From assembly GCF_014842995.1 (NCBI RefSeq), contig NZ_JACYXL010000001.1, positions 435,183-499,182 on the forward strand: a stretch of 64,000 nucleotides of DNA, given 5' to 3'. The translations under genes and the position numbers were made by a program. Shown in pieces: positions 1 to 64,000 of this stretch (its first letter is position 1; each line of letters starts with the position of its first letter). This DNA comes from Rhodanobacter sp. 7MK24 (lineage in GTDB: Bacteria > Pseudomonadota > Gammaproteobacteria > Xanthomonadales > Rhodanobacteraceae). The notes under the pieces were generated by a model. It was given only the letters and a program-made list of their open reading frames with translations. It searched no databases and had not been told where the DNA came from.

Positions 1-273
1 CGAGCCAAGCTGCACAGGGTGATGAACGCCGAGCCGCTGGCGCTGATCGAGTACTGGGCGGTGGACCCAGACTACGACGGCCGGGTGTTCCGCTCGGTGT
101 GGCAGGACTATCGCGGCAATACCGCGAACGACGACGATACTCTGCGCGTGGCGACCGAGGCGCGCTTCGACGCGCCGCGCAGGGACGGCGCGCGCCGCGT
201 GTGCGTGCGCGTGGTGGACGTGTTTGGTTTCGAGGCGGAGGTGGTGCAAGTCGTAGCGGAGTGCACGCCATGA
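1..273 (+). CDS. C-terminal end of a probable type III DNA methyltransferase (Mod), truncated by the window edge
   Basis: The frame is open from the first base and ends with TGA at 271-273. Its last 90 codons read like the tail of adenine-specific type III methyltransferases: a conserved block around EYWAVDPDYDG, then FRSVWQDYRG and a beta-rich end with VRVVDVFGFEAEVV. The catalytic DPPY and SAM motifs would lie left of the window, so the identity rests on this tail and on the neighbour. The stop overlaps the ATG of the next gene (ATGA), so the two are translationally coupled. A start at 19 is possible but unlikely, because nothing interrupts the frame upstream. Confidence 0.6.
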   Translation, partial: RAKLHRVMNAEPLALIEYWAVDPDYDGRVFRSVWQDYRGNTANDDDTLRVATEARFDAPRRDGARRVCVRVVDVFGFEAEVVQVVAECTP

Positions 274-3233
274 GCCGCGTTGCATCTCCCGACGACCAAC
301 TCGCGCTGGCCAGGGCGCTCACCCAGCGCGTGCAGTTGCTTTGCCTTGGGCTGGAGCACGGCGAGGCGGAAATCCTCGAACTGGTCACGCCGACGACAGC
401 GGAACTGCTGGGCTGGTGGTTCAGCGCGGACGCCTGCCAGTCGCGCGCCTTCAATTTCCATGCGGGGCAGCGCCAGGCCATCCTCAATACCATCGTGGCG
501 CACGAGGTGCTGGACAGCCCGAACCTCGCCGACCTGTACCGGCAGGTGTGCGCGGACGAGCTGCTGAAAGATGGTCGGCTCCTCGAAGTCGAGCAGGGCA
601 AGCACGCGCATCCGAAATACTGCCTGAAGATGGCCACCGGCACCGGCAAGACCTGGGTGCTGCAGGCGCTGCTGGTCTGGCAGATGCTGAATCGCTCGGC
701 CGGGTTGGCGGTTGGAATCGATGATCCGCGCTTCACCCGGCATTTCCTGATCGTCGCACCGGGGCTGATCGTGTACGAGCGCCTGCTGGATGCCTTCCTC
801 GGCAAGGAAGGCGCCGATGGGCAGCGGCGCTTCGAGACGTCTGATGTGGCGGTCTGCCGCGAGCTGTTCGTGCCGCCGGGATATCGCGAACAGGTCGAAC
901 AGTTCGTGCGCGGCAACGTCTGCACCAAGCAAGAGATTGGGTTGAAGGCGACCGGCGGCGGCATGATCGCCATCACGAATTGGCATCTGTTGGTTGATGC
1001 CGAAGCGGAAGAAGAGCAGCAGGAAGCCGAGGACGCATCGCCGGCGACGCCTGGCATGGTGGCGGATGCCGCCGCCGTGGCCTACGACTTGCTGCCGCTG
1101 ACGCCGGGCCGCGCAACGGGCAACAGCCTGGACGTGCTGGACCGTCGCTGGGCGCGCGGCAACGTGCTGGCGTATCTGGCCGGCATTCCCAGGCTGATGG
1201 TGTTCAACGACGAGGCGCACCATATCCATGAATTGAAGCGCGAAGGCGAGGCTGACGAGGTCGAATGGCAGAAAAGCCTGTCGCGCATCGCTGCCGGTAA
1301 GGGGCGGCATTTCGTACAGGTGGATTTCTCGGCAACACCCTATAACGACGTCGGTGGCGGCAAGAAGAAGCGCAAACTGTATTTCCCGCACATCGTGGTG
1401 GATTTCGATCTGAAGGACGCGATGCGTGCAGGGCTGGTCAAGTCGCTGGTGCTGGACAAGCGCAAGGAGATCGGCGCACTGCCGTTGGAGTTCAAGGCCG
1501 AGCGAGACGAGAACGGCAACGCGACCCTGTCGGAAGGTCAGCGCGTGATGCTGCGTGCTGGGCTGCACAAGCTGCGCAAGCTGGAGGCCGATTTCGCAAA
1601 GCTCGATCCGGTGCGCAAGCCGAAGATGTTGGTGGTGTGCGAGGACACCAAGGTCTCGCCGCTGGTGTCGGATTTCCTGCGCGATCAGGGGCTGGAAGAG
1701 AGCGACGTGCTCACAGTGGATTCCGGCAAGAAGGAAGACATTGGCGAAAAGGAATGGGCGCGCGTTCGCCAGCAGTTGTTCGACGTGGACCGGCGAGCAC
1801 AGCCGCGCGTGATCGTCAGCGTGCTGATGCTGCGCGAAGGCTTCGACGTCAACAACATCTGCGTGATCGTGCCGTTGCGTTCCTCGCAGGCGCAGATCCT
1901 GCTGGAGCAGACCATAGGCCGCGGCCTGCGGCTGATGTGGCGTGAACCGGAATACATCGACAGCAAGCGCGAGAACCGTGAGCGCATCAATCGCGGCGAA
2001 GAACCGGATTCGTTGATCGACATCCTCTCCATCGTCGAGCATCCGGCGTTCCAGAGCTTCTATGACGAGCAGCTTGGCAAGGAGTTGGTAGGCGAAATCC
2101 GCGACGATCTGGAAAGCAACATCGGCGACCAGATCCTTGTGGAATTGCGGCCGGATTATCAGAAATACGATTTCGCAATCCCCTTTATCCTGCGCGAGGC
2201 GGAAGAAACGCTTGAGCATATGCCGATCGACATCGCCGACCTGCAGCCATTCGGCGGCATGACGCGCGAGCAATTGAGCGACCTGGTCGGCAAGGGCGAT
2301 GTGTTCACGTCGCACGACCTGCAGAGCAGTACCTTGTTCGGCGACTACCGCGTGGACGGCGCGGTGATGAATGTTGGCGGCTACAACGAATGGCTGTCCA
2401 GGTTGACCCGACGGATCACCCAAGCATTAAGCCAGCCGTTGCCGGTAGGAGGCAAGGTCGCGTATCACCTGGCCAAGCCGTACACACAGGTGGGTTCGGC
2501 GGTGATGGCCACGGCCATCGACGACTATATCCGTTCACGGCTGTTCCGCGAAGAGTTCGAGCCTTTCGAGAACGAGAACTGGCGCCTGCTGATGCTGCAG
2601 CCGGTGGTCGATCACGTGATCAAAGTATTCGCGTTGGCGCTGCGAAATGCGGAAGACCACAATACGAGCGGCGAGATCGAGGTTCGCCATCGCCGCTTGT
2701 CCGAGGTGAGCCGGCTGCCGATGCGCGAGAGTGCGTCGCTGGAAGTAGAGAAGTGCATCTATCCGCGTTTGCCGTACCCAAGCCGCAGCGGCGGCCTCGA
2801 ACGGACCTTCATCGAATGGGCTCTGCACGATGCCAGCGTGGCAGCGTTCTGCAAGATCAGCGAGACCAGACATGATTTCGCGCGGCTACGGTACGTCAAG
2901 GACAGCGGCATGCCGGCGTTCTATTCGCCGGATTTCCTGGTGCGCATGGCGGATGCCATCTATCTGGTCGAGACCAAGGCGCAGGACCAGACCAGCCACC
3001 CGAATGTGCAGCGCAAACGCAGGGCTGCGGCTGCCTGGTGCGAGCGCATCAATGCGTTGCCGCCGGAGTTGCGCAGCGGCCTGCCTTGGCATTACGCGCT
3101 GGTCGGCGAATCGATCTTCCACGATTGGCGGCAGAACGGCGCGCGGCTCGGCGAATTGCTGGCGTATTCGAAGGTGCGCGCGGCGCCAACGGCACAGTCG
3201 CAGGGCGGCCTTGCACTGGGCGACGGCTTCTGA
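270..3233 (+). CDS. Type III restriction enzyme, Res subunit (DEAD-like helicase plus nuclease)
   Basis: This 987-residue protein would cleave DNA after ATP-dependent translocation, together with the methyltransferase encoded just upstream. A Walker A motif (MATGTGKT) lies near residues 121-128, a Walker B/DEAH-type box (NDEAHH) near 313-318, and the helicase motif VI region (QTIGRGLRLMW) near 546. A C-terminal PD-(D/E)XK-like nuclease signature, DFLVRM followed by YLVETKAQ, lies near 888-906. The ATG at 270 was chosen because it overlaps the upstream stop and leaves a full-length domain set. The open frame extends further left to 99, but that part lies antisense-like within the Mod frame. 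No frameshift is visible, so the subunit looks intact. Confidence 0.88.
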   Translation: MSRVASPDDQLALARALTQRVQLLCLGLEHGEAEILELVTPTTAELLGWWFSADACQSRAFNFHAGQRQAILNTIVAHEVLDSPNLADLYRQVCADELLKDGRLLEVEQGKHAHPKYCLKMATGTGKTWVLQALLVWQMLNRSAGLAVGIDDPRFTRHFLIVAPGLIVYERLLDAFLGKEGADGQRRFETSDVAVCRELFVPPGYREQVEQFVRGNVCTKQEIGLKATGGGMIAITNWHLLVDAEAEEEQQEAEDASPATPGMVADAAAVAYDLLPLTPGRATGNSLDVLDRRWARGNVLAYLAGIPRLMVFNDEAHHIHELKREGEADEVEWQKSLSRIAAGKGRHFVQVDFSATPYNDVGGGKKKRKLYFPHIVVDFDLKDAMRAGLVKSLVLDKRKEIGALPLEFKAERDENGNATLSEGQRVMLRAGLHKLRKLEADFAKLDPVRKPKMLVVCEDTKVSPLVSDFLRDQGLEESDVLTVDSGKKEDIGEKEWARVRQQLFDVDRRAQPRVIVSVLMLREGFDVNNICVIVPLRSSQAQILLEQTIGRGLRLMWREPEYIDSKRENRERINRGEEPDSLIDILSIVEHPAFQSFYDEQLGKELVGEIRDDLESNIGDQILVELRPDYQKYDFAIPFILREAEETLEHMPIDIADLQPFGGMTREQLSDLVGKGDVFTSHDLQSSTLFGDYRVDGAVMNVGGYNEWLSRLTRRITQALSQPLPVGGKVAYHLAKPYTQVGSAVMATAIDDYIRSRLFREEFEPFENENWRLLMLQPVVDHVIKVFALALRNAEDHNTSGEIEVRHRRLSEVSRLPMRESASLEVEKCIYPRLPYPSRSGGLERTFIEWALHDASVAAFCKISETRHDFARLRYVKDSGMPAFYSPDFLVRMADAIYLVETKAQDQTSHPNVQRKRRAAAAWCERINALPPELRSGLPWHYALVGESIFHDWRQNGARLGELLAYSKVRAAPTAQSQGGLALGDGF

Positions 3234-3261
3234 GTGCCGTCGCCCATGCGTGGCAGCACGG

Positions 3262-5077
<1,816 letters not shown>

Positions 5078-5098
5078 GCCCAGCGTTCGTCGCCCGGA

Positions 5099-5252
5099 GC
5101 AGGCCGGACAGACGTGCAGGACGCCTGCCGGGCGGCCTCGCGGGGAAAGTGCAGCGAGTCATCCAGTGACCGCACGGCCTGAACGAGCACGGTCTCCGCG
5201 GGATGGCCAACTTCGCTATTGCGACGCGCTTCCGGCCGGCGCCGGAATGACG
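5099..5252. repeat. Degenerate family C repeat remnant between glnK and the SUF regulator
   Basis: The stretch GCAGCGAGTCATCCAGTGAC near 5152-5170 is the reverse complement of the centre of the intact element at 21919-22065. GCCGGAATGAC near 5241-5252 matches the family end. The rest is diverged. Together with the promoter sites, this accounts for most of the 400-base gap between glnK and the Rrf2 gene. Confidence 0.55.
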
Positions 5253-5269
5253 GTTACGGGTATGCCGGT

Positions 5270-5312
5270 TTGACCGGATCGCCCATAATCAGTACCATTT
5301 TGGTCTGAATTA
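5270..5312 (+). promoter_or_regulatory. SUF operon promoter with overlapping Rrf2-type operator
   Basis: TTGACC (5270-5275) and TACCAT (5293-5298) are separated by 17 bases and form a plausible sigma-70 promoter. An imperfect dyad, TAATCAGTACC-ATTTT-GGTCTGAATTA (5286-5312), covers the -10 region. It sits 20 bases before the ATG of the Rrf2 regulator, as expected for autorepression by a SufR/IscR-like protein. Both sites are predicted by eye. Confidence 0.6.
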
Positions 5313-5332
5313 AGCCGTTTCCCTCTCCCATC

Positions 5333-5793
5333 ATGCTTCGTGTCAGCCGACTCACGGATTACGCCGCGGTGGTGATGACCTGCATCGCCGCCCACCCGGC
5401 CGACGTGCTGAGCACGGCGCAGATCGCCGACGAGACGCATCTGGAACTGCCCACGGTGAGCAAGCTGCTGAAGTCGCTGGGCCATGCCGGGCTGGTGGAA
5501 TCCTTCCGTGGCGTCAATGGCGGCTATCGGCTGGCGCGACCGGCCGGTGCGATCACACTGGCCGAGATCGTCGAGGCAATGGAAGGCCCCATCGGCATGA
5601 CCGAATGTGGTGTCGTCGCCGAGGGCAACTGCGGGCGCGAGGCGCAGTGCGGCGTGCGCGGCAGCTGGCAGCGCATCAGCAGCGTGCTCGACAACGCGCT
5701 GCGTGCGGTGACCCTGGCCGACATGCTGCGCCCGGCACCGCGCCGCCACGAAGTGACGGTGGACATCAGCACCTTGAAAGGCAGGACCATGGC

Positions 5794-5797
<4 letters not shown>
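5333..5797 (+). CDS. Rrf2-family regulator of the SUF operon
   Basis: This 154-residue protein is a [Fe-S]-dependent winged-helix regulator of the IscR/SufR class. The N-terminal helix-turn-helix (about residues 1-65, with [11 protein letters not shown] as recognition region) is followed by three cysteines, C92, C100 and C106. Their spacing is close to the IscR cluster ligands. It is the first gene of the SUF operon; its TGA overlaps the sufB ATG. It most likely represses its own operon when it carries a cluster, through the dyad at 5286-5312. Whether it is best called SufR or IscR cannot be settled from sequence alone. Confidence 0.92.
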
Positions 5798-7262
<1,465 letters not shown>

Positions 7263-7266
<4 letters not shown>

Positions 7267-7901
7267 GTGTCGCCCGCGGCGCACATTGGGATGCGGTGTA
7301 CCGCGAGAGGACGGCGGGCCAGACCAGCTGGTTCCGTCCGCATCTCGACGAGTCGCTGCGCCTGATCGATGCGCTGGACATGCCGAGTGACCAGCCGGCG
7401 CTGGACGTGGGCGGCGGTCGCTCCACCCTGGCCGATGACCTGCTGGCGCGTCGTTTCACGGACGTGGGCGTGCTCGATATTTCGGCTGTCGCCCTGGCCG
7501 AATCGCGGCGGCGGCTCGGTGCCAGGGCGCACTCGGTGAAGTGGATGGCCGGCGACGTCGTCGACCTTGCCTTGCCTGCGGCGCACTTCGGGTTGTGGCA
7601 CGACCGCGCGGTGTTCCATTTCCTCACCGACGCCGATGAGCGCGCACGCTACGTCGCGGCCGCGAGGCATGCGGTGCGGCCACGCGGCTATCTGGTCATC
7701 GGCACGTTTGCCGCCGATGGCCCGGAACGTTGCAGCGGTCTCGCCGTGACGCGCTACGACGCGTCGGCACTGGCTGCGATCTTCGTGCCGGGCTTCCGGC
7801 TGGTTTCCCACAGCCGCGACGTGCACCGCACACCGTCCGGCAGTGAACAAGCCTTCACCTACGTCGTGCTGCAGCGTTGCGGCGATGGCGTGGACGCATG
7901 A
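7263..7901 (+). CDS. Class I SAM-dependent methyltransferase inserted in the SUF operon
   Basis: The 212-residue protein has a SAM-binding Rossmann fold: motif I is [16 protein letters not shown] (about residues 45-60) and the acidic motif II is [17 protein letters not shown] segment resembles the post-motif region of thiopurine/tellurite-type small-molecule methyltransferases. The N-terminus (HWDAVYRER, then [12 protein letters not shown]) is also typical of that group. The substrate is unknown. Its ATG overlaps the sufB stop by ATGA, so it is co-translated with sufB. Base composition matches the neighbours. Confidence 0.85.
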
Positions 7902-7950
7902 CATCGCCGCGCGCACGCACGGTATTTCTGGCCGATTCGAGGAACACTCC

Positions 7951-8441
7951 ATGAGATCGCTTTCCCTCCTGCTGACGGGCGCCGCGGCCGCCATGCTTGC
8001 CGGTTGCATCCACGTCAAGCACACCGATCCGGTGGCGCCGCAGATCAGCGGCACCGTGACCCGTGCCGGCCTGCCGGTGCCGGGCGTGCACGTACAGCTG
8101 GTCGAGGCGTTCGACGATGCCGGCGCGCCGCTGCCCGATGCGGAGAAGGACGAAGTGGTGACGGACGGCCAGGGTCACTTCACCGTCGGTCCGCTCTACC
8201 GCAAGGCGAAGCGGGTGGACCTGCACACCGTGCCGTGGGGCTTGCGCCTTTCCGCCGACGACAAGACGTGGCATGCCGGCTGGCTGTCGGATCCGGCCAT
8301 GCTGGGCGTGGTGCCGAAGGCCCCCGTGTCCGCCATGTGCGATCTCGCGGTGGACAGCAAGACCAGCGCGATCGCCGGCGACCTCCAGGTCATGGGCAAG
8401 GGCCCGTGCATCCTGCAACTGATCGAGAAGACCAAGAAGTG

Positions 8442-8442
<1 letters not shown>
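7951..8442 (+). CDS. Predicted lipoprotein with a transthyretin/carboxypeptidase-regulatory-like domain
   Basis: The product is 163 residues with a lipoprotein signal peptide whose lipobox LAGC places the lipidated cysteine at residue 19. The remainder looks like a small beta-sandwich: SGTVTRAGLPVPGVHVQLVEA, then VVTDGQGHFTVGPLY, the pattern of CarboxypepD_reg/transthyretin-like domains. It lies between the methyltransferase and sufC, and its TGA overlaps the sufC ATG. An envelope lipoprotein inside a cytosolic cluster-assembly operon is unexpected, and its role is unknown. The ATG at 7951 was chosen because it begins the signal peptide; 36 open codons precede it. Confidence 0.8.
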
Positions 8443-9211
<769 letters not shown>

Positions 9212-9215
<4 letters not shown>

Positions 9216-10510
9216 GCCAGGCGCTGCCCTTCGTCGATGCATTGGGTGCGGCGCCGCTGCCGGCCAGCGGCATCGCATGGCTGGACGCGTCGCGCCGTGA
9301 ACAACTCGATGCCTTCGTGGCCGCCGGCTTGCCTGACACGCGTATGGAAGCGTGGAAATACACCGCACTGCGCGCCTTGGGCCAGCGCCGCTTTGCCGCC
9401 GGCGATGCGCAAGCGGCGGCGCGCGTGGTCGATCCGGCCGTGTTTGCGTTGCCCGGTGTGGACGGCCCAAGGCTGGCCTTCGTCAACGGTGTGTTCCGCG
9501 CTGATCTTTCCACGTTGGACGTGCTGCCCAGCGGCCTAACGTTGCAGCCGCTGTCGCAGGCGTTGCGGCAGGATGCCGAGCCGCTGCGCTTCGTGTTGTC
9601 ACGGTACGAAGCGGAGCAGGGCGACGCCTTCGTGCGGCTCAACGCGGCGTTCGCCGCGGACGGCGTGCTGCTGAAACTGGCGGCCGGCGCGAAGCCGGCC
9701 AAGCCGGTGCACCTGGTGTTCCTCGGCGCGCCTGCCGAAGGCGACCTGGCCTGGCATCTGCGCAACGTCATCGAGCTGGGCGAAGGCGCCGAACTCACCC
9801 TGGTGGAACACCACGCCGCCAGTGGCGAGCAGCAGCATCTGGCCACGGTGATGAGCGACATCGTGTTGCGCGACGGCGCCGTGCTGCGGCAACTCTTGTT
9901 GCAGCAGGCGGCCACCGGCAGCAGCCTGATCCGGCGCAGCAAATTGCATCTGGGTTCGCGCGCCCGGACCACCTCGCACGTGCTGGAACTGGGCGGTGCA
10001 CTGGCGCGCCACGACCTGCACGCCGACCTGGCGGGCAATGGCGCATCCTTCGCCACGCGTGGCGTCTTCATGCCGCGCGGCCGCCAGCACATCGACACGC
10101 AGCTGGCGATACGCCACCAGGCGTTGGGCACGACGTCGGATTCCGTGTGGCGAGGCGTGGCCGACCAGCGGGCGCGCGGCGTTTTTCGCGGGGCGATCCT
10201 GGTGGCGCCGGGGGCCGATGGCAGCGATGCCAGCCTCAGCAACAAGAACCTGCTGCTGTCGCCGAACGCCGAGATCGACACCAAGCCGGAACTGGAAATC
10301 CATGCCGACGAAGTGAAGGCCGCACATGGCGCCACCGTGGGGCAGCTCGACGAACGCGCGCTGTTCTACCTGCGCTCGCGCGGCATTCCGCAGGCCGAGG
10401 CACGGACGCTGCTCACCGCCGCGTTCTGCCGCGCGGTGCTGGACGATTTGCCGAACGCGGCACTGCGCGAGCATTTGGCCGCGTTGCTGGTAGTCAAGTT
10501 GCCGGCGTGA
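9212..10510 (+). CDS. sufD: Fe-S cluster assembly protein SufD
   Basis: The 432-residue SufD is the partner of SufB in the SufBC2D scaffold. Family features include an N-terminal region with TRMEAWKYTALRAL, a beta-helix core (IELGEGAELTLVEHH) and the conserved C-terminus HADEVKAAHGATVGQLDERALFYLRSRG with its histidine. The gene starts inside the sufC stop (ATGA). Downstream, the usual direct junction to sufS is interrupted by about 700 bases that hold an AT-rich gene and a palindromic repeat. Confidence 0.96.
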
Positions 10511-10571
10511 TCTTGGTATATAAGGGTTGAATTTAAAAACAATGCGTGACGACTTCTGGGGGCGTGACGTT

Positions 10572-11042
10572 ATGAAAAGCTCATTTCTAATAAAAATTTT
10601 AATTGGGTTAGCTATTTTTTTAATGGTTGGTACTTGGCAAATAAAAAAAGCCAGAGAGTATGCGCCTAATTTATCGGATTTCAGTTGGACGACAGATATT
10701 TCCGGGGTCTCTTCATATCTTCCCATTGGGCGTATTGGTTTAAATCGAATCAGTGGAGGAGGATTGTATTGTGGAGCAACCTATGCAGGCGGCGGAGCGC
10801 CATGCGCTGCACTCGCCAAGCTCCCAGAAGGTAGCGAAATTACAGCGTCAATAATAACGCTGAATACGTATCGTGGAACGATTTTATATGCCATGAATAT
10901 CAAATTCAATTCGCAAGAGATCTACGAAATTAGCCCAAGAGAGGCCCTTAGAAATTGGTGGACTGGAAGTTGCATAAAAATAGCAATTTTTTCAATGCTT
11001 TCAATAGTTGCGTACAGCTTGATCTTAATCGTGTTCACTTGA
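10572..11042 (+). CDS. AT-rich hypothetical two-segment membrane protein inserted between sufD and sufS
   Basis: I do not recognise this protein. From the ATG at 10572, which has a GGGGGCG ribosome site about 9 bases upstream, it is 156 residues. One hydrophobic helix lies at the N-terminus (IKILIGLAIFLMVGTW) and one at the C-terminus (IAIFSMLSIVAYSLILIVF), with a glycine-rich extracytoplasmic segment between them (GGGLYCGATYAGGG). Upstream starts at 10542 (ATG) or 10527 (TTG) are possible. Composition is strikingly AT-rich, with many A/T-ending codons, unlike everything around it, which suggests recent acquisition. The reading frame ends inside the second copy of a 20-bp tandem duplication. 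Without that duplication it would run 8 residues longer and end SQPRRQK. Confidence 0.7.
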   Translation: MKSSFLIKILIGLAIFLMVGTWQIKKAREYAPNLSDFSWTTDISGVSSYLPIGRIGLNRISGGGLYCGATYAGGGAPCAALAKLPEGSEITASIITLNTYRGTILYAMNIKFNSQEIYEISPREALRNWWTGSCIKIAIFSMLSIVAYSLILIVFT

Positions 11043-11057
11043 TCTTAATCGTGTTCA
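11018..11057 (+). repeat. Perfect 20-bp tandem duplication at the 3' end of the AT-rich gene
   Basis: CTTGATCTTAATCGTGTTCA occurs at 11018-11037 and again immediately at 11038-11057 with no mismatch. The stop codon (11040-11042) is created at the junction by a change of frame, so the duplication probably shortened the protein. A perfect copy suggests a recent slippage event or assembly artefact. Confidence 0.9.
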
Positions 11058-11110
11058 TAAGCCAACCGAGGCGGCAAAAATGAACAACAGCTTTTTCTCC
11101 TCCGTTGCGT

Positions 11111-11182
11111 GCAGGGGGAGGTTGGGGGTAAGGCTCGTCACTGGGCACCCCGCCCCAACCCTCCCCTGCATGCAGGGGAGGG
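11111..11182. repeat. Palindromic intergenic element upstream of sufS
   Basis: An arm GCAGGGGGAGGTTGGGG (11111-11127) is mirrored by CCCCAACCCTCCCCTGC (11153-11169) with two mismatches. A perfect 24-base palindrome centred on TGCATGCA spans 11159-11182. The structure can fold into alternative large hairpins and resembles REP-type intergenic elements. It sits between the AT-rich gene and sufS and leaves only about 22 bases before the sufS start. Confidence 0.75.
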
Positions 11183-11204
11183 GGTCAACCACGGAAACTT
11201 CGGA

Positions 11205-12446
11205 ATGAATGCACAAACCAGCGCTCAAGCCTTCGACATCCGGCGCGTCCGCGCGGATTTCCCGCTGCTGGCGCGCACGGTGCACGGCAAGCCGCTGGTG
11301 TACTTCGACAACGCGAACACCAGCCAGAAGCCACTGGCGGTGATCGAGGCGGTGGATCGCCACTACCGCGAGCACAACGCCAACGTGTCGCGCGCGGTGC
11401 ATCTGTTGGGTGAAGAAGCCACCACGGCCTACGAGGGCGCGCGCGACACACTGGCGCGTTTCATCCATGCGCCGTCGCGCGACGAGCTGGTGCTCACTTC
11501 CGGCACCACGCAGGCGGCCAACCTGGTGGCCTACAGCTTCGTGCTGCCGCGGTTGAAGCCTGGCGACGCCATCCTCACCACCACGATGGAGCACCACGCC
11601 AACATCGTGCCGTGGCAGATCGTGGCGGCGCGCGCCGGCGCCACGGTGAAGGCGGCGCCGATCGACGAGCGCGGCGAGCTGATCGTGGAGAAGTTCATCG
11701 AGCTGCTCACGCCCGAGGTGAAGCTGGCCTGCGTGACCCACGTCTCCAACGTGCTGGGCACGGTGAACCCGGTGCGCGAACTGGCAAAGGCCTGTCGCGA
11801 GCGCGGCATCCCGCTGTTCGTGGATGGCTCGCAGGCGATGCCGCACCGCCCGGTGGACGTGCAGGCGCTGGGCTGCGATTTCTACGCGCTCACCGGCCAC
11901 AAGATGCTGGCGCCCACCGGCACCGGCGCGCTGTGGGCGAAGAAGGAACATCTTGAAGCCATGCCGCCGTTCTTCGGCGGCGGCGAGATGATCCGCGAGG
12001 TGAAGTTCTCCGGCACCACCTTCGCCGCGCCGCCGCACCGCTTCGAGGCGGGCACGCCGAACATCGCCGGTTTCGCCGGTGTGGCTGCGGCGATCGCCTA
12101 TTACGATGCGCTGGGCTTCGACGCCGTCCGCGCCCACGAGCGTGCGTTGCTCGACCACGCCACCGCGCAACTGCGCGAAGTCCCGGGCCTGCGTCTCTTC
12201 GGCGAGGCGAATGACAAGGAGCCGGTGATCTCTTTCCTGGTCGAAGGCGCTCAGGCCACCGACCTTGCCACCTTGCTGGATCTGGAAGGCGTGGCGGTGC
12301 GATCCGGCCATCATTGCGCGCACCCGCTGATGCAGTTCTATGGGGTGCCGGCCACGCTGCGCGCCTCGCTGGCGTTCTACAACACGCACGAGGAGGTCGA
12401 CGCCTTCGTGGCGGCCCTGCTCAAGGTGCGGCGCCTGCTCCGCTGA
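11205..12446 (+). CDS. sufS: Cysteine desulfurase SufS
   Basis: This 413-residue PLP enzyme takes sulfur from cysteine and supplies it to the SufBCD scaffold. The cofactor lysine is in ALTGHKMLAPTGTGALW and the catalytic cysteine in VAVRSGHHCAHPLMQFYG. Other group II blocks are NTSQKP, TMEHHANIVPWQ and FVDGSQAMPH. The ATG at 11205 was chosen because upstream codons run through the palindromic repeat; its ribosome site is weak. No sufE or sufU gene lies nearby, so the sulfur acceptor must be encoded elsewhere. Confidence 0.96.
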   Translation: MNAQTSAQAFDIRRVRADFPLLARTVHGKPLVYFDNANTSQKPLAVIEAVDRHYREHNANVSRAVHLLGEEATTAYEGARDTLARFIHAPSRDELVLTSGTTQAANLVAYSFVLPRLKPGDAILTTTMEHHANIVPWQIVAARAGATVKAAPIDERGELIVEKFIELLTPEVKLACVTHVSNVLGTVNPVRELAKACRERGIPLFVDGSQAMPHRPVDVQALGCDFYALTGHKMLAPTGTGALWAKKEHLEAMPPFFGGGEMIREVKFSGTTFAAPPHRFEAGTPNIAGFAGVAAAIAYYDALGFDAVRAHERALLDHATAQLREVPGLRLFGEANDKEPVISFLVEGAQATDLATLLDLEGVAVRSGHHCAHPLMQFYGVPATLRASLAFYNTHEEVDAFVAALLKVRRLLR

Positions 12447-12456
12447 AAGGGTCCCG

Positions 12457-13347
12457 ATGCTCGCCTTCCTCCCCGCCCTGATCCGCGTGCCGCTGGTGGT
12501 GTTGCTGCTGGCGCTCAACGTGCTGCTGCACGTGCTGCCGCTGTTCGCGCTCACCCTGCTGAAGCTGCTGATGCCCGTGGCCGGGTTCCGTCGCGCCTGC
12601 TCGCGTGTGCTGGTGGCGATCGCGGAGAGCTGGATAGCCGGGAACAACGCGTTGTTCGCACTGTTCACGCGCATCCACTGGCAGGTGGACGGGCTGGATG
12701 GCCTGCGCCGAGATGCCAATTACCTTGTGCTGGCCAACCACCAGAGCTGGGTGGACATCCCGGTGCTGCAGAAGCTGTTGAACCGGCGCATCCCGTTTCT
12801 GCGCTTCTTCCTCAAGAGCCAATTGATCTGGGTACCGTTGATGGGGCCGGCGTGGTGGGCGCTGGATTTCCCCTTTATGAAGCGTTACTCGCGGGAAACG
12901 CTGGCCCGGCGCCCGGAACTGGCCGGTCGCGACATGGAAGCCACCCGCCGCGCCTGCGCCAAATTCCGCCAGTTGCCGGTGTCGGTAATGAACTTCGTGG
13001 AGGGGACGCGCTTCACGCCGGCCAAGCACGATGCGCAGGGTTCGCCGTACCGCCACCTGCTGAAGCCGCGCGCCGGCGGCGTGGCCTTCGTCCTCGATGC
13101 GATGGGCGAAGGGCTTGACGCTATTCTCGAAGTCGCGATCGTTTATCCTGATGGCCCATGCAGCATCCTCGACCTGATTGCCGGGCGCCTGCGCGAGGTG
13201 CGGGTGAGTTTGCTGCAGCGGGCGATCACGCCGGAGTTGCGCGGGGACTACGAGCGCGACGAGGCCTTCCGCCTGCGTTTTCAGGCGTGGGTCAACGAGC
13301 TCTGGCAGGAGCAGGATGCGCGGCTGACGCGCTTGCTGGATGCCTGA
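12457..13347 (+). CDS. Membrane acyltransferase of the PlsC/YihG type
   Basis: The product is 296 residues with an N-terminal membrane anchor rich in Leu/Val (about residues 1-45), then a glycerolipid acyltransferase domain. The catalytic HX4D box is NHQSWVD (about residues 92-98), the substrate loop is FMKRYSRET, and the third block is NFVEGTRFTPAKH. This fits YihG-like lysophospholipid acyltransferases, which act at the inner membrane. It begins 10 bases after sufS and may be co-transcribed, although no functional link to iron-sulfur assembly is obvious. Confidence 0.88.
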   Translation: MLAFLPALIRVPLVVLLLALNVLLHVLPLFALTLLKLLMPVAGFRRACSRVLVAIAESWIAGNNALFALFTRIHWQVDGLDGLRRDANYLVLANHQSWVDIPVLQKLLNRRIPFLRFFLKSQLIWVPLMGPAWWALDFPFMKRYSRETLARRPELAGRDMEATRRACAKFRQLPVSVMNFVEGTRFTPAKHDAQGSPYRHLLKPRAGGVAFVLDAMGEGLDAILEVAIVYPDGPCSILDLIAGRLREVRVSLLQRAITPELRGDYERDEAFRLRFQAWVNELWQEQDARLTRLLDA

Positions 13348-13480
13348 ATACCGCGTGAGGCGGAAGGATGGCACGCCGTTCGCCTCGGCATGACGGCGAG
13401 GTAGACTTGGCGGCGTAGCCGCCACGTGGTCATGCAGGCGGGCAATGGGGGTTAAGGATGGCGCTGGAGCGATACACACC

Positions 13481-14101
13481 ATGAGTGAGGCGAAGCTCGC
13501 ACCGGCGGGATCGGGCGGAGCACGCGCTACGGGCGTGTTGCAGGCGATTGCGCGCATGTCGTCCACGCGGACGAATTACTGGGTCGGCCACGCTACCGAT
13601 TTCCTGGTCAGCTTTGCCCTGCTCGGCGCCTCGTTCTGGCTGGATCACAGCCGGCCGCTGTTGTCGGCGCTGGTGTTCCTGCTCGGCTTGTTCATCTTCA
13701 GCTTCATCGAGTACGCCTTCCACCGTTGGCTGTTCCATGGTGCGCTGCGCTTGTTCGAGCGCGGACACACCGTTCATCACGAACAGCCGCTGGGCTACGA
13801 CTCGTTGCCGTTCTTCTTCCCGCCCGCGGTGGTGGTGCTGCTCGCTGCGGTGCTGACGCTGGCGCTGCCCGCGGCGACCGCCTTGCTGCTTTCGGGCGCA
13901 ATCGCGCTGGGCTATGCGCTGTACGGTTTCAGCCACCTCGTGATCCACCGGCGCGGCCGCTTCAACCATCCGCTGGCGCGAAAGTGGGCTGCCGTGCATC
14001 ACGTGCACCACCATCATCCCGACAAGAATTACGGCGTCACCTCGCCGCTGTGGGATTTCCTGCTGGGCACGTGGTACGTGTCCAAGAGCAAGGTCAGGTG
14101 A
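13481..14101 (+). CDS. Fatty acid hydroxylase / sterol desaturase superfamily protein
   Basis: The 206-residue integral membrane protein carries the histidine clusters of di-iron membrane hydroxylases: HRWLFH, HTVHHEQP, HLVIHRR and HHVHHHHPDKNYG. Four hydrophobic helices surround them. The fold suggests 2-hydroxylation of fatty acids or a related lipid modification, but the exact substrate is not known. The start at 13481 (MSEAKLAP) follows a GGAG about 14 bases upstream. An in-frame ATG at 13445 would add 12 residues. The 133-base gap after the acyltransferase holds a small GGCGGC-TAGCCGCC hairpin only. Confidence 0.85.
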   Translation: MSEAKLAPAGSGGARATGVLQAIARMSSTRTNYWVGHATDFLVSFALLGASFWLDHSRPLLSALVFLLGLFIFSFIEYAFHRWLFHGALRLFERGHTVHHEQPLGYDSLPFFFPPAVVVLLAAVLTLALPAATALLLSGAIALGYALYGFSHLVIHRRGRFNHPLARKWAAVHHVHHHHPDKNYGVTSPLWDFLLGTWYVSKSKVR

Positions 14102-14162
14102 TTTTTGCGATCATCCCTGATCGCGAAGATCACACGGGCGGCTATCCATGGCCGCACTTTTC
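14102..14162 (+). repeat. Family A dispersed repeat, copy 1
   Basis: This copy reads TTTTTGCGATCATCCCTGAT, then CGCGAAGATCACACGGGC, then GGCTATCCATGGCCGCACTT ending TTCA. It contains a GATC-rich dyad and a second GCGGCCAT/ATGGCCGC-type dyad followed by a T-run. The same layout recurs nine more times in the window. It starts directly at the hydroxylase stop codon and may act as its terminator. Confidence 0.85.
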
Positions 14163-14210
14163 AGAGAAGCGCGCCTTGTAGGCGCAACCTGTGCGCTCTA
14201 CAGGTGGTTC

Positions 14211-14939
14211 TCAGCCCAATGGCAAGCCGCGCAGCTCCACGCCGTCGGCGTCCACGCGCAGCACCGAGCCTTGTTCGTACCAGTCACCGACCACGATGCG
14301 TTCGGCGGGCGCGCCGTCCAGTTCGAAGCGGTGGATCGCGGGACGATGGGTGTGGCCGTGGATCAGTCGCGTGACACCGGCGTTGCGCATGGCCTGCGTC
14401 ACGGCACCGGCGTCGACGTCCATGAGGGTTTCCATCGCACTGCCGGTGTGTGCGCGGCTTTCCGCGCGTGACTTGGCGGCGAAGGCGCGGCGCGCCTCCA
14501 GCGGCATGGCGAGGATCTGCGCCTTCCATTCCGGCGTGCGAACCTGCTTGCGCACGGTCTGGTAGGCCACGTCGCCGGTGCACAGGACGTCGCCGTGCAT
14601 CAGCAGGGTGGGGCGGCCGTGCAGCGTGTGCACGGTGCCGTCTTCCAGCAACTCGAAGCCGGCGCGGCGGGCAAACGCTTCGCCCAGCAGGAAATCGCGG
14701 TTGCCAACCATGAAGTACACCGGCACACCGGCGTCGCGCACGCCGCGGGTGGCGTCCGCGATGCGTTGCGGCAATTCGGCGTCGTCATCGTCGCCAACCC
14801 AGGCCTCCACCAGGTCGCCGAGGATGTACAGAGCGTCGGCGCGGCGCACTTCGTCACTGGCAAGGTAGCGTTCGAACAGTTCGGTGATGCGCGGACGGCT
14901 GTCGTCCAGGTGCAGGTCGGCAATGAACAGACTGGCCAT
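14211..14939 (-). CDS. lpxH: UDP-2,3-diacylglucosamine diphosphatase LpxH
   Basis: This 242-residue enzyme hydrolyses UDP-2,3-diacylglucosamine to lipid X in lipid A biosynthesis, on the cytoplasmic face of the inner membrane. Calcineurin-type metal ligands are visible: D8 and H10 (ADLHLDD), D42 (LGDLVE), N80-R81-D82 (GNRD), H115 (MHGD) and the terminal GHTH. Length is normal for the family. Its start lies 6 bases downstream of the cyclophilin stop, so the two are co-transcribed. Confidence 0.96.
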   Translation of the reverse strand: MASLFIADLHLDDSRPRITELFERYLASDEVRRADALYILGDLVEAWVGDDDDAELPQRIADATRGVRDAGVPVYFMVGNRDFLLGEAFARRAGFELLEDGTVHTLHGRPTLLMHGDVLCTGDVAYQTVRKQVRTPEWKAQILAMPLEARRAFAAKSRAESRAHTGSAMETLMDVDAGAVTQAMRNAGVTRLIHGHTHRPAIHRFELDGAPAERIVVGDWYEQGSVLRVDADGVELRGLPLG

Positions 14940-14945
14940 GGCCGA

Positions 14946-15596
14946 TCAGGGTACCTTGGTCGGCGCGGCCGCACTGGCAGCGGCGGCGGGTGCGGCTTCG
15001 CCCAGCACCTGCGCGCCTTCGATCACCACCAGCGGGTTGGGCACGTCGGCGGTGAACGGCCCGATGCCGTGGGTAGGCGTGGCGGCGATCTTGTCCACCA
15101 CATCCATGCCCTTGACGACCTTGCCGAACACCGCATAGCCCCAGGTAAGGCCGCTCTGGTTGCCCGTGAAATCGAGCCGGCGGTCGTCCACCAGGTTGAT
15201 GAAGAATTGCGAGGTGCCCGAGTTCGGATCGGCGCCGCGCGCCACCGCCACCGTGCCGCGCAGGTTCGTCAGGCCGTTGTCCGCCTCGCTGGCAATGGCC
15301 GGATGCGTGCGCTTGGGTTGCAGCTCGCGCGTGTACAGGCCGCCCTGTACGAGGTAGCCGGGGATGGCCCGGTGGAACACCGTGCCGGCGTAGAAGCCGT
15401 CGTGCACGTATTGCAGGAAGTTCGCCACGCTCTTGGGCGCCTTGTCCGGGAACAGCTCCAGCGTGATGTCGCCCAGCGACGTGTGCAGCACCACCTGCGG
15501 GTCGGCCGTGTCCGCCGGTTTGGCGTTCTGCGCCCACAGCGCAGGGGCGAACAGGGCAGTGGACAGGAGCAGCAGGGCGAGCTTGGGCTTGGACAT
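14946..15596 (-). CDS. Periplasmic cyclophilin-type peptidyl-prolyl isomerase
   Basis: The 216-residue protein has a signal peptide (MSKPKLALLLLSTALFAPALWA) and a cyclophilin domain with FHRAIPGYLVQGG, GTVAVARG and SGTSQFFINL. It would assist folding of exported proteins. A low-complexity Ala/Pro tail follows the domain. The ATG at 15596 starts the signal peptide; the 15 open codons before it are not needed. It is the first gene of a two-gene unit with lpxH, a common pairing in these bacteria. Confidence 0.92.
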   Translation of the reverse strand: MSKPKLALLLLSTALFAPALWAQNAKPADTADPQVVLHTSLGDITLELFPDKAPKSVANFLQYVHDGFYAGTVFHRAIPGYLVQGGLYTRELQPKRTHPAIASEADNGLTNLRGTVAVARGADPNSGTSQFFINLVDDRRLDFTGNQSGLTWGYAVFGKVVKGMDVVDKIAATPTHGIGPFTADVPNPLVVIEGAQVLGEAAPAAAASAAAPTKVP

Positions 15597-15680
15597 GGAG
15601 GCAGGCCGTTCGAAGTATCCGCGCATGATACGCGGCCCCACGGCCGCATGCGCCTTTCGGGGTTCAGGATGGGTTCTTGA

Positions 15681-15942
15681 AGAGTGCGGCCATGGATGGC
15701 CGCTGGTGGCGTCAGGGAAGGGCGATGGGCTTGAGGCTCGCTGCTACCTGCCACGCTGCGGCGATTCCGGACGAATCGCACTGATACTCAAAGTGCGGCC
15801 ACGGATGGCCGCCCGTTTGATCTTCACGATCAGGGACGATCGCAAAACTCTGGATGGCCGTTGGTGGCGCAAGAGCAGGGCGAGAGCTTGAAACTTGCAG
15901 CTACCTGCCACGCCATGGCGATTCCGGACGAATCGCACTGGT
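15681..15942. repeat. Repeat cluster: two family B units flanking one inverted family A copy
   Basis: Two family B units (15681-15781 and about 15849-15942) each run from a GCGGCCATGGATGGCCGC-like dyad, through GCTACCTGCCACGC, to GCGATTCCGGACGAATCGCA. Between them an inverted family A copy occupies 15790-15848. The cluster fills the whole gap between the cyclophilin and ppx. Apparent open frames here (minus strand, beginning MRFVRNR) are repeat translations and not genes. Confidence 0.85.
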
Positions 15943-17505
15943 TCAACTCGTGGACAGCTCCAGCTCCAACCCCAGCTCGATCATCGGCGCCTGTTCCTGG
16001 TGCAGGTCCGCCTCGCTGAGCGGATGCTGCTCCAGCCACGCGGCAGGTAGCGAGAGCCGCAGCCGTTGGCGGGTGGCGGAGAGCTTCATCGGCGGCAGCG
16101 ACTCGGCGCGACGGCCACGGCGGAACAGTACGGCGAGACGCAGCAGCGCCGTGGTGTAGCGGGCGAGCGGGCGATAGCGTTGCGGCAGGGTGGCGATCAC
16201 CGCCTTGTCGGGCTTGCGCCGGTGCATCTCGACCACGGCGGCGAGCAGTTGCTGTTCCTGCCGCGAAAAGCCGGCGAGGTCGGCATGGCGCAGGATATAA
16301 GCGCCATGGTGATGGTGTTGGCTGTGCGCGATGGCGAGGCCGATCTCGTGCACGCGGGCGGCCCACGACAGCCATTCGCGTGCTTCGCCGTCCAGCTTCC
16401 ATGCCTTCGCGACCTGGTCGAACAGCTGCAGCGCAGTGGATTCCACCCGTCGCGCCTGCGCGCGATCCACGCCGTAACGGGTGGCTAGGGCATCGATGCT
16501 GCCGGTGCGCGGGTCGCTGCCGACGGCGCGGCCGAGCAGGTCCCACATCAGACCTTCGCGCATCGAGCTCTCGCACACGCGCATGCGCGCGATCCCCAGC
16601 GCCTCGAACGCGGCCTCGAAGATCACCACCGCGCCGGCGAGCACCGGCGCGCGCTCCTCGGCCAGGCCGGGCAGCTTGAGCGTGGCGATCGAGCCCTGCG
16701 CGAGGATCGCGTCGCGCAGTCCGGCCAGCGACGCAGGCGTGATGCCATCGTCGCTGAGCTTCATCGCCTGCACCACCGCGCCGATTGCCTTGGCGCTGCC
16801 GGAAGAGCCAAACGCTTCCTGCCAGCCGGATTCGCGATAGTCCTCGGCGAACTGCTGCAACAGCACGCCGATCTCGCCGCGCGCGCGCTGCCAGCGCTTG
16901 CGGTTGAGCTTGCCGCCGGGGAAGAAGCGCAGCGTGGAGGCGATGCAGCCGGCCTGCACGCTCTCGGTGTGCAAGGGTGCGAGACCGCGGCCGATGATGA
17001 ATTCGGTGCTGCCGCCACCCACGTCCATCACCAGCCGCGGCTCGCGCGAGGCAGGCAGGTCGTGCGCGGCGCCGAGGAAGATCAGGCGGCCTTCCTCGCG
17101 GCCCGACACCACTTCGATCGGGTGGCCCAGCGCGGCTTCGGCGGCGGTAAGGAACGCATGCGGTGCGGCCAGCCGGCGCACCGTGTTGGTGGCCACCGCG
17201 CGCACGCGCTGCGAAGGCAGGCCGGCGATGCGCTGGCCGAAGCGGGCCAGGCAATCCATGGCGCGGGCGCGGCGGTCGGCGTCCAGCGAACCATCGCTGC
17301 GCAAGCCTGCGGCCATGCGCACGCTGTCGCGCAGGCGATCGATCACCCGCGGTTCGCCGTGCTCCATGCGCGCAACGATCAGGTGGAAGCTGTTCGAGCC
17401 CATGTCCACGGCGGCCAGCAGCTCGCCATCGCGGATCGGGGTGTGTTCGGCCTGGCTCAAGCGCGGGTTCCTGGTCGACGCGGGTGGGGCGGCAATGCGC
17501 ATCAT
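15943..17505 (-). CDS. ppx: Exopolyphosphatase (Ppx/GppA family)
   Basis: This 520-residue enzyme would release phosphate from polyphosphate ends. The actin-like N-terminal ATPase fold is clear from AAVDMGSNSFHLIVAR (phosphate-binding loop 1) and VMDVGGGSTEF (loop 2). A C-terminal HD-like region contains WAARVHEIGLAIAHSQHHHHGAYIL. The start at 17505 (MMRIAAPP) was chosen over a 65-codon extension that overlaps the next gene. It is the last gene of the leftward phoB-phoR-ppk1 block. GppA activity (pppGpp hydrolysis) cannot be excluded, but the context favours Ppx. Confidence 0.93.
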   Translation of the reverse strand: MMRIAAPPASTRNPRLSQAEHTPIRDGELLAAVDMGSNSFHLIVARMEHGEPRVIDRLRDSVRMAAGLRSDGSLDADRRARAMDCLARFGQRIAGLPSQRVRAVATNTVRRLAAPHAFLTAAEAALGHPIEVVSGREEGRLIFLGAAHDLPASREPRLVMDVGGGSTEFIIGRGLAPLHTESVQAGCIASTLRFFPGGKLNRKRWQRARGEIGVLLQQFAEDYRESGWQEAFGSSGSAKAIGAVVQAMKLSDDGITPASLAGLRDAILAQGSIATLKLPGLAEERAPVLAGAVVIFEAAFEALGIARMRVCESSMREGLMWDLLGRAVGSDPRTGSIDALATRYGVDRAQARRVESTALQLFDQVAKAWKLDGEAREWLSWAARVHEIGLAIAHSQHHHHGAYILRHADLAGFSRQEQQLLAAVVEMHRRKPDKAVIATLPQRYRPLARYTTALLRLAVLFRRGRRAESLPPMKLSATRQRLRLSLPAAWLEQHPLSEADLHQEQAPMIELGLELELSTS

Positions 17506-17564
17506 GCCGTATTCGCCCGCCGCTTTCCTCGCATGCGTGAGGTGCGGCCCGGAATGCCGGCGAT

Positions 17565-18341
17565 TCAACCGGGATTGTGTGTCGCTGGCATCCCGTTCAC
17601 CTGTTGCAGCGGCCCTACCGTGACGTGGCCGCTCCAGCCCTCGAACACCTTGACGGCCGCCTGGTCGATGGCCTTGGTCATCATCTGGATGGGCGGGCAT
17701 TGCTCAGGGGTGCTTGCCATGCTCGGGTCGGCAGGCGTGGTGATTCCCGCCATGCAGTAGTGGCCGCCGGGACCGGTCAGATGGGCCAGCCGGGCCATGC
17801 CCTGCTCGTAGCGCTTCTCGGCACGCACCGCCGCCGTGGCGTCGCCATAGGTGGGGCGCATGCGTGCGAGCAATTGATCGGTCGCCTTCCGTTCGGCCGG
17901 CGCGAGCGAGGCATCAAGCGTGGCGGATGCAGCGGCGAAGTCCGATTGCGGACGCTCGGATGCGAGCGCCAGCCAGGCCGCCGCCAACGGACGATTTGCC
18001 GGCTGGTGGTCGCCATCGAGCGCCATGATGCCGAGCACGTACTGCGCTGGCTTGCTGGCCCAGCTGGCCGCCGTGGCGAAGAACTTCTGTGCCTGCCCGA
18101 AATGGTGCAGACCGTAGCTTTGCGTGCCCAGGCAGTAGTAGTAATCACCCGGCAGGAACTGTTCTTCGCCGATCGCGCATGCGGCGCCGGCCAGTTCGGC
18201 GTCGCTCGGTGCCGAGCTGGCGGGGGCGGGTATCCCGGTTGTCTCGCTGGCGGCCAGGGCCGTCGATGACATGCCGGCGATGCTGGCAATGCCCATCGCA
18301 AACCCCAGCACGCGCCTCATTTTCACAGGTAACCCGTACAT
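17565..18341 (-). CDS. Exported Sel1/TPR-like protein between ppk1 and ppx
   Basis: The product is about 258 residues with a signal peptide (MRRVLGFAMGIASIAGMSSTALA). A helical-repeat pattern follows, such as YYYCLGTQSYGLHHFGQAQKFF and QYVLGIMALDGDHQPANRPLAAAWLALA, that resembles Sel1-like repeats. It is predicted to be periplasmic or anchored outside. No enzymatic motif is visible. It could start at 18341 (MYGLPVK) or at 18320 (MRRVLGF); neither has a strong ribosome site. Its place between the polyphosphate kinase and the exopolyphosphatase suggests a link to phosphate metabolism, which is only an inference from position. Confidence 0.75.
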   Translation of the reverse strand: MYGLPVKMRRVLGFAMGIASIAGMSSTALAASETTGIPAPASSAPSDAELAGAACAIGEEQFLPGDYYYCLGTQSYGLHHFGQAQKFFATAASWASKPAQYVLGIMALDGDHQPANRPLAAAWLALASERPQSDFAAASATLDASLAPAERKATDQLLARMRPTYGDATAAVRAEKRYEQGMARLAHLTGPGGHYCMAGITTPADPSMASTPEQCPPIQMMTKAIDQAAVKVFEGWSGHVTVGPLQQVNGMPATHNPG

Positions 18342-18444
18342 GTCCGGCCCCAGTTGGCGAAGGTGGTCTGATGGATGTCCCCATCGGCGGATATCCTCGT
18401 CGAAGGATGCGGCAGGCAGGATGTTCTGCCTGGCGTCCTCCGCC

Positions 18445-20556
18445 TCACGGGCACAGCTTCTCCAGCAACGTCTGCTGTGCACTGTAGGGAGCCTGTTTGC
18501 CCGGCGTGGCACGGGTGTAGCGACCGTTGCCGTCGAGCAGCCATGCCTGGGTGTTGTCGGCCAGGCTGTTGGCGAGGGTTTCATCGTAGATGCGTGTGGA
18601 CAGGTCGGGGTCGCGGATGGGAAAGGCGATCTCGATGCGGCGCATCAGGTTGCGCTCCATCCAGTCGGCACTGGCGCAGTAAAGTTCCGGCGCGCCATCG
18701 TTGCCGAACCAGTACACGCGGCTGTGCTCCAGGAAGCGTCCCACGATGGAGCGTACGCGGATGCGCTCGGAGATGCCGGGCAGGCCGGGACGCAGCGTGC
18801 AGGCGCCGCGCACGATCAGGTCGATTTCCACGCCGGCCTGCGAGGCGCGGTACAGCGCTTCGATCACGTGCGCTTCGTTGAGCGCATTGAGCTTGGCCAC
18901 GATGCGTGCGGGGCGGCCGGCGCGGGCCAGCTCGGTTTCGCGCCCGATGCGTTCCATCACGCCGGCGTAGAGCGTGAACGGCGAATGCAGCAGGCGCTTG
19001 AGCGCGATGCGCGGGCCCAGGCCGGAGAGCTGCTGGAACACCTTGTGCAGGTCTTCGCCGATCTCGGGGTCGGCGGTCATCAGGCCGATGTCGGTATAGG
19101 TGCGGCTGTTGATCTGGTGGTAGTTGCCGGTGGAGAGATGGGCGTAGCGGCGCAGCGTGTCGCCCTCGCGGCGCACGATCAGCATCATCTTGGCGTGGGT
19201 CTTGTAGCCCACCACGCCGTACACCACCTGCACGCCGGCCTCCTGCAGGCGCGTGGCGAGGCGGATATTGGCCTCCTCGTCGAATCGCGCGCGCAATTCG
19301 ATCACCACGGTGACGTCCTTGCCGTGGCGTGCCGCCTCGACCAACAGATCAACCAGCGGGGTGTCCTCGCCGGCGCGGTACAGGGTCTGCTTGATCGCCA
19401 GCACGTTGGGATCGGTGCTGGCCTGGCGCAGCAGGTCCACCACAGCGGCGAAGCTCTGGTAGGGGTGGTGCAGCAGCACGTCGCGCTGGGCGATCTGCTC
19501 GAACTTGTCGCGGCTGCTTTCCAGCTCGGCGGGGAGCTTCGGGGTGAAGCGCGGGTACTTCAGCTCCGGGCGATCCAGCCAGTCGTAGATCAGCCCGGCG
19601 CGGATGATGTTGACCGGGCCGTCGCAGCGGTAGACGTCGGCCTCTTCCAACTGGAAGTTGTGCGTCAGCATCGAGGTGATGGACTGCGGGCAGTCGCTGG
19701 CGATCTCCAGCCGTACCGGCCGTGCGTAGCCGCGTCCCACCAGTCCCTCGCTGAGCGCGAGGGCGAGATTCTCGACCTCGGCTTCCTCCACGATCAGCTC
19801 GCTGTTGCGGGTGACGCGGAACTGCCAGGATCCGACCACCTTGAAGCCGGGGAACATCTGGTCGACGAAGGCGTGCAGCAGTTCGGCGAGGAACACGAAG
19901 TGATCGCCCTCGCCGCACACCTCGGCGGGCACGCGGATGATGCGCGGCAACGAGCGCGGCGCGCGTACCAGCGCCATGTGGCCTTCGTGGCCGAAGGCGT
20001 CACGGCCCTTCAGCACCACCGCGATGTTCAGCGTCTTGTTGAGGATGCGCGGGAACGGATGGGCCGGGTCCAACCCCAGCGGCGACAGCACGGGCAGCAC
20101 TTCGTGCTCGAAATAGCCCTGCAACCAGCGCTTCTGGCGTGTGGTCCACTGCGTACGGGTCAGGATGTGGATGCGCTCGGCGTTCAACTGCGGGCGCAGT
20201 TCCTGCTGCCAGATCGCATATTGTTCGGCGACCAGCTCCAGCACGCGGTTGCGGATGCGCGCGAGCAGCTCAGGCGGCGACAGGCCGTCCGGCCCCGGCG
20301 CGGCCGAGCCAAAGGCGTGGTGGTGCTTGAGCATCGCCACGCGCACCTCGAAGAATTCGTCGAGGTTGTTCGCCACGATGCTGAGGAAGCGCAGTCGCTC
20401 GAGCAGAGGCACCGTGGTATCGCGCGCCATCGCCAGCACCCTGAAGTTGAATTCCAGTGCGGCCAATTCGCGGCTCAGGTAGAGCTCGGGAGCGGAGAGG
20501 TCTGGGGGCTTGGGAGTCTGGGCGTCGGTGCGTCGCATGCACGCATTCTGGCGCAT
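18445..20556 (-). CDS. ppk1: Polyphosphate kinase Ppk1
   Basis: This 703-residue enzyme reversibly makes polyphosphate from ATP. Family blocks are ELYLSRELAALEFNFRVL near the N-terminus, LSIVANNLDEFFEVRVAML, VGYKTHAKMMLIVRRE (first phospholipase-D-like histidine region) and THLSTGNYH-like YAHLSTGNYHQINSRTYTD. An ATG six codons later (20538) is equally plausible. It starts 36 bases after phoR and belongs to the same leftward block, consistent with Pho-regulon control. Confidence 0.96.
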   Translation of the reverse strand: MRQNACMRRTDAQTPKPPDLSAPELYLSRELAALEFNFRVLAMARDTTVPLLERLRFLSIVANNLDEFFEVRVAMLKHHHAFGSAAPGPDGLSPPELLARIRNRVLELVAEQYAIWQQELRPQLNAERIHILTRTQWTTRQKRWLQGYFEHEVLPVLSPLGLDPAHPFPRILNKTLNIAVVLKGRDAFGHEGHMALVRAPRSLPRIIRVPAEVCGEGDHFVFLAELLHAFVDQMFPGFKVVGSWQFRVTRNSELIVEEAEVENLALALSEGLVGRGYARPVRLEIASDCPQSITSMLTHNFQLEEADVYRCDGPVNIIRAGLIYDWLDRPELKYPRFTPKLPAELESSRDKFEQIAQRDVLLHHPYQSFAAVVDLLRQASTDPNVLAIKQTLYRAGEDTPLVDLLVEAARHGKDVTVVIELRARFDEEANIRLATRLQEAGVQVVYGVVGYKTHAKMMLIVRREGDTLRRYAHLSTGNYHQINSRTYTDIGLMTADPEIGEDLHKVFQQLSGLGPRIALKRLLHSPFTLYAGVMERIGRETELARAGRPARIVAKLNALNEAHVIEALYRASQAGVEIDLIVRGACTLRPGLPGISERIRVRSIVGRFLEHSRVYWFGNDGAPELYCASADWMERNLMRRIEIAFPIRDPDLSTRIYDETLANSLADNTQAWLLDGNGRYTRATPGKQAPYSAQQTLLEKLCP

Positions 20557-20592
20557 GCGCGGTGGTTGGTGCGCGCCGTGGCGTGCAGCGCT

Positions 20593-21852
20593 TCAGCTTT
20601 CGTCGCGGCTGCGCGTGGCCGAAAGCAGGCGCTCGGGCGCGAAGTGGCAGGAGAAAGTGGAGCCGCGGCCCGGTTCGCTTTCGATGCCCAGCCTTGCCTG
20701 ATGCAGGTTCAGCACATGCTTGACGATGGACAATCCCAGCCCGGTGCCGCCGGTGCCGCGCGATCGACTCGAGGAGACGCGATAGAAGCGTTCGGTGAGG
20801 CGGGAGAGATGGCTGGCGGGAATGCCGTAGCCGGTGTCGCTGACCGAGTAGGTCGCACCTTCCGCGCTGCGCCGCCAGCGTATCGCGATGCTGCCGCCGG
20901 CGGGGGTGTAGCGCACCGCATTGCTGACCAGGTTGGAGAGCGCGCTGTGCAGGTCCTTGGGTGAGCCGAGCAGGTCGAGGTCGGTGTCGGCTTCCACCGT
21001 GACCTGGTGCCGGCCCTGGCTCAGCGCTTCGGCTTCCTTGCGCAGCGTGGCCAGCAGAGGCGCCATCGGCACGCGCTCATCCTCGACGTGGTGCTGGGTT
21101 TCCAGCCGCGACAGGGTGAGCAGGTCTTCCACGATCTGGCCCATGCGGCGGGATTGCGCGCGCATCTCGCCGAGCACCGGCGCCAGCGCGGGGGCGTCCT
21201 CGGGATCGAGCAGTTCGAGATAGCCGTGGATCACGGTGAGCGGCGTGCGCAGCTCGTGCGAGACGTTGGCCACGAAGTCGCGGCGCATCTGTTCCAGTCG
21301 CGTGACATGGCTGGTGTCGCGCGCCAGCAGCACCTGCTGGCGGCGGCCGAACGGCAGCAGGCTCACGCTGATCTGGCTGTCGGGACGGCCCGGCGCCACG
21401 GTGTCATGCAGCGGCTCGTGCTCGTCCTGGCGCAGCCAGTCCGCGAGTTCCGAGGCTTGCAGGCGCTGCTCCAGCGATGCGCCGCGGTCGTGCGGAGCGC
21501 GCAGGCCGAGCAGGTTCTCCGCCGCGTGGTTGAACCAGCGCACGCGCTGATCGGGATCGAGCAGCACCACGGCGTCGGGCAACTGGCTGGCGGTGCGGCG
21601 CAGGTCGCGCAGACTGGAGGCGAGGCGGTGGGTACGCATGACGAGGCGGTCGTGTTTCGCGGTGATGGTGGCCGGCGACATGATGTGACGCGTCGTATGA
21701 CCGTCCCGCGACAACAGCAAGACGATTTCCGCCACGGCGACAAAGGCCACTCCCGCCGCGATGCGGTCGCCCGCCAGCCAGCCGAGCAGCGCGCCCGCGC
21801 ACAGGCCGGCAGAGCAGATGACAGGCAGTTTCCAGCGATAGGGAATGGGCAT
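20593..21852 (-). CDS. phoR: Phosphate regulon sensor histidine kinase PhoR
   Basis: The 419-residue kinase has two N-terminal membrane segments (about residues 8-48), a PAS domain (about 88-180, LPDAVVLLDPDQRVRWFN), a dimerisation domain with the phospho-acceptor H199 (VSHELRTP), and a HATPase domain with LSNLVSNAVRYTPAGG, DTGYGIP and GTGGTGLGLSIVKH. It would phosphorylate PhoB when phosphate is scarce. It is separated from phoB by 237 bases that hold a family C element, an unusual interruption of a normally tight pair. Confidence 0.95.
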   Translation of the reverse strand: MPIPYRWKLPVICSAGLCAGALLGWLAGDRIAAGVAFVAVAEIVLLLSRDGHTTRHIMSPATITAKHDRLVMRTHRLASSLRDLRRTASQLPDAVVLLDPDQRVRWFNHAAENLLGLRAPHDRGASLEQRLQASELADWLRQDEHEPLHDTVAPGRPDSQISVSLLPFGRRQQVLLARDTSHVTRLEQMRRDFVANVSHELRTPLTVIHGYLELLDPEDAPALAPVLGEMRAQSRRMGQIVEDLLTLSRLETQHHVEDERVPMAPLLATLRKEAEALSQGRHQVTVEADTDLDLLGSPKDLHSALSNLVSNAVRYTPAGGSIAIRWRRSAEGATYSVSDTGYGIPASHLSRLTERFYRVSSSRSRGTGGTGLGLSIVKHVLNLHQARLGIESEPGRGSTFSCHFAPERLLSATRSRDES

Positions 21853-21918
21853 CGAAAGGCAGGGTGTCTGGCTGGCTGGATGTGGAGCTTACAGCGTGCC
21901 TACTGATGCGTTCTGCCT

Positions 21919-22065
21919 GTCATCCCGGCGCAGGCCGGGATCCAGTAGCAATATCGCTTGCTCAAGCCGCACAGTCACTGGATGACTCGCTGCGCTCGCC
22001 CCTCCGGGGCTGCCCTGCGGGCGTTCTGCGCGCTTCGCGCTTGTCCGGCCTTCGCCGGAATGACG
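21919..22065. repeat. Family C miniature inverted-repeat element (intact copy) between phoB and phoR
   Basis: The left end reads GTCATCCCGGCGCAGGCCGG. The right end, read in reverse complement, is GTCATTCCGGCGAAGGCCGG. Total length is about 147 bases. The centre contains ACTCGCTGCGCTCGCCCCTC and GCGCGCTTCGCGCTTGTCCG. A second copy of nearly the same length lies at 43498-43645. There is no coding capacity, so it is a non-autonomous element. Confidence 0.85.
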
Positions 22066-22089
22066 AGCAAAATGCAGGCGCTGGGTCGC

Positions 22090-22779
22090 TCAGACGCTTG
22101 CGGAGAAGCGATATCCGCTGCCGCGTACGGTCTGCACCATGTCTTCCAGCTTCCACGGCTCCAGCGTCTTGCGCAGGCGGCGTATGTGCACGTCCACCGT
22201 GCGCTCCTCCACGTACACGCTGCCGCCCCACACATGGTCGAGCAGCTGTGCGCGCGAGTACACGCGCTCGGCGTGAGTCATGAAGAAATGCAGCAAGCGG
22301 TATTCGGTGGGGCCGATGGTCACCGGTTCGTCGCCGGCGAACACGCGATGTGCGGGGCCGTCGATGCGCAGCTTGCCCAGTTCCACCATGCCGTCGCCGT
22401 CGTCGCCATGGGTGCGGCGCAGCACCGCCTTGATCCGCGCGAGCAGCTCGCGCGTGGAGAAGGGCTTGACCACGTAGTCGTCCACGCCGGCTTCCAGGCC
22501 GTTGACGCGGTCCATTTCCTCGCCGCGTGCGGTGAGCATGATGATGGGGATCTCGCGGCTCAGCTCTTCCTTGCGCAGGCGGCGCGCCAGTTCCAGTCCG
22601 CTCATGCCCGGCAGCATCCAGTCAAGCAGGATGAGGTCAGGCACCTGCTCGGAGATGGCGAGCTGGGCGGCACGCGCGTCGGCGGCCTGCATGGCCTCCA
22701 TGTCGGCCTTGCGCAAGGCGAAGGCAATCATCTCGCGGATCGAGGTCTCGTCTTCGACGATCAGGATGCGTTTGTGCAC
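22090..22779 (-). CDS. phoB: Phosphate regulon response regulator PhoB
   Basis: The 229-residue OmpR-type regulator has a receiver domain with the phospho-acceptor D53 (LILLDWMLPG) and conserved T/K residues (MLTARGEE, VKPFSTRELLARI). The C-terminal winged helix (TIGPTEYRLLHFFMTHAERVYSR to VRGSGYRFS) binds Pho boxes. A single CTGTCAT-like half-site, ATGTCAT on the minus strand (22838-22844), lies upstream, but a complete Pho box is not convincing. It heads the leftward phoB-phoR-ppk1-Sel1-ppx block. Confidence 0.96.
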   Translation of the reverse strand: MHKRILIVEDETSIREMIAFALRKADMEAMQAADARAAQLAISEQVPDLILLDWMLPGMSGLELARRLRKEELSREIPIIMLTARGEEMDRVNGLEAGVDDYVVKPFSTRELLARIKAVLRRTHGDDGDGMVELGKLRIDGPAHRVFAGDEPVTIGPTEYRLLHFFMTHAERVYSRAQLLDHVWGGSVYVEERTVDVHIRRLRKTLEPWKLEDMVQTVRGSGYRFSASV

Positions 22780-22862
22780 GCGGAAAGATCCGTTGGACTA
22801 TGACCGGGATATTGCAATGCAGGAATGTTACGCGGCGATGACATGCGTGTCGCTGCGCTGCG

Positions 22863-24488
22863 TCATTGCTGCGAGCTGTTACCCGTCGCGGGATTGTCCG
22901 GCGTGTCGATCCTGCGCTTGCGCAGCTCCAGCACCAGCGGGGTGAGTTCGGCGATGCGGGCCTGGATACGTGAGCGGGAGTAGTAGCTGAGATCGTTGCG
23001 CTTGAGCAGGCGCTGGAGCTGCTCCATCGCGTCGAAGGGACGGCCGGCGTAGTAGCTGGCGTCGGCCCAGGCCTCGCCGGCGCGCTCGCCGTCGCCGGCC
23101 TTGTCGCTGGCGCGGGCGTAGGCGGTGTACAGCGCGGGATCGTCGCTGTTTTCCAGCAAGGGGCGCAACAGGTCGGCGGCGGTGGATGCCTGCTGCTTGT
23201 CCCCACGGTCGGTGAGCGCGTTGGCATAGGCCAGCGCCACCGCCCGGTTGCGCGGCGACTGCCGGTTGAGCGGCTGGTACAGCGCAAGCGCGGCGTCGCG
23301 CTGACCGGCCTGCAGCCGGGCGTCGGCCAGCGCCAGGCTGAGGATCAGACTGCCGGCATGCGCTTTCAGCAACGGCTCGAGTTGCGCCGCGGCTTGCGCG
23401 CCACGGTCGCTGCGGGTGAGCGCCAGCGCGTAGCCGTAGCGGTTGACCGGAGTGTCGAAGCCGGCCTTGTTCTTGAGGTTGCCGGCGTAGTAGTCGACCA
23501 GCCGCACGGGATTGCCGCTCAACACGCGGGCGCGTTCGCGCATCAGTTCATAGGTATTGAGGCCGCCCGGGCTGGCGGTGTCCGCGCCGAGCCGGATCGG
23601 CCCGCGCACGAAGGCTATCGGCGTGGTGATCTGCTCCCACTGGCCGTCGAGCAGGTTGTCGCCGCCGGGGTGCAGTTTCTGTGCGGTGACCAGGGCGTCG
23701 GCGCGGGATTTCGCATCGGCGATACGGTCGCTGGTGACCGGGTGGTCCTGCAGGAAGGACGGTACCTGGCCGCCTGCGCCGGTGCTCATCACGTCCTCCA
23801 TGTGCTGGAAGAACGCGGCCATCGCGTTTGGGTCGAAGCCGGCATTGGCCAGCGTCTTGATGCCGGCGCGGTCGGCTTCGATTTCGTCCTTGCGGGTGAA
23901 GTTGATCTCTTTCTGCGCCAGCAGGCCCTGGCCGCCGGCCAGCACCGCGATGGGTGCATCGCCGGCGCTGCGGCCCGCGGCGCCGGCGGCGATCGCGCCC
24001 AGCACCACCAGTGCCAGCAGCGGCGCGTCCTTCTTCGAATCCTCGAATGCGCGCTGCAGATGGTTCTGCGTGATGTGGCCGATCTCGTGCGCCAGCACGC
24101 CTGCCAGTTCGTCCTCGTTGCGGGTAATGGCGATGAGGCCGGAGTTCACCGCGATGTAGCCGCCCGGCAGGGCGAAGGCATTGATTTCCTCGTCCTTCAC
24201 GATGAAGAACTGGAAGTGGTCGCGCGGCTTGGCGCAGGCGGCGACCAGCCGGAAGCCGAGATCGTTGATGTACTCGTCCAGCAGCGGGTCGTCCACCACC
24301 ATGTCCAGCGCGCGCATCTGGCGCAGCATGGAGGCACCGTAGTCCTGCGCTTCCTGCGGCGAGATCAGCGCGTCCGCCGAGCTGCCGAGGTCCGGCAGGC
24401 GCGAGTTGTCCTGCGCGCCGGCGGCGAAGGCGAGGCTGGCGAGGATCAGGACGATCGGCAGGCGCTTGACGGGGCGTCGTGGTGCCAT
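22863..24488 (-). CDS. bepA: M48 metalloprotease/chaperone with TPRs (BepA/YfgC type)
   Basis: The 541-residue periplasmic protein starts with a signal peptide (ending AFAAGAQDN). An M48 peptidase domain follows with the zinc site HEIGH at about residues 134-138 and the downstream EIEADRAGI helix carrying the third ligand. The C-terminal half consists of tetratricopeptide-like helices. This is the layout of BepA, which assists or degrades outer-membrane proteins such as LptD. The ATG at 24488 was chosen at the signal peptide; the 53 open codons upstream are translated family A repeat. It ends 83 bases from phoB and may be a separate unit. Confidence 0.92.
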   Translation of the reverse strand: MAPRRPVKRLPIVLILASLAFAAGAQDNSRLPDLGSSADALISPQEAQDYGASMLRQMRALDMVVDDPLLDEYINDLGFRLVAACAKPRDHFQFFIVKDEEINAFALPGGYIAVNSGLIAITRNEDELAGVLAHEIGHITQNHLQRAFEDSKKDAPLLALVVLGAIAAGAAGRSAGDAPIAVLAGGQGLLAQKEINFTRKDEIEADRAGIKTLANAGFDPNAMAAFFQHMEDVMSTGAGGQVPSFLQDHPVTSDRIADAKSRADALVTAQKLHPGGDNLLDGQWEQITTPIAFVRGPIRLGADTASPGGLNTYELMRERARVLSGNPVRLVDYYAGNLKNKAGFDTPVNRYGYALALTRSDRGAQAAAQLEPLLKAHAGSLILSLALADARLQAGQRDAALALYQPLNRQSPRNRAVALAYANALTDRGDKQQASTAADLLRPLLENSDDPALYTAYARASDKAGDGERAGEAWADASYYAGRPFDAMEQLQRLLKRNDLSYYSRSRIQARIAELTPLVLELRKRRIDTPDNPATGNSSQQ

Positions 24489-24519
24489 GAGGGCGGGTAT
24501 CTGCGGATAATGTGAAGGG

Positions 24520-24641
24520 TTGCGACCAAGCATGATCGCGGAGAGCAAACGCGCAGCCAGCCGTGGCCGTACTTCTGCTGCTTTTGCGATCATCCATGAT
24601 CGCGGGATCAAGCGGGCCAGCCATCCGCGGCTGCACTTTTC
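24520..24641. repeat. Family A dispersed repeats, copies 3 and 4 in tandem
   Basis: Two plus-oriented units lie at 24520-24571 (GCGACCAAGCATGATCGCGG onward) and 24582-24641 (TTTTGCGATCATCCATGATC onward, ending CGCGGCTGCACTTTTCAA). They are more diverged than copy 1 but keep both dyads. They occupy the divergent gap between bepA and grxC, where both promoters must also lie. Confidence 0.75.
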
Positions 24642-24725
24642 AACCATTCAGTTGACCGCTCATGTGGAAGCTTGTTCCAAGGGTTTTTTACCCCCACATT
24701 GTGCGCAGGCAACCGGAGTTACGTG

Positions 24726-24989
24726 ATGTCCAAGATCGAAGTCTATTCCACCGCGGTCTGCCCGTACTGCGTGGCCGCGAAGAACCTGCTCAAGTCCAAG
24801 GGCCTGGAGTGGAGCGAACTGCGCGTGGACGCCGATCCTGCGCAGCGCGATGCCATGCTGGCGCGCAGCGGCGGCCGCCGTACCGTGCCGCAGATCTTCA
24901 TCAACGACCAGTACGTGGGTGGTTACGACGATCTCGTCGCGGCCGACCGCAGCGGCAAGCTGGCCGAGCTGCTGGGAGCAAGCGCATGA
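24726..24989 (+). CDS. grxC: Glutaredoxin 3
   Basis: This 87-residue dithiol glutaredoxin has the active site CPYC (C12 and C15), the cis-proline region RRTVPQIFIN and the GGYDDL glutathione-binding loop. It reduces disulfides at the expense of glutathione in the cytosol. The ATG at 24726 has a GGAG ribosome site 6-7 bases upstream. Its stop overlaps the start of the following AhpD-like gene. Confidence 0.95.
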   Translation: MSKIEVYSTAVCPYCVAAKNLLKSKGLEWSELRVDADPAQRDAMLARSGGRRTVPQIFINDQYVGGYDDLVAADRSGKLAELLGASA

Positions 24990-25384
24990 GCGGCGGACAG
25001 GGCGAGAAGGATCGCGTCGCCGAGTTCACCGCGTTCCGCAAGCGCATGAACGAACGCATCCTGGCCGAGGACAACCAGGTGGTGCGGCGTTTCTTCGCGC
25101 TGGACACGCAGACCTACAAGCCCGGCGCGCTGGATGTGAAGACCAAGGAGCTGCTTGGCCTGGTCGCCTCGATGGTGCTGCGTTGCGACGACTGCATCAG
25201 TTACCACGTGGCGCAGTGCAAGGAGGCCGGGGTGACCCGCGAGGAATTCTTCGAGACTTTCAGCGTGGGTCTGGTAGTGGGTGGTTCCATCGTGATCCCG
25301 CACCTGCGCCGAGCCGTGGATTTCCTCGACAAGCTGGAAGAGGGCGAGGCCGCGACCGATGTGGCTTGCGCCGATCACGGCTGA
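24986..25384 (+). CDS. AhpD-like carboxymuconolactone decarboxylase-family protein
   Basis: The 132-residue protein has the alkylhydroperoxidase core motif: E55 (KELLGLVASMVL), then C67-D-D-C70 and H74 (RCDDCISYH). This motif gives AhpD-type proteins thiol peroxidase or disulfide reductase activity. The ATG lies in the grxC stop (ATGA), so it is co-translated with a glutaredoxin, which suggests that GrxC may reduce it. The C-terminus carries an extra acidic tail ending ACADHG. The physiological substrate is unknown. Confidence 0.88.
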   Translation: MSGGQGEKDRVAEFTAFRKRMNERILAEDNQVVRRFFALDTQTYKPGALDVKTKELLGLVASMVLRCDDCISYHVAQCKEAGVTREEFFETFSVGLVVGGSIVIPHLRRAVDFLDKLEEGEAATDVACADHG

Positions 25385-25687
25385 CGGCGTAGTTACTCTC
25401 CGTGCCGGGGGCGTGCTGACGGGCGGCTCTCGCTCGAAGGGCCGCCCAGTGCGCTCCGCCGGATGCTCGCCGCACGAGATTGCCATGCCACCCCGGTCCT
25501 GTCCCTGGAAAGGGAGGCAAGGCGACGTGCCATTTCCCGCAATGCTCCGTGCGAGGATTTTCAACGCTGCGAGCCGGCTCTCGCCTGTTCGCTTCCGTAT
25601 GGATCGGCGATAATTGCAGCGATACCGATCCCGCCTGCCTTTGCCGCAGCGGGATCGACGGCATTCTTCCCCACGGAGTTCCCCCTC
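25385..25687. other. Intergenic region before isocitrate dehydrogenase
   Basis: This 303-base gap holds no convincing gene. It contains a hairpin with arms GGGCGGC (25421-25427) and GCCGCCC (25441-25447) without a T-run. A promoter-like GATAAT at 25609-25614 has only a weak -35 (TGTTCG) 17 bases upstream. The leader from there to the ATG is about 65 bases. Confidence 0.5.
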
Positions 25688-26701
25688 ATGAGCAAGACCA
25701 TCGCGGTGATCCCGGGCGACGGCATCGGCCCGGAGATCATGACCGCCACGCTGCGCGTGCTCGACGCGCTGGACTGCGGCCTCGCCTACGATTTTGCCGA
25801 CGCCGGCATGGTGGCGCTGGAGAAGCACGGCGACCTGCTGCCCAAGGCCACGCTGGACAAGATCGCCGAGCACAAGGTGGCGCTGAAGGGCCCGTTGACC
25901 ACGCCGATCGGCGGCGGCTTCACCTCGATCAACGTCACCCTGCGCCGCCACTTCGACCTGTACGCCAACGTGCGTCCGGCGATCAGCTTCCCCGGCACCA
26001 AGGCGCGCTTCGAGAACATCGACATCATCACGGTGCGCGAGAACACCGAGGGCGCGTACCTGGCCGAAGGGCAGTCGCTGTCCGAGGACGGCCAGACCGC
26101 GGTCTCGATGATCCGCAACACGCGCAAGGGCAGCGAGCGCATCGTGCGCTACGCCTTCGAGCTGGCGGTGAGGAAGGGCCGCAAGAAGGTCACAGCCGTG
26201 CACAAGGCCAACATCATCAAGACCGCCTCGGGCCTGTTCCTCAACGTGGCACGCGAAGTCGCCAAGGAATACCCGCAGATCGAGTTCAACGAGATGATCG
26301 TGGACAACACCTGCATGCAACTGGTGATGAAGCCCGAGCAGTTCGACGTGATCGTCACCACCAACCTGTTCGGCGACATCCTTTCCGACCTGTGCGCGGG
26401 CCTGGTAGGCGGCCTGGGCCTGGCGCCCGGCGACAACATCGGCGAGGGCGCGGCGATCTTCGAAGCCGTGCACGGTTCCGCTCCCGACATTGCCGGCAAG
26501 GGCATTGCCAACCCCTGCGCACTGCTGCTGGCCGCGGCCGACATGCTCGACCACCTCGGCATGGTGGCCAAGGGCGACAAGCTGCGCGCCGCGATCCGCG
26601 ACACCATGACCAACGACCGCGACAGCGTGACGCCGGACCTCGGTGGCAAGGGCAGCACCGAGAGCTTCGGCGAGGCCATCGCGAAGCGCGTCAAGGGCTG
26701 A
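25688..26701 (+). CDS. NAD-type isocitrate dehydrogenase (short monomer class)
   Basis: The 337-residue protein belongs to the isocitrate/isopropylmalate dehydrogenase family. It has the N-terminal IAVIPGDGIGPEIM, the substrate segment ISFPGTKARFENIDIITVRENTEG, and the family signature NLFGDILSDLCAGLVGGLGLAPGDNIGE. Its length is far below the 416 residues of the E. coli NADP enzyme and fits the NAD-dependent class found in Xanthomonadales. It would oxidise isocitrate to 2-oxoglutarate in the TCA cycle. Isopropylmalate dehydrogenase is less likely, because no leu genes are adjacent. Confidence 0.9.
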   Translation: MSKTIAVIPGDGIGPEIMTATLRVLDALDCGLAYDFADAGMVALEKHGDLLPKATLDKIAEHKVALKGPLTTPIGGGFTSINVTLRRHFDLYANVRPAISFPGTKARFENIDIITVRENTEGAYLAEGQSLSEDGQTAVSMIRNTRKGSERIVRYAFELAVRKGRKKVTAVHKANIIKTASGLFLNVAREVAKEYPQIEFNEMIVDNTCMQLVMKPEQFDVIVTTNLFGDILSDLCAGLVGGLGLAPGDNIGEGAAIFEAVHGSAPDIAGKGIANPCALLLAAADMLDHLGMVAKGDKLRAAIRDTMTNDRDSVTPDLGGKGSTESFGEAIAKRVKG

Positions 26702-26824
26702 GCGCCGGCCCCATCGACACGCAAGGCCGCGGCGTCGTCCGCGGCCTTGTCGTTTCTGGATCATGCGGATCGGTTGCTAGCATGGACGCCCCATGCTTGC
26801 CGCCGCTCTTGTGCAGACCATCCG

Positions 26825-27973
26825 ATGGATATTGCGTTCTGGGTTTTCGTCTACATCGCTGCTGCCGTGCAGGCCGCGCTGCTGGCGCTGGCGTTGTGGC
26901 GCCGTTCCGCCAACCGCGAGGCCAATCGCCTGCTCGCCGCATGGGTGGCGCTGGCGGGCATCGATCTGGCGGTGAAGGCGGCCTACTGGCACATGTTGTC
27001 GCCGGAGTGGTTTCGCGCCTACCGCTTCGTGGCGCTGTTTCCTTTTTTGTACGGTAGCCTGTTCTTCCTTTATGTGCGGGCGCTGACCCGGGGGCTGGGC
27101 TTCCGCTGGCGCGATGTGCGGCACCTGCTCGGTTTCGTGGCGATGCTGCTGGTCACCGGCCATGTGCTGCTGGCGAGTACGGCGCGGTTGCAGGCGATGT
27201 CGGCAAGCTGGATTGCGGGCGAGCGTTCGATCGGCCACTGGTTCGACATCGCGTTGTTTCTCTACAGCCTGTCCTATGTGGTAGCGGCGCTGGTTCAGGT
27301 GCATCGCTATCGCCGGCGTCTGCGCGAGCGGCGTTCCGACGCCGATCGCTTGTCGCTGCGCTGGATCGACACGATGGCGGCATGCCAGGTCGTGATCTGG
27401 TGCATTGCCATCGTGCAGGCCTTGGTGGAGTTGCCAATACTCAATTACGGGCTGCTGTTCGGAGCCATTGCGGGCTGGATCTGCGTGGTGGGCTGGTTCA
27501 GCCTGGGACAGCCGCCGCTGGCGGTTGAACCGGAGGTCGAGCCCGTGGGCGACGAAACGGTTGCCCCGGCCACGACCAGCGAACCTGAAGATATGCGTTA
27601 CGACGTGGTGCAGGCGCGCCTTGCCTCGCTGATGGACGGTGGTGATCCCCTGTACATGGAGCCGGCGCTGACCATCGGCCAGGTGGCAAAGCGCAGCGGC
27701 TATCCCGAATACCTGGTGTCGGCAGTGATCAACCGCCGGTTCGGCGGCACGTTCTGGGACTACATCAACCGGCTGCGTGTGGAAGCGGCGCGCGCCTGCC
27801 TTGCCGACGCCGGCGACACGCGCAGCATCCTCGATATCGCCTATGCCTGCGGCTTCACCTCCAAGTCCACCTTCAATGCCGCCTTCAAGCGTCAGGTAGA
27901 CGACACGCCCAGCAGCTATCGCAAGGCCGCCAGGCCGCTCAAGGCTGCGGCTGACGGTGCAGAGCGGCGATGA
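26825..27973 (+). CDS. AraC-family regulator with a membrane-embedded N-terminal sensor
   Basis: The 382-residue protein has about six or seven hydrophobic helices in the first 230 residues (VYIAAAVQAALLALALW onward). A linker and a C-terminal AraC double helix-turn-helix follow (YLVSAVINRRFGGTFWDYINRLRVEAAR, ILDIAYACGFTSKSTFNAAFKRQVDDTPSSYRK). Such proteins sense a signal at the membrane and bind DNA from there. It converges on a serine hydrolase gene with a 35-base overlap of their 3' ends. The ATG at 26825 is preferred over an extension to 26747 because it begins the first helix. Confidence 0.85.
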   Translation: MDIAFWVFVYIAAAVQAALLALALWRRSANREANRLLAAWVALAGIDLAVKAAYWHMLSPEWFRAYRFVALFPFLYGSLFFLYVRALTRGLGFRWRDVRHLLGFVAMLLVTGHVLLASTARLQAMSASWIAGERSIGHWFDIALFLYSLSYVVAALVQVHRYRRRLRERRSDADRLSLRWIDTMAACQVVIWCIAIVQALVELPILNYGLLFGAIAGWICVVGWFSLGQPPLAVEPEVEPVGDETVAPATTSEPEDMRYDVVQARLASLMDGGDPLYMEPALTIGQVAKRSGYPEYLVSAVINRRFGGTFWDYINRLRVEAARACLADAGDTRSILDIAYACGFTSKSTFNAAFKRQVDDTPSSYRKAARPLKAAADGAERR

Positions 27974-29327
27974 TCGCGGCCACCAGGTCGCCGGTGGCGT
28001 CGCCGTAGTCCAGCGAGATGCCCATGCGCACGACCACCAGCCGCTCGGACGGCACAATCACTACGTATTGCCCGAACGCGCCGCGCGCGTAGTACATGTC
28101 CTTCGGCAACTGCGGCATGCCCCAGGGGGCGTTCCACACCGGCACCCGGGTGTCGTTCTTGAGGTTCAGCCAGAAGCCCGCGCCATAGCCGGTATCCAGC
28201 GTCTGCGAACGGCTGTAGGCCACCCAGCCCTCGGGCAGGATGCGCTTGCCGCCGGCTACGCCGTCGTCGAGATAGAGCTGGCCGAAGCGGGCGAAATCGC
28301 GTGCTGTGCCGTAGCTGTCGCTCGCCCCGATCAGGGTGCCGCGGACATCGGTCTGGATGGTGGTGTGGGCCATGCCCAGCGGCGCGAACAACTCCCGCCG
28401 TGCGAAGCGCTCAGCGTCCACCGCATTGCCACCGGCTGCGTCGGTGACCATGCGGCCGAGCAGTACGTAGCCCAGGTTGCTGTAACCCCATGTTGTACCG
28501 GGTGGGTGGGCCAGCGGCATCCGCGAGGCATAGCCGGCCATGTCGCTCTCCAGAAAGGTCATGCGCGCCATGGGGTTCAACACATTGTCGGTTTCGTCGA
28601 AGGGCAGGCCGCTGTCCATGCGCAGCAACTGGTCGACCGTGACCGCATGGTGCGGGTCCCCGGTGGACCGCCAGCCGGGGATTGGCGCGGGCTGTTCCAG
28701 GTGCAGCTTGCCTTCACGCACCAGGATGCCGATCAGCGCGCTGGTCAGCGACTTGGTCAACGAATGCGCCCAGATCGGCGTGTCCGGCCCATAGCCGGGG
28801 GCATAACGTTCGGCGATCAGCTGGCCGTCGTGCAGCACCACGATGGCCTTGGTATTGCGCGGATGCGCGGGATCGGGTTCGGCGAAGGCGCGGTCCAGCG
28901 CATGCTGGATGGTGGGGTCGTCAGCGACCACGGCATGCTCCGGATAGGGACTGGCGATGGGTTCGGGTGCGAAGCCGGCTGCCTCGGGCACCGGGCCGTC
29001 GCCATGCATCAGCACGCAACCCAGGCCGGGGCGGAACACTGCGCGTGCGCCGAAGGCACCCAGCACGCTGGCGTGCGCCTCATGTTGTGTGGGATCCACG
29101 CGCCAGTGGATTGCCCAGGCGATGCCGCGCATCTGCGGCGCGTGCTGCTCGCGGAACACGCGGTCGGGGTCGACGTGGCTGACGAACGCGGCGTCGCACA
29201 GCCCGTGGCTGACCGAACCGGTGGCGAGCAGCATCAAGGGCCGCCCTGCAGTGCCCAACCAGACGGCGCCAAGGAGTATGACGGCCAGCAGGAGGCTGAG
29301 GACGATTTTCGGGATGCGTGCAGTCAT
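27939..29327 (-). CDS. Serine hydrolase, class C beta-lactamase / penicillin-binding-like family
   Basis: The 462-residue protein has an N-terminal membrane anchor (about residues 8-26), then a beta-lactamase-type catalytic domain. The nucleophile motif SLTK is at residues 189-192 and the YSN motif at 282-284 (WGYSNLGYVLLGRM). Such proteins are often esterases or D-aminopeptidases instead of true beta-lactamases. AGGAAGAG lies 5-6 bases before the ATG at 29327. The frame is open much further upstream, but this start has the ribosome site and the anchor. The 3' end overlaps the AraC gene. Confidence 0.88.
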   Translation of the reverse strand: MTARIPKIVLSLLLAVILLGAVWLGTAGRPLMLLATGSVSHGLCDAAFVSHVDPDRVFREQHAPQMRGIAWAIHWRVDPTQHEAHASVLGAFGARAVFRPGLGCVLMHGDGPVPEAAGFAPEPIASPYPEHAVVADDPTIQHALDRAFAEPDPAHPRNTKAIVVLHDGQLIAERYAPGYGPDTPIWAHSLTKSLTSALIGILVREGKLHLEQPAPIPGWRSTGDPHHAVTVDQLLRMDSGLPFDETDNVLNPMARMTFLESDMAGYASRMPLAHPPGTTWGYSNLGYVLLGRMVTDAAGGNAVDAERFARRELFAPLGMAHTTIQTDVRGTLIGASDSYGTARDFARFGQLYLDDGVAGGKRILPEGWVAYSRSQTLDTGYGAGFWLNLKNDTRVPVWNAPWGMPQLPKDMYYARGAFGQYVVIVPSERLVVVRMGISLDYGDATGDLVAAIIAALHRQPQP

Positions 29328-29344
29328 GAGGCTCTTCCTTCGTT

Positions 29345-29812
29345 TCACGATTGTGCTGCCGTAGCGGCGACGGATGGGTACGGCCCGATGGCGGACCAGT
29401 GCAACAGGGCTGCGCATGCGGCCAGGTTGATCGGCCAACGGGCCCCGGTCGCGTGGACATGGATGGGCAGGCGCGGCAGATCGAACGCCATGCCGGCAGC
29501 GAGAGTCAGCCGCCGCGTTAACGCGGCGAAAGTCAGTGCGTCGGCGCGGCCCCCCCGGCGGCGATGGCTGACGAAGTCGCCACCCACGGTGTGGCGCATG
29601 CCGTTGCCCATGCAAAACGACCAGGCCACGGCCCGGGTGACCCGTGCTGCGCCGGTGGCGGCAGCGCCCTGCGTGTGTCGTGCCATCGACAGGGCGATGA
29701 CGGCTACCGAAAGCGCACCGAACGCCGCGATGACAATGCGGCGCGGGAGTCGGCTGCGGATGGATCGTTCGTGCACGCGGCTGCCCTGTTCGTTGGGAGG
29801 TGCAGTCAGCAT
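29345..29812 (-). CDS. Hypothetical small protein with one membrane segment
   Basis: I do not recognise this 155-residue product. A hydrophobic helix (IVIAAFGALSVAVIALSMA) lies near residues 27-45, and the remainder is rich in Ala, Arg and Gly. Third codon positions are strongly GC-biased like those of real neighbours, which supports coding. It ends 17 bases before the serine hydrolase start, so it would be co-transcribed with it. The ribosome site is poor, and a GTG start at 29776 is an alternative. Confidence 0.5.
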   Translation of the reverse strand: MLTAPPNEQGSRVHERSIRSRLPRRIVIAAFGALSVAVIALSMARHTQGAAATGAARVTRAVAWSFCMGNGMRHTVGGDFVSHRRRGGRADALTFAALTRRLTLAAGMAFDLPRLPIHVHATGARWPINLAACAALLHWSAIGPYPSVAATAAQS

Positions 29813-29932
29813 GCAAGGGCGAGCGTCGGGCTTCGTCCGAGGCGGCGGAACCGTACGGCAGCGCGGTTTCCGGAGGTGCGATCCGGCTGGTTCGCACCCG
29901 TCAGGCGCCGGCCGGATGCAGCGAACAGGCTC

Positions 29933-30394
29933 TTAGTGGTGCGCCACAGGCTTGTAGTTGCCGCCCACGGTGCGGGCGGCGATGTTGAGCCGGTTCCAGG
30001 TGTTGATCATCCCGATCAGCAGCACCAGGTCGACCACGGCAGCCTCTTCGAAGTGCTGGCGCACCCGCTCGTAGAGCGCATCGGACACCGACTCGTGCGA
30101 GGGCAGCTCGGTGAGCTCCTCGGCGAGCGCCAGGGCGGCCTGTTCGCTTTCGCTGTACAGCGCGGTCTCGCGCCAGGCCGACAGCAGGTACAGCCGCTGC
30201 TCGGTTTCGCCGGCGGCGCGGGCGTCCTTGCTGTGCATGTCCAGGCAGAACGCACAGCCATTGATCTGCGAGCAGCGCATCAGCACCAGTTCGACCAGCT
30301 TGCCGTCCAGGTGGCCGCGTCCGCGGATTTCCTGGCCGAGCTGGATCAGCGGCTGCATGGTGGCGTAGTGGCGTTGGATGGAGAAACGGCTCAT
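29933..30394 (-). CDS. Carboxymuconolactone decarboxylase-family protein, partner of the ECF41 sigma factor
   Basis: This 153-residue alkylhydroperoxidase-like protein has E35 (KLVELVLMRCSQ), C47 and C50 with H54 (GCAFCLDMH). These are the residues used by AhpD-type enzymes for thiol redox chemistry. An AAGGAA ribosome site precedes the ATG at 30394. It lies 47 bases downstream of, and in the same direction as, an ECF41-type sigma factor. In that group the sigma gene is characteristically next to a gene of this family that it controls. The in-vivo substrate is unknown. Confidence 0.88.
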   Translation of the reverse strand: MSRFSIQRHYATMQPLIQLGQEIRGRGHLDGKLVELVLMRCSQINGCAFCLDMHSKDARAAGETEQRLYLLSAWRETALYSESEQAALALAEELTELPSHESVSDALYERVRQHFEEAAVVDLVLLIGMINTWNRLNIAARTVGGNYKPVAHH

Positions 30395-30441
30395 GAGGGA
30401 ATTCCTTCGACAGTTGGGGAACGACGGCCCGAGCAGGCCGT

Positions 30442-31359
30442 TCATTGCAAGGACGCGTCGGCCGGCGGATTCGTTACCGTCGCCGCCAGCCGTGCGAGCT
30501 TGCCTGGATGGCGCAGCGCGTGGATGGCGGTGATATGCTCGCCGTCGCCTTCGACCCAGATGGCGGTGGTCAGCGTGCCGCCGGACCAGGCCAGCAGGGC
30601 TGGTGCCCCGTTGAGCGTGAGCATGCTGTAGCGCAGCGGTTGCAGGCGGGTGTTGTGGGCGATCTGCAGATACAGCCGCGCCAGTCGCTCGGCGCCGTGC
30701 AGCGGGTGCAGGGTAGCGGCGACCACGCCGCCGCCGTCGCTCACATGTACGGCATCTTCGGCGAAGAGTGCCTGCAGCGATTCCAGCGTGGGTTGTTGCA
30801 TGGCGGCTACGAAGCGTTGCAGCAGGCGCTGCTGGGCTCGGGCATCCACGCTGAAGCGCGGGCGATCCTCGCGCAGGCGCGCCTTGGCGCGATGCACGCG
30901 CTGGCGGCAGGTGTTCTCGGTTATGCCAAGGATGGACGCCGCCTCGGCGTGGCTGTAATCGAATACTTCGTTGAGCAAAAAGGCGGCGCGTTCGTCCGGT
31001 CCCAGCCGTTCCAGCAAGGTGAGGAAGGACAGCGTAAGGGTCTGGTTGCGCTCCAGCAGCGCTTCGGGAGTTTCGGCGACGGGCTGTGCATCCTCGTCCA
31101 CCAGCGGTTCGGGCAGCCACGGGCCCGGGTAATGCGCGCGTTCGGTCTTCGCGCGGCGCAGGCGATCCAGCGCCAGGCGCGTGGTTACCGAGACCAGCCA
31201 GGCTTCCGGATCGTCCAGCGCGGCGGTGTCCTGGGCGTGCCAGCGCAGCCAGGCGTCGTGCAGCACGTCCTCGGCATCAGCGGGCGCGCCGAGCATGCGG
31301 TAGGCCAGCCCGAACAGGCGTTGGCGGTGCTGCTGGAACAGGGCGGTTTGCGTATCCAC
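30442..31359 (-). CDS. ECF41-type RNA polymerase sigma factor with C-terminal SnoaL-like regulatory domain
   Basis: The 305-residue protein carries sigma region 2 (about residues 6-75, RLFGLAYRMLGAPADAEDVLHDAWLRW) and region 4 (about 115-170, LGPDERAAFLLNEVFDYSHAEAASIL), then a C-terminal extension of about 120 residues. Three ECF41 hallmarks are present: WLPEP in the linker (residues 81-85), DGGG in the extension (208-211) and an NPDKL-like HPGKL near the end. The extension replaces an anti-sigma factor in this group. A GTG at 31359 with AAGGAGA 5-6 bases upstream is preferred to the ATG at 31401. A candidate ECF41 promoter lies just upstream. Confidence 0.92.
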   Translation of the reverse strand: MDTQTALFQQHRQRLFGLAYRMLGAPADAEDVLHDAWLRWHAQDTAALDDPEAWLVSVTTRLALDRLRRAKTERAHYPGPWLPEPLVDEDAQPVAETPEALLERNQTLTLSFLTLLERLGPDERAAFLLNEVFDYSHAEAASILGITENTCRQRVHRAKARLREDRPRFSVDARAQQRLLQRFVAAMQQPTLESLQALFAEDAVHVSDGGGVVAATLHPLHGAERLARLYLQIAHNTRLQPLRYSMLTLNGAPALLAWSGGTLTTAIWVEGDGEHITAIHALRHPGKLARLAATVTNPPADASLQ

Positions 31360-31388
31360 GGTGGTCTCCTTGAAGGGATCGCAGCAAG

Positions 31389-31415
31389 GACGCGCAGACA
31401 CGCGCTGGCGTTACA
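31389..31415 (-). promoter_or_regulatory. Candidate ECF41-dependent autoregulatory promoter
   Basis: On the minus strand TGTAACG (31415-31409) and CGTC (31392-31389) are separated by exactly 16 bases. The ECF41 consensus reported for this group is TGTCACA-N16-CGTC, so the -35 matches 5 of 7 bases and the -10 is perfect. The site lies in the 59-base gap between lpxO and the sigma gene, with a leader of about 22-30 bases before the GTG. Confidence 0.6.
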
Positions 31416-31418
31416 GCC

Positions 31419-32357
31419 TCAGCGCACGAACGGCCACGGCGCGCAGACGATCAGCCACGCCAGCACCAGCATGCCCAGGTATTTCAGCGTGCGGAACAGC
31501 TTGGGATGCTTCCTCTTGAACGCGCGGTTGCGCTCGCGGTTGCGCTGGTTGAGTGCGAACACGCGGTTGACGAAGCCGGTTTTCTCCTCCGGCGATTCGG
31601 TATTCGGGGAAGCGGTGATCTTGCCCATGAAGGCCCCCACGCGGTGATTGATCGCGTCCATCCAGCGCGTGCGCAGCGGGCGCTCCACATCGGCGAACAG
31701 GATCACGCGGGTCTGGTCGGTCTTGTTCTCCACCCAGTGCACGTAGGTCTCGTCGAACACCACGTCCTTGCCATCGCCCCACGCGTGTTCCTCGCCATCG
31801 ACGAAGATGCGGCAGTCGCGCGAGTTCGGCGTGATCAGGCCCAAGTGGTAGCGCAGCGAGCCGGCGAACGGATCGCGATGCGGATTGAGCCGGCTGTTGG
31901 GCGCCAGCGTGGCGAACATCGCCGCCTTGATGCTGGGGATGGATTTCAGCAGCGCCACGGTCTTCGGGCACAAGGCTTCGGCCGAGGCCAGCGGCTCGCC
32001 GTACCACTTCAGGTAGAAGCGCTTCCAGCCCTGTTTGAAGAAGCTGTTGAAGCTGGCGTCGTTGCCACTATGCGCCGCGCGGATGTGACCCTCGTCGAAC
32101 AGCGACAGCGCCTCTTCGCGGATGGCTTGCCAATTGGCCTGCAGGAGATCGAGCTGGGGAAAGCCGCGGCGGTCGAGGATGGGTCGCGCTGGTACTGCGG
32201 AAAACGCGTACATCAGCAGGTTGTAGGGCGCGAAGATCGCCGAGTGGTCCACCAACTGGCGGTCGAAGCGCAGCCGCACGCGCCCGCGTAGATGCACCAG
32301 CAGCACGCACAGCACGAACAGCAGGATCAGGATCAGCAGGACGAGGCGCGGGGTCAT
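31419..32357 (-). CDS. lpxO: Lipid A 2-hydroxylase-like aspartyl/asparaginyl beta-hydroxylase (LpxO)
   Basis: The 312-residue protein has an N-terminal membrane helix (LVLLILILLFVLCVLLVHL), a 2-oxoglutarate/Fe(II) dioxygenase domain and a C-terminal membrane helix (LGMLVLAWLIVCAPW). Metal and cosubstrate residues lie in LNPHRDPFAGSLRYHLGL and DETYVHWVENKTDQTRVIL. LpxO adds a 2-OH to the secondary myristate of lipid A. The ATG at 32357 is preferred; a GTG at 32381 would add 8 residues, and neither has a clear ribosome site. Confidence 0.9.
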   Translation of the reverse strand: MTPRLVLLILILLFVLCVLLVHLRGRVRLRFDRQLVDHSAIFAPYNLLMYAFSAVPARPILDRRGFPQLDLLQANWQAIREEALSLFDEGHIRAAHSGNDASFNSFFKQGWKRFYLKWYGEPLASAEALCPKTVALLKSIPSIKAAMFATLAPNSRLNPHRDPFAGSLRYHLGLITPNSRDCRIFVDGEEHAWGDGKDVVFDETYVHWVENKTDQTRVILFADVERPLRTRWMDAINHRVGAFMGKITASPNTESPEEKTGFVNRVFALNQRNRERNRAFKRKHPKLFRTLKYLGMLVLAWLIVCAPWPFVR

Positions 32358-32422
32358 CGGTTCGAAGGGAGTGGGCGACACGCCATTCTACCGCCCCGTC
32401 GTGAATGACGCCGGTTGCCGGC

Positions 32423-33208
32423 CTAGTGCGCCAGTACGCGCAAGGGCGCGCTGCCGGGTTGGTAGCCTTGCGCCAGCGCGCGTTGCACATAGGCCACTGC
32501 GCGGCGCACGGCGCTGCGTGGCGATTGCCCCTTCGCCAGCTCGGCGGCCACCGCCGAGGCCAGCGTGCAGCCTGTGCCGTGGGCCTCCAGCTTCAGTCGC
32601 AGGTGACGCAGTTCCATCACGCCGCGCGCGTCGAAGTAGCGGTCCACCACGTCGCGGCCGCTGCCGTGGCCGCCCTTGAGCAGCACGCTCTTGGCGCCCA
32701 GTTCGCGCAACTCGTTGCCGGCACGCGTGCAGTCCTTCGCGCTGCGGATCGGATAGCCGAGCAGCGCCTCGGCCTCGGGCAGGTTGGGCGTCAGCACGTC
32801 GGCCAGCGGGATCAGCTTGTTCACCAGCACCGCGATGGCGCCTTCATCGAGCAGGCGCGCGCCGCTGGTGGCGATCATTACCGGATCGACCACCAGCCAC
32901 GCCGGCTTGCGCAACGCCATCTCGCGCGCCACCAGCCGCACGATGGCCGCGCTGCCCAGCATGCCGGTCTTCACGGCGCCGATGGGGAAGTCGTCGAATA
33001 CCGCGGCGATCTGGCTGCGGATGTGCGCCAGCGGTACCGGATGCACGGCGGCCACCCCGCGCGTGTTCTGCGAGGTGATCGCGGCAATGGCCGACAAGCC
33101 GTGCACGCCGCGCGCATGGAAGGTCTTCAGGTCGGCCTGGATACCCGCGCCACCGCCGGAGTCGGAGCCAGCGATGGTGAGGGCGATGGGAGGCATGGCA
33201 TGGGGCAT
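32423..33208 (-). CDS. thiD: Bifunctional hydroxymethylpyrimidine kinase / phosphomethylpyrimidine kinase
   Basis: This 261-residue ribokinase-fold enzyme phosphorylates HMP and HMP-P in thiamine biosynthesis. Characteristic blocks are ALTIAGSDSGGGAGIQADLKTF, VVDPVMIATSG, LTPNLPEAEALLG and the anion-hole segment HGTGCTLASAVAAELAKG. The second ATG at 33196 is equally plausible. No other thi genes lie nearby. The gap to its right holds the repeats that flank the GIY-YIG cassette. Confidence 0.95.
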   Translation of the reverse strand: MPHAMPPIALTIAGSDSGGGAGIQADLKTFHARGVHGLSAIAAITSQNTRGVAAVHPVPLAHIRSQIAAVFDDFPIGAVKTGMLGSAAIVRLVAREMALRKPAWLVVDPVMIATSGARLLDEGAIAVLVNKLIPLADVLTPNLPEAEALLGYPIRSAKDCTRAGNELRELGAKSVLLKGGHGSGRDVVDRYFDARGVMELRHLRLKLEAHGTGCTLASAVAAELAKGQSPRSAVRRAVAYVQRALAQGYQPGSAPLRVLAH

Positions 33209-33264
33209 ATGGGTGAATGTGGCGTCAGGTGATGGCTGCGACCAGGCATGTGGTGTGGTCGCTG

Positions 33265-33291
33265 CTGGATTCCGGGCTGCGCCGGAATGAC
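33265..33291. repeat. Isolated family C end sequence
   Basis: CTGGATTCCGGGCTGCGCCG followed by GAATGAC is the reverse-complement form of the family C end. It lies 34 bases left of the cassette at 33326-33686 and faces its left end, so the two form an inverted pair of their own. Confidence 0.75.
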
Positions 33292-33325
33292 GATCAAAAG
33301 CAGAGCACTGGCGGATTTCGTGCTC

Positions 33326-33686
33326 GTCATTCCGGCGCAGGCCAGAATCCAGTTAGAGCAACGTCGGATAAAGGTCACGCCATCCGGGATTCTCGCCTTC
33401 GATCAGCCTCGACTTCCAGGCGCGCTTCCATTCTTTGAGTTGTTTCTCACGGAGAATGCCGGACTCCATCGTTTCATGTAGCTCATACCAGACCAGATCG
33501 TGGACGTGATGGTGCGATGTGGAGCTCCGGACGGCTTCGTTGCGATGTTGCCAGATGCGGCCGACCAGGTTGCTGGTGACACCGATGTACAAGGTGCCAT
33601 TCCGTCGGCAGGCAAGCATGTACACGCAGGGCTGTCGCCAATCCATGGCGTGGTTTCCACTGGATGCCGGCCTGCGCCGGCATGAC
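33326..33686. mobile_element. 361-bp GIY-YIG nuclease cassette bounded by 27-bp inverted repeats
   Basis: The left end (33326-33352) begins GTCATTCCGGCGCAGGCC. The right end (33660-33686), read in reverse complement, begins GTCATGCCGGCGCAGGCC. Over 27 bases they agree at 24 positions. A single nuclease gene fills the interior: its stop codon directly abuts the left repeat and its ATG lies 14 bases from the right repeat. The same end sequence bounds the non-coding family C elements at 21919-22065 and 43498-43645. The layout is that of a minimal mobile cassette. No target-site duplication is evident. Confidence 0.65.
33353..33646 (-). CDS. Small GIY-YIG nuclease
   Basis: The 97-residue single-domain protein has the GIY-YIG core: VYMLACRRNGTLYIGVTSNLVGRIWQH with the two motif strands, the catalytic arginine and a following histidine. 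The conserved glutamate lies in SGILREKQLKEWKRAWK. All catalytic positions seem intact. Related stand-alone proteins (UPF0213/YhbQ-like) are nucleases of uncertain role. Here the gene is tightly enclosed by inverted repeats, which suggests that it moves with, or acts on, those repeats. No ribosome site is evident, and only 14 bases separate the ATG from the repeat. Confidence 0.9.
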   Translation of the reverse strand: MDWRQPCVYMLACRRNGTLYIGVTSNLVGRIWQHRNEAVRSSTSHHHVHDLVWYELHETMESGILREKQLKEWKRAWKSRLIEGENPGWRDLYPTLL

Positions 33687-33697
33687 GATCAAGAGCT

Positions 33698-35077
33698 CTA
33701 CAACGCCTCCGAAGCGAAATCCGCCAGCCGCGAGCGTTCGCCGCGCCGCAGGGTGACGTGCGCCGAATGCTCCCACTGCTTGAAGCGGTCCACCGCGTAG
33801 GTGAGGCCGGAGGTGGTTTCCGTGAGGTAGGGCGTGTCGATCTGCTCCACATTGCCCAGGCACACGATCTTGGTGCCGGGGCCGGCGCGGGTGATCAGGG
33901 TCTTCATCTGTTTGGGCGTGAGGTTCTGCGCCTCGTCGATGATCAGGTAGCGCGACAGGAAGGTGCGTCCGCGCATGAAGTTGAGCGAGCGGATCTTGAT
34001 GCGCGAGGCGAGCAGGTCGTTAGTGGCCTGGCGGCCCCAGCTGCCGCCTTCCTCGGGGTTGGCGAGCACCTCGAGGTTGTCGGTGAGCGCACCCATCCAC
34101 GGCGTCATCTTTTCTTCCTCAGTGCCGGGAAGGAAGCCGATGTCCTCGCCCACGCTCACCGTGGCGCGGGTCATGATGATCTCGCGATAGCGCTGCTGGT
34201 CCATCACCTGTGCCAGGCCTGCCGCGAGCGCGAGCAGGGTCTTGCCGGTGCCGGCGGTACCGAGCAGGGTGACGAAATCCACGTCCGGATCCATCAACAC
34301 GTTGAGCGCGAAGTTCTGTTCGCGGTTGCGTGCGGCGATGCCCCAGACATGGTGGTTGGCATGGCTGTGGTCGTCCATCAGCGCGAGCGTGGCTTTGTCT
34401 TCGTCCAGCTTGAGCACGCGCAGCTCCACGCCGCCTTCGCCGGGCAGGTACAGGCACTGGTTGGGATACCAGTCCTCGTCTTCGCGGCGTGAAAGCTTGT
34501 AGTAGGTGCGGCCGCGCTCGTTCCACGACTCCACTTCCGGGTGCGCGTCCCAGAAGTTCTCGGGCAGCGCGGTGGAGCCGGTGTAGAGCAGGGCGAAGTC
34601 GTCCAGCGCGCGGTCGTTCTCGTAGTCCTCCGCGTCGATGCCGTAGATCTTCGCCTTGATGCGGAGGTTGATGTCCTTGCTGACCAGGATCACCGAGCGC
34701 TCGGGGTTCTGGTCGCGCAACTCGATCACCGCGGCGAGGATCAGGTTGTCCGCCTTGCCGTGGTTGGCGGTGGTGCGCTGCTGGAAATACAACCGGCCCA
34801 CCGCGGCACCGCGCTTGAGATTGACGCCCTGCGGATTGGCCAGCTCCAGCCCGTTGCTGATGCCGTGGCCGTTGCCACGCACGATCAGTTCGTTGAGGAA
34901 GCGGCTGACCTGGCGGCCGTTGCGCGAAACTTCCGAGCCGCCTTTCTTCTTCTCGTCCAGCTCCTCCAGCACCGTCATCGGGATGAACACGTCGTGTTCC
35001 TCGAAGCGGAACAACGAGGTGGGATCGTGCAGCAGCACGTTGGTGTCCAGAACGTAGATGCGCTTGCTTGCGGTCAT
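33698..35077 (-). CDS. PIN-PhoH fusion ATPase (PhoH2 type)
   Basis: The 459-residue protein has an N-terminal PIN ribonuclease domain (RIYVLDTNVLLHDP, with D11; then E38/E39 and SKDINLRIKAKIYGI) and a C-terminal PhoH ATPase domain. In the latter, Walker A is LGTAGTGKTLLALAAG (around residue 270) and Walker B is RYLIIDEAQNLTPKQM. PhoH2 proteins are RNA helicase-RNases, in some bacteria part of toxin-antitoxin pairs. No small antitoxin gene is visible upstream. Only 11 bases separate its stop from the family C cassette. Confidence 0.92.
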   Translation of the reverse strand: MTASKRIYVLDTNVLLHDPTSLFRFEEHDVFIPMTVLEELDEKKKGGSEVSRNGRQVSRFLNELIVRGNGHGISNGLELANPQGVNLKRGAAVGRLYFQQRTTANHGKADNLILAAVIELRDQNPERSVILVSKDINLRIKAKIYGIDAEDYENDRALDDFALLYTGSTALPENFWDAHPEVESWNERGRTYYKLSRREDEDWYPNQCLYLPGEGGVELRVLKLDEDKATLALMDDHSHANHHVWGIAARNREQNFALNVLMDPDVDFVTLLGTAGTGKTLLALAAGLAQVMDQQRYREIIMTRATVSVGEDIGFLPGTEEEKMTPWMGALTDNLEVLANPEEGGSWGRQATNDLLASRIKIRSLNFMRGRTFLSRYLIIDEAQNLTPKQMKTLITRAGPGTKIVCLGNVEQIDTPYLTETTSGLTYAVDRFKQWEHSAHVTLRRGERSRLADFASEAL

Positions 35078-35159
35078 GCGGCAGGAACCTCGCGTGGGAC
35101 GAGACGAAGGGAGCGCGGCATCGCGGATGCCGCGGGGAGGATGGCTTGAAGTGGCGCGG

Positions 35160-35621
35160 TCACTTGGCGGGAATGGCGTCGAGCACGGCCTGCGCGTGGC
35201 CTGGCACCTTCACGCCCAGCCACTCGGCGGCGAGCTTGCCGTCCGGGTCGATGAGGAAGGTGCTGCGCACGATGCCCATGTGGCGCTTGCCGTAGAGCAC
35301 CTTCTCGTGGATCACGTCGAAGGCCTTGCACCAGGTTTCGTCCGCGTCGGATACCAGCGGGAACGGCAGTTCCTGCTTCGTAGCGAAGTTGGCGTGGGAC
35401 TTCACCGAATCGCGCGAGATACCGATGACTTCGGCGTTGCGCTTCTTGAACTTCGCGTACAGGTCGCGGAAGTCCTTGGCTTCGTTGGTGCAGCCGGGGG
35501 TGGCATCCTTGGGGTAGAAATACACCACGATCCATTGGCCCTTGAGGTCGGCGAGTTTCAGCGTGCTGCCGTCGCCGGTGGTGCCGCTCAGGGCGGGGGC
35601 CTTCTTTCCGATGTCTGGCAT
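35160..35621 (-). CDS. bcp: Thioredoxin-dependent thiol peroxidase (Bcp/PrxQ)
   Basis: The 153-residue peroxiredoxin reduces hydroperoxides. The active-site region is YFYPKDATPGCTNEAKDFRDLY, with the peroxidatic cysteine in PGCT. The resolving cysteine normally found five residues later is replaced (TNEAK), so it is a 1-Cys-like or atypical member; C97-type ADETWCKAF is the other cysteine. GGAGAG precedes the ATG at 35621. The frame is open for 99 more codons upstream, but that part crosses the inverted-repeat element. Confidence 0.92.
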   Translation of the reverse strand: MPDIGKKAPALSGTTGDGSTLKLADLKGQWIVVYFYPKDATPGCTNEAKDFRDLYAKFKKRNAEVIGISRDSVKSHANFATKQELPFPLVSDADETWCKAFDVIHEKVLYGKRHMGIVRSTFLIDPDGKLAAEWLGVKVPGHAQAVLDAIPAK

Positions 35622-35728
35622 GGTCTCTCCGGAAACCCGGTGGGGTTTCGCTGCTGTGCGTGGAGAGACTAGCGCGATGAATGTTACGGATGACAGCCTT
35701 GTCAGGCGGTCATCGGCGGAGCATCCTG

Positions 35729-35983
35729 AGAGTCTGTTTGCGCGCCCGGCATTGCTTGCCTTGCCGCGGCCGTCAGGTGGCATCGCATGGCGCAGCGCCT
35801 GCCTGGTCAATCCGCGTGCTGCCGGGTGGCCGCCGGGGCAGGGCAATCCGAAGGGTCCGTCTGTTTGCCCGCATCCCTGCGTCACTGCTCGTTCCTGGAC
35901 TGACGTGCGCTCACCCATTCTTCCTTTGGTCCGCGCGCAGGCGGATCCCGGCGCGGGCCATGCGGAGAGCGCAAACAGACTCT
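35729..35983. mobile_element. Candidate 255-bp miniature element with perfect 15-bp terminal inverted repeats
   Basis: AGAGTCTGTTTGCGC (35729-35743) and its exact reverse complement GCGCAAACAGACTCT (35969-35983) bound the region. An internal GTCTGTTTGCCCGC resembles the end sequence again. The right terminus coincides with the gcvR stop codon (TAG at 35982-35984). No protein is convincingly encoded inside. Together with the bcp leader it accounts for the 360-base gap between bcp and gcvR. Target duplication is not evident, so the mobile nature is inferred from the inverted ends only. Confidence 0.55.
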
Positions 35984-36542
35984 AGAACTTCACCGGATCC
36001 ATGATCGCATCCAGGTTCAGCCCGTCGCACAGTTCCAGGAAGTCGTCGCGCAAGGCGGCGATGTGCACGTCGGCCGGAATGCCAATCGTGAATTGCGCCT
36101 GGAACATCTCCGCGCCGGTCTGCATCGCGAGGTAACGGGTGGAGTGCAACTGTTCCACGCTGATGCCCTGCTGGCTGAAGAACTCCACGATTCGCGCCAC
36201 GATGCCGGGGCGGTCGGCGGAGATGATCTCCACCATGTACGGCAGCAAGTGCGAATTGGGTTCGCGCGGCGTGGTGCGGTAGTGGGCGAGGCGCAGGTTC
36301 TCGTCGCGAGCCAGCTTGTTCAGGGCGGTTTCGAGCTTGGCCAGCGCGTCCCAGGCGCCGTTGGCCAGCAGCATGATCGACACTTCGTTGCCTATCGTGG
36401 CCACACGCGACTCGGCCAGGCTGCAGCCGGCGTCGGCGATGCGGCGGGTCAGTGCGGTGAGTGGCGAATGGGCGGCCGAGGTCAGTGCGTGGATCAGCAG
36501 CTGATTGTCGCTGCCCGAACGGGCGTGGGGCGTCGATTTCAA
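35982..36542 (-). CDS. gcvR: Glycine cleavage system transcriptional repressor-like ACT protein
   Basis: The 186-residue protein has two ACT domains: residues about 15-85 (LLIHALTSAAHSPLTALTRRIADAGCSLAESR) and about 98-175 (YMVEIISADRPGIVARIVEFFSQQGISVEQL). This is the layout of GcvR, which binds glycine and restrains GcvA. It lies divergent to dapA with 83 bases between starts, the same arrangement seen in many gammaproteobacteria. Its stop falls in the terminal repeat of the neighbouring miniature element. Confidence 0.9.
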   Translation of the reverse strand: MKSTPHARSGSDNQLLIHALTSAAHSPLTALTRRIADAGCSLAESRVATIGNEVSIMLLANGAWDALAKLETALNKLARDENLRLAHYRTTPREPNSHLLPYMVEIISADRPGIVARIVEFFSQQGISVEQLHSTRYLAMQTGAEMFQAQFTIGIPADVHIAALRDDFLELCDGLNLDAIMDPVKF

Positions 36543-36625
36543 TGGAGTGGCCTGTGCCGGAACCCGCGCGGCGCGGGAATCGCGCCAGCCAGCTTACTTG
36601 CCGCTCCTGCAAGCCCGCAAGTAAC

Positions 36626-37552
36626 ATGCAAGGCTGGTTTATCAAGCGGTATCCGACCTTGGACATTCGCGGAAGCATCTGCGCGCTGGCCACGCCGTTC
36701 GCGCCCGACGGCGCGCTCGACTTGCCGGCGTTCGCGCGCCTGCTCGACCATCAACTCGCCGGCGGCACGCAGGCGCTGGTGGTGGCGGGCTCCACCGGCG
36801 AAGCGCACATGCTCGAACACGACGAGTTCGACCGTCTGCTCGCGTTCGCGGTGGAGCATGTCGCCGGTCGCGTGCCGGTGATCGCCGGAACCGGTGAGGC
36901 GGGTACCGCGAAAACCGTTGCGGTCACGCGCCGCGCCAAGGCCTTGGGGGCCGATGCTGCGCTGGTGGTGACGCCCTATTACGTGCGCCCCACGCAGGAA
37001 GGCATGCGCCGCCACTTCCTCGAAGTCGCCGAGCACGGCGGCCTGCCGGTACTGCTTTACAACGTGCCAACGCGCACCGCCTGCGACCTGTTGCCGGAGA
37101 CGGTGGCGCAGCTTGCCGGACATCCGGCGATCGTCGGCATCAAGGAAGCGCGTGCCGACGCCGAGCGCATTGCCGCGCTCGCGGAACTTGCGCGCCCGGA
37201 TTTCGTCTATCTCTCCGGCGACGACGGTACGGCCGGGCAGGCCATGCTGGCCGGTGCCGCCGGTACAATCTCGGTGGTGGCGAATCTGGTGCCAAAGATG
37301 TTCCGTGCGCTGTGCGACGCGGCCATCGGTGGCGACCGGGCTGCCACGGTACGTTGCGATGATGCGTTGGCACCCCTGATGCAGGCGTTGAACTGCGCAC
37401 CGAACCCGATTGCGGTAAAGGCCGGCCTGCCGGAGCTGGGGTTGGGTCTGGCGTTGCCGCGGCTGCCGTTGGTGGAGCTGGCCGAAGGCCCGGAGCGTGC
37501 CCGTTTGCGCGAGACACTGTCCACTCTGGCATCCTTGGCACGCGCTGCCTGA
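36626..37552 (+). CDS. dapA: 4-hydroxy-tetrahydrodipicolinate synthase
   Basis: The 308-residue TIM-barrel aldolase condenses pyruvate with aspartate semialdehyde in lysine and diaminopimelate synthesis. Landmarks are GSTGEAHML, VVTPYYVRPTQEGMRRHF, the catalytic tyrosine in YNVPTRTACDL and the Schiff-base lysine in IVGIKEA. The ATG at 36626 adds a short N-terminal stretch (MQGWFIKRYPT) before the conserved start of the fold. A TTG at 36659 would be closer to the usual family length. It is followed by bamC, the conserved dapA-bamC pair. Confidence 0.93.
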   Translation: MQGWFIKRYPTLDIRGSICALATPFAPDGALDLPAFARLLDHQLAGGTQALVVAGSTGEAHMLEHDEFDRLLAFAVEHVAGRVPVIAGTGEAGTAKTVAVTRRAKALGADAALVVTPYYVRPTQEGMRRHFLEVAEHGGLPVLLYNVPTRTACDLLPETVAQLAGHPAIVGIKEARADAERIAALAELARPDFVYLSGDDGTAGQAMLAGAAGTISVVANLVPKMFRALCDAAIGGDRAATVRCDDALAPLMQALNCAPNPIAVKAGLPELGLGLALPRLPLVELAEGPERARLRETLSTLASLARAA

Positions 37553-37603
37553 TCGAAAGCCGCCTAGGCGGCCATCAACGAACCTTCCACGGAAAACCCT
37601 TGC

Positions 37604-38164
37604 ATGAAGAAATCCTCGCTACTCGTGACCCTGCCGGCATTGGCCCTCGCAGGCCTGCTGCTTTCCGGTTGCGGCATGTTCCGATCCACGAAATCGTGGG
37701 AAACGGCCAAGCAGGAGTCCCCGCTGGAAATCCCGCCGGGCATGGACACGCCGCCGGCGACCGCTGCGCTGGTGATCCCGCCGCCGGGTTCGGGCCAGAT
37801 CCAGCCTGCGCCCATACCCGGCGCGATCTCCGATGCCTTCGTGGTGTCCGGGTCCGTCGACGGCGCCTACCAGAAGGTGGGCCAGCTGCTGGCTGCCACT
37901 GGCAGCGCAGGCCAGGTGACCAGCCATGACGACAGCGCACACAGCTATACGGTGAATGTGGTGGGCGGCGAAGCGGTGGCGAAGAAGCGTGGCTTCTTTA
38001 GCCGCATGTTCCACCACGACAAGAGCACGGCCGACACCGCCACGCATGTGGTGCAGGTCACGGTGAACCCCAGCGGAAACAGTGCCAGCGAAGTGCGCGT
38101 GCAGGGTGACGAAGGCGCGGTCGCCAAGCTCATCGACGCGTTGAAGAAAGGCATTGGCAGCTGA
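37604..38164 (+). CDS. bamC: Outer membrane assembly lipoprotein BamC-like
   Basis: The 186-residue lipoprotein has a lipobox LLSGC with the lipidated cysteine at residue 23, then a Pro-rich unstructured segment (SPLEIPPGMDTPPAT) as in BamC. A single C-terminal domain follows. It is about half the length of E. coli BamC, which has two helix-grip domains, so only one domain is retained. The position right after dapA supports the assignment (formerly called NlpB/DapX). A strong bidirectional terminator follows. Confidence 0.8.
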   Translation: MKKSSLLVTLPALALAGLLLSGCGMFRSTKSWETAKQESPLEIPPGMDTPPATAALVIPPPGSGQIQPAPIPGAISDAFVVSGSVDGAYQKVGQLLAATGSAGQVTSHDDSAHSYTVNVVGGEAVAKKRGFFSRMFHHDKSTADTATHVVQVTVNPSGNSASEVRVQGDEGAVAKLIDALKKGIGS

Positions 38165-38193
38165 TCGCTGATCCGCCGATATTCCTGCAAACG

Positions 38194-38220
38194 AAAATGC
38201 CGCCCATCGGGCGGCATTTT
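38194..38220. terminator. Rho-independent terminator after dapA-bamC
   Basis: A perfect 12-bp stem AAAATGCCGCCC with its complement and a 3-base loop (ATC) ends in TTTT plus TGTT. The A-run on the other side makes it usable in both directions, so it can also stop fdxA transcripts. Confidence 0.9.
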
Positions 38221-38236
38221 TGTTGAGCAGCGCGCC

Positions 38237-38281
38237 AGTGTGGCTGCCCGTCTGATCTTCGCGATCCTGGATGATCGCAAG
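38237..38281 (-). repeat. Family A dispersed repeat, inverted partial copy
   Basis: On the minus strand this reads TTGCGATCATCCAGGATCGC, then GAAGATCAGACGGGCAGCCAC. The right dyad of the family is truncated. It lies between the shared terminator and the fdxA stop. Confidence 0.8.
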
Positions 38282-38294
38282 GCGATTCCGGTTC

Positions 38295-38618
38295 TTAGCG
38301 CTGCAGCAGCTCGAGCTTGTCCGGCTTGCCTTCCCATTCCTTCGCGTCGGCCAGGCCGTCCTTGCGCTCGGTGATCACCGGCCACGCCTTGGCCAGCTCG
38401 GCGTTCAGTGCCACGAAACCTTCCTGGCCGCCGGGCACGTCGTCTTCCGGATAGATCGCGTTGATCGGGCACTCCGGTTCGCACAGCGTGCAGTCGATGC
38501 ATTCGTCCGGGTCGATCACGAGGAAATTCGGGCCTTCGTGGAAGGCATCGACCGGACAGACTTCCACGCAGTCGGTGTACTTGCACTTGATGCAGTTGTC
38601 GGTGACGACGAAGGTCAT
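38295..38618 (-). CDS. fdxA: Seven-iron ferredoxin FdxA
   Basis: The 107-residue ferredoxin carries a [3Fe-4S]/[4Fe-4S] cluster pair. The cysteine pattern is [20 protein letters not shown] and [19 protein letters not shown], as in Azotobacter FdI-type proteins, and the C-terminal extension of about 40 residues is also typical. The ATG at 38618 begins the conserved [12 protein letters not shown]. The open frame before it is not conserved-looking. Confidence 0.94.
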
Positions 38619-38985
38619 GGGTGGCGCTCTTGCGGTTGGGCGTTGGCAAGTATGACCGCAATGCGCGTCGGGTGAAAAGTCGCGGCCGCGACTTGTGCGC
38701 GATCTTTTCGCCCACTGGCGGGAATGGAGTTGAGCGAGGTTTTTGCTTGCGTGCTCTCCAGGGCGGCAACGCGGATTCGGTTGCATGCGAGCGCTCGAGT
38801 TCCTGTTTCTTTGCCGCGTATGGACCGGAAAGAAGGGACTGGAGAAACGGCTGGCTTCAATCCGCCGGGATTACAAATAGCTGTGTCGAGGAGGTCGGAG
38901 CCGCCCCGCCTATGCGATAGACGGCGCTGCCACGCCGCGCAGTATCCGATAGCCGAGGTAAAGGCAGTTGCCGTAGCGGCAGCTG
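38619..38985. other. Intergenic region upstream of fdxA
   Basis: About 370 bases lie between the fdxA start and the tRNA-Glu terminator without a convincing gene. Short open frames on both strands lack ribosome sites and family resemblance. An inverted pair AGTCGCGGCCGCGACT lies near 38679-38694. The fdxA promoter should lie here, but I could not pick it out. Confidence 0.4.
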
Positions 38986-39019
38986 CAAAAACAAACGGCA
39001 CGATCGCTTGATCGTGCCG
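38986..39019 (-). terminator. Rho-independent terminator downstream of tRNA-Glu
   Basis: On the minus strand a perfect 10-bp stem CGGCACGATC with loop AAGC is followed by TTTGTTTTTG. It lies about 120 bases past the tRNA 3' end, with a family B repeat in between. Confidence 0.75.
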
Positions 39020-39029
39020 GCTGTTCCTG

Positions 39030-39132
39030 AGAAGTACGGCCATGGATGGCCGCGGTTGGCGCTCGGGCGGAGCGGCTGCCAGAAGCTTGCCACTTCGCCA
39101 CGCCAGGCGGCGATTCCGGACGAATCGCACAA
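39030..39132 (+). repeat. Family B repeat, third copy
   Basis: The unit runs from TACGGCCATGGATGGCCGCG, through CTTGCCACTTCGCCACGC, to GCGATTCCGGACGAATCGCA. It has the same order of dyads as the two units at 15681-15942. It lies between the tRNA-Glu 3' end and its terminator, so it would be part of the precursor transcript. Confidence 0.8.
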
Positions 39133-39137
39133 ATAAA

Positions 39138-39213
39138 TGGCGCTCCCAACGAGGTTCGAACTCGTGTTCCCGCCTTGAGAGGGCGGTGTCCTAGACCGCT
39201 AGACGATGGGAGC
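39138..39213 (-). tRNA. tRNA-Glu, anticodon CTC
   Basis: The 76-nt cloverleaf has acceptor stem GCTCCCA pairing with TGGGAGC and discriminator G, and CCA is encoded. The D arm is TCTAGCGGTCTAGGA, the anticodon arm CCGCC-CTCTCAA-GGCGG places CTC at positions 34-36, and the T arm has GTTCGAACC. It reads GAG codons. Confidence 0.96.
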
Positions 39214-39357
39214 GCAGTCTTACGGAGCGCGGTAGTATAGCGGAATTGTTACGCTCGGCAATGCCGCGGCGATGACGGCTATCATCCACGGCTTGCAGGC
39301 CGTCGCGCCGTCGCGAAGCGGCGTGCCGGACAAGTACCCGCCAGGAATCCCAGCCGC

Positions 39358-40710
39358 TTGAATCCCGAAGCCAGGAACGACGCCAGGCCCGCGCTGCGCA
39401 TCATCCCGCGCGAGCAGCACACGATTTCCCGCAAGAACATCAGCAAGGCCGCGCTGCGCGTGCTGTACCGCCTCAACGAGGCGGGCTACGACGCCTTCCT
39501 GGTCGGCGGCGCCGTGCGCGATTTGCTGCTGGGGGGCCGACCCAAGGATTTCGACGTGGCTACCAACGCCACGCCGGACGAGGTGAAAAAGCTGTTCCGC
39601 AACTGCCGCCTGATCGGCCGCCGCTTCCGCCTGGCCCACGTCGTGTTCGGGCCGGAAATCATCGAGGTGGCCACCTTCCGGGGTACCGGCGAGGAAGAGG
39701 GGGCGGAGGGCGAGCGGCACATCGTCGACGGCCGCATCGTGCGCGACAACGTGTGGGGCTCGATCGAGGAGGATGCGCTGCGTCGCGACTTCCGCGTCAA
39801 TGCGATGTACTACGGCGTCAACGATTTCTCGGTGCGCGACTACGTGGGCGGCATGCAGGATCTCGAAGACCGCGTGCTGCGCCTGATCGGCGATCCGGTC
39901 ACGAGGTACCGCGAGGATCCGGTGCGTATGCTGCGCGCGGCGCGGCTGGCCGCCAAGCTCGGCTTCACCATCGATGCGGCCGCCTCCGCGCCGTTCGCGG
40001 AGCTGGGCTCGTTGTTGCTGGAGGCCTCGCCAGCGCGCCTGTTCGACGAGTCGCTGAAGATGTTCCTCGCGGGACATGGGCTGAAGAGTTTCCGCATGCT
40101 CGAACAATGCGGCCTGTTGCAGTTCCTGTTCCCTGCCACGGCGCGTGCGCTGAAGCGCGGCGACGAGGCACTGCGCGCGCTGGTCGAGCAGGGCCTGGCG
40201 AACACCGACGAACGCGTGGTGGAGGGCAAGTCGGTGACGCCGGCTTTCCTGTTCGCCGTGCTGCTGTGGGGCGAGGTGCGCGATCTGGCGCACCACCAGA
40301 TCGCCCGCGGCAAGGATGCCAATGAAGCCTGGACGCAAGCCGCGATGCAGGTGGTGGCCGAGCAGTGCCAACGCGTGGCGATCCCCCGGCGTTTCACCCT
40401 AACCATGGAAGAAATCTGGTCGCTGCAGCCGCGCTTCGAGCAGATCCAGCGCAAGAAGGTGCTGCGCCTGCTGACGCATCCGCGGTTCCGCGCTGCGTTC
40501 GATTTCCTGCTGCTGCGCGCGCACGAGTCGTCGGCGATCCGCGAGCTGGGCCTGTGGTGGGATCACGCGCAGCAGTTGCCGCACGACACGCTGGCGGCGG
40601 CCTTGCCGACACACGGCGGCGGCAACGATCCCGAGATGCCCGCGGCGGCGACCAGCCCCGCGCGCAAGCGGCGCCGGCGCAAGCCTTCAGCGAAATCGAA
40701 ACCGGTGTGA
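39358..40710 (+). CDS. pcnB: Polynucleotide adenylyltransferase (poly(A) polymerase I)
   Basis: The 450-residue class II nucleotidyltransferase adds poly(A) tails to RNA 3' ends. The catalytic core is FLVGGAVRDLLLGGRPKDFDVATNATPDEV with the two metal-binding aspartates in DFD. The next conserved block is RRDFRVNAMYY, and RYREDPVRMLRAARLAAKLGF follows. A basic tail (KRRRRKPSAKSK) ends the protein. The start seems to be TTG at 39358 with AGGA 9-10 bases upstream; no ATG precedes the conserved core suitably. The stop overlaps the GTG of folK. Confidence 0.94.
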   Translation: MNPEARNDARPALRIIPREQHTISRKNISKAALRVLYRLNEAGYDAFLVGGAVRDLLLGGRPKDFDVATNATPDEVKKLFRNCRLIGRRFRLAHVVFGPEIIEVATFRGTGEEEGAEGERHIVDGRIVRDNVWGSIEEDALRRDFRVNAMYYGVNDFSVRDYVGGMQDLEDRVLRLIGDPVTRYREDPVRMLRAARLAAKLGFTIDAAASAPFAELGSLLLEASPARLFDESLKMFLAGHGLKSFRMLEQCGLLQFLFPATARALKRGDEALRALVEQGLANTDERVVEGKSVTPAFLFAVLLWGEVRDLAHHQIARGKDANEAWTQAAMQVVAEQCQRVAIPRRFTLTMEEIWSLQPRFEQIQRKKVLRLLTHPRFRAAFDFLLLRAHESSAIRELGLWWDHAQQLPHDTLAAALPTHGGGNDPEMPAAATSPARKRRRRKPSAKSKPV

Positions 40711-41204
40711 CCGCCGCCTACGTCGCATTGGGCAGCAATCTGGGCGATCCGCGCAGGCAGGTGCTGGATGCCGTGGATGCGCTGGCAGACCTGCCAGGCA
40801 CACGGCTGCTCCGCCGCTCACGCCTGTACCGCACGCCACCGTGGGGCGTGCTGGAGCAGCCGTCCTTCGTCAACGCCGCCGCCTTGCTGGAAACCAGCCT
40901 CCAGCCGCACGCGTTGCTGGAGGCCTTGCTCGCCATCGAGCAACGCGCCGGTCGCGTGCGCGCCGAACGCAACGGGCCGCGCACCCTGGACCTCGATCTG
41001 CTGCACATGGCCGGCGTGCAGCTCGATGGTGCCAGCCTGACGCTGCCGCATCCGCGCATCGCCGAGCGCGCCTTCGTGCTGTTGCCGCTGGCTGACCTGG
41101 CGCCAGACCTCGTGTTGCCGGGTCAGGGTCGCGTGGCCGACCTGCTCGCCGTGGTGGATGCGCAAGGCTGCGAGTGCCTGGACGAAGGCCGGCTGGCCGA
41201 ATGA
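40707..41204 (+). CDS. folK: 2-amino-4-hydroxy-6-hydroxymethyldihydropteridine pyrophosphokinase
   Basis: The 165-residue enzyme transfers pyrophosphate from ATP to the pterin in folate synthesis. Signature regions are YVALGSNLGDP, YRTPPWG, FVNAAALLET and the family signature RNGPRTLDLDLL followed by LPHPRIAERAFVLLPL. It starts with GTG inside the pcnB stop (GTGA), so it is translationally coupled. pcnB-folK-panB-panC is a well-known conserved cluster. Confidence 0.95.
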   Translation: MTAAYVALGSNLGDPRRQVLDAVDALADLPGTRLLRRSRLYRTPPWGVLEQPSFVNAAALLETSLQPHALLEALLAIEQRAGRVRAERNGPRTLDLDLLHMAGVQLDGASLTLPHPRIAERAFVLLPLADLAPDLVLPGQGRVADLLAVVDAQGCECLDEGRLAE

Positions 41205-41250
41205 TGCGGCGCAGCGGATAATCGACGGACTCCTGATTCGAGACAACATC

Positions 41251-42081
41251 GTGTACGTGGATCCCGCCACTGTTCCAGCGCGCAAACCGGTCACCGTTCC
41301 CGGCCTGCATGCCATGAAGGCCGAAGGCCGTCGCATCACCGTGCTCACCGCCTACGACTACAGCCTCGCCGCGCAGGTGGAACTGGCCGGCATCGACGTG
41401 GCACTGGTGGGCGACTCGCTGGGCATGGTGGTGCAGGGCCACAAGAGCACCTTGCCGGTGACGCTGGACCATATGGTCTACCACACGCAGGCGGTGGCGC
41501 GCGGGCTGTCGGCCACGCTGTTGGTGACCGATCTGCCGTTCATGGCCGACCGCGATGTTTCGCACGCCTTGCAGGCCGGTGCGCGGCTGGTGGGCGAGGC
41601 GGGCGCGGCGATGGTGAAGATCGAGGGTGCCGCACCGCACATCCTGGAGGCGATTTCCGCGCTGGTGGTGCGCGCGATCCCGGTCTGTGCGCACCTGGGC
41701 CTCACGCCGCAGTCGGTGCACAAGTTCGGCGGCTTCCGCATCCAGGGCCGCGAGCAGGAAACGGCCGACCGCATCTTCGCCGAAGCCCAGGCCGTGCAGG
41801 CCGCGGGCGCGGACCTGCTGGTGCTGGAGGGCGTGCCCACCGCGCTGGGCACGCGGGTGACCCAGGAACTGAAGATTCCGGTGATCGGCATCGGCGCCGG
41901 CCCGGACTGCGACGGCCAGGTGCTGGTGATCCAGGACATGCTTGGCATCACGCCGGGCAAGCGGCCCAAGTTCAGCAAGGATTTCCTCGCCGGCCGCGAT
42001 TCTGTGGCGGCTGCGCTCGCCGCCTATGCGGCCGACGTGCGAAGCGGAGCTTTCCCCGCCCCCGAGCACTGCTTCAACTAA
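41251..42081 (+). CDS. panB: 3-methyl-2-oxobutanoate hydroxymethyltransferase
   Basis: The 276-residue enzyme makes ketopantoate for coenzyme A synthesis. Conserved blocks are ITVLTAYDYSLA, VGDSLGMVVQGH, LPFMADRD and IPVCAHLGLTPQSVHKFGGF; the catalytic glutamate lies in VLEGVPTALG. The start is probably GTG at 41251 (VYVDPATVP); a second GTG follows at 41257. It is the first pantothenate gene after folK. Confidence 0.94.
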   Translation: MYVDPATVPARKPVTVPGLHAMKAEGRRITVLTAYDYSLAAQVELAGIDVALVGDSLGMVVQGHKSTLPVTLDHMVYHTQAVARGLSATLLVTDLPFMADRDVSHALQAGARLVGEAGAAMVKIEGAAPHILEAISALVVRAIPVCAHLGLTPQSVHKFGGFRIQGREQETADRIFAEAQAVQAAGADLLVLEGVPTALGTRVTQELKIPVIGIGAGPDCDGQVLVIQDMLGITPGKRPKFSKDFLAGRDSVAAALAAYAADVRSGAFPAPEHCFN

Positions 42082-42106
42082 GCCTCCATCGACCGAGAAA
42101 CACGCC

Positions 42107-42952
42107 ATGCAAACCGTGCAAGACGCTCCGGCGCTGCGCGCCGCCATCCGCGGCTGGCGCTCCCAGGGCCAGACGGTCGGACTGGTGCCGACCATGGGCA
42201 ACCTGCATGCGGGGCACCACTCGCTGCTGAAGCTGGCGCGCGCGCGCGCCGACCGCGTGGTGGCCACGGTGTTCGTCAACCCCACCCAGTTCGGCCCGAA
42301 CGAGGATTTCGAGCGCTATCCGCGCACCCTGGTGCAGGACCAGGCCGGCCTCGCGGAGCATGGCTGCGACCTGCTGTTCGCTCCCGAAGTGGCCACCATG
42401 TACCCGTTCGGCGCCGCGCAGAGCGTGAGCATCCACGTGCCGGGCATCACCGACACGCTGGAGGGGGCGCATCGTCCCGGCCATTTCGACGGCGTGGCCA
42501 CCGTGGTGTGCAAGCTGTTCAACCTGGTGCAGCCGGACCTGGCCGTATTCGGCCAGAAGGATTTCCAGCAGCTCAAGGTGATCGAGCGCATGGTGCGCGA
42601 CCTCGGCTTGCCGCTGAAGGTAATGGGTGCGCCCACACTGCGCGCCGACGACGGGCTGGCGCTCAGTTCGCGCAACCAGTACCTCTCCGAAGCGGAACGC
42701 AGGCAGGCGCCGCTGATTCGGCAGACCCTGCAGCAGATGCGTGACCTGCTGGACAAGGGGCACGCGCGGCGCATCATCGAGGAAGCCGCGCAATCGAAGC
42801 TGGAGCGGGCGGGTTTCCTGCCCGACTACGCGGTGATCCGCCGCGCCGAAGACCTGTCCGAGCCGGCTGACGGTGAGCGCGAGGGGCTGGTGGCGCTGAT
42901 CGCCGCGCGGCTGGGCACCACGCGTTTGATCGACAACCTTCCGTTTGACTGA
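42107..42952 (+). CDS. panC: Pantothenate synthetase
   Basis: The 281-residue ATP-dependent ligase joins pantoate and beta-alanine. HIGH-like HAGHHSLL ([11 protein letters not shown]), [28 protein letters not shown] and [10 protein letters not shown] (the KMSKS-equivalent) are all present. It follows panB by 25 bases in the same operon. Its beta-alanine substrate is supplied by panD downstream. Confidence 0.96.
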
Positions 42953-43053
42953 ATCGCCCCCATTTCCGGGCCATAATCGCTGATGTTGCAGTGCAATGTC
43001 GGCAGTTCGATAATGCGCATCGACGCGGGACGTCCCCGCAGGAAATCGAAGTC

Positions 43054-43440
43054 ATGCACCTGAACATGTTCAAGGCGAAGATCCATCGCGCCACTGTCAG
43101 CCACGCCGAGCTGCACTACGAAGGCTCGATCGCCATCGACGGCAACCTGCTCGACGCCGCGGGCATCCGCGAGTACGAGCAGATCCATGCCTGGGACATC
43201 GACAATGGTCAGCGCTTCGTCACCTATGCGCTGCGTGCCGAAGAAGGCTCGGGCATCATCTCGGTGAACGGCAGCGCCGCACGCAGCGTGCAGGTGGGCG
43301 ACCTCATCATCATCGCCGCGTTCGCGCAGATCGACGAGAAAGAGTTGGCGCAGTTCCAGCCCACCTGCGTCTACGTGGACGAGAAGAACCGCATCACCCA
43401 CACCAATCGCTCGATCCCGAAGCAGATGGCGGCCGCCTGA
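43054..43440 (+). CDS. panD: Aspartate 1-decarboxylase
   Basis: The 128-residue pyruvoyl enzyme converts aspartate to beta-alanine. The self-cleavage site G24-S25 (HYEGSI) is at exactly the family position when the ATG at 43054 is used, and AGGAAA lies 8 bases upstream. Other landmarks are [12 protein letters not shown] and [20 protein letters not shown]. About 100 bases separate it from panC, and a terminator follows. Confidence 0.95.
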
Positions 43441-43459
43441 GCGACGGTTGACCTGGGGC

Positions 43460-43486
43460 GCCCCCCTCTCTGCTTGGGGGGCTTTT
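43460..43486 (+). terminator. Rho-independent terminator of the pan operon
   Basis: GCCCCCC pairs with GGGGGGC around a 9-base loop and is followed by TTTT. It lies 20 bases after the panD stop. Confidence 0.85.
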
Positions 43487-43497
43487 GCATTTCGCCC

Positions 43498-43645
43498 GTC
43501 ATTCCGGCGCAGGCCGGAATCCAGCGACGGCATGGCTTAAATGATGAGTGCGGGTTGCCGCTGGACGACTCGCTGCGCCCGCCCCTTCAGGGCTGCCGTA
43601 CGGGCGTCCTGTGCGCTTCGCGCTTGTCCGACCTCGCCGGGATGA
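43498..43645. repeat. Family C miniature inverted-repeat element (second intact copy)
   Basis: The left end is GTCATTCCGGCGCAGGCCGG. The right end in reverse complement begins GTCATCCCGGCGAGGTCGG. The centre (ACTCGCTGCGCCCGCCCCTT, then GCGCTTCGCGCTTGTCCG) matches the copy at 21919-22065. It lies between the pan terminator and metQ. Confidence 0.85.
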
Positions 43646-43684
43646 CGATCATCCGTGCGCGAGCGGCGCTCACCCGGCAGCGGC

Positions 43685-44560
43685 TCAGAACGCAGGCAGC
43701 ACCGCGCCCCGGTACTTTTGCTCGATGAACGCCTTGATCGCCGGGCTGGTCAGCGCCTGCGCCAGCTTCTGCACGCGCGGGTCGTTCCGGTTGTCGGGGC
43801 GACCCACCAGGTAGTTCACGTAAGGCGAATCCTTGCTCTCGATCAGCAGTGCATCCTTGGTGGGGTTCAGGCCTGCCGCCAGCGCGTAGTTGGTGTTGAT
43901 CAGCGCCAGGTCCACTTCGTCCAGCGTGCGGGGCAGCATCGCCGCCTCCAGTTCCTTGAACTGCAAGTGCTTCGGGTTCGCCGTGATGTCCTTGGGCGTG
44001 GCCAGCGCGTTGGCCGGATCCTTCAGCGTGATCAGGCTGTTTTTCGCCAGCAACAACAGGGCGCGGCCCTCGTTGCTGGGGTCGTTCGGCAGCGCCACGG
44101 TGGCTCCGTCCGGCAACTGGTCGATGCTCCTGATCTTGCGCGAATAGGCGCCGAACGGCTCGATGTGTACGCCCACGACAGGCACCAGGTTGGTGCCGTG
44201 CTCGCGATTGAAGGCGTCGAGATAGGGTCCGGTCTGGAAATAGTTGAGGTCGATGTTCTTCTCGGCCACCTGCGTGTTCGGCTGCACGTAGTCGGCGAAC
44301 ACCTTGATCTCCAGCTTCACGCCTTCCTTCGCAAGGATGGGCTGTGCCTGCTTCAGGATTTCCGCGTGCGGCACGGCGGTCGCAGCCACGACCAGCGTGT
44401 CAGCATCCTGCTTCGGCGCGGAGCAGGCCGCGAGCAACAGGGCGACGGCCGCGGCGCCGGCGACGCGCAACGCGCTCCTCACGAGGGTTTGCGCGCCACG
44501 CCAGCGAGCAGCAGCAACGACAGAATGGCGGAGAGGGAGGCGAGCAGCAGCATGGATCAT
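43685..44560 (-). CDS. metQ: Methionine ABC transporter substrate-binding lipoprotein MetQ
   Basis: The 291-residue NlpA-family lipoprotein captures D/L-methionine for the MetNI importer. A lipobox (LLLAACS) lies near residue 46. Family blocks include FADYVQPNTQVAEKNIDLNYFQT and ALPNDPSNEGRALLLL, which precedes the ligand-binding region. The signal peptide has an unusually long N-region, so the start could be internal, but CGGAAA precedes the ATG at 44560. It is the last gene of the leftward metN-metI-metQ operon. Confidence 0.93.
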   Translation of the reverse strand: MIHAAARLPLRHSVVAAARWRGAQTLVRSALRVAGAAAVALLLAACSAPKQDADTLVVAATAVPHAEILKQAQPILAKEGVKLEIKVFADYVQPNTQVAEKNIDLNYFQTGPYLDAFNREHGTNLVPVVGVHIEPFGAYSRKIRSIDQLPDGATVALPNDPSNEGRALLLLAKNSLITLKDPANALATPKDITANPKHLQFKELEAAMLPRTLDEVDLALINTNYALAAGLNPTKDALLIESKDSPYVNYLVGRPDNRNDPRVQKLAQALTSPAIKAFIEQKYRGAVLPAF

Positions 44561-44620
44561 GGCGGTTTCCGGGAGGAGTTCCAGACTAGATAGCCAAACC
44601 TTGGCGGGGAAATAACCAGA

Positions 44621-45304
44621 TCAGTGGCGCTTATAACGCGCCACGATGCGGTCACCCATCATCTGCAGCAGCTGCACCAGCACCACCAGCAGCGCCACGG
44701 TAACCAGCATGTAGTCGGATTTGTAGCTGAGGTAGCCGTAACGATAGGCCAGGTCGCCCAGGCCGCCGGAGCCGATCGCGCCGCCCATCGCGGTATAGCC
44801 CACCAGGGCGATGGCGGTGACCGTGATGCCGGCGGCGATGCCGCCGCGCGCCTCGGGCAGCAGCACATGGCGTACGATCTGCCAGGTGCTGGCGCCCATA
44901 GCCTGCGCGGCTTCGATCACGCCCTGTTGTACCTCGCGCAGCGCGGTTTCCACCAGTCGCGCGAAGAACGGCGCGGCGCCGATCACCAGCGGCGGGATCG
45001 CGCCGCGTACGCCCAGCTTGGTGCCCACCAGCGCGTAGGTGACCGGCATCAGCACGATCATCAGGATGATGAAGGGCACCGAGCGCAGCACGTTCACCAG
45101 CAGCGAGACGACACCGTAGAACTTCGGCATCGCGCGCAGCTGCCCCTTGCCGGTGAGGTAGAGCAGGACGCCCAGCGGCAGGCCGATCAGCACGGTGAGC
45201 GCCAACGAGCCGCCAAGCATCAGCAGGGTGTCGATGCAGGCATGGCCGAGTTCGCCCCAGTCGTCGATGTTGGGGAACAGGCTTTGCAGCGGCGAGGCGA
45301 TCAT
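44621..45304 (-). CDS. metI: Methionine ABC transporter permease MetI
   Basis: The 227-residue inner-membrane permease has five hydrophobic segments and the EAA coupling loop, recognisable as [26 protein letters not shown]. The ATG at 45304 overlaps the metN stop, which confirms the operon. The C-terminus ([13 protein letters not shown]) is typical of the family. Confidence 0.95.
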
Positions 45305-46314
45305 GCGCCCATCTCCTCGATCTCGATGCCGGCTGCGCGCAGGGCGACCAGCGCGGCGTCGGTGTCCGCGCCCTCCAGCGCCAGGGTGAGCTGGCCGTAG
45401 GGCAGGTCCTTGATGCGGTCGATGCGGCCGGCCAGCAGGTTGAAATCCACGCCGTGCTCGCGCATCACGCGGCTCAGTACCGGCTGCAGCGTGGCGCCGC
45501 CGCGGAAGGTCAGCCGCATCACGCGGCCGGCGACTCCCGGCGCCTGCGCCGTGGCAGCTTCCTCGGGCAGTGCCTCTTCCACGAAGCGCCGCGTGGTGGC
45601 ATGCCGGGGATGCAGGAACACGTCGGCCACCGTGCCGCTTTCCACGATGCAGCCGGCATCGAGCACCGCGACGCGGTCGCAGATGCGGCGCACTACGTCC
45701 ATCTCGTGGGTGATCAGCACGATGGTGAGCTTCAGCTCGCGATTGATCGATGCCAGAAGGTCGAGCACAGAAGCCGTGGTCTGCGGGTCGAGTGCGCTGG
45801 TGGCCTCGTCGCACAGCAGGATGTCGGGGCGGTTCGCCAGCGCGCGCGCGATGCCCACGCGCTGTTTCTGGCCGCCGGAGAGCTGCGAAGGGTATTTGCC
45901 TGCATGCTCGCTGAGGCCGACGCGCGCGAGCAGTTCGTCCACGCGTTCGCGGACCTTCTCCGCATCGCGTTCACCGGCAAGGCGCAGCGGGAACGCCACG
46001 TTGTCGGCTACGGTCTGCGAGGCAAGCAGGTTGAAGTGCTGGAAGATCATGCCGATGCGCCGCCGCTGCGCGCGCAACGCGGGTTCGGGCAGCGCGGTCA
46101 TCTCGGTGTCGCCGATCAGGATGCGTCCGCCGCTGGGCCGTTCCAGCAGGTTGATCAGGCGGATCAGCGTGGACTTGCCCGCGCCGGAATGGCCGATGAT
46201 GCCGAACACCTCTCCATCCACGATGTCGAGGTTGAACGGCTGCAGCGCGGGAACCTCCCGGCCGTCCACGCGGTAGGACTTGTGTACGTCGAGGAAGCGG
46301 ATCACGGAAGTCAT
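45301..46314 (-). CDS. metN: Methionine ABC transporter ATP-binding protein MetN
   Basis: The 337-residue ATPase has Walker [10 protein letters not shown], signature [15 protein letters not shown], Walker [17 protein letters not shown] and the switch histidine in [10 protein letters not shown]-terminal NIL/ACT-like regulatory domain (about residues 260-335) binds methionine and inhibits transport when the cell is replete. The ATG at 46314 was chosen at the conserved start. The 69-base gap to the divergent peroxidase gene must hold both promoters; no methionine riboswitch was seen. Confidence 0.96.
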
Positions 46315-46383
46315 GGCGTCGGGTCGGGCGAGTATTCTACCCGCTGTCCGGCCTTCCATACGGCCATACACGAGGATCACGCG

Positions 46384-46869
46384 ATGAGCGACATCTATGG
46401 CTTCAGCGCCCGCGACATCGAAGGCAACGAGCGTTCGTTCGCCGAATGGCGGGGCAAGACCCTGCTGGTCGTCAACGTGGCCTCCAAATGCGGCTTCACG
46501 CCGCAATATGCCGGGCTGGAAAAGCTGTGGCGCGAATGGCGCGAGCGCGGCCTGGTGGTACTGGGCTTCCCTTGCGACCAGTTCGGCCACCAGGAGCCGG
46601 GCGACGAGGCGGAAATCCGCAACTTCTGCAGCACCAGCTACGACGTGAGCTTTCCGATGTTCGCCAAGGTCGAGGTGAACGGCGCGAATGCGCATCCGCT
46701 GTACAAGTGGCTCAAGAGCGAGGGCAAGGGCATCCTCGGCAGCGAGGCGATCAAGTGGAACTTCACCAAGTTCCTGGTCGATGCCCAGGGGCAGGTGGTG
46801 AAGCGCTATGCGCCTACCGATACGCCGGAAAAGATCGGCAAGGAGCTGGAGTGCCTGCCCGGCACGTGA
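46384..46869 (+). CDS. Glutathione peroxidase-family thiol peroxidase
   Basis: The 161-residue protein reduces hydroperoxides. The active-site cysteine is C36 ([19 protein letters not shown]), with the glutamine and tryptophan partners in [13 protein letters not shown] and [11 protein letters not shown]. Bacterial members of this group usually use thioredoxin instead of glutathione. It is transcribed away from metN and converges closely on dacB (6 bases between stops). Confidence 0.93.
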
Positions 46870-46875
46870 GCTGAC

Positions 46876-48417
46876 TCAGTCGCTGCCGCGCCAGCCGGCC
46901 AGCAATTGCACAATGGCATCGACGTCGTGGTTGGCCGACGGCTCGCCGTCATCGCGACGGTAGTTGTTGAGCATGATCGTGAAGGCGAGTCGCTGGCCGT
47001 CCGCCGCGGTGACGTAACCGGCAATGCAGTGCACGTAGGCCATGCTGCCGGTCTTGGCATGCACGTTGTCGGTGGCAGCGCCGTCGCGCATCCGCCATTC
47101 CAGCGTGCCGTCCACGCCGCCCACCGGGAGCATGGCCTGCAATGCGCCTGCCCACGGCTGCATGGCGATGACCTGCAGCAGGCGCGTCATTGCGGCAGGT
47201 GTCACCAGATCGCTGCGCGACAGGCCGCTGCCTTCCTCCATCAGTACCGATGACGGCGCGATGTCGATGCGTTCCAGCAGGTCGTGCAGCGCGCGCAACC
47301 CCCACGCTTCGCTGCTGAGGAAGCCGATGGGCGCGCCAGGCTGGTTTGCAGCCACGGCCTGTGCACTGACGCCGTCCAGTTGCAGCAGGTTCTGCAGATA
47401 GAGGTTCTGCGAGCGCTTGAGACCCTGGGCGAGGATGCCGCTCACCGGCGGCGACAGCACTTCGGCCAGCACCTTCGCGTTGGCACGCAATGCATCGTCG
47501 CGTTCCGGCCACGCGAGCACGCGCAGGCCGCCGGTCAGCCGGATGCCGTGGCGTGCCAGTGCCGCGCGCAATTCCTCGCCCGCTTGCTGCGCCGGGTCGG
47601 GAATCGCCAGCTGGTAGGTTCGCGTCGCCGCGCCTTCGGCAATGCTGCCGAAGGCATGCAGCAGCGCATCGCCGGGAGCGCGATAGAGATTGAAGTCGTC
47701 GGGCGTCCGTGGTGGCGAAGTAGTCAGCGTGCTTGCCAGCGGCGGTGCCGCCGCGCCGGGGGCGAAACTCAGTTGTGGCGGTTGGCCGGCAACGGTGGCG
47801 GGCGTCACGGTCAGCGCCACGGTGTTCTCGTGCACGCTCAGCGCCGAAGCCGGTGCGGCGAACCAGCCCAGCAGGTCACTGGCTTCCCAGCCCTTGCCCA
47901 GTGGCGGTCCGGAAAAATATGTGGCGTCGGCGACCAGGTCGCCATGCACCTCTTCGATGCCGCGTGCGGCCAGCTGCGCGGCAAGGTCATCCGCCCAATC
48001 GGGATTGGCGCCCGGTGTGCCCAGCGTGGGATCGCCCATGCCGTACAGCAGGAGTGGACCATCCAGCCTTGCGTGGCGGATGGGGGCGGCCGAGAGCAGA
48101 CGCGTGGGGATGCGGGATTGTGGGTCGAGCGTTTCCATCGTCAGCGCCGCAGTGAACAGCTTGGCGGTGGATGCCGGTTCGAACAGCTTGCCGGACTGGT
48201 GCGCGTACAGCGTGCGGCCGCTGTCCAGCGACGCCACGGCGATGCCCCAGTCGGCGGCGGCGTAGCGTGGTTGGCGGATGACCGCGTCGATTTGCGTGCT
48301 CAGCGAACGGCGGCTTTGCGCAGCGACAGGCGCGGTGTCGGATGCCGCCGCCGAGAGCGCGGCGCACGGCAGGGTCAGCGGGCACAGCAGCACGGCGATC
48401 CACAGGGCGGCTTTCAT
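46876..48417 (-). CDS. dacB: D-alanyl-D-alanine carboxypeptidase/endopeptidase (PBP4 family)
   Basis: The 513-residue periplasmic class C penicillin-binding protein has a signal peptide and the three active-site motifs: STAK (about residues 83-86), SQN (KRSQNLYLQNLLQ) and KTG (HAKTGSMAYVH). An inserted domain of about 200 residues between SxxK and SxN is typical for PBP4. It trims or cleaves peptidoglycan cross-links. It is divergent from slyD. Confidence 0.94.
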   Translation of the reverse strand: MKAALWIAVLLCPLTLPCAALSAAASDTAPVAAQSRRSLSTQIDAVIRQPRYAAADWGIAVASLDSGRTLYAHQSGKLFEPASTAKLFTAALTMETLDPQSRIPTRLLSAAPIRHARLDGPLLLYGMGDPTLGTPGANPDWADDLAAQLAARGIEEVHGDLVADATYFSGPPLGKGWEASDLLGWFAAPASALSVHENTVALTVTPATVAGQPPQLSFAPGAAAPPLASTLTTSPPRTPDDFNLYRAPGDALLHAFGSIAEGAATRTYQLAIPDPAQQAGEELRAALARHGIRLTGGLRVLAWPERDDALRANAKVLAEVLSPPVSGILAQGLKRSQNLYLQNLLQLDGVSAQAVAANQPGAPIGFLSSEAWGLRALHDLLERIDIAPSSVLMEEGSGLSRSDLVTPAAMTRLLQVIAMQPWAGALQAMLPVGGVDGTLEWRMRDGAATDNVHAKTGSMAYVHCIAGYVTAADGQRLAFTIMLNNYRRDDGEPSANHDVDAIVQLLAGWRGSD

Positions 48418-48506
48418 GAGCGGAGTATCGCAAAGTCGCCATCTGCTAGGCTTGTATGCTCATGCCGGCACGAAACCGGCTCTTTTACCGATACCGGAAC
48501 ACCGTC

Positions 48507-48989
48507 ATGCAGATCGCCAAGAACTCCGCCGTCACCTTCCACTACACGCTCACCGACGACGACGGCCAGGTCGTCGACAGCTCCGCCGGCCGCGAGCCGC
48601 TGGCCTACCTGCATGGCCATGGCCATATCGTGCCGGGTCTGGAGAAGCAGATGGAGGGCCGCCAGATCGGCGACAAGTTCGACGCCCACGTGGAGCCGGA
48701 GGAAGGCTACGGCGTGCGCCACGAGGAACTGGTGCAGGAAGTGCCGCGCGAGGCGTTCCAGGGCGTGGCCGACATCCAGCCCGGCATGCAGTTCCAGGGC
48801 CATGGCCCGCAGGGTGTCATCAACGTCACCGTGACCAAGGTCGAGGACGACAAGGTGCACATCGACGGCAACCATCCGCTGGCCGGCAAGCCGCTGCATT
48901 TCGCCATCGAAGTCACCGGCGTGCGCGAAGCCAGCGACGAAGAGCTGTCGCACGGCCATGTGCATGGCGCAGGTGGCCATCACCACTGA
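48507..48989 (+). CDS. slyD: FKBP-type peptidyl-prolyl isomerase SlyD
   Basis: The 160-residue SlyD-type isomerase has a split FKBP domain (VTFHYTLTDDDGQVVDSS, LHGHGHIVPGLEKQMEGR) with the chaperone insert-in-flap domain (about residues 68-120). A short histidine-rich tail, HGHVHGAGGHHH, binds metals such as nickel. The ATG at 48507 starts the conserved MQIAKNSAV. A flavin monooxygenase follows 9 bases later. Confidence 0.95.
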   Translation: MQIAKNSAVTFHYTLTDDDGQVVDSSAGREPLAYLHGHGHIVPGLEKQMEGRQIGDKFDAHVEPEEGYGVRHEELVQEVPREAFQGVADIQPGMQFQGHGPQGVINVTVTKVEDDKVHIDGNHPLAGKPLHFAIEVTGVREASDEELSHGHVHGAGGHHH

Positions 48990-48998
48990 CGCACGATC

Positions 48999-50183
48999 AT
49001 GCAGGGACGCATGAAGATCGCCATCGTGGGTTACGGCGCCGCCGGTCAGGCGGCGTCGTTGTTTCTGGCCGGACAAGGGCATCGCCTGAGTGTGTTCGAG
49101 CAAGCGAGCGCGCCGGGGCCGGTGGGCGCGGGCTTCCTGCTGCAGCCCACCGGACTGGCGGTGCTGGCCCGGCTCGGCCTGCACGAGCAGGCGCTGGCGC
49201 AAGGCCAGCGCATCGAGTCGCTGCATGGCTGCAACACGCGTGGCCGGCAGGTGATGGCCATGCGCTACGCCGACCATGCGCCGGATTGCTTCGGCCTGGG
49301 CATGAGCCGCGGCAGCCTGTTTTCCCTGCTGCGCGATGCCTATGCCGAGGCCGACGATATCCATGTCGGCACACGCATCGTCGGCGTGGATGCCGAAGCC
49401 GGCCTTCTGTTCGACGAACACAGCGGAAGGCACGGCCCGTTCGACCTGATCGTGGCCGCCGATGGCGCAGGCTCGCGTTTGCGTGCTGGCCTGCCTGGGC
49501 TGGCCGCGCGCGACGTGGTCTATCCATGGGGTGCGGTGTGGTGCCTGCTGCCCGCCGGGGACTGGGCGCATGCTGATACTTTGCAGCAGCGCTACGCCGG
49601 CGCGCGCGAGATGATCGGCCTGTTGCCGGTGGGGCACCGTGTCGACCGCGACGGTCGCTGGTTGACCTTCTACTTCAGCTTGCCGGGCGAGCAAGTGGAT
49701 GCTTTCGATGCTGTGGCGCTTTCACGCCTGCAAGCGCGGGTAGCGGTGCTGTGGCCCGAGGCGTCGCCGCTGCTGGCCCGTATCGACGCGCCGGAGCAGT
49801 TGCATCGTGCGCGCTATCGCGACGTGGTGATGCGGGTGCCGCATCGCGGTCGCGTGGTATTCCTCGGGGATTCGGCGCATGCGATGAGCCCGCAGCTTGG
49901 CCAGGGCGTGAACATGGCACTCCTGGATGCGCAGTCGCTGGCGGATGCATTGACCGCACACGACGACCTCGCACTCGCCTTGCGTGCGCATGTGCGCACG
50001 CGTCGCCGCCATCTGCAGGTGTACCAGTCCATGAGCCGCTGGCTCACGCCGCTGTTCCAGTCGAAGCACGACCGTCTGGCCCAATTGCGCGATCTCGCCT
50101 TCGGACCGTTGGGCCGCTTCCCGCTGGCGCGCGGGCAGATGCTGCGCATCCTCACGGGTACCAAGCAGGGCTGGTGGCGCTAG
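48999..50183 (+). CDS. FAD-dependent monooxygenase (PHBH/UbiH-like)
   Basis: The 394-residue flavoprotein has the N-terminal dinucleotide-binding motif IAIVGYGAAGQAASLFLAGQGH. The DG motif lies in LIVAADGAGSRLR, and the second FAD motif is VFLGDSAHAMSPQLGQGVNMALLDA. This is the class A aromatic hydroxylase fold. The substrate is unknown, and there are no aromatic-catabolism genes nearby. The start may be 48999 or the ATG at 49011. Its stop overlaps the converging acetyltransferase by 4 bases. Confidence 0.88.
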   Translation: MQGRMKIAIVGYGAAGQAASLFLAGQGHRLSVFEQASAPGPVGAGFLLQPTGLAVLARLGLHEQALAQGQRIESLHGCNTRGRQVMAMRYADHAPDCFGLGMSRGSLFSLLRDAYAEADDIHVGTRIVGVDAEAGLLFDEHSGRHGPFDLIVAADGAGSRLRAGLPGLAARDVVYPWGAVWCLLPAGDWAHADTLQQRYAGAREMIGLLPVGHRVDRDGRWLTFYFSLPGEQVDAFDAVALSRLQARVAVLWPEASPLLARIDAPEQLHRARYRDVVMRVPHRGRVVFLGDSAHAMSPQLGQGVNMALLDAQSLADALTAHDDLALALRAHVRTRRRHLQVYQSMSRWLTPLFQSKHDRLAQLRDLAFGPLGRFPLARGQMLRILTGTKQGWWR

Positions 50184-50641
50184 AGCATCTTGCGGTAAAC
50201 GACGAAGCCCGATTTCTCGGCGACCTGGTCGTAGAGCCGCATCGCGGTAGCGTTGCTCTCATGGGTCTGCCAGTACACGCGCGGCGCGCGCGCCGATTGC
50301 GCGAGTTCGTAGACGCGCTCGATCAGGGCGCGACCCGCGCCCAGGCCCCGCGCGGCCGGCGCCGTGAAGAGGTCCTGCAGGTAGCAAGTCGGCGCGATCT
50401 GGATCGTGCTGCGATGGAACAGGTAGTGCGCCAGGCCGAGCAGCGCGCCGTCGCGTTCGGCCACCAGTGCATGTACGGGTTCGTCGGGATCTTGGAAGCG
50501 CGCCCAGGTGGTGCGGGTGATCTCTTCCGGCAGGGCAGTGGGGCCGCTGCGGCCGTAGAACGCGTTGTAGCCGTCCCACAAGGGTCGCCACGCGGCATAG
50601 TCGTCGGCGATCACGGGGCGGATCGATAGCGTGTCGTTCAT
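50180..50641 (-). CDS. GNAT-family N-acetyltransferase
   Basis: The 153-residue protein has the GNAT acetyl-CoA motif TCYLQDLFTAPAARGLGAGRALIERVYELA and the following strand-helix YWQTHESNATAMRLYDQVAEKSGFVVYRK. The ATG at 50641 begins the conserved part; 24 upstream codons overlap a family A repeat. The acceptor substrate is unknown. Confidence 0.87.
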   Translation of the reverse strand: MNDTLSIRPVIADDYAAWRPLWDGYNAFYGRSGPTALPEEITRTTWARFQDPDEPVHALVAERDGALLGLAHYLFHRSTIQIAPTCYLQDLFTAPAARGLGAGRALIERVYELAQSARAPRVYWQTHESNATAMRLYDQVAEKSGFVVYRKML

Positions 50642-50672
50642 GGATTGCTCGCGATTGCGTGCCTTGTTGAGG

Positions 50673-50726
50673 AGTGCGACCAAGGATGGCCGCGGCTTGA
50701 TCCTCGCGCTCATGGATGAGCGAAAA
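50673..50726 (-). repeat. Family A dispersed repeat, diverged inverted copy
   Basis: On the minus strand it reads TTTTCGCTCATCCATGAGCG, then CGAGGATCAAGCCGCGGCCATC, then CTTGGTCGCACTCC. The GATC dyad has been replaced by a GCTCAT/ATGAGC dyad with compensating changes, so the stem is preserved. It sits just upstream of the GNAT start and downstream of pldA. Confidence 0.75.
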
Positions 50727-50747
50727 CTAGCGAGAGGGTGCGATTGC

Positions 50748-51830
50748 TCAGTACCAATCGAGCAACGACACCCCCACGCCGAAATAGGTGGCGTTGTGGT
50801 TGTAGTCGATCATGCTTTCGCCGTAGCCCTTGAACAGTTCCATATAGCCGCGCAGGTTGCCGGCGATCGGAAAACTCCAGGTGAAGCGCGCGGCGCCGTG
50901 GTTGTCGTCGCCGAGGCTCAGCGAGTCGCGCAGCATCAGGCCGAATTCCTGCCCGTTCCATTCGTGGATGATCTGCACGTCGGCGCGGCCCATGTATTTG
51001 CTGATGTCCGGATTGTCGTCGTCGCTGCGCGCTTCGGGAATCCGCCACCACGGGCGGAACACGATGGTCCAGCCGGGGCGCTCGAAGCCGAAGTCGGCGA
51101 TCACGCGGTTCCAGCTGCGCGAGAGCGGATTGCTGCGGCCGTTGGACTGATGGTCGACGCCAATGCCGAACATGTGACCGTCCCAGCCCAGCAGCTGGTA
51201 GTTCGTGTCGAACACCAGCAACGCCTCGGGCTCGTAGTCGGTCTCGCGGAACGGGCGCGATATCTCGGCGTTGTACACCTGCCAACGCGAGCTTTGGGTG
51301 TAGCCCACCCACAGGTCGCCCACGTCGCCGAACACTCCTTGCCATATCTTGGTCTTGAGGCTCAGCTGGAATTTTCCCTCGACGTTCTGCAGCTGCTGGG
51401 GCGTCTGCACGGTGTTGTCTGGGTTCGGGCTGTGCGGCATGTTGTTCTGGTTGCTGGTGGCAAACACCGGCATCGCGTACACCGGCTGGTAGCCGCGCAG
51501 GTTGAAGGTGCCGAGCTTGCTCTGGGGGGACAACTCCCAGCGGCTGTCCAGCAGCGACATGGGCGTCGATACCTCGGCGGATTCCGGTGCAGCGACCGTG
51601 GCTTGTCTGTCGTGGGCGAACACGCCGGCATTCGCTGCGGCGGGCTGATCCTTGCGCTTCTGCGCGCTCGGCAACCGGTCGCGCCCGGTGGCGCGGTCGT
51701 AGCAGGCCAGTCGCTGCGAGTCGCTTTCGATCGCGGTGCAGGCACGGATATCCAGCGGGTTGGGATTTTGCGCGTGGCAGATGCCGGCGGCGAAAGCGCC
51801 GATCAAAAGCAGGAGGCGAAGCTGTTTCAT
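50748..51830 (-). CDS. pldA: Outer membrane phospholipase A
   Basis: The 360-residue protein has a signal peptide (ending GICHAQN), a 100-residue N-terminal extension, and a beta-barrel that ends in an aromatic residue (LLDWY). The catalytic site is recognisable as GVDHQSNGRSNPLSRSWNR, which carries the His, Ser and Asn of OMPLA. It hydrolyses phospholipids that reach the outer leaflet. The extension contains two cysteines (IRACTAIESDSQRLACYDRA), a motif common in Xanthomonadales members. Confidence 0.93.
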   Translation of the reverse strand: MKQLRLLLLIGAFAAGICHAQNPNPLDIRACTAIESDSQRLACYDRATGRDRLPSAQKRKDQPAAANAGVFAHDRQATVAAPESAEVSTPMSLLDSRWELSPQSKLGTFNLRGYQPVYAMPVFATSNQNNMPHSPNPDNTVQTPQQLQNVEGKFQLSLKTKIWQGVFGDVGDLWVGYTQSSRWQVYNAEISRPFRETDYEPEALLVFDTNYQLLGWDGHMFGIGVDHQSNGRSNPLSRSWNRVIADFGFERPGWTIVFRPWWRIPEARSDDDNPDISKYMGRADVQIIHEWNGQEFGLMLRDSLSLGDDNHGAARFTWSFPIAGNLRGYMELFKGYGESMIDYNHNATYFGVGVSLLDWY

Positions 51831-51982
51831 GACGACTCCGTCGCACGGATGTGCGTGAAGTCTAGGCCATGTGCGGCGATGGCTCTCCGATCAGCGACGC
51901 AAATCGCCGGGGCGAACCTGGCATCGCGGCAACGGCCTCGCGCAGGCAACTTCCAAGGCCGAATTTTATGGATGGTGGTTGC

Positions 51983-52017
51983 AAAAAAAAATCGGCCGCA
52001 TCGAATGCGGCCGATTT
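51983..52017 (-). terminator. Rho-independent terminator of the small secreted-protein gene
   Basis: On the minus strand AATCGGCCGCAT and its complement form a long stem with a TCG loop, followed by T8. It begins 13 bases after the stop of the gene at 52031-52405. Confidence 0.9.
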
Positions 52018-52030
52018 GAATTCCAGCATG

Positions 52031-52405
52031 TCACTGCATCTGCTTCACCCACGCTTCGTACTGCGTTTTGTTGATGCGCTGGGCACCATGGCTGGCGTTG
52101 AGAAAGTCGTTGGCCAACGGCGGGTAGGCGGCGGCCTGCTCCTCGGTGATCGACTTGCCGCCGCCGGAGAGCTGGCTGAAGGGGGGCGCCGGAGCAAGCT
52201 GCGGTGCGGCAGGCGGCACGCTGCGCACGGTCACGTCGGGCGGCGGCATCGGCGCCGGCGCGGCCGTTTGCGCGGGTGGCTGCTGCATGCTGTCTTGCGA
52301 CGGTGGCGGCTGCGTCTGGCCGGTTTGGTCTTGTGCGAAAGCCGCGCCAGCGAAGATCAGGGTGGCGGTAGCGAGAACGGGCAACAACGCGTTGCGTGCT
52401 TTCAT
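52031..52405 (-). CDS. Small exported Pro/Gln-rich protein with a degenerate EF-hand-like end
   Basis: The 124-residue product has a signal peptide (ending GAAFAQD), a Pro/Gln-rich middle and a conserved-looking C-terminus (YPPLANDFLNASHGAQRINKTQYEAWVKQM). The spacing of that end recalls an EF-hand loop and exiting helix. GGAGA lies 8 bases before the ATG at 52405; the preceding ATG at 52411 is too close to that site. Function is unknown. A strong terminator follows, which supports a real single-gene unit. Confidence 0.78.
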   Translation of the reverse strand: MKARNALLPVLATATLIFAGAAFAQDQTGQTQPPPSQDSMQQPPAQTAAPAPMPPPDVTVRSVPPAAPQLAPAPPFSQLSGGGKSITEEQAAAYPPLANDFLNASHGAQRINKTQYEAWVKQMQ

Positions 52406-52556
52406 GATCATTTCTCCATGCCAGAATGTCTGAGGGAGCGCAGGCCCTGCTGGCGATCACAGGCGGTATCAGGCATCGGCCCGGCTCGTGATCGACCCTA
52501 GCAGAGGTAGCGTAAATGCCATCGCAATACTCTTGTGGAGCTGGCGTGAAGGCGGT

Positions 52557-53807
52557 GTGTCGTTGAACGCGGCTTCAGCAAGCGCGATCCCGTTGAGCCT
52601 GTCGCAGGCACGTGCGCTGCAACTGCATGCGCAAGGGATGCTGCAGGCGCCGCGCCGCAAACCGCGTCGCGAGGACGTGGTGGCAGCCATCGAGCGCATG
52701 CGTCTGCTGCAGATCGACTCCATCCACGTGGTCGCGCGCAGCCCGTATATGGTGTTGCACTCGCGCCTTGGCGATTACCCGGTGGCGTGGCTGGACGAGG
52801 CGCTGGGCGACGGCCGCATCGCCGAGTGCTGGGCGCACGAAGCCTGCTTCGTCGGCGCCCGCGATCTCGCCGTGCATCGTGCATGGCGGGAGCGCGGCAG
52901 CCATTGGGCACAGCGCCATGCCGAGCGCATGCATCGCGAACACAAGCCGTCGATGGACGCGCTGCTTGCGCGCATTCGTGGGGAAGGGCCGGTGCTTGCC
53001 TCGGATTTTCCGCGCGAGGATCGCGGCGTCTCCGGCTGGTGGGAATGGAAGCCGGAGAAACGCTGGCTGGAAGCATGGTTTGCGCTGGGCGACCTGATGG
53101 TGACGCGGCGCGAACGCTTCCAGCGCGTATACGACCTCGCCGAGCGTGTGCTGGCCACGCTCGATCCACCGTTCTCCCCCAGTGAACTCGATACGGAACA
53201 GCTGCGCCGGCACTTCATCCTCGACAGCGTGCGCGCGCTGGGCATCACGCAGGCGCGCTGGATCGCCGATTACTTCCGACTCAAGCCGGCAGTGACGTCG
53301 CGCGAGTTGGCTCCCCTCCTGGCCGAGGGCGAACTGCTGGAAGTGGCGGTGCGCGGCTGGGACGCTCCAGGCTACGTGCATCGCGAACATGCCACTGTGC
53401 TGGAGCGGGCGCGCGGCGGACGCCTGCGCGCCACGCACACCACGCTGCTGTCACCGTTCGACCCTTTGGTGTGGGATCGCGCCCGTGCGCTGGCGATGTT
53501 CGATTTCGATTATCGCATCGAATGCTATGTGCCTGCGCCGAAACGGCGCTACGGCTACTACGTACTGCCGATCCTGCATCGTGGCGCGCTGATCGGTCGG
53601 CTGGATGCCAAGGCGCATCGTGCCGAAGGGGTGTTCGAGATCAAGGCCTTGTTTCTGGAGCCTGCTGTGGAACCCTCGCCGCGCCTAGCCGGGGAGTTGG
53701 CTGCAGCTATCGTGCGCACCGCAAATTGGCACGGTACGCCGAGGGTCCGTCTGGGGCGTTGTCGGCCGGCGGCGTTGGGGGCGATGTTGCGGGCTGAGTG
53801 GAAGTAG
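52557..53807 (+). CDS. YcaQ/AlkZ-like winged-helix DNA glycosylase (HTH_42 family)
   Basis: The protein is about 416 residues. HTH_42 proteins unhook DNA interstrand crosslinks or act on bulky alkyl lesions. A QID motif (residues 52-54, LLQIDSIHVVARSPYMVLHSRLGDY) matches the catalytic Q-phi-D of the YcaQ subgroup. The mid region has the WWEWKPEKRWLEAWF block and the C-terminus has LLSPFDPLVWDR and YVLPILHRGALIGRLD. The start is uncertain: GTG at 52557 or TTG at 52563 are both near AAGG, and ATG appears only at 52488. Confidence 0.87.
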   Translation: MSLNAASASAIPLSLSQARALQLHAQGMLQAPRRKPRREDVVAAIERMRLLQIDSIHVVARSPYMVLHSRLGDYPVAWLDEALGDGRIAECWAHEACFVGARDLAVHRAWRERGSHWAQRHAERMHREHKPSMDALLARIRGEGPVLASDFPREDRGVSGWWEWKPEKRWLEAWFALGDLMVTRRERFQRVYDLAERVLATLDPPFSPSELDTEQLRRHFILDSVRALGITQARWIADYFRLKPAVTSRELAPLLAEGELLEVAVRGWDAPGYVHREHATVLERARGGRLRATHTTLLSPFDPLVWDRARALAMFDFDYRIECYVPAPKRRYGYYVLPILHRGALIGRLDAKAHRAEGVFEIKALFLEPAVEPSPRLAGELAAAIVRTANWHGTPRVRLGRCRPAALGAMLRAEWK

Positions 53808-54054
53808 ATTCGGCTGGTCACCGGGCTTCCGCTTTTCTTCCATTTGGGAAGTGAGGTGCAGGCGATAAAACGCTTTCGGTCACTGTGGGTGGACGAGCTA
53901 CTTTCTTGTGTATCTACGCCCGCACCGGAATGCGTGCGAATGGCGAAGAGAAGGAACTCGGGTGCCGGCAGGTGTCCGAACCGCCTTGTGGCTTGCGAAG
54001 ACGGCAAATCATGCAGGGACTCCTCAGCTTAAAAGCGAAGGAACCTCCGCCAGC

Positions 54055-54393
54055 TCAACGCGCCCCCGCCGCAATCGGCGTATCACAAGAACGCCCCTGC
54101 AGGTTCTGGCTCATCTGGTTGGCCAGCAGCCGGCAACGCGCATCCAGGTAGGGGCGTGCCTGCGGGCTTTGCGAAGCCTGCAGCAAGGTGTCGCGCATGG
54201 CCTGGTAGCGCGCCTGCAGCTGATCCGTCGGGTAGATCCCCGCTGCGCGATGGCAGGCCAGGTAGCTGGACAGATAGGCATCGCAAGAGGCTACGCCGGT
54301 AGCGGCGACCGGGGGTGGTGCGGCCGGGCGCGGTTTGGTGGTGGCGCAGCCGGCCAGCAGCAGGCCGGTGCACAGCGGAAGCAGCGGGCGCAT
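54055..54393 (-). CDS. Small lipoprotein with a four-cysteine helical domain
   Basis: The 112-residue lipoprotein (LLLAGC lipobox near residue 16) has a Pro-rich linker and a helical part with the cysteines [13 protein letters not shown] and [18 protein letters not shown]. The pattern suggests two disulfides in a periplasmic helical hairpin. I do not recognise a named family. The ATG at 54393 is chosen; a TTG at 54399 is the alternative. The 247 bases between it and the preceding gene hold nothing recognisable. Confidence 0.72.
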
Positions 54394-54570
54394 ATTCAAG
54401 CGGCAATCCTCGGTGCGGGATGGCCGATTCTCGCATCGGACGGTATCGCGCGGTTATCGGTTATCATGGTGGGACTGCGTTTGCCGGGGTCGCCAAGCAC
54501 CGGTGACCCGATGCAGCCGATCCACGATCTGCCTCATCAGTTCACCCCGGGGTTGTTTTCCTTTGCACAC

Positions 54571-54634
54571 CAGTAAGCCGGCTTCCGCATTTCGCGGCGG
54601 TCGAGTCTCTTTTTACCCATGTGGAGTGATTCAA
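54571..54634 (+). promoter_or_regulatory. Leader of the first cold-shock gene with a motif shared by the second
   Basis: CAGTAAGCCG lies 64 bases before the ATG (54571-54580) and GGTCGA at 54599-54604. The second cold-shock gene has CAGTAAGCCG 66 bases before its ATG (55121-55130) and GGTCGA at 55144-55149. The leaders otherwise differ, so these blocks may be a conserved RNA element. Confidence 0.45.
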
Positions 54635-54844
54635 ATGTCTGATCGTCAGATCGGTACCGTCAAGTGGTTCAACGACGCCAAGGGCTTCGGCTTCATCGCC
54701 CGTGACAACGGCCCGGACGTGTTCGTGCATTTCCGCGCGATCACCGGCAACGGCTTCAAGAGCCTGCAGGAAGGCCAGAAGGTCAGCTTCAAGGTGGTGC
54801 AGGGCCAGAAGGGCCTGCAGGCCGACGAAGTCAGCGCCGCCTGA
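54635..54844 (+). CDS. Cold-shock domain protein (first copy)
   Basis: The 69-residue single-stranded nucleic-acid-binding protein has RNP1 (KGFGFI) and RNP2 (VFVHF). The ATG at 54635 has GGAG about 8 bases upstream. It is identical to the second copy at 60 of 69 positions. A tetraloop terminator follows at once, so it is a single-gene transcript. It may act as an RNA chaperone, constitutive or cold-induced. Confidence 0.96.
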
Positions 54845-54865
54845 TTGCCTGCAAGCGTCAAACGA

Positions 54866-54892
54866 AACCGGGCGGCAACGCCCGGTTTTTTT
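54866..54892 (+). terminator. Rho-independent terminator of the first cold-shock gene
   Basis: A 9-bp perfect stem AACCGGGCG closes a GCAA tetraloop and is followed by seven Ts. Confidence 0.93.
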
Positions 54893-55186
54893 GTGCCCGG
54901 CATCCATGGCGTACGCCTCTCGGGCTTCGCCAGCACGGTTTCGAAAATCGCTTCCGGCGACTTTTTATGTCCGTGGCAGTCTTTTTTTAGGAGCTGCTTG
55001 ACACTTCCCTCGCATTCCTGAATTTCCGTTATGCTTGGATTACTGCGTCTGCTTGGCCACGTGCGTGCCCGGTGTGGAACCGTTTCGATTCCATGTCGCT
55101 ACACCCGACCCCGGCATGCCCAGTAAGCCGTCGGCCCTAGGGAGGTCGATTCGTCTCAAGCGTCTGGATTTGGATCGGAGTGAGTC

Positions 55187-55396
55187 ATGTCGGATCGTGA
55201 AACGGGTACCGTCAAGTGGTTCAACGACGCCAAGGGGTTCGGCTTCATCAGCCGCGAGAATGGCCCTGACGTGTTCGTGCATTTCCGTGCCATCACCGGC
55301 ACGGGCTTCAAGAGCCTGCAGGAAGGCCAGAAGGTGACGTTCAAGGTGGTGCAGGGCCAGAAGGGCCTGCAGGCCGAAGAAGTCGCTCCGGCGTGA
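55187..55396 (+). CDS. Cold-shock domain protein (second copy)
   Basis: This 69-residue protein is a close paralogue of the upstream gene; it differs at nine positions, mostly conservative (for example D/E, S/T, A/S). RNP1 and RNP2 are intact. CGGAG precedes the ATG. The 340-base gap after the first copy holds a TTGACA at 54998-55003 without a clear -10 at the right distance, then the shared leader motif. The pair looks like a local tandem duplication. Confidence 0.96.
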
Positions 55397-55414
55397 TCGC
55401 TGCCTTGCAAGCGG

Positions 55415-55445
55415 AAAGGGCCGGCGCAAGCCGGCCTTTTCTTTT
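55415..55445 (+). terminator. Rho-independent terminator of the second cold-shock gene
   Basis: A stem of 11 pairs (AAAGGGCCGGC with its complement, one G-T pair) closes a GCAA tetraloop and runs into TTTTCTTTT. The tetraloop is the same as in the first copy's terminator. Confidence 0.92.
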
Positions 55446-55448
55446 CTG

Positions 55449-55566
55449 TTGCGACGGTCCTTGATCGCGAAGATCAAACGGGCGGCCGTCCATGGCTGGC
55501 CGTTGCCTTTGCAATCATCCTTGATCGCTAGGATCAAATGGGCGGCCATCCACGGCCGCACTTTTC
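55449..55566 (+). repeat. Family A dispersed repeats, two tandem copies directly before a start codon
   Basis: Copies lie at 55449-55505 (TTGCGACGGTCCTTGATCGC onward) and 55508-55566 (TTTGCAATCATCCTTGATCG onward, ending CGGCCGCACTTTTCA). The second ends one base before the ATG of the hydrolase at 55568. No other sequence is available there for a ribosome site. Confidence 0.85.
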
Positions 55567-55567
55567 A

Positions 55568-56467
55568 ATGAGCCCCACAACCGCTACTGAACCCACCGTG
55601 CTGCCGCTGACGATGGCCGACGGCGCGCGCGCCGAGCTGCTGTGCGTGGCACCGGATGGCGAACCGCGCGACGCCGTGTTCTGGCTGCCGGCGATGGGTA
55701 TGCCGGCCAAGCATTACTTGCCGCTGGCTGCCGCGCTGGCGGCGCGGGGCGTGGCGGTGGCACTGCACGAATGGCGTGGTATCGGTTCCAGCAGCCTGCG
55801 CGCCAGCCATCGCTGCAACTGGAGCTATCGCGAGTTGCTGCAGCTCGACCTGCCTGCCGGCATGGCCGCCTTGCGTGCGCATTGGCCGCAGGCACGCGCG
55901 TGGGTGGGCGGTCACAGCCTGGGAGGGCAGCTGGCTTGCCTGTATGCCGCGTTGCATCCGGGCGACATGGCGGGCATCGCACTCGTGGCCAGCGGCGCGC
56001 CGTACTGGCGGCGATTCCGCCACGGCACGCTGGTCGGTATGGCCTATGTTTTGGCGCCCCTGCTGGCGGCACTGCGTGGGCACCTGCCCGGTCGGCGCAT
56101 CGGTTTTGGTGGCAACGAGGCGCGCGGTGTCATTGCCGACTGGGCGCGCAGCGGGCGCACCGGCCGTTATGCGGCAGCGGGCATGGCCGAGGATTTCGAA
56201 CAAAGGCTGGCCGCGCTGGAACTGCCGGTACTGGCGCAGCGCATGCGCGACGACTGGCTGGGCCCGGCCGCCTCGCTGGACTGGCTGCTGGGAAAGATGC
56301 CGCATGCCTTGCGTCGGCACAAACAGGTTACGCCCGACGATCTCGGGGGCGCCCCCGCTGATCATTTCAGCTGGATGAAGGCACCCGGCAGCATCGCTGC
56401 GCGCATGGTCGAATGGATCGCCACAGACGACGCGGTGTTCACAACACCGCACCATTCCAGCCCTTGA
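55568..56467 (+). CDS. Alpha/beta hydrolase
   Basis: The 299-residue protein has an alpha/beta-hydrolase core with the nucleophile elbow GGHSLGGQLACLYAAL (serine near residue 121) and an oxyanion-region WLPAMGMPAKHY. A C-terminal histidine lies in PADHFSWMKAPGS. The substrate is unknown; similar proteins are annotated as serine aminopeptidase-type or COG4757 hydrolases. The ATG at 55568 directly follows a family A repeat and lacks a ribosome site, so translation may be weak or start at an internal codon. Confidence 0.85.
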   Translation: MSPTTATEPTVLPLTMADGARAELLCVAPDGEPRDAVFWLPAMGMPAKHYLPLAAALAARGVAVALHEWRGIGSSSLRASHRCNWSYRELLQLDLPAGMAALRAHWPQARAWVGGHSLGGQLACLYAALHPGDMAGIALVASGAPYWRRFRHGTLVGMAYVLAPLLAALRGHLPGRRIGFGGNEARGVIADWARSGRTGRYAAAGMAEDFEQRLAALELPVLAQRMRDDWLGPAASLDWLLGKMPHALRRHKQVTPDDLGGAPADHFSWMKAPGSIAARMVEWIATDDAVFTTPHHSSP

Positions 56468-56521
56468 TGTAGCTGCATCATGCCGGCACTGTAGGTGTTT
56501 CCTCTCCCCGCCGGTCGCCTG

Positions 56522-57580
56522 ATGAAACTGTTCGAACCCTTCCCGCAGCGCAGCCTGAGCCTCCGCAACCGCATCGTGGTGTCGCCGATGTGCCAGTACT
56601 CCGCCATCGACGGAGTGCCCGACCACTGGCATCTGGTGCATCTGGGCAGCCGCGCGGTAGGCGGCGCGGGCGTGGTGATTGCCGAGGCCAGCGCGGTGTC
56701 GGCCCAGGGGCGCATTTCGGCGGGCGATACCGGCATCTGGAATGAGGCCCAGGTCGCGGCATGGCAACCGATTGCCGCCTTCATCGCTGGGCAGGGCGCG
56801 GTGCCCGGCGTGCAACTCGCGCATGCCGGCCGCAAGGCCAGTGCGCAGCGGCCCTGGGAGGGCGGAGGTGCGCTCGCGGCGGGGCAGGGCGCATGGACCA
56901 CGGTGGCGCCATCAGCATTGCCGTTCGACACGGGTTGGCACGTGCCGGTGGCGCTGGATGCTGCGGGTATCCGTCAGGTGATCGCCGATTTCCGCGCCAG
57001 CGCGCAGCGCGCGTTGGCCGCCGGTTTCAGGCTGATTGAACTACATGCCGCGCACGGCTATCTGCTGCACCAGTTTCTGTCGCCGCTGAGCAACCGGCGC
57101 GACGACGCCTATGGCGGCAGCTTCGAGAACCGCACGCGATTGCTGCGCGAAGTGGTCGCTGCCGTGCGCGAGGTATGGCCGGAGGAGTTGCCGTTATGGC
57201 TGCGCATTTCGGCCACCGACTGGGCCGAGGGCGGCTGGGATGTGGAGCAGAGCGTGCAACTGGCGCGCGGGATGACGGCGCTGGGTGTAGACCTGGTCGA
57301 TGTTTCCAGTGGCGGACTGATACCGCATGTGAGGATTCCGGTGGGGCCTGGGTACCAGGTGCCGTTCGCCGCGCGCGTGCGCCGCGAGGCAGGTATCGCC
57401 ACCGGCGCGGTGGGCCTCATCACCGAACCGAAACAGGCCGCCGACATCGTGTCGAACGACGAGGCCGACGTGGTGCTGATTGCGCGTGAGAGCTTGCGCG
57501 ATCCTTACTTCCCACGTCGCGCCGCACAGGAACTGGGTGCGCAGCTTCACGCGCCGGTGCAATATCAACGCGCCTGGTGA
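56522..57580 (+). CDS. NADH:flavin oxidoreductase, old-yellow-enzyme family (YqjM-like)
   Basis: The 352-residue FMN-binding TIM barrel reduces activated alkenes such as enones. YqjM-type residues are visible: the redox-tuning cysteine in VSPMCQYSA, GVQLAHAGRKAS, and the substrate histidine pair in IELHAAHGYLLHQFLSPLSNRRDDAYGGSFENR. The ATG at 56522 starts MKLFEPF; an ATG at 56495 is unlikely. It is followed by pirin 12 bases later, and the two are probably co-transcribed in response to electrophile stress. Confidence 0.93.
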   Translation: MKLFEPFPQRSLSLRNRIVVSPMCQYSAIDGVPDHWHLVHLGSRAVGGAGVVIAEASAVSAQGRISAGDTGIWNEAQVAAWQPIAAFIAGQGAVPGVQLAHAGRKASAQRPWEGGGALAAGQGAWTTVAPSALPFDTGWHVPVALDAAGIRQVIADFRASAQRALAAGFRLIELHAAHGYLLHQFLSPLSNRRDDAYGGSFENRTRLLREVVAAVREVWPEELPLWLRISATDWAEGGWDVEQSVQLARGMTALGVDLVDVSSGGLIPHVRIPVGPGYQVPFAARVRREAGIATGAVGLITEPKQAADIVSNDEADVVLIARESLRDPYFPRRAAQELGAQLHAPVQYQRAW

Positions 57581-57592
57581 AGGGAGCAATCG

Positions 57593-58462
57593 ATGGACGC
57601 GCAACCCATCCTGATCGACGGACGCCTGCACGATCTGGGCGACGGCTTCACCGTACGGCGTCTGCTGCCGGTACTCGACGCCCGCCACGTGGGGCCGTTC
57701 GTGTTCTACGACCATATGGGGCCGGTGGACTTCGCGCCCGGCCGTGGCATGGATGTGCGGCCGCATCCGCACATCGGGCTGGCCACCGTGACGTGGCTGT
57801 TCGACGGCACGGTTCGTCATCGCGACAGCCTGGGCAGCCTTGCCGACATCCGTCCCGGCGCGGTGAACTGGATGACCGCCGGCCGAGGCATCGTGCATTC
57901 CGAACGCACGCCACCGGAAGTGCGCGCCACCGGCCAGCGCATGCACGGCATCCAGGTTTGGGTGGCGCTGCCACGAGGGCAGGCGGAGGTCGCACCCGAG
58001 TTCCATCATCATGAGGCGGATGCGTTGCCGCGCATCCGGCAACCCGGTGTCGAGCTGGTGTTGATCGCCGGCACGGGCTGGAGCGTGGCGTCGCCGGTGA
58101 AGGTGTTTGCGCCGATGTTCTTCGCCGAGGCGCGACTTGATGCCGGCGCTGAACTCGCCCTGCCATCGGAACATGCCGAGCACGGCGTGCACGTGATAGA
58201 GGGCGAATTGTCATGGGGCGACCTGACCGTGGTCGAGGGGCGGATGGCAGTGCAGTCGGGCGCGGCACCGAGCATCAGGGCGAACCGCGCCAGCCGCGTG
58301 ATGCTGTTCGGCGGCGCACCGCTGGATGGCGAGCGCCACCTGTGGTGGAACTTCGTAGCCGCCAGCACCGAACGCATCGAACAGGCCAAGGCCGATTGGC
58401 GCGAGGGACGCTTTCCCGTCGTGCCCGGCGACGAGCAGGAATTCATCCCGCTGCCGGCTTGA
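57593..58462 (+). CDS. Pirin-family bicupin protein
   Basis: The 289-residue bicupin has the N-terminal metal site: HxH in RPHPHIGLATVTW, and His/Glu in GIVHSERTPPE, with MHGIQVWVALP closing the first cupin. Bacterial pirins bind Fe or Ni and some act as quercetin dioxygenases. It lies between an old-yellow enzyme and an Mpo1-like dioxygenase gene, with short gaps (12 and 10 bases), so the three form an operon of redox or electrophile-related enzymes. Confidence 0.93.
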   Translation: MDAQPILIDGRLHDLGDGFTVRRLLPVLDARHVGPFVFYDHMGPVDFAPGRGMDVRPHPHIGLATVTWLFDGTVRHRDSLGSLADIRPGAVNWMTAGRGIVHSERTPPEVRATGQRMHGIQVWVALPRGQAEVAPEFHHHEADALPRIRQPGVELVLIAGTGWSVASPVKVFAPMFFAEARLDAGAELALPSEHAEHGVHVIEGELSWGDLTVVEGRMAVQSGAAPSIRANRASRVMLFGGAPLDGERHLWWNFVAASTERIEQAKADWREGRFPVVPGDEQEFIPLPA

Positions 58463-58472
58463 GGAAACCGAG

Positions 58473-58775
58473 ATGGCCGAATTCGCCAGCTTTCGCGCGT
58501 TCTATCCCTACTACCTTGGAGAACACGGCAACCGCCTGTGCCGCCGCTGGCATTTCGTGGGTAGCACGCTGGTGTTGCTGATCCTGTTGCTGACGATCGC
58601 AAGCGGGCGGCTGGCGTGGCTGTGGCTGCTGCCGGTGGCCGGCTACGGTTGCGCTTGGATCGGCCACTTCGTCTACGAGAAGAATCGCCCGGCTACCTTC
58701 CGGCATCCGCTCTACAGTCTGATGGGTGACTGGGTGATGTACTCGCAGATGCTGCGCGGGAAGGTGAGTTTTTGA
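58473..58775 (+). CDS. DUF962 / Mpo1-like membrane protein
   Basis: The 100-residue protein has two hydrophobic helices (TLVLLILLLTIASG, LWLLPVAGYGCAWIGHF) and the family histidine positions: YYLGEHGNRLCRRWHFVGS and IGHFVYEKNRPATFRHPLYSLMGDW. Yeast Mpo1 is an Fe(II)-dependent dioxygenase that shortens 2-hydroxy fatty acids by alpha-oxidation. A fatty acid hydroxylase is encoded at 13481-14101, which could supply such substrates, but that link is speculative. Confidence 0.9.
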   Translation: MAEFASFRAFYPYYLGEHGNRLCRRWHFVGSTLVLLILLLTIASGRLAWLWLLPVAGYGCAWIGHFVYEKNRPATFRHPLYSLMGDWVMYSQMLRGKVSF

Positions 58776-59296
58776 GAGCCTCCTCAAAGGCTCCAACTTG
58801 CACCGCCATCCTAACGGATGGGAGCTGGGGAATGCCGCTCCCGCCGTCGCAAGGGATGGCGCGGCTTCGGCTGACCGCCAACGCCAGAATTTCTTCTCTT
58901 TGCTGGCTCACACCACCACAGAAACAGTGGCGAACAGCGAAGCCGACTTGAAGCGGGTAGCGCAGGGTACCCGGAGTCAGCGGAAGAGACTAAGAGAAAC
59001 GGCCCGATTCATCCGTCGATGCTGCGAGCGGGCTGTAACGAGGACATCGGAACCATTACTGCCTATGCGATGGACGGTGCGCACACGACGCCGTATCTGG
59101 AAACTGAGGGCTTCCCCGCGGCTCATTCCAACGAGGCGATTTTCGACAGCTGAAGGGCCATCAAGCCGAGATCCAGTAGCGTTGCTCCGAGTACTGCCTG
59201 GCGCTACCTCTTTTCTCCGCGCCCAGAAGCAAGAGCATCAAGTGATCTTGAACTGGTTCTAATGCGCGCGCGGGTTGCTGGCTTTAACATTCGCGC
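58776..59296. other. 521-base region without a recognisable gene
   Basis: The region has somewhat lower GC than its neighbours. An open frame at 58798-59262 (plus strand) is arginine-rich, has no ribosome site and resembles no family I know. A short hairpin GAGCC-TCCTCAAA-GGCTC lies at the Mpo1-like stop, without a T-run. The region could be a decayed gene or an uncharacterised repeat. Confidence 0.4.
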
Positions 59297-59833
59297 ATGT
59301 CCGAACCCGCTCCCCTCCGTTTCCGCCCGGCCATCGCGGCCGATGTTTCCGCCATCGTGGCGCTGGTCGAATCCGCTTATCGCGGCGACTCCGGCCGCCG
59401 CGGCTGGACGACCGAGTCCGACCTGCTGGACGGCCAGCGCACCGATGTTGCAGGTGTTTCCGCCTTGCTGGACCAGCCGCATGGCGTAGTCCTGCTGGCC
59501 GAGCGCGACGGTGTGCTGATGGCCAGTTGCCATGTGGAGCGGCAGGGGGATTCGGGCTACTTCGGCATGTTCGCGGTCGATCCCTTGCGCCAGGGCGACG
59601 GCTTGGGCAAGGCGGTGCTGGCCGAAGCCGAGCGCATCGCGCGCGAAGAGTGGCAGTGCCGCGCGATGCACATGACGGTGATCGTGCAGCGTGCAGAGTT
59701 GATCGCCTTCTACGAACGCCGCGGCTACCGCCGTACCGGCGAATTCCAGCCATTCCCCTACGGCGACGAGCGCTTCGGCATTCCGCGCCGCGACGACCTG
59801 CGTTTCGAGGTGTTGCGCAAGGACCTCGCATGA
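59297..59833 (+). CDS. GNAT-family N-acetyltransferase
   Basis: The 178-residue protein has the acetyl-CoA motif FAVDPLRQGDGLGKAVLAEAERIA and the C-terminal YERRGYRRTGEFQPF. The ATG at 59297 begins the family N-terminus (LRFRPAIAADVSAIVALVESAY). Its stop overlaps the ATG of the Rieske protein (ATGA), so the two are coupled. Substrate unknown. Confidence 0.9.
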   Translation: MSEPAPLRFRPAIAADVSAIVALVESAYRGDSGRRGWTTESDLLDGQRTDVAGVSALLDQPHGVVLLAERDGVLMASCHVERQGDSGYFGMFAVDPLRQGDGLGKAVLAEAERIAREEWQCRAMHMTVIVQRAELIAFYERRGYRRTGEFQPFPYGDERFGIPRRDDLRFEVLRKDLA

Positions 59834-60156
59834 ACCCGGCGGCCGAAGGCTGGGTGCGCGTGGGCGCGCGCAGCGAGTTGCTGCCGGGTGAGTTCAGGGT
59901 GGTGTTCGACGGCGACACCCCCATCGCCGTGTACAACATCGACGGCGACCTATATGCCGTCGAGGACGTCTGCACGCACGACGGTGGCGATCTCGCCGGC
60001 GGCGAGGTGCACGGCTTCGAGGTGGAATGCCCGCGCCACGGGGCGCGTTTCGATCTGCGCACCGGCGCGGTGACATGCCCGCCGGCGTACGAGCCGATCG
60101 CGTGCTTTCCCGTGCGCGAGGAAGACGGTGCGATCTGGACGCGCGACGACCGCTGA
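59830..60156 (+). CDS. Rieske [2Fe-2S] ferredoxin (non-haem iron oxygenase ferredoxin type)
   Basis: The 108-residue protein has both Rieske ligand pairs, C48-T-H50 and C67-x-x-H70 (CTHDGGDLAGG and CPRHGARF). It is a soluble small electron carrier. In related bacteria such a Rieske gene is often found with the SUF cluster; here it is about 47 kb away and paired with an acetyltransferase. No partner oxygenase is adjacent. Confidence 0.94.
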   Translation: MNPAAEGWVRVGARSELLPGEFRVVFDGDTPIAVYNIDGDLYAVEDVCTHDGGDLAGGEVHGFEVECPRHGARFDLRTGAVTCPPAYEPIACFPVREEDGAIWTRDDR

Positions 60157-60162
60157 GAGGGA

Positions 60163-60227
60163 GTTTTTGCGATTGCCCTCGATCGCTGAGATCAAACGGG
60201 CGACCGTCCCTGGCCGCATCTTTCAGA
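60163..60227 (+). repeat. Family A dispersed repeat
   Basis: The copy runs TTTTTGCGATTGCCCTCGAT, then CGCTGAGATCAAACGGGC, then GACCGTCCCTGGCCGCATCT, ending TTCA. It lies between the Rieske gene and the convergent mipA-like gene, and the mipA-like stop codon falls in its last bases. Confidence 0.85.
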
Positions 60228-61023
60228 AGTGGTAGACGAAGGCCAAGGATTCGGAAGGCTGGTTGCGTGAGCCGAACCGCGTCACCAACGGGCTGCTGCC
60301 GGCATCGCCCAGCAGGCGTTCCCAGCTCAGCGCCAGTGCGAGACCGGTGTGCTGGCTGGTGGGGACGAACAGGTCGTATTCCAGCGAGGTCGACTGGCTG
60401 CCGGCGCCGGGGCGCCAGGTAGGCACGGCAAGCCCCTTGGCTTGCGCTGATGTGATACCGAAGAAGCGATCCATGGCCGCGCCGTTCATCGCCTGCCAGC
60501 GCAGCTCGAAGGAATGCTGCAGCAGCCAGATCGGCGGCAGATCCCACTCGCCGTAGACATCGAAGTAGGCTCCCGCACCGTCGATGTCATGACTGAGGTC
60601 GGTGCCCACGTCGACCTGCTTCGTGAGCTGCCACTCCAGGTAACCGCCCGACGTGAGGCGTGGCGACAGCGGCGCGATTCTGCCGCGCAGGACGCCGAGG
60701 TCTTCGCTATCGCGCCCCCACTGGTAGTCGCCGTAAAGGCCGCCATGCAGCACCGGGCCGCCAATCAAATCGAGCTGCAGGCCATCCAGCGTGGACAGGC
60801 TGAGACAGTTGGGGATCTCGATGTCGACGAAGGGGATCGGCTGGTTGCGCGCGTCATGGGCGCCGGGCCACGCCGCCATGCGCTCCATGCCGGTACCGAT
60901 GGCGTAGGTCGGCTGCTCGCCGTCGTCGGCACGGCAGTGCCGCGCCCATGGCAGGCCGATGAGCAGGCAGGCGGACAGGACAAGGCAACGGAGCAGGCCC
61001 GTAGTCGGGGATAGGCGGGTCAT
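60223..61023 (-). CDS. MipA/OmpV-family outer membrane protein
   Basis: The 266-residue protein has a signal peptide (LLRCLVLSACLLIGLPWARHCRA) and alternating beta strands that end in an aromatic residue (SLAFVYHF), as in outer-membrane barrels. MipA features include YAIGTGMERMAAWPG near the mature N-terminus, LHGGLYGDYQWGRD and a C-terminal SWERLLGDAGSSPLV. MipA scaffolds murein enzymes in E. coli, and OmpV-type members have other roles. It is divergent from the HAD gene. Confidence 0.82.
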   Translation of the reverse strand: MTRLSPTTGLLRCLVLSACLLIGLPWARHCRADDGEQPTYAIGTGMERMAAWPGAHDARNQPIPFVDIEIPNCLSLSTLDGLQLDLIGGPVLHGGLYGDYQWGRDSEDLGVLRGRIAPLSPRLTSGGYLEWQLTKQVDVGTDLSHDIDGAGAYFDVYGEWDLPPIWLLQHSFELRWQAMNGAAMDRFFGITSAQAKGLAVPTWRPGAGSQSTSLEYDLFVPTSQHTGLALALSWERLLGDAGSSPLVTRFGSRNQPSESLAFVYHF

Positions 61024-61159
61024 GGGGGCGGCATGATAAAGCCGAACGGGCGGTTTGCCGCCTGGCGGGCTGCGGGTTGTTCGGTACCCGTTGGGGGAAA
61101 GGGCGCCGAAAGGCAGGGTTTCTAACCTGCCTGTCATCGTTGATAGGTGTGGATTCCCG

Positions 61160-61858
61160 ATGTCCCCGTCTGGCTGGACCATTCTGTGTGATTTCGACGG
61201 CACCATTTCCGTCGAAGACGTGATCGACTCGCTGCTCGATCGCTTCGGCCGTCCCGGTTGGGAAGTGCTGGAGCAGGACTGGCGTGCCGGTCGCATCGGT
61301 TCGCGCGAATGCATGTCGGGCCAGGTCGAGCTGCTGCAGATGACGCGCCCGGAACTGGACGAGCACCTGCGCGAGCTGTGGATCGATCACGCCTTTCCCG
61401 GCTTCGTGGCGAAGGCGCGCGAGCTCAATGTGCCGATCCGTATCGTCAGCGACGGGCTCGATTACGCGATCCACCAGATCCTCGGCCGCTACGGCCTGGA
61501 CGACCTGCCGCTGGCCGCGAACCATCTTTCGCCCGCCACGCCGCCGAAGCAGTGGCAGCTCACCTCGCCGTTCCAGGCCGAGGGCTGCCGCAGCGGCACC
61601 TGCAAGTGCGCCTGCGTGGCCCAGGCCCGTACCACGGGCGCGAAGACCCTGCTGATCGGCGACGGCGCCTCGGACTTCTGCGCGGCCGACCGCGTGGACT
61701 TCGTGTTCGCCAAGCATCGCCTGATCGAGCACTGCCGCGCCGCCGGCATCCCCTATATGCCGATCACCGGCTTCGAGGATGCGCTGGAATACCTGCCGCG
61801 ACTGCTCGACGGCACGTTGGTGCATCACGCGCGCTATCACGAAGCGGCGGCGGCCTGA
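61160..61858 (+). CDS. HAD-superfamily phosphatase (MtnX-like, IB subfamily)
   Basis: The 232-residue phosphatase has HAD motif I (LCDFDGTISVEDV, nucleophile D11 and acid D13), motif II (IRIVSDGLDYAI) and motif III/IV (TLLIGDGASDFCAADRVDFVFAK). The helical cap between motifs I and II places it in subfamily IB with MtnX and phosphoserine phosphatases. Two CxC-type cysteines (SGTCKCACVA) are a local oddity. It lies 54 bases before a class III aminotransferase, which suggests joint action on an amino-acid precursor; no methionine-salvage genes are adjacent. Confidence 0.88.
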   Translation: MSPSGWTILCDFDGTISVEDVIDSLLDRFGRPGWEVLEQDWRAGRIGSRECMSGQVELLQMTRPELDEHLRELWIDHAFPGFVAKARELNVPIRIVSDGLDYAIHQILGRYGLDDLPLAANHLSPATPPKQWQLTSPFQAEGCRSGTCKCACVAQARTTGAKTLLIGDGASDFCAADRVDFVFAKHRLIEHCRAAGIPYMPITGFEDALEYLPRLLDGTLVHHARYHEAAAA

Positions 61859-61912
61859 TCGGCCGCCTTGCTGCTTGCTGCATCCCTCAAAACCGTTCCC
61901 CGGAATCCGACC

Positions 61913-63313
61913 ATGAACATCGACAAGAACGCCGTCGGTTTCATCGACGACGCGCAATTGCTCGCCGACGAGGCCAAGTACAGCTCCTTCGGCGACACCG
62001 TGCATTACGTTGACCCGCCGAAGATCTTCCGTCACGGCGAAGGCAGCTACATGTTCGACACCGCCGGCACGCCGTTCCTCGACCTGCAGATGTGGTACTC
62101 GGCAGTCAATTTCGGCTACGGCAACAAGCGCCTTAACGACGCGCTGAAGAAGCAGATCGACGTGCTGCCGCAGGTCGCCAGCCAGTACCTGCACCAGACC
62201 CGCATCGAGCTGGCCAAGACCATCGCGCTGGACGCGAAGAAGAAGTTCGGGCTCGACGGCCGCGTGCACTTCAACGTCGGCGGCGCGCAGGCGATCGAGG
62301 ATTCGCTGAAGCTGGTGCGCAATGCCAGCAACGGCAAGAGCCTGATGTTCGCCTTCGAAGGCGGCTACCACGGTCGCACGCTGGGCGCCTCCTCGATCAC
62401 TTCGAGCTACCGCTATCGCCGCCGCTTCGGCCACTTTGGCGAGCGCGCGATGTTCCTGCCGTTCCCGTATCCGTTCCGTCGCCCCAAGGGCATGACGGCT
62501 GAAGAGTATTCCGACAGCTGCGTGCGCCAGTTCGAGCGGCTGTTCGAAACCGAATACAACGGCGTGTGGGATCCCAAGACCGGCCAGTGCGAATACGCCG
62601 CGTTCTACGTCGAGCCGATCCAGGGCACCGGCGGCTACGTGTTGCCGCCGATGAATTTCTTCAAGGGCTTGAAGAAGGTCTTGGACAAGTACGGCATCCT
62701 GATGGTGTCGGACGAGATCCAGATGGGCTTCTGGCGCACCGGCAAGCTGTGGTCGATCGAGAACTTCGGCGTGACGCCGGACATTGTCGTGTTCGGCAAG
62801 GCGCTGACCAACGGCCTGAATCCGCTGTCCGGCCTGTGGGCACGCGAAGAGCTGATCAACCCCACCGTGTTCCCGCCGGGCTCCACCCACTCCACCTTCA
62901 ACTCCAACCCCCTGGGTACTTCGCTGGGTCTGGAAGTGATCAAGATGGGCTACGAGCTGGATTACGAGACCACCGTGCCGAAGAAGGGCGCGCACTTCCT
63001 CGAAGGCCTGCGCGAGCTGCAGAAGAAGCACAAGGAAATCGGCGACGTCGATGGCCTCGGCCTCGCGCTGCGCGCCGAGATCTGCACCGAAGACGGCTTC
63101 ACGCCGAACAAGGCGCTGCTCGACAAGATGGTCGACATCGGCCTCGCCGGCGACCTGGAGCACAACGGCAAGAAGATCGGCCTCGTGCTGGACGTGGGCG
63201 GCTGGTACAAGAACGTGATCACGTTCGCGCCGTCGCTGGACATCACGCACGAGGAGATCGATCTGGCGATGTCGCTGCTGGATCAGTTGCTGACGAAGGC
63301 CAAGAAGGGCTGA
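61913..63313 (+). CDS. Class III PLP-dependent aminotransferase
   Basis: The 466-residue aminotransferase has the class III pattern: FDTAGTPFLDLQMWYSAVNFGYGN, FAFEGGYHGRTLGASSIT, the PLP-binding aspartate in ILMVSDEIQMGFWRTGKLW and the Schiff-base lysine in VFGKALTNGLNPLSG. It resembles acetylornithine/4-aminobutyrate-type enzymes, but the substrate cannot be named. It follows the HAD phosphatase and ends in a strong terminator. Confidence 0.92.
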   Translation: MNIDKNAVGFIDDAQLLADEAKYSSFGDTVHYVDPPKIFRHGEGSYMFDTAGTPFLDLQMWYSAVNFGYGNKRLNDALKKQIDVLPQVASQYLHQTRIELAKTIALDAKKKFGLDGRVHFNVGGAQAIEDSLKLVRNASNGKSLMFAFEGGYHGRTLGASSITSSYRYRRRFGHFGERAMFLPFPYPFRRPKGMTAEEYSDSCVRQFERLFETEYNGVWDPKTGQCEYAAFYVEPIQGTGGYVLPPMNFFKGLKKVLDKYGILMVSDEIQMGFWRTGKLWSIENFGVTPDIVVFGKALTNGLNPLSGLWAREELINPTVFPPGSTHSTFNSNPLGTSLGLEVIKMGYELDYETTVPKKGAHFLEGLRELQKKHKEIGDVDGLGLALRAEICTEDGFTPNKALLDKMVDIGLAGDLEHNGKKIGLVLDVGGWYKNVITFAPSLDITHEEIDLAMSLLDQLLTKAKKG

Positions 63314-63335
63314 TCGTCGGTCGCGTGACACAAGC

Positions 63336-63367
63336 AAAAGGCCCGACGGGAAACCGCCGGGCCTTTT
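63336..63367 (+). terminator. Rho-independent terminator after the aminotransferase
   Basis: A stem of 13 pairs with one mismatch (AAAAGGCCCG-A-CGG against CCG-C-CGGGCCTTTT) closes a GAAA-type loop and ends TTTTGCTTT. Confidence 0.9.
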
Positions 63368-63468
63368 GCTTTCGCCCTCCTCTCTTTGGAGAGGGTGGGG
63401 TCCACGCGATGGCCGGATCTCCCGTTGGCCGCTTGTGGGGAGGGTGTGTTTTTGCTCCTGCGTCCTTG

Positions 63469-63804
63469 TCAATCTTGGGGGCGCAGCGCCGCCACAGTCA
63501 GGGTTACTAGGCTGAAGTAATTCGAGGGAACGATGCCAGGCGACGTCGCGTCTCTTAGGGACTCCCCGATTTCCATGAGGGGGAGCTGTAGGCTAGCCCA
63601 TGACGCGCCGGCCTTCTTGACTGCGGCTGCCACGTATCCCACGATTCGATAGGGTAGATAGACCGAACCGGGGCGGTCATGAAACGGATATTCACGATGC
63701 CACGTGCCTTCATTTTCGACCTGAAGCAGGATCATTGGGTGAGACGGGAAAGGCCTCTTGTGCACGCGCCAGATTGCGCGTATCTGTCCGTGATGAAAGC
63801 CCAC
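63469..63804 (-). CDS. Hypothetical protein near the window end
   Basis: This is a 111-residue open frame starting with GTG, or 88 residues from an internal ATG at 63735. I recognise no family. GC is lower than in the core genes. The sequence is balanced in composition (VENEGTWHREYPFHDRPGSVYLPYR), which is more protein-like than a repeat translation. No clear ribosome site is seen. The remaining 196 bases to the window end hold nothing recognisable. Confidence 0.35.
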   Translation of the reverse strand: MGFHHGQIRAIWRVHKRPFPSHPMILLQVENEGTWHREYPFHDRPGSVYLPYRIVGYVAAAVKKAGASWASLQLPLMEIGESLRDATSPGIVPSNYFSLVTLTVAALRPQD

Positions 63805-64000
63805 GCAACGTTACCAGCTAAGGAAGCGGGGAGCCTGGGTCGATGTTTTAATAACCGGCTTGGTTCTGCCTCTTGGTTCAGTCAAGTAGCTGGTGCTATC
63901 GGTCTGAACATGCCGCTTCGAATTGATCAGAGGGAAACAGGGTGCGCACTTGGCGTCGCGTCCGGTTGCATTCTGGAAAGCCATCCACTTGGATGCTCTT

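Follow-up and report, generated by a model that had tools for sequence, protein, structure and literature searches.

A GIY-YIG nuclease gene framed by CGTC-type REPs in Rhodanobacter as candidate partner of this repeat class

The thiD-phoH cassette and its repeats

The stretch of DNA analysed (the window, 64,000 nucleotides of Rhodanobacter sp. 7MK24) carries, in the spacer between thiD and phoH, a short gene coding a stand-alone protein of the GIY-YIG family that is tightly framed by two repeats. The locus is organized as follows.

32423..33208, minus strand: thiD, neighbour on one side (context)
33265..33291, minus strand: third REP copy, outside the cassette, oriented as the one at 33660-33686 and 34 bp beyond the first REP
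33326..33352, plus strand: CGTC-type REP on the 3' side of the GIY-YIG gene, abutting its stop codon
33353..33646, minus strand: stand-alone GIY-YIG gene (97 amino acids), all family-invariant residues present
33660..33686, minus strand: inverted CGTC-type REP on the upstream side, 13 bp from the GIY-YIG ATG
33326..33686, minus strand: the whole REP-gene-REP cassette (361 bp) in the thiD/phoH spacer, found with REPs in 4 of 15 genus genomes
33698..35077, minus strand: phoH, neighbour on the other side (context)

Inverted terminal repeats, a trait of mobile elements, thus bound the gene at 33326-33686. The preliminary description of the window had recognized this arrangement of a 97-codon GIY-YIG gene between inverted 27-bp repeats, and it was right: the stop codon touches one repeat and the two framing REPs are identical at 24 of 27 positions. 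The inverted copy also lies just upstream of the ATG as it had said, but at 13 bp instead of 14, and to the two framing copies that it had identified must be added the third one (33265-33291, minus strand) that it had missed.

The encoded protein belongs to PF01541 (GIY-YIG; 57.8 bits for a cut-off of 22.6). Its residues Y9, Y20, R30, H34 and E67, invariant in 43 sequences, are taken to be the catalytic ones, as in GIY-YIG enzymes generally. Comparison of its AlphaFold model (pLDDT 85.8) to PDB structures yielded no match at E 0.001 or better; the best one is the UPF0213 protein 1zg2 (E 3.6e-3), followed by the GIY-YIG domains of Slx1 and UvrC (E 0.09 or worse). A search of NCBIfam gave no match at E 0.01. 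An origin of the gene in a defence system or in a phage was rejected because the matches in PADLOC (E 2e-3) and PHROG (E 2e-3), the latter to homing-endonuclease families, are weak.

The window repeat is built as CGTC-ATTCCGGC-GCAG-GCCGGAAT-CCAG (tag, stem, loop, stem and tail) and features the CGTC tag, 8–9 bp stem, loop of 4–5 and CCA tail that define CGTC-type REPs. Di Nocera et al. 2013 (PMC3733652) define this super-family, with dRS3 of Neisseria and RPE-4/RPE-6 of Rickettsia among its members, which they describe as having a stem of 8–9 bp, a short loop and a CCA tail, and as often found in opposite-orientation pairs. They record these REPs (dRS3 and relatives) in five phyla and state that they “apparently lack a dedicated transposase”, unlike the GTAG REPs with their RAYT transposases (PMC3733652). 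The term GIY-YIG has no occurrence in the main text of that article, which reports no gene associated with CGTC REPs.

The 4.15-Mb genome of the strain contains 67 matches to the REP with at most 3 mismatches while the reversed pattern gives 0, and these copies are thus more than chance would provide. Inward pairs of 75–115 bp, six of them 86 bp long, account for 28 of the 67 matches (14 pairs, in a count that excludes more diverged REP partners); multiple copies and frequent opposite pairing are characteristic of CGTC-type REPs. RAYT was rejected as partner of the CGTC repeats since the genome has no match to a Y1 transposase (RAYT-type, PF01797). At the 13 Y1-transposase loci of the genus, a GTCATNCC-type REP is found within 400 bp in 0 cases; other hairpins are present at 3 of them.

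Another dispersed repeat of ~60 bp (TTTGCGATCATCC..TGATCGCGAAGATCA) is found in the window, with copies in both orientations.

14104-14163, 15790-15850, 24519-24642, 38243-38280, 55448-55567 and 60166-60225: ~60-bp dispersed repeat

For this repeat, too, the genome offers no Y1 transposase match as partner. The window also has a 214-bp direct repeat (54635-54848 and 55187-55400; 87% identical, 552 bp apart).

Repeat framing and pairing across the nuclease family

A search profile built from ten genus proteins detects the gene in 107 of the 398 phylum genomes, sampled at one genome per species. Loci were defined by HMM-based gene finding: 177 were taken and 4 were dropped for flanks shorter than 100 bases, leaving 173. 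They comprise genus loci, named loci drawn from the best 80 of 576 profile matches, and so the closest to the profile, and a phylum sample that takes one place from each of 85 of the 107 gene-bearing genomes (the other 22 being 20 without listed coordinates and 2 at contig edges). Framing was defined as a de novo inverted repeat with a score of at least 15 in 150-bp flanks.

Such repeats frame the GIY-YIG gene at 107 of the 173 homologous loci (genus 11/12, named 46/77, phylum sample 50/84), whereas the corresponding counts are 4/284 for neighbouring ORFs and 0/173 for shuffled flanks. The repeat-framed cassette is therefore common across the protein family. CGTC hairpins are found on both sides of the gene at 90/173 loci and of 6/284 neighbouring ORFs. 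A CGTC hairpin on any side occurs at 130/173 loci versus 54/284 neighbouring ORFs, which in this control may share one spacer with the nuclease gene, and 3/173 shuffled cases. The preliminary description had asked if other GIY-YIG copies are repeat-bounded; the second stand-alone gene of the same genome is, by repeats of the same kind. It had also held that GIY-YIG loci devoid of repeats would speak against its reading: repeats are present at each of the 12 strong genus loci, but the wider set of 173 includes 23 that show none by the inverted-repeat and CGTC-hairpin tests. No framing REP was found at the plasmid locus of Rhizobium sp. K1/93 (L305), and no REP copy, at up to 6 mismatches, within the 3.2-kb locus of a 611-aa UvrC-like ORF of the Rhodanobacter genome. 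The 172 distinct loci (L114, which duplicates the own gene of L015, is left out in this count only) fall into 137 genomic contexts, or 113 if those with one shared side are merged, and framing repeats are present in 85 of the 137.

A second subfamily of small GIY-YIG proteins (ILECADGSFYIGHTD; L016-L020 and L254-L283) is framed by inverted repeats at 24 of 35 loci (0/35 when shuffled). The repeats are largely of another class, CCTGAG...TCGAAGG (CCTGAGCTTGTCGAAGG / TCATCCTGAGG...CCTCGAAGGA), and the subfamily is possibly a parallel nuclease-repeat system.

The correspondence between gene and repeat type was assessed with 61 genes from 21 multi-paralogue genomes hand-picked beforehand, a subset of such genomes and of their copies. 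Comparing the left repeat of a gene to its own right repeat gives a mean score of 23.8, with 49/61 at 15 or more; when the left and the right repeat are taken from different paralogues of one genome, the mean is 10.9, with 21/138 at 15 or more. The observed pairing sum was reached by 0 of 10,000 within-genome permutations. Paralogues of one genome thus tend to their own repeat type, as illustrated by genome G214, where at least three clearly different types surround the four paralogues examined. The GTC tag and an ATCCA-like tail are kept in many of the repeat types. Framing of a gene by a gene-specific type of REP, as in REPtrons, is found statistically and not at every locus. Each nuclease lineage tends to go with a REP of its own, with GTC tag, stem-loop and CCA-like tail, and such paralogue-wise pairing would be expected of a nuclease and its target. 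One could argue that the repeats serve to terminate transcription or to stabilise the mRNA of the nuclease gene and of adjacent genes, their pairing being unlinked to nuclease activity, considering that one REP of the window abuts the stop codon and that the repeats are palindromic and intergenic at the sites read. Their presence on both sides of the gene, including upstream of the start codon, and their going with the nuclease paralogue make this explanation highly improbable.

Gene and REPs are also associated at the level of genomes. At least 4 REP hits, counted with a pattern restricted to the ATTCC..GGAAT stem type, are found in 39 of 107 genomes with the gene versus 27 of 291 without it (398 genomes; Fisher p 1.1e-9). 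Fewer than 4 hits of this pattern occur in 68 of the 107 gene-bearing genomes. Note that 17 of 42 genomes with at least 10 REP hits lack a family member, as do in the genus G008 (49 REP hits) and G009 (21) for the GIY-YIG gene, so that the gene-REP link is not absolute.

Occupied, empty and deleted sites

Orthologous sites are found occupied and empty, as expected of mobile elements. At thiD-phoH, the gene is present together with REPs in 4 of the 15 genus genomes; G003 has a REP remnant and no gene, and the remaining 10 carry neither gene nor repeats (two of them with no thiD found beside phoH). At nrdA-nrdB, gene and REPs occur together in 6 of 14 genomes, the gene of one being broken by a stop; G009 has a REP pair only and 7 genomes have neither. 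In Azospirillum lipoferum 4B the gene lies in the sufB/sufC spacer with one REP pair on either side. This insert is absent from 11 further Azospirillum records, which cover ~81–82% of the query in two pieces (three were aligned), and the simplest reading is hence that it was gained in A. lipoferum. Gene and repeats thus come and go together at thiD-phoH, nrdA-nrdB and sufB-sufC. The preliminary description had regarded repeats without the gene at thiD-phoH as a reason to abandon its view. They exist in one genome, G003, where the remnant looks like the outcome of a repeat-to-repeat deletion.

Cassette sites of the genus are common to named Dyella, Rhodanobacter and Oleiagrimonas records, which implies that movement is rare. 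The second cassette of the Rhodanobacter genome (G000:C22:249465-249740, L015) lies in the nrdA/nrdB spacer on the opposite strand; this site is common to five named records of those three genera and occupied in six genus genomes. In G001 a stop interrupts the nrdA-nrdB nuclease gene (L012), and the repeats on its two sides still match.

Because of the divergence of the genus spacers, the cassette borders cannot be positioned exactly there, and closer pairs, chosen by availability, were taken from a plasmid collection. That collection contains chromosome-sized records filed as plasmids (N. gonorrhoeae, 2.2 Mb; Sinorhizobium, 3.5–3.7 Mb; L304, L307, L322).

At three sites some gene-less records carry one palindrome composed of the outer halves of the two REPs that flank the gene elsewhere. 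The first is defined by the palindrome of Sphingobium plasmids TYG64 and TYG74 versus seven occupied records (three aligned); the gene-less TYG72 and TYG65 lack it at this site. The second is gltA-lpxB, gene-less in Sinorhizobium K101 and occupied in S. meliloti Ak57 by two cassettes in tandem, one of them deleted. The third is reciprocal, Ak57 being gene-less at another site where Sinorhizobium C101 is occupied. The hybrid palindromes of TYG74 and of the third site are imperfect. Gene-less sites of Azospirillum, Shinella and Novosphingobium show no hybrid palindrome of the cassette's REP. Cassette borders fall inside palindromes at some sites. Double-tag palindromes with the stem type of the window REP are found in 20 of 31 chosen genomes, with eight in the Rhodanobacter genome and 0 in the reversed control; they may be either the entry site of the cassette or the scar of its loss. 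Target-site duplications were established at none of the sites. The Sphingobium junction has 8 bp common to both REPs, which may be a duplication or deletion homology, and a simple deletion could thus make the hybrid palindrome.

The hybrid palindromes and the alleles of G003 and G009 are the leftovers expected of repeat-to-repeat deletion. This would suit a scheme in which dispersed REPs recombine in the ordinary way and any DNA enclosed by them is moved or deleted, the nuclease gene being a common passenger. That view is at odds with the rarity of such framing for neighbouring ORFs (4/284), with the match of paralogues to specific REP types and with the finding of a GTCATNCC-type REP within 400 bp of 0/13 Y1-transposase loci of the genus, and we regard it as improbable.

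Two non-coding elements of the window were compared to the cassette.

21919..22065, plus strand: non-coding element, full REP at left (2 mismatches to the consensus), poor copy (21/27) at right
43498..43645, plus strand: second copy of the non-coding element, full REP at left (0 mismatches), right end 16/27

The preliminary description had these ~148-bp elements bounded by the repeat, which is correct for one good end of each but not for the poor far ends. Their inner 74 bp are 88% identical. It had further derived them from the nuclease cassette, a descent that is left unsupported as only the ends, and not the interiors, are common with it. Neither the 14 REP pairs nor the two elements have an interior that matches that of the cassette (the best hit is one 9-bp match, E 0.08), and the short elements of the window were rejected as deleted cassettes. 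An internally deleted copy, as known for mobile elements, was identified once.

L322 1157-1312: deleted, non-coding cassette of S. meliloti Ak57 (157 bp), adjoining an intact cassette

What remains of the cassette in it, at 96–97% identity, is 37 bp from the left end and 113 bp from the right. The notion of non-autonomous derivatives of the nuclease cassette is thereby upheld for this copy, but not for the short elements of the window.

The nuclease-plus-repeat system and its relatives

These data suggest that the window nuclease is the missing partner enzyme of the widespread CGTC repeat class, for which it is the best candidate. We lean towards the view that nuclease and repeats form one system, of which the 361-bp unit is a copy, and that the framing CGTC REP is the target of the nuclease. 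The GIY-YIG nuclease would bind and nick its own REP, most likely as a single-stranded hairpin. Local cleavage followed by repair, or by annealing between palindromes, could then lead REP-bounded segments to be copied elsewhere or lost, and such segments would include both the gene cassette and the short REP pairs. The system would work like RAYT/REP with an unrelated enzyme. The preliminary description had seen in the cassette a GIY-YIG counterpart of RAYT/REP: framing, pairing, joint gain and loss and one deleted copy sustain this parallel, of which movement is a predicted part.

A more far-reaching proposal, which we put forward tentatively and with more doubt than conviction, is that of an unrecognized class of mobile elements. 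GIY-YIG nucleases would mobilise CGTC REPs, the small GIY-YIG proteins with CCTGAG...TCGAAGG repeats would form a second branch, and the cassette would enter or leave a palindrome by cleavage within it, so that a lone palindrome would be the empty form of a site and REP-gene-REP its occupied form. Against mobility stand the sites kept for long times, the REP-rich genomes without the gene, the 23/173 loci without repeats and the gene-less alleles that deletion can explain, together with the REP-pair spacers of the Rhodanobacter genome that do not match the cassette interior and the other gene-less records without a hybrid palindrome.

The role of GIY-YIG proteins at repeats, presented as new in the preliminary description, has probably been published already. 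A 2025 paper in Nature Communications reportedly describes the Ssn family of GIY-YIG nucleases, which cut ssDNA at repeated target sequences; the family is said to have been found first in Neisseria meningitidis, to have thousands of homologues and to play a role in transformation. The N. gonorrhoeae homologue of the window protein (61% identical), with dRS3 in its flanks, is presumably Ssn, and the window protein is thus related to a Neisseria GIY-YIG nuclease beside dRS3/NTS, the feature reported for that family. The cassette could accordingly hold an Ssn-like chromosomal nuclease without mobility that cuts ssDNA at its REPs (e.g., in incoming DNA during transformation), the framing REPs being autoregulatory or selected and the repeats spreading otherwise. 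The dRS3 repeats that surround the N. gonorrhoeae homologue, the reported ssDNA nuclease activity and transformation role of Ssn and the long conservation of the genus sites argue for it. Taken alone, it fails to explain the at least 113 genomic contexts, most with repeats alongside, the insertion inside the suf and nrd operons and the truncated non-coding cassette, and we hold it to be unlikely. Target recognition by this nuclease family is probably known already. Cassette gain and loss, hybrid palindromes, deleted copies and the link to CGTC REPs as a class are not known to be the theme of the Ssn paper. With caution, what may be new here is the identification with CGTC REPs as a class, the statistics of paralogue pairing, the gain and loss of cassettes, the hybrid palindromes and the deleted copy.

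If GIY-YIG genes are the partner of CGTC REPs, one can test how these repeats arose. Natural pairs of nuclease and target would then be available in several genomes for swapping and measuring their specificity, and REP systems would have arisen at least twice, with unrelated nucleases. No published link between GIY-YIG and CGTC REPs was found in the open literature, partly judged by title and abstract start; two passages of PMC6006769, both in its reference list, do not mention GIY.

The window protein resembles several known systems. It is homologous to the dRS3-surrounded protein of Neisseria, like Ssn. It shares the GIY-YIG domain with UPF0213-like stand-alone proteins, 1zg2 being its best solved match, and with phage homing endonucleases. 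Unlike the latter, it is associated with no intron, intein or invaded conserved target gene: the window site is intergenic and REP-bounded, and both thiD-phoH and nrdA-nrdB are intergenic. The window repeat fits the CGTC REPs of PMC3733652 in tag, stem, loop, CCA tail and opposite-orientation pairing, with the difference that a GIY-YIG gene is associated here. As in REPtrons, whose RAYT (TnpA-REP) is of Y1/HuH type (see also PMC3733652), one nuclease gene is framed by REPs, REP types are gene-specific and short REP pairs are scattered in the genome. The two differ in fold (GIY-YIG versus HuH), in tag (CGTC versus GTAG) and in the enzyme available, the Rhodanobacter genome having no PF01797 match to a Y1/HuH transposase and carrying a GIY-YIG protein in the place that the RAYT takes in REPtrons.
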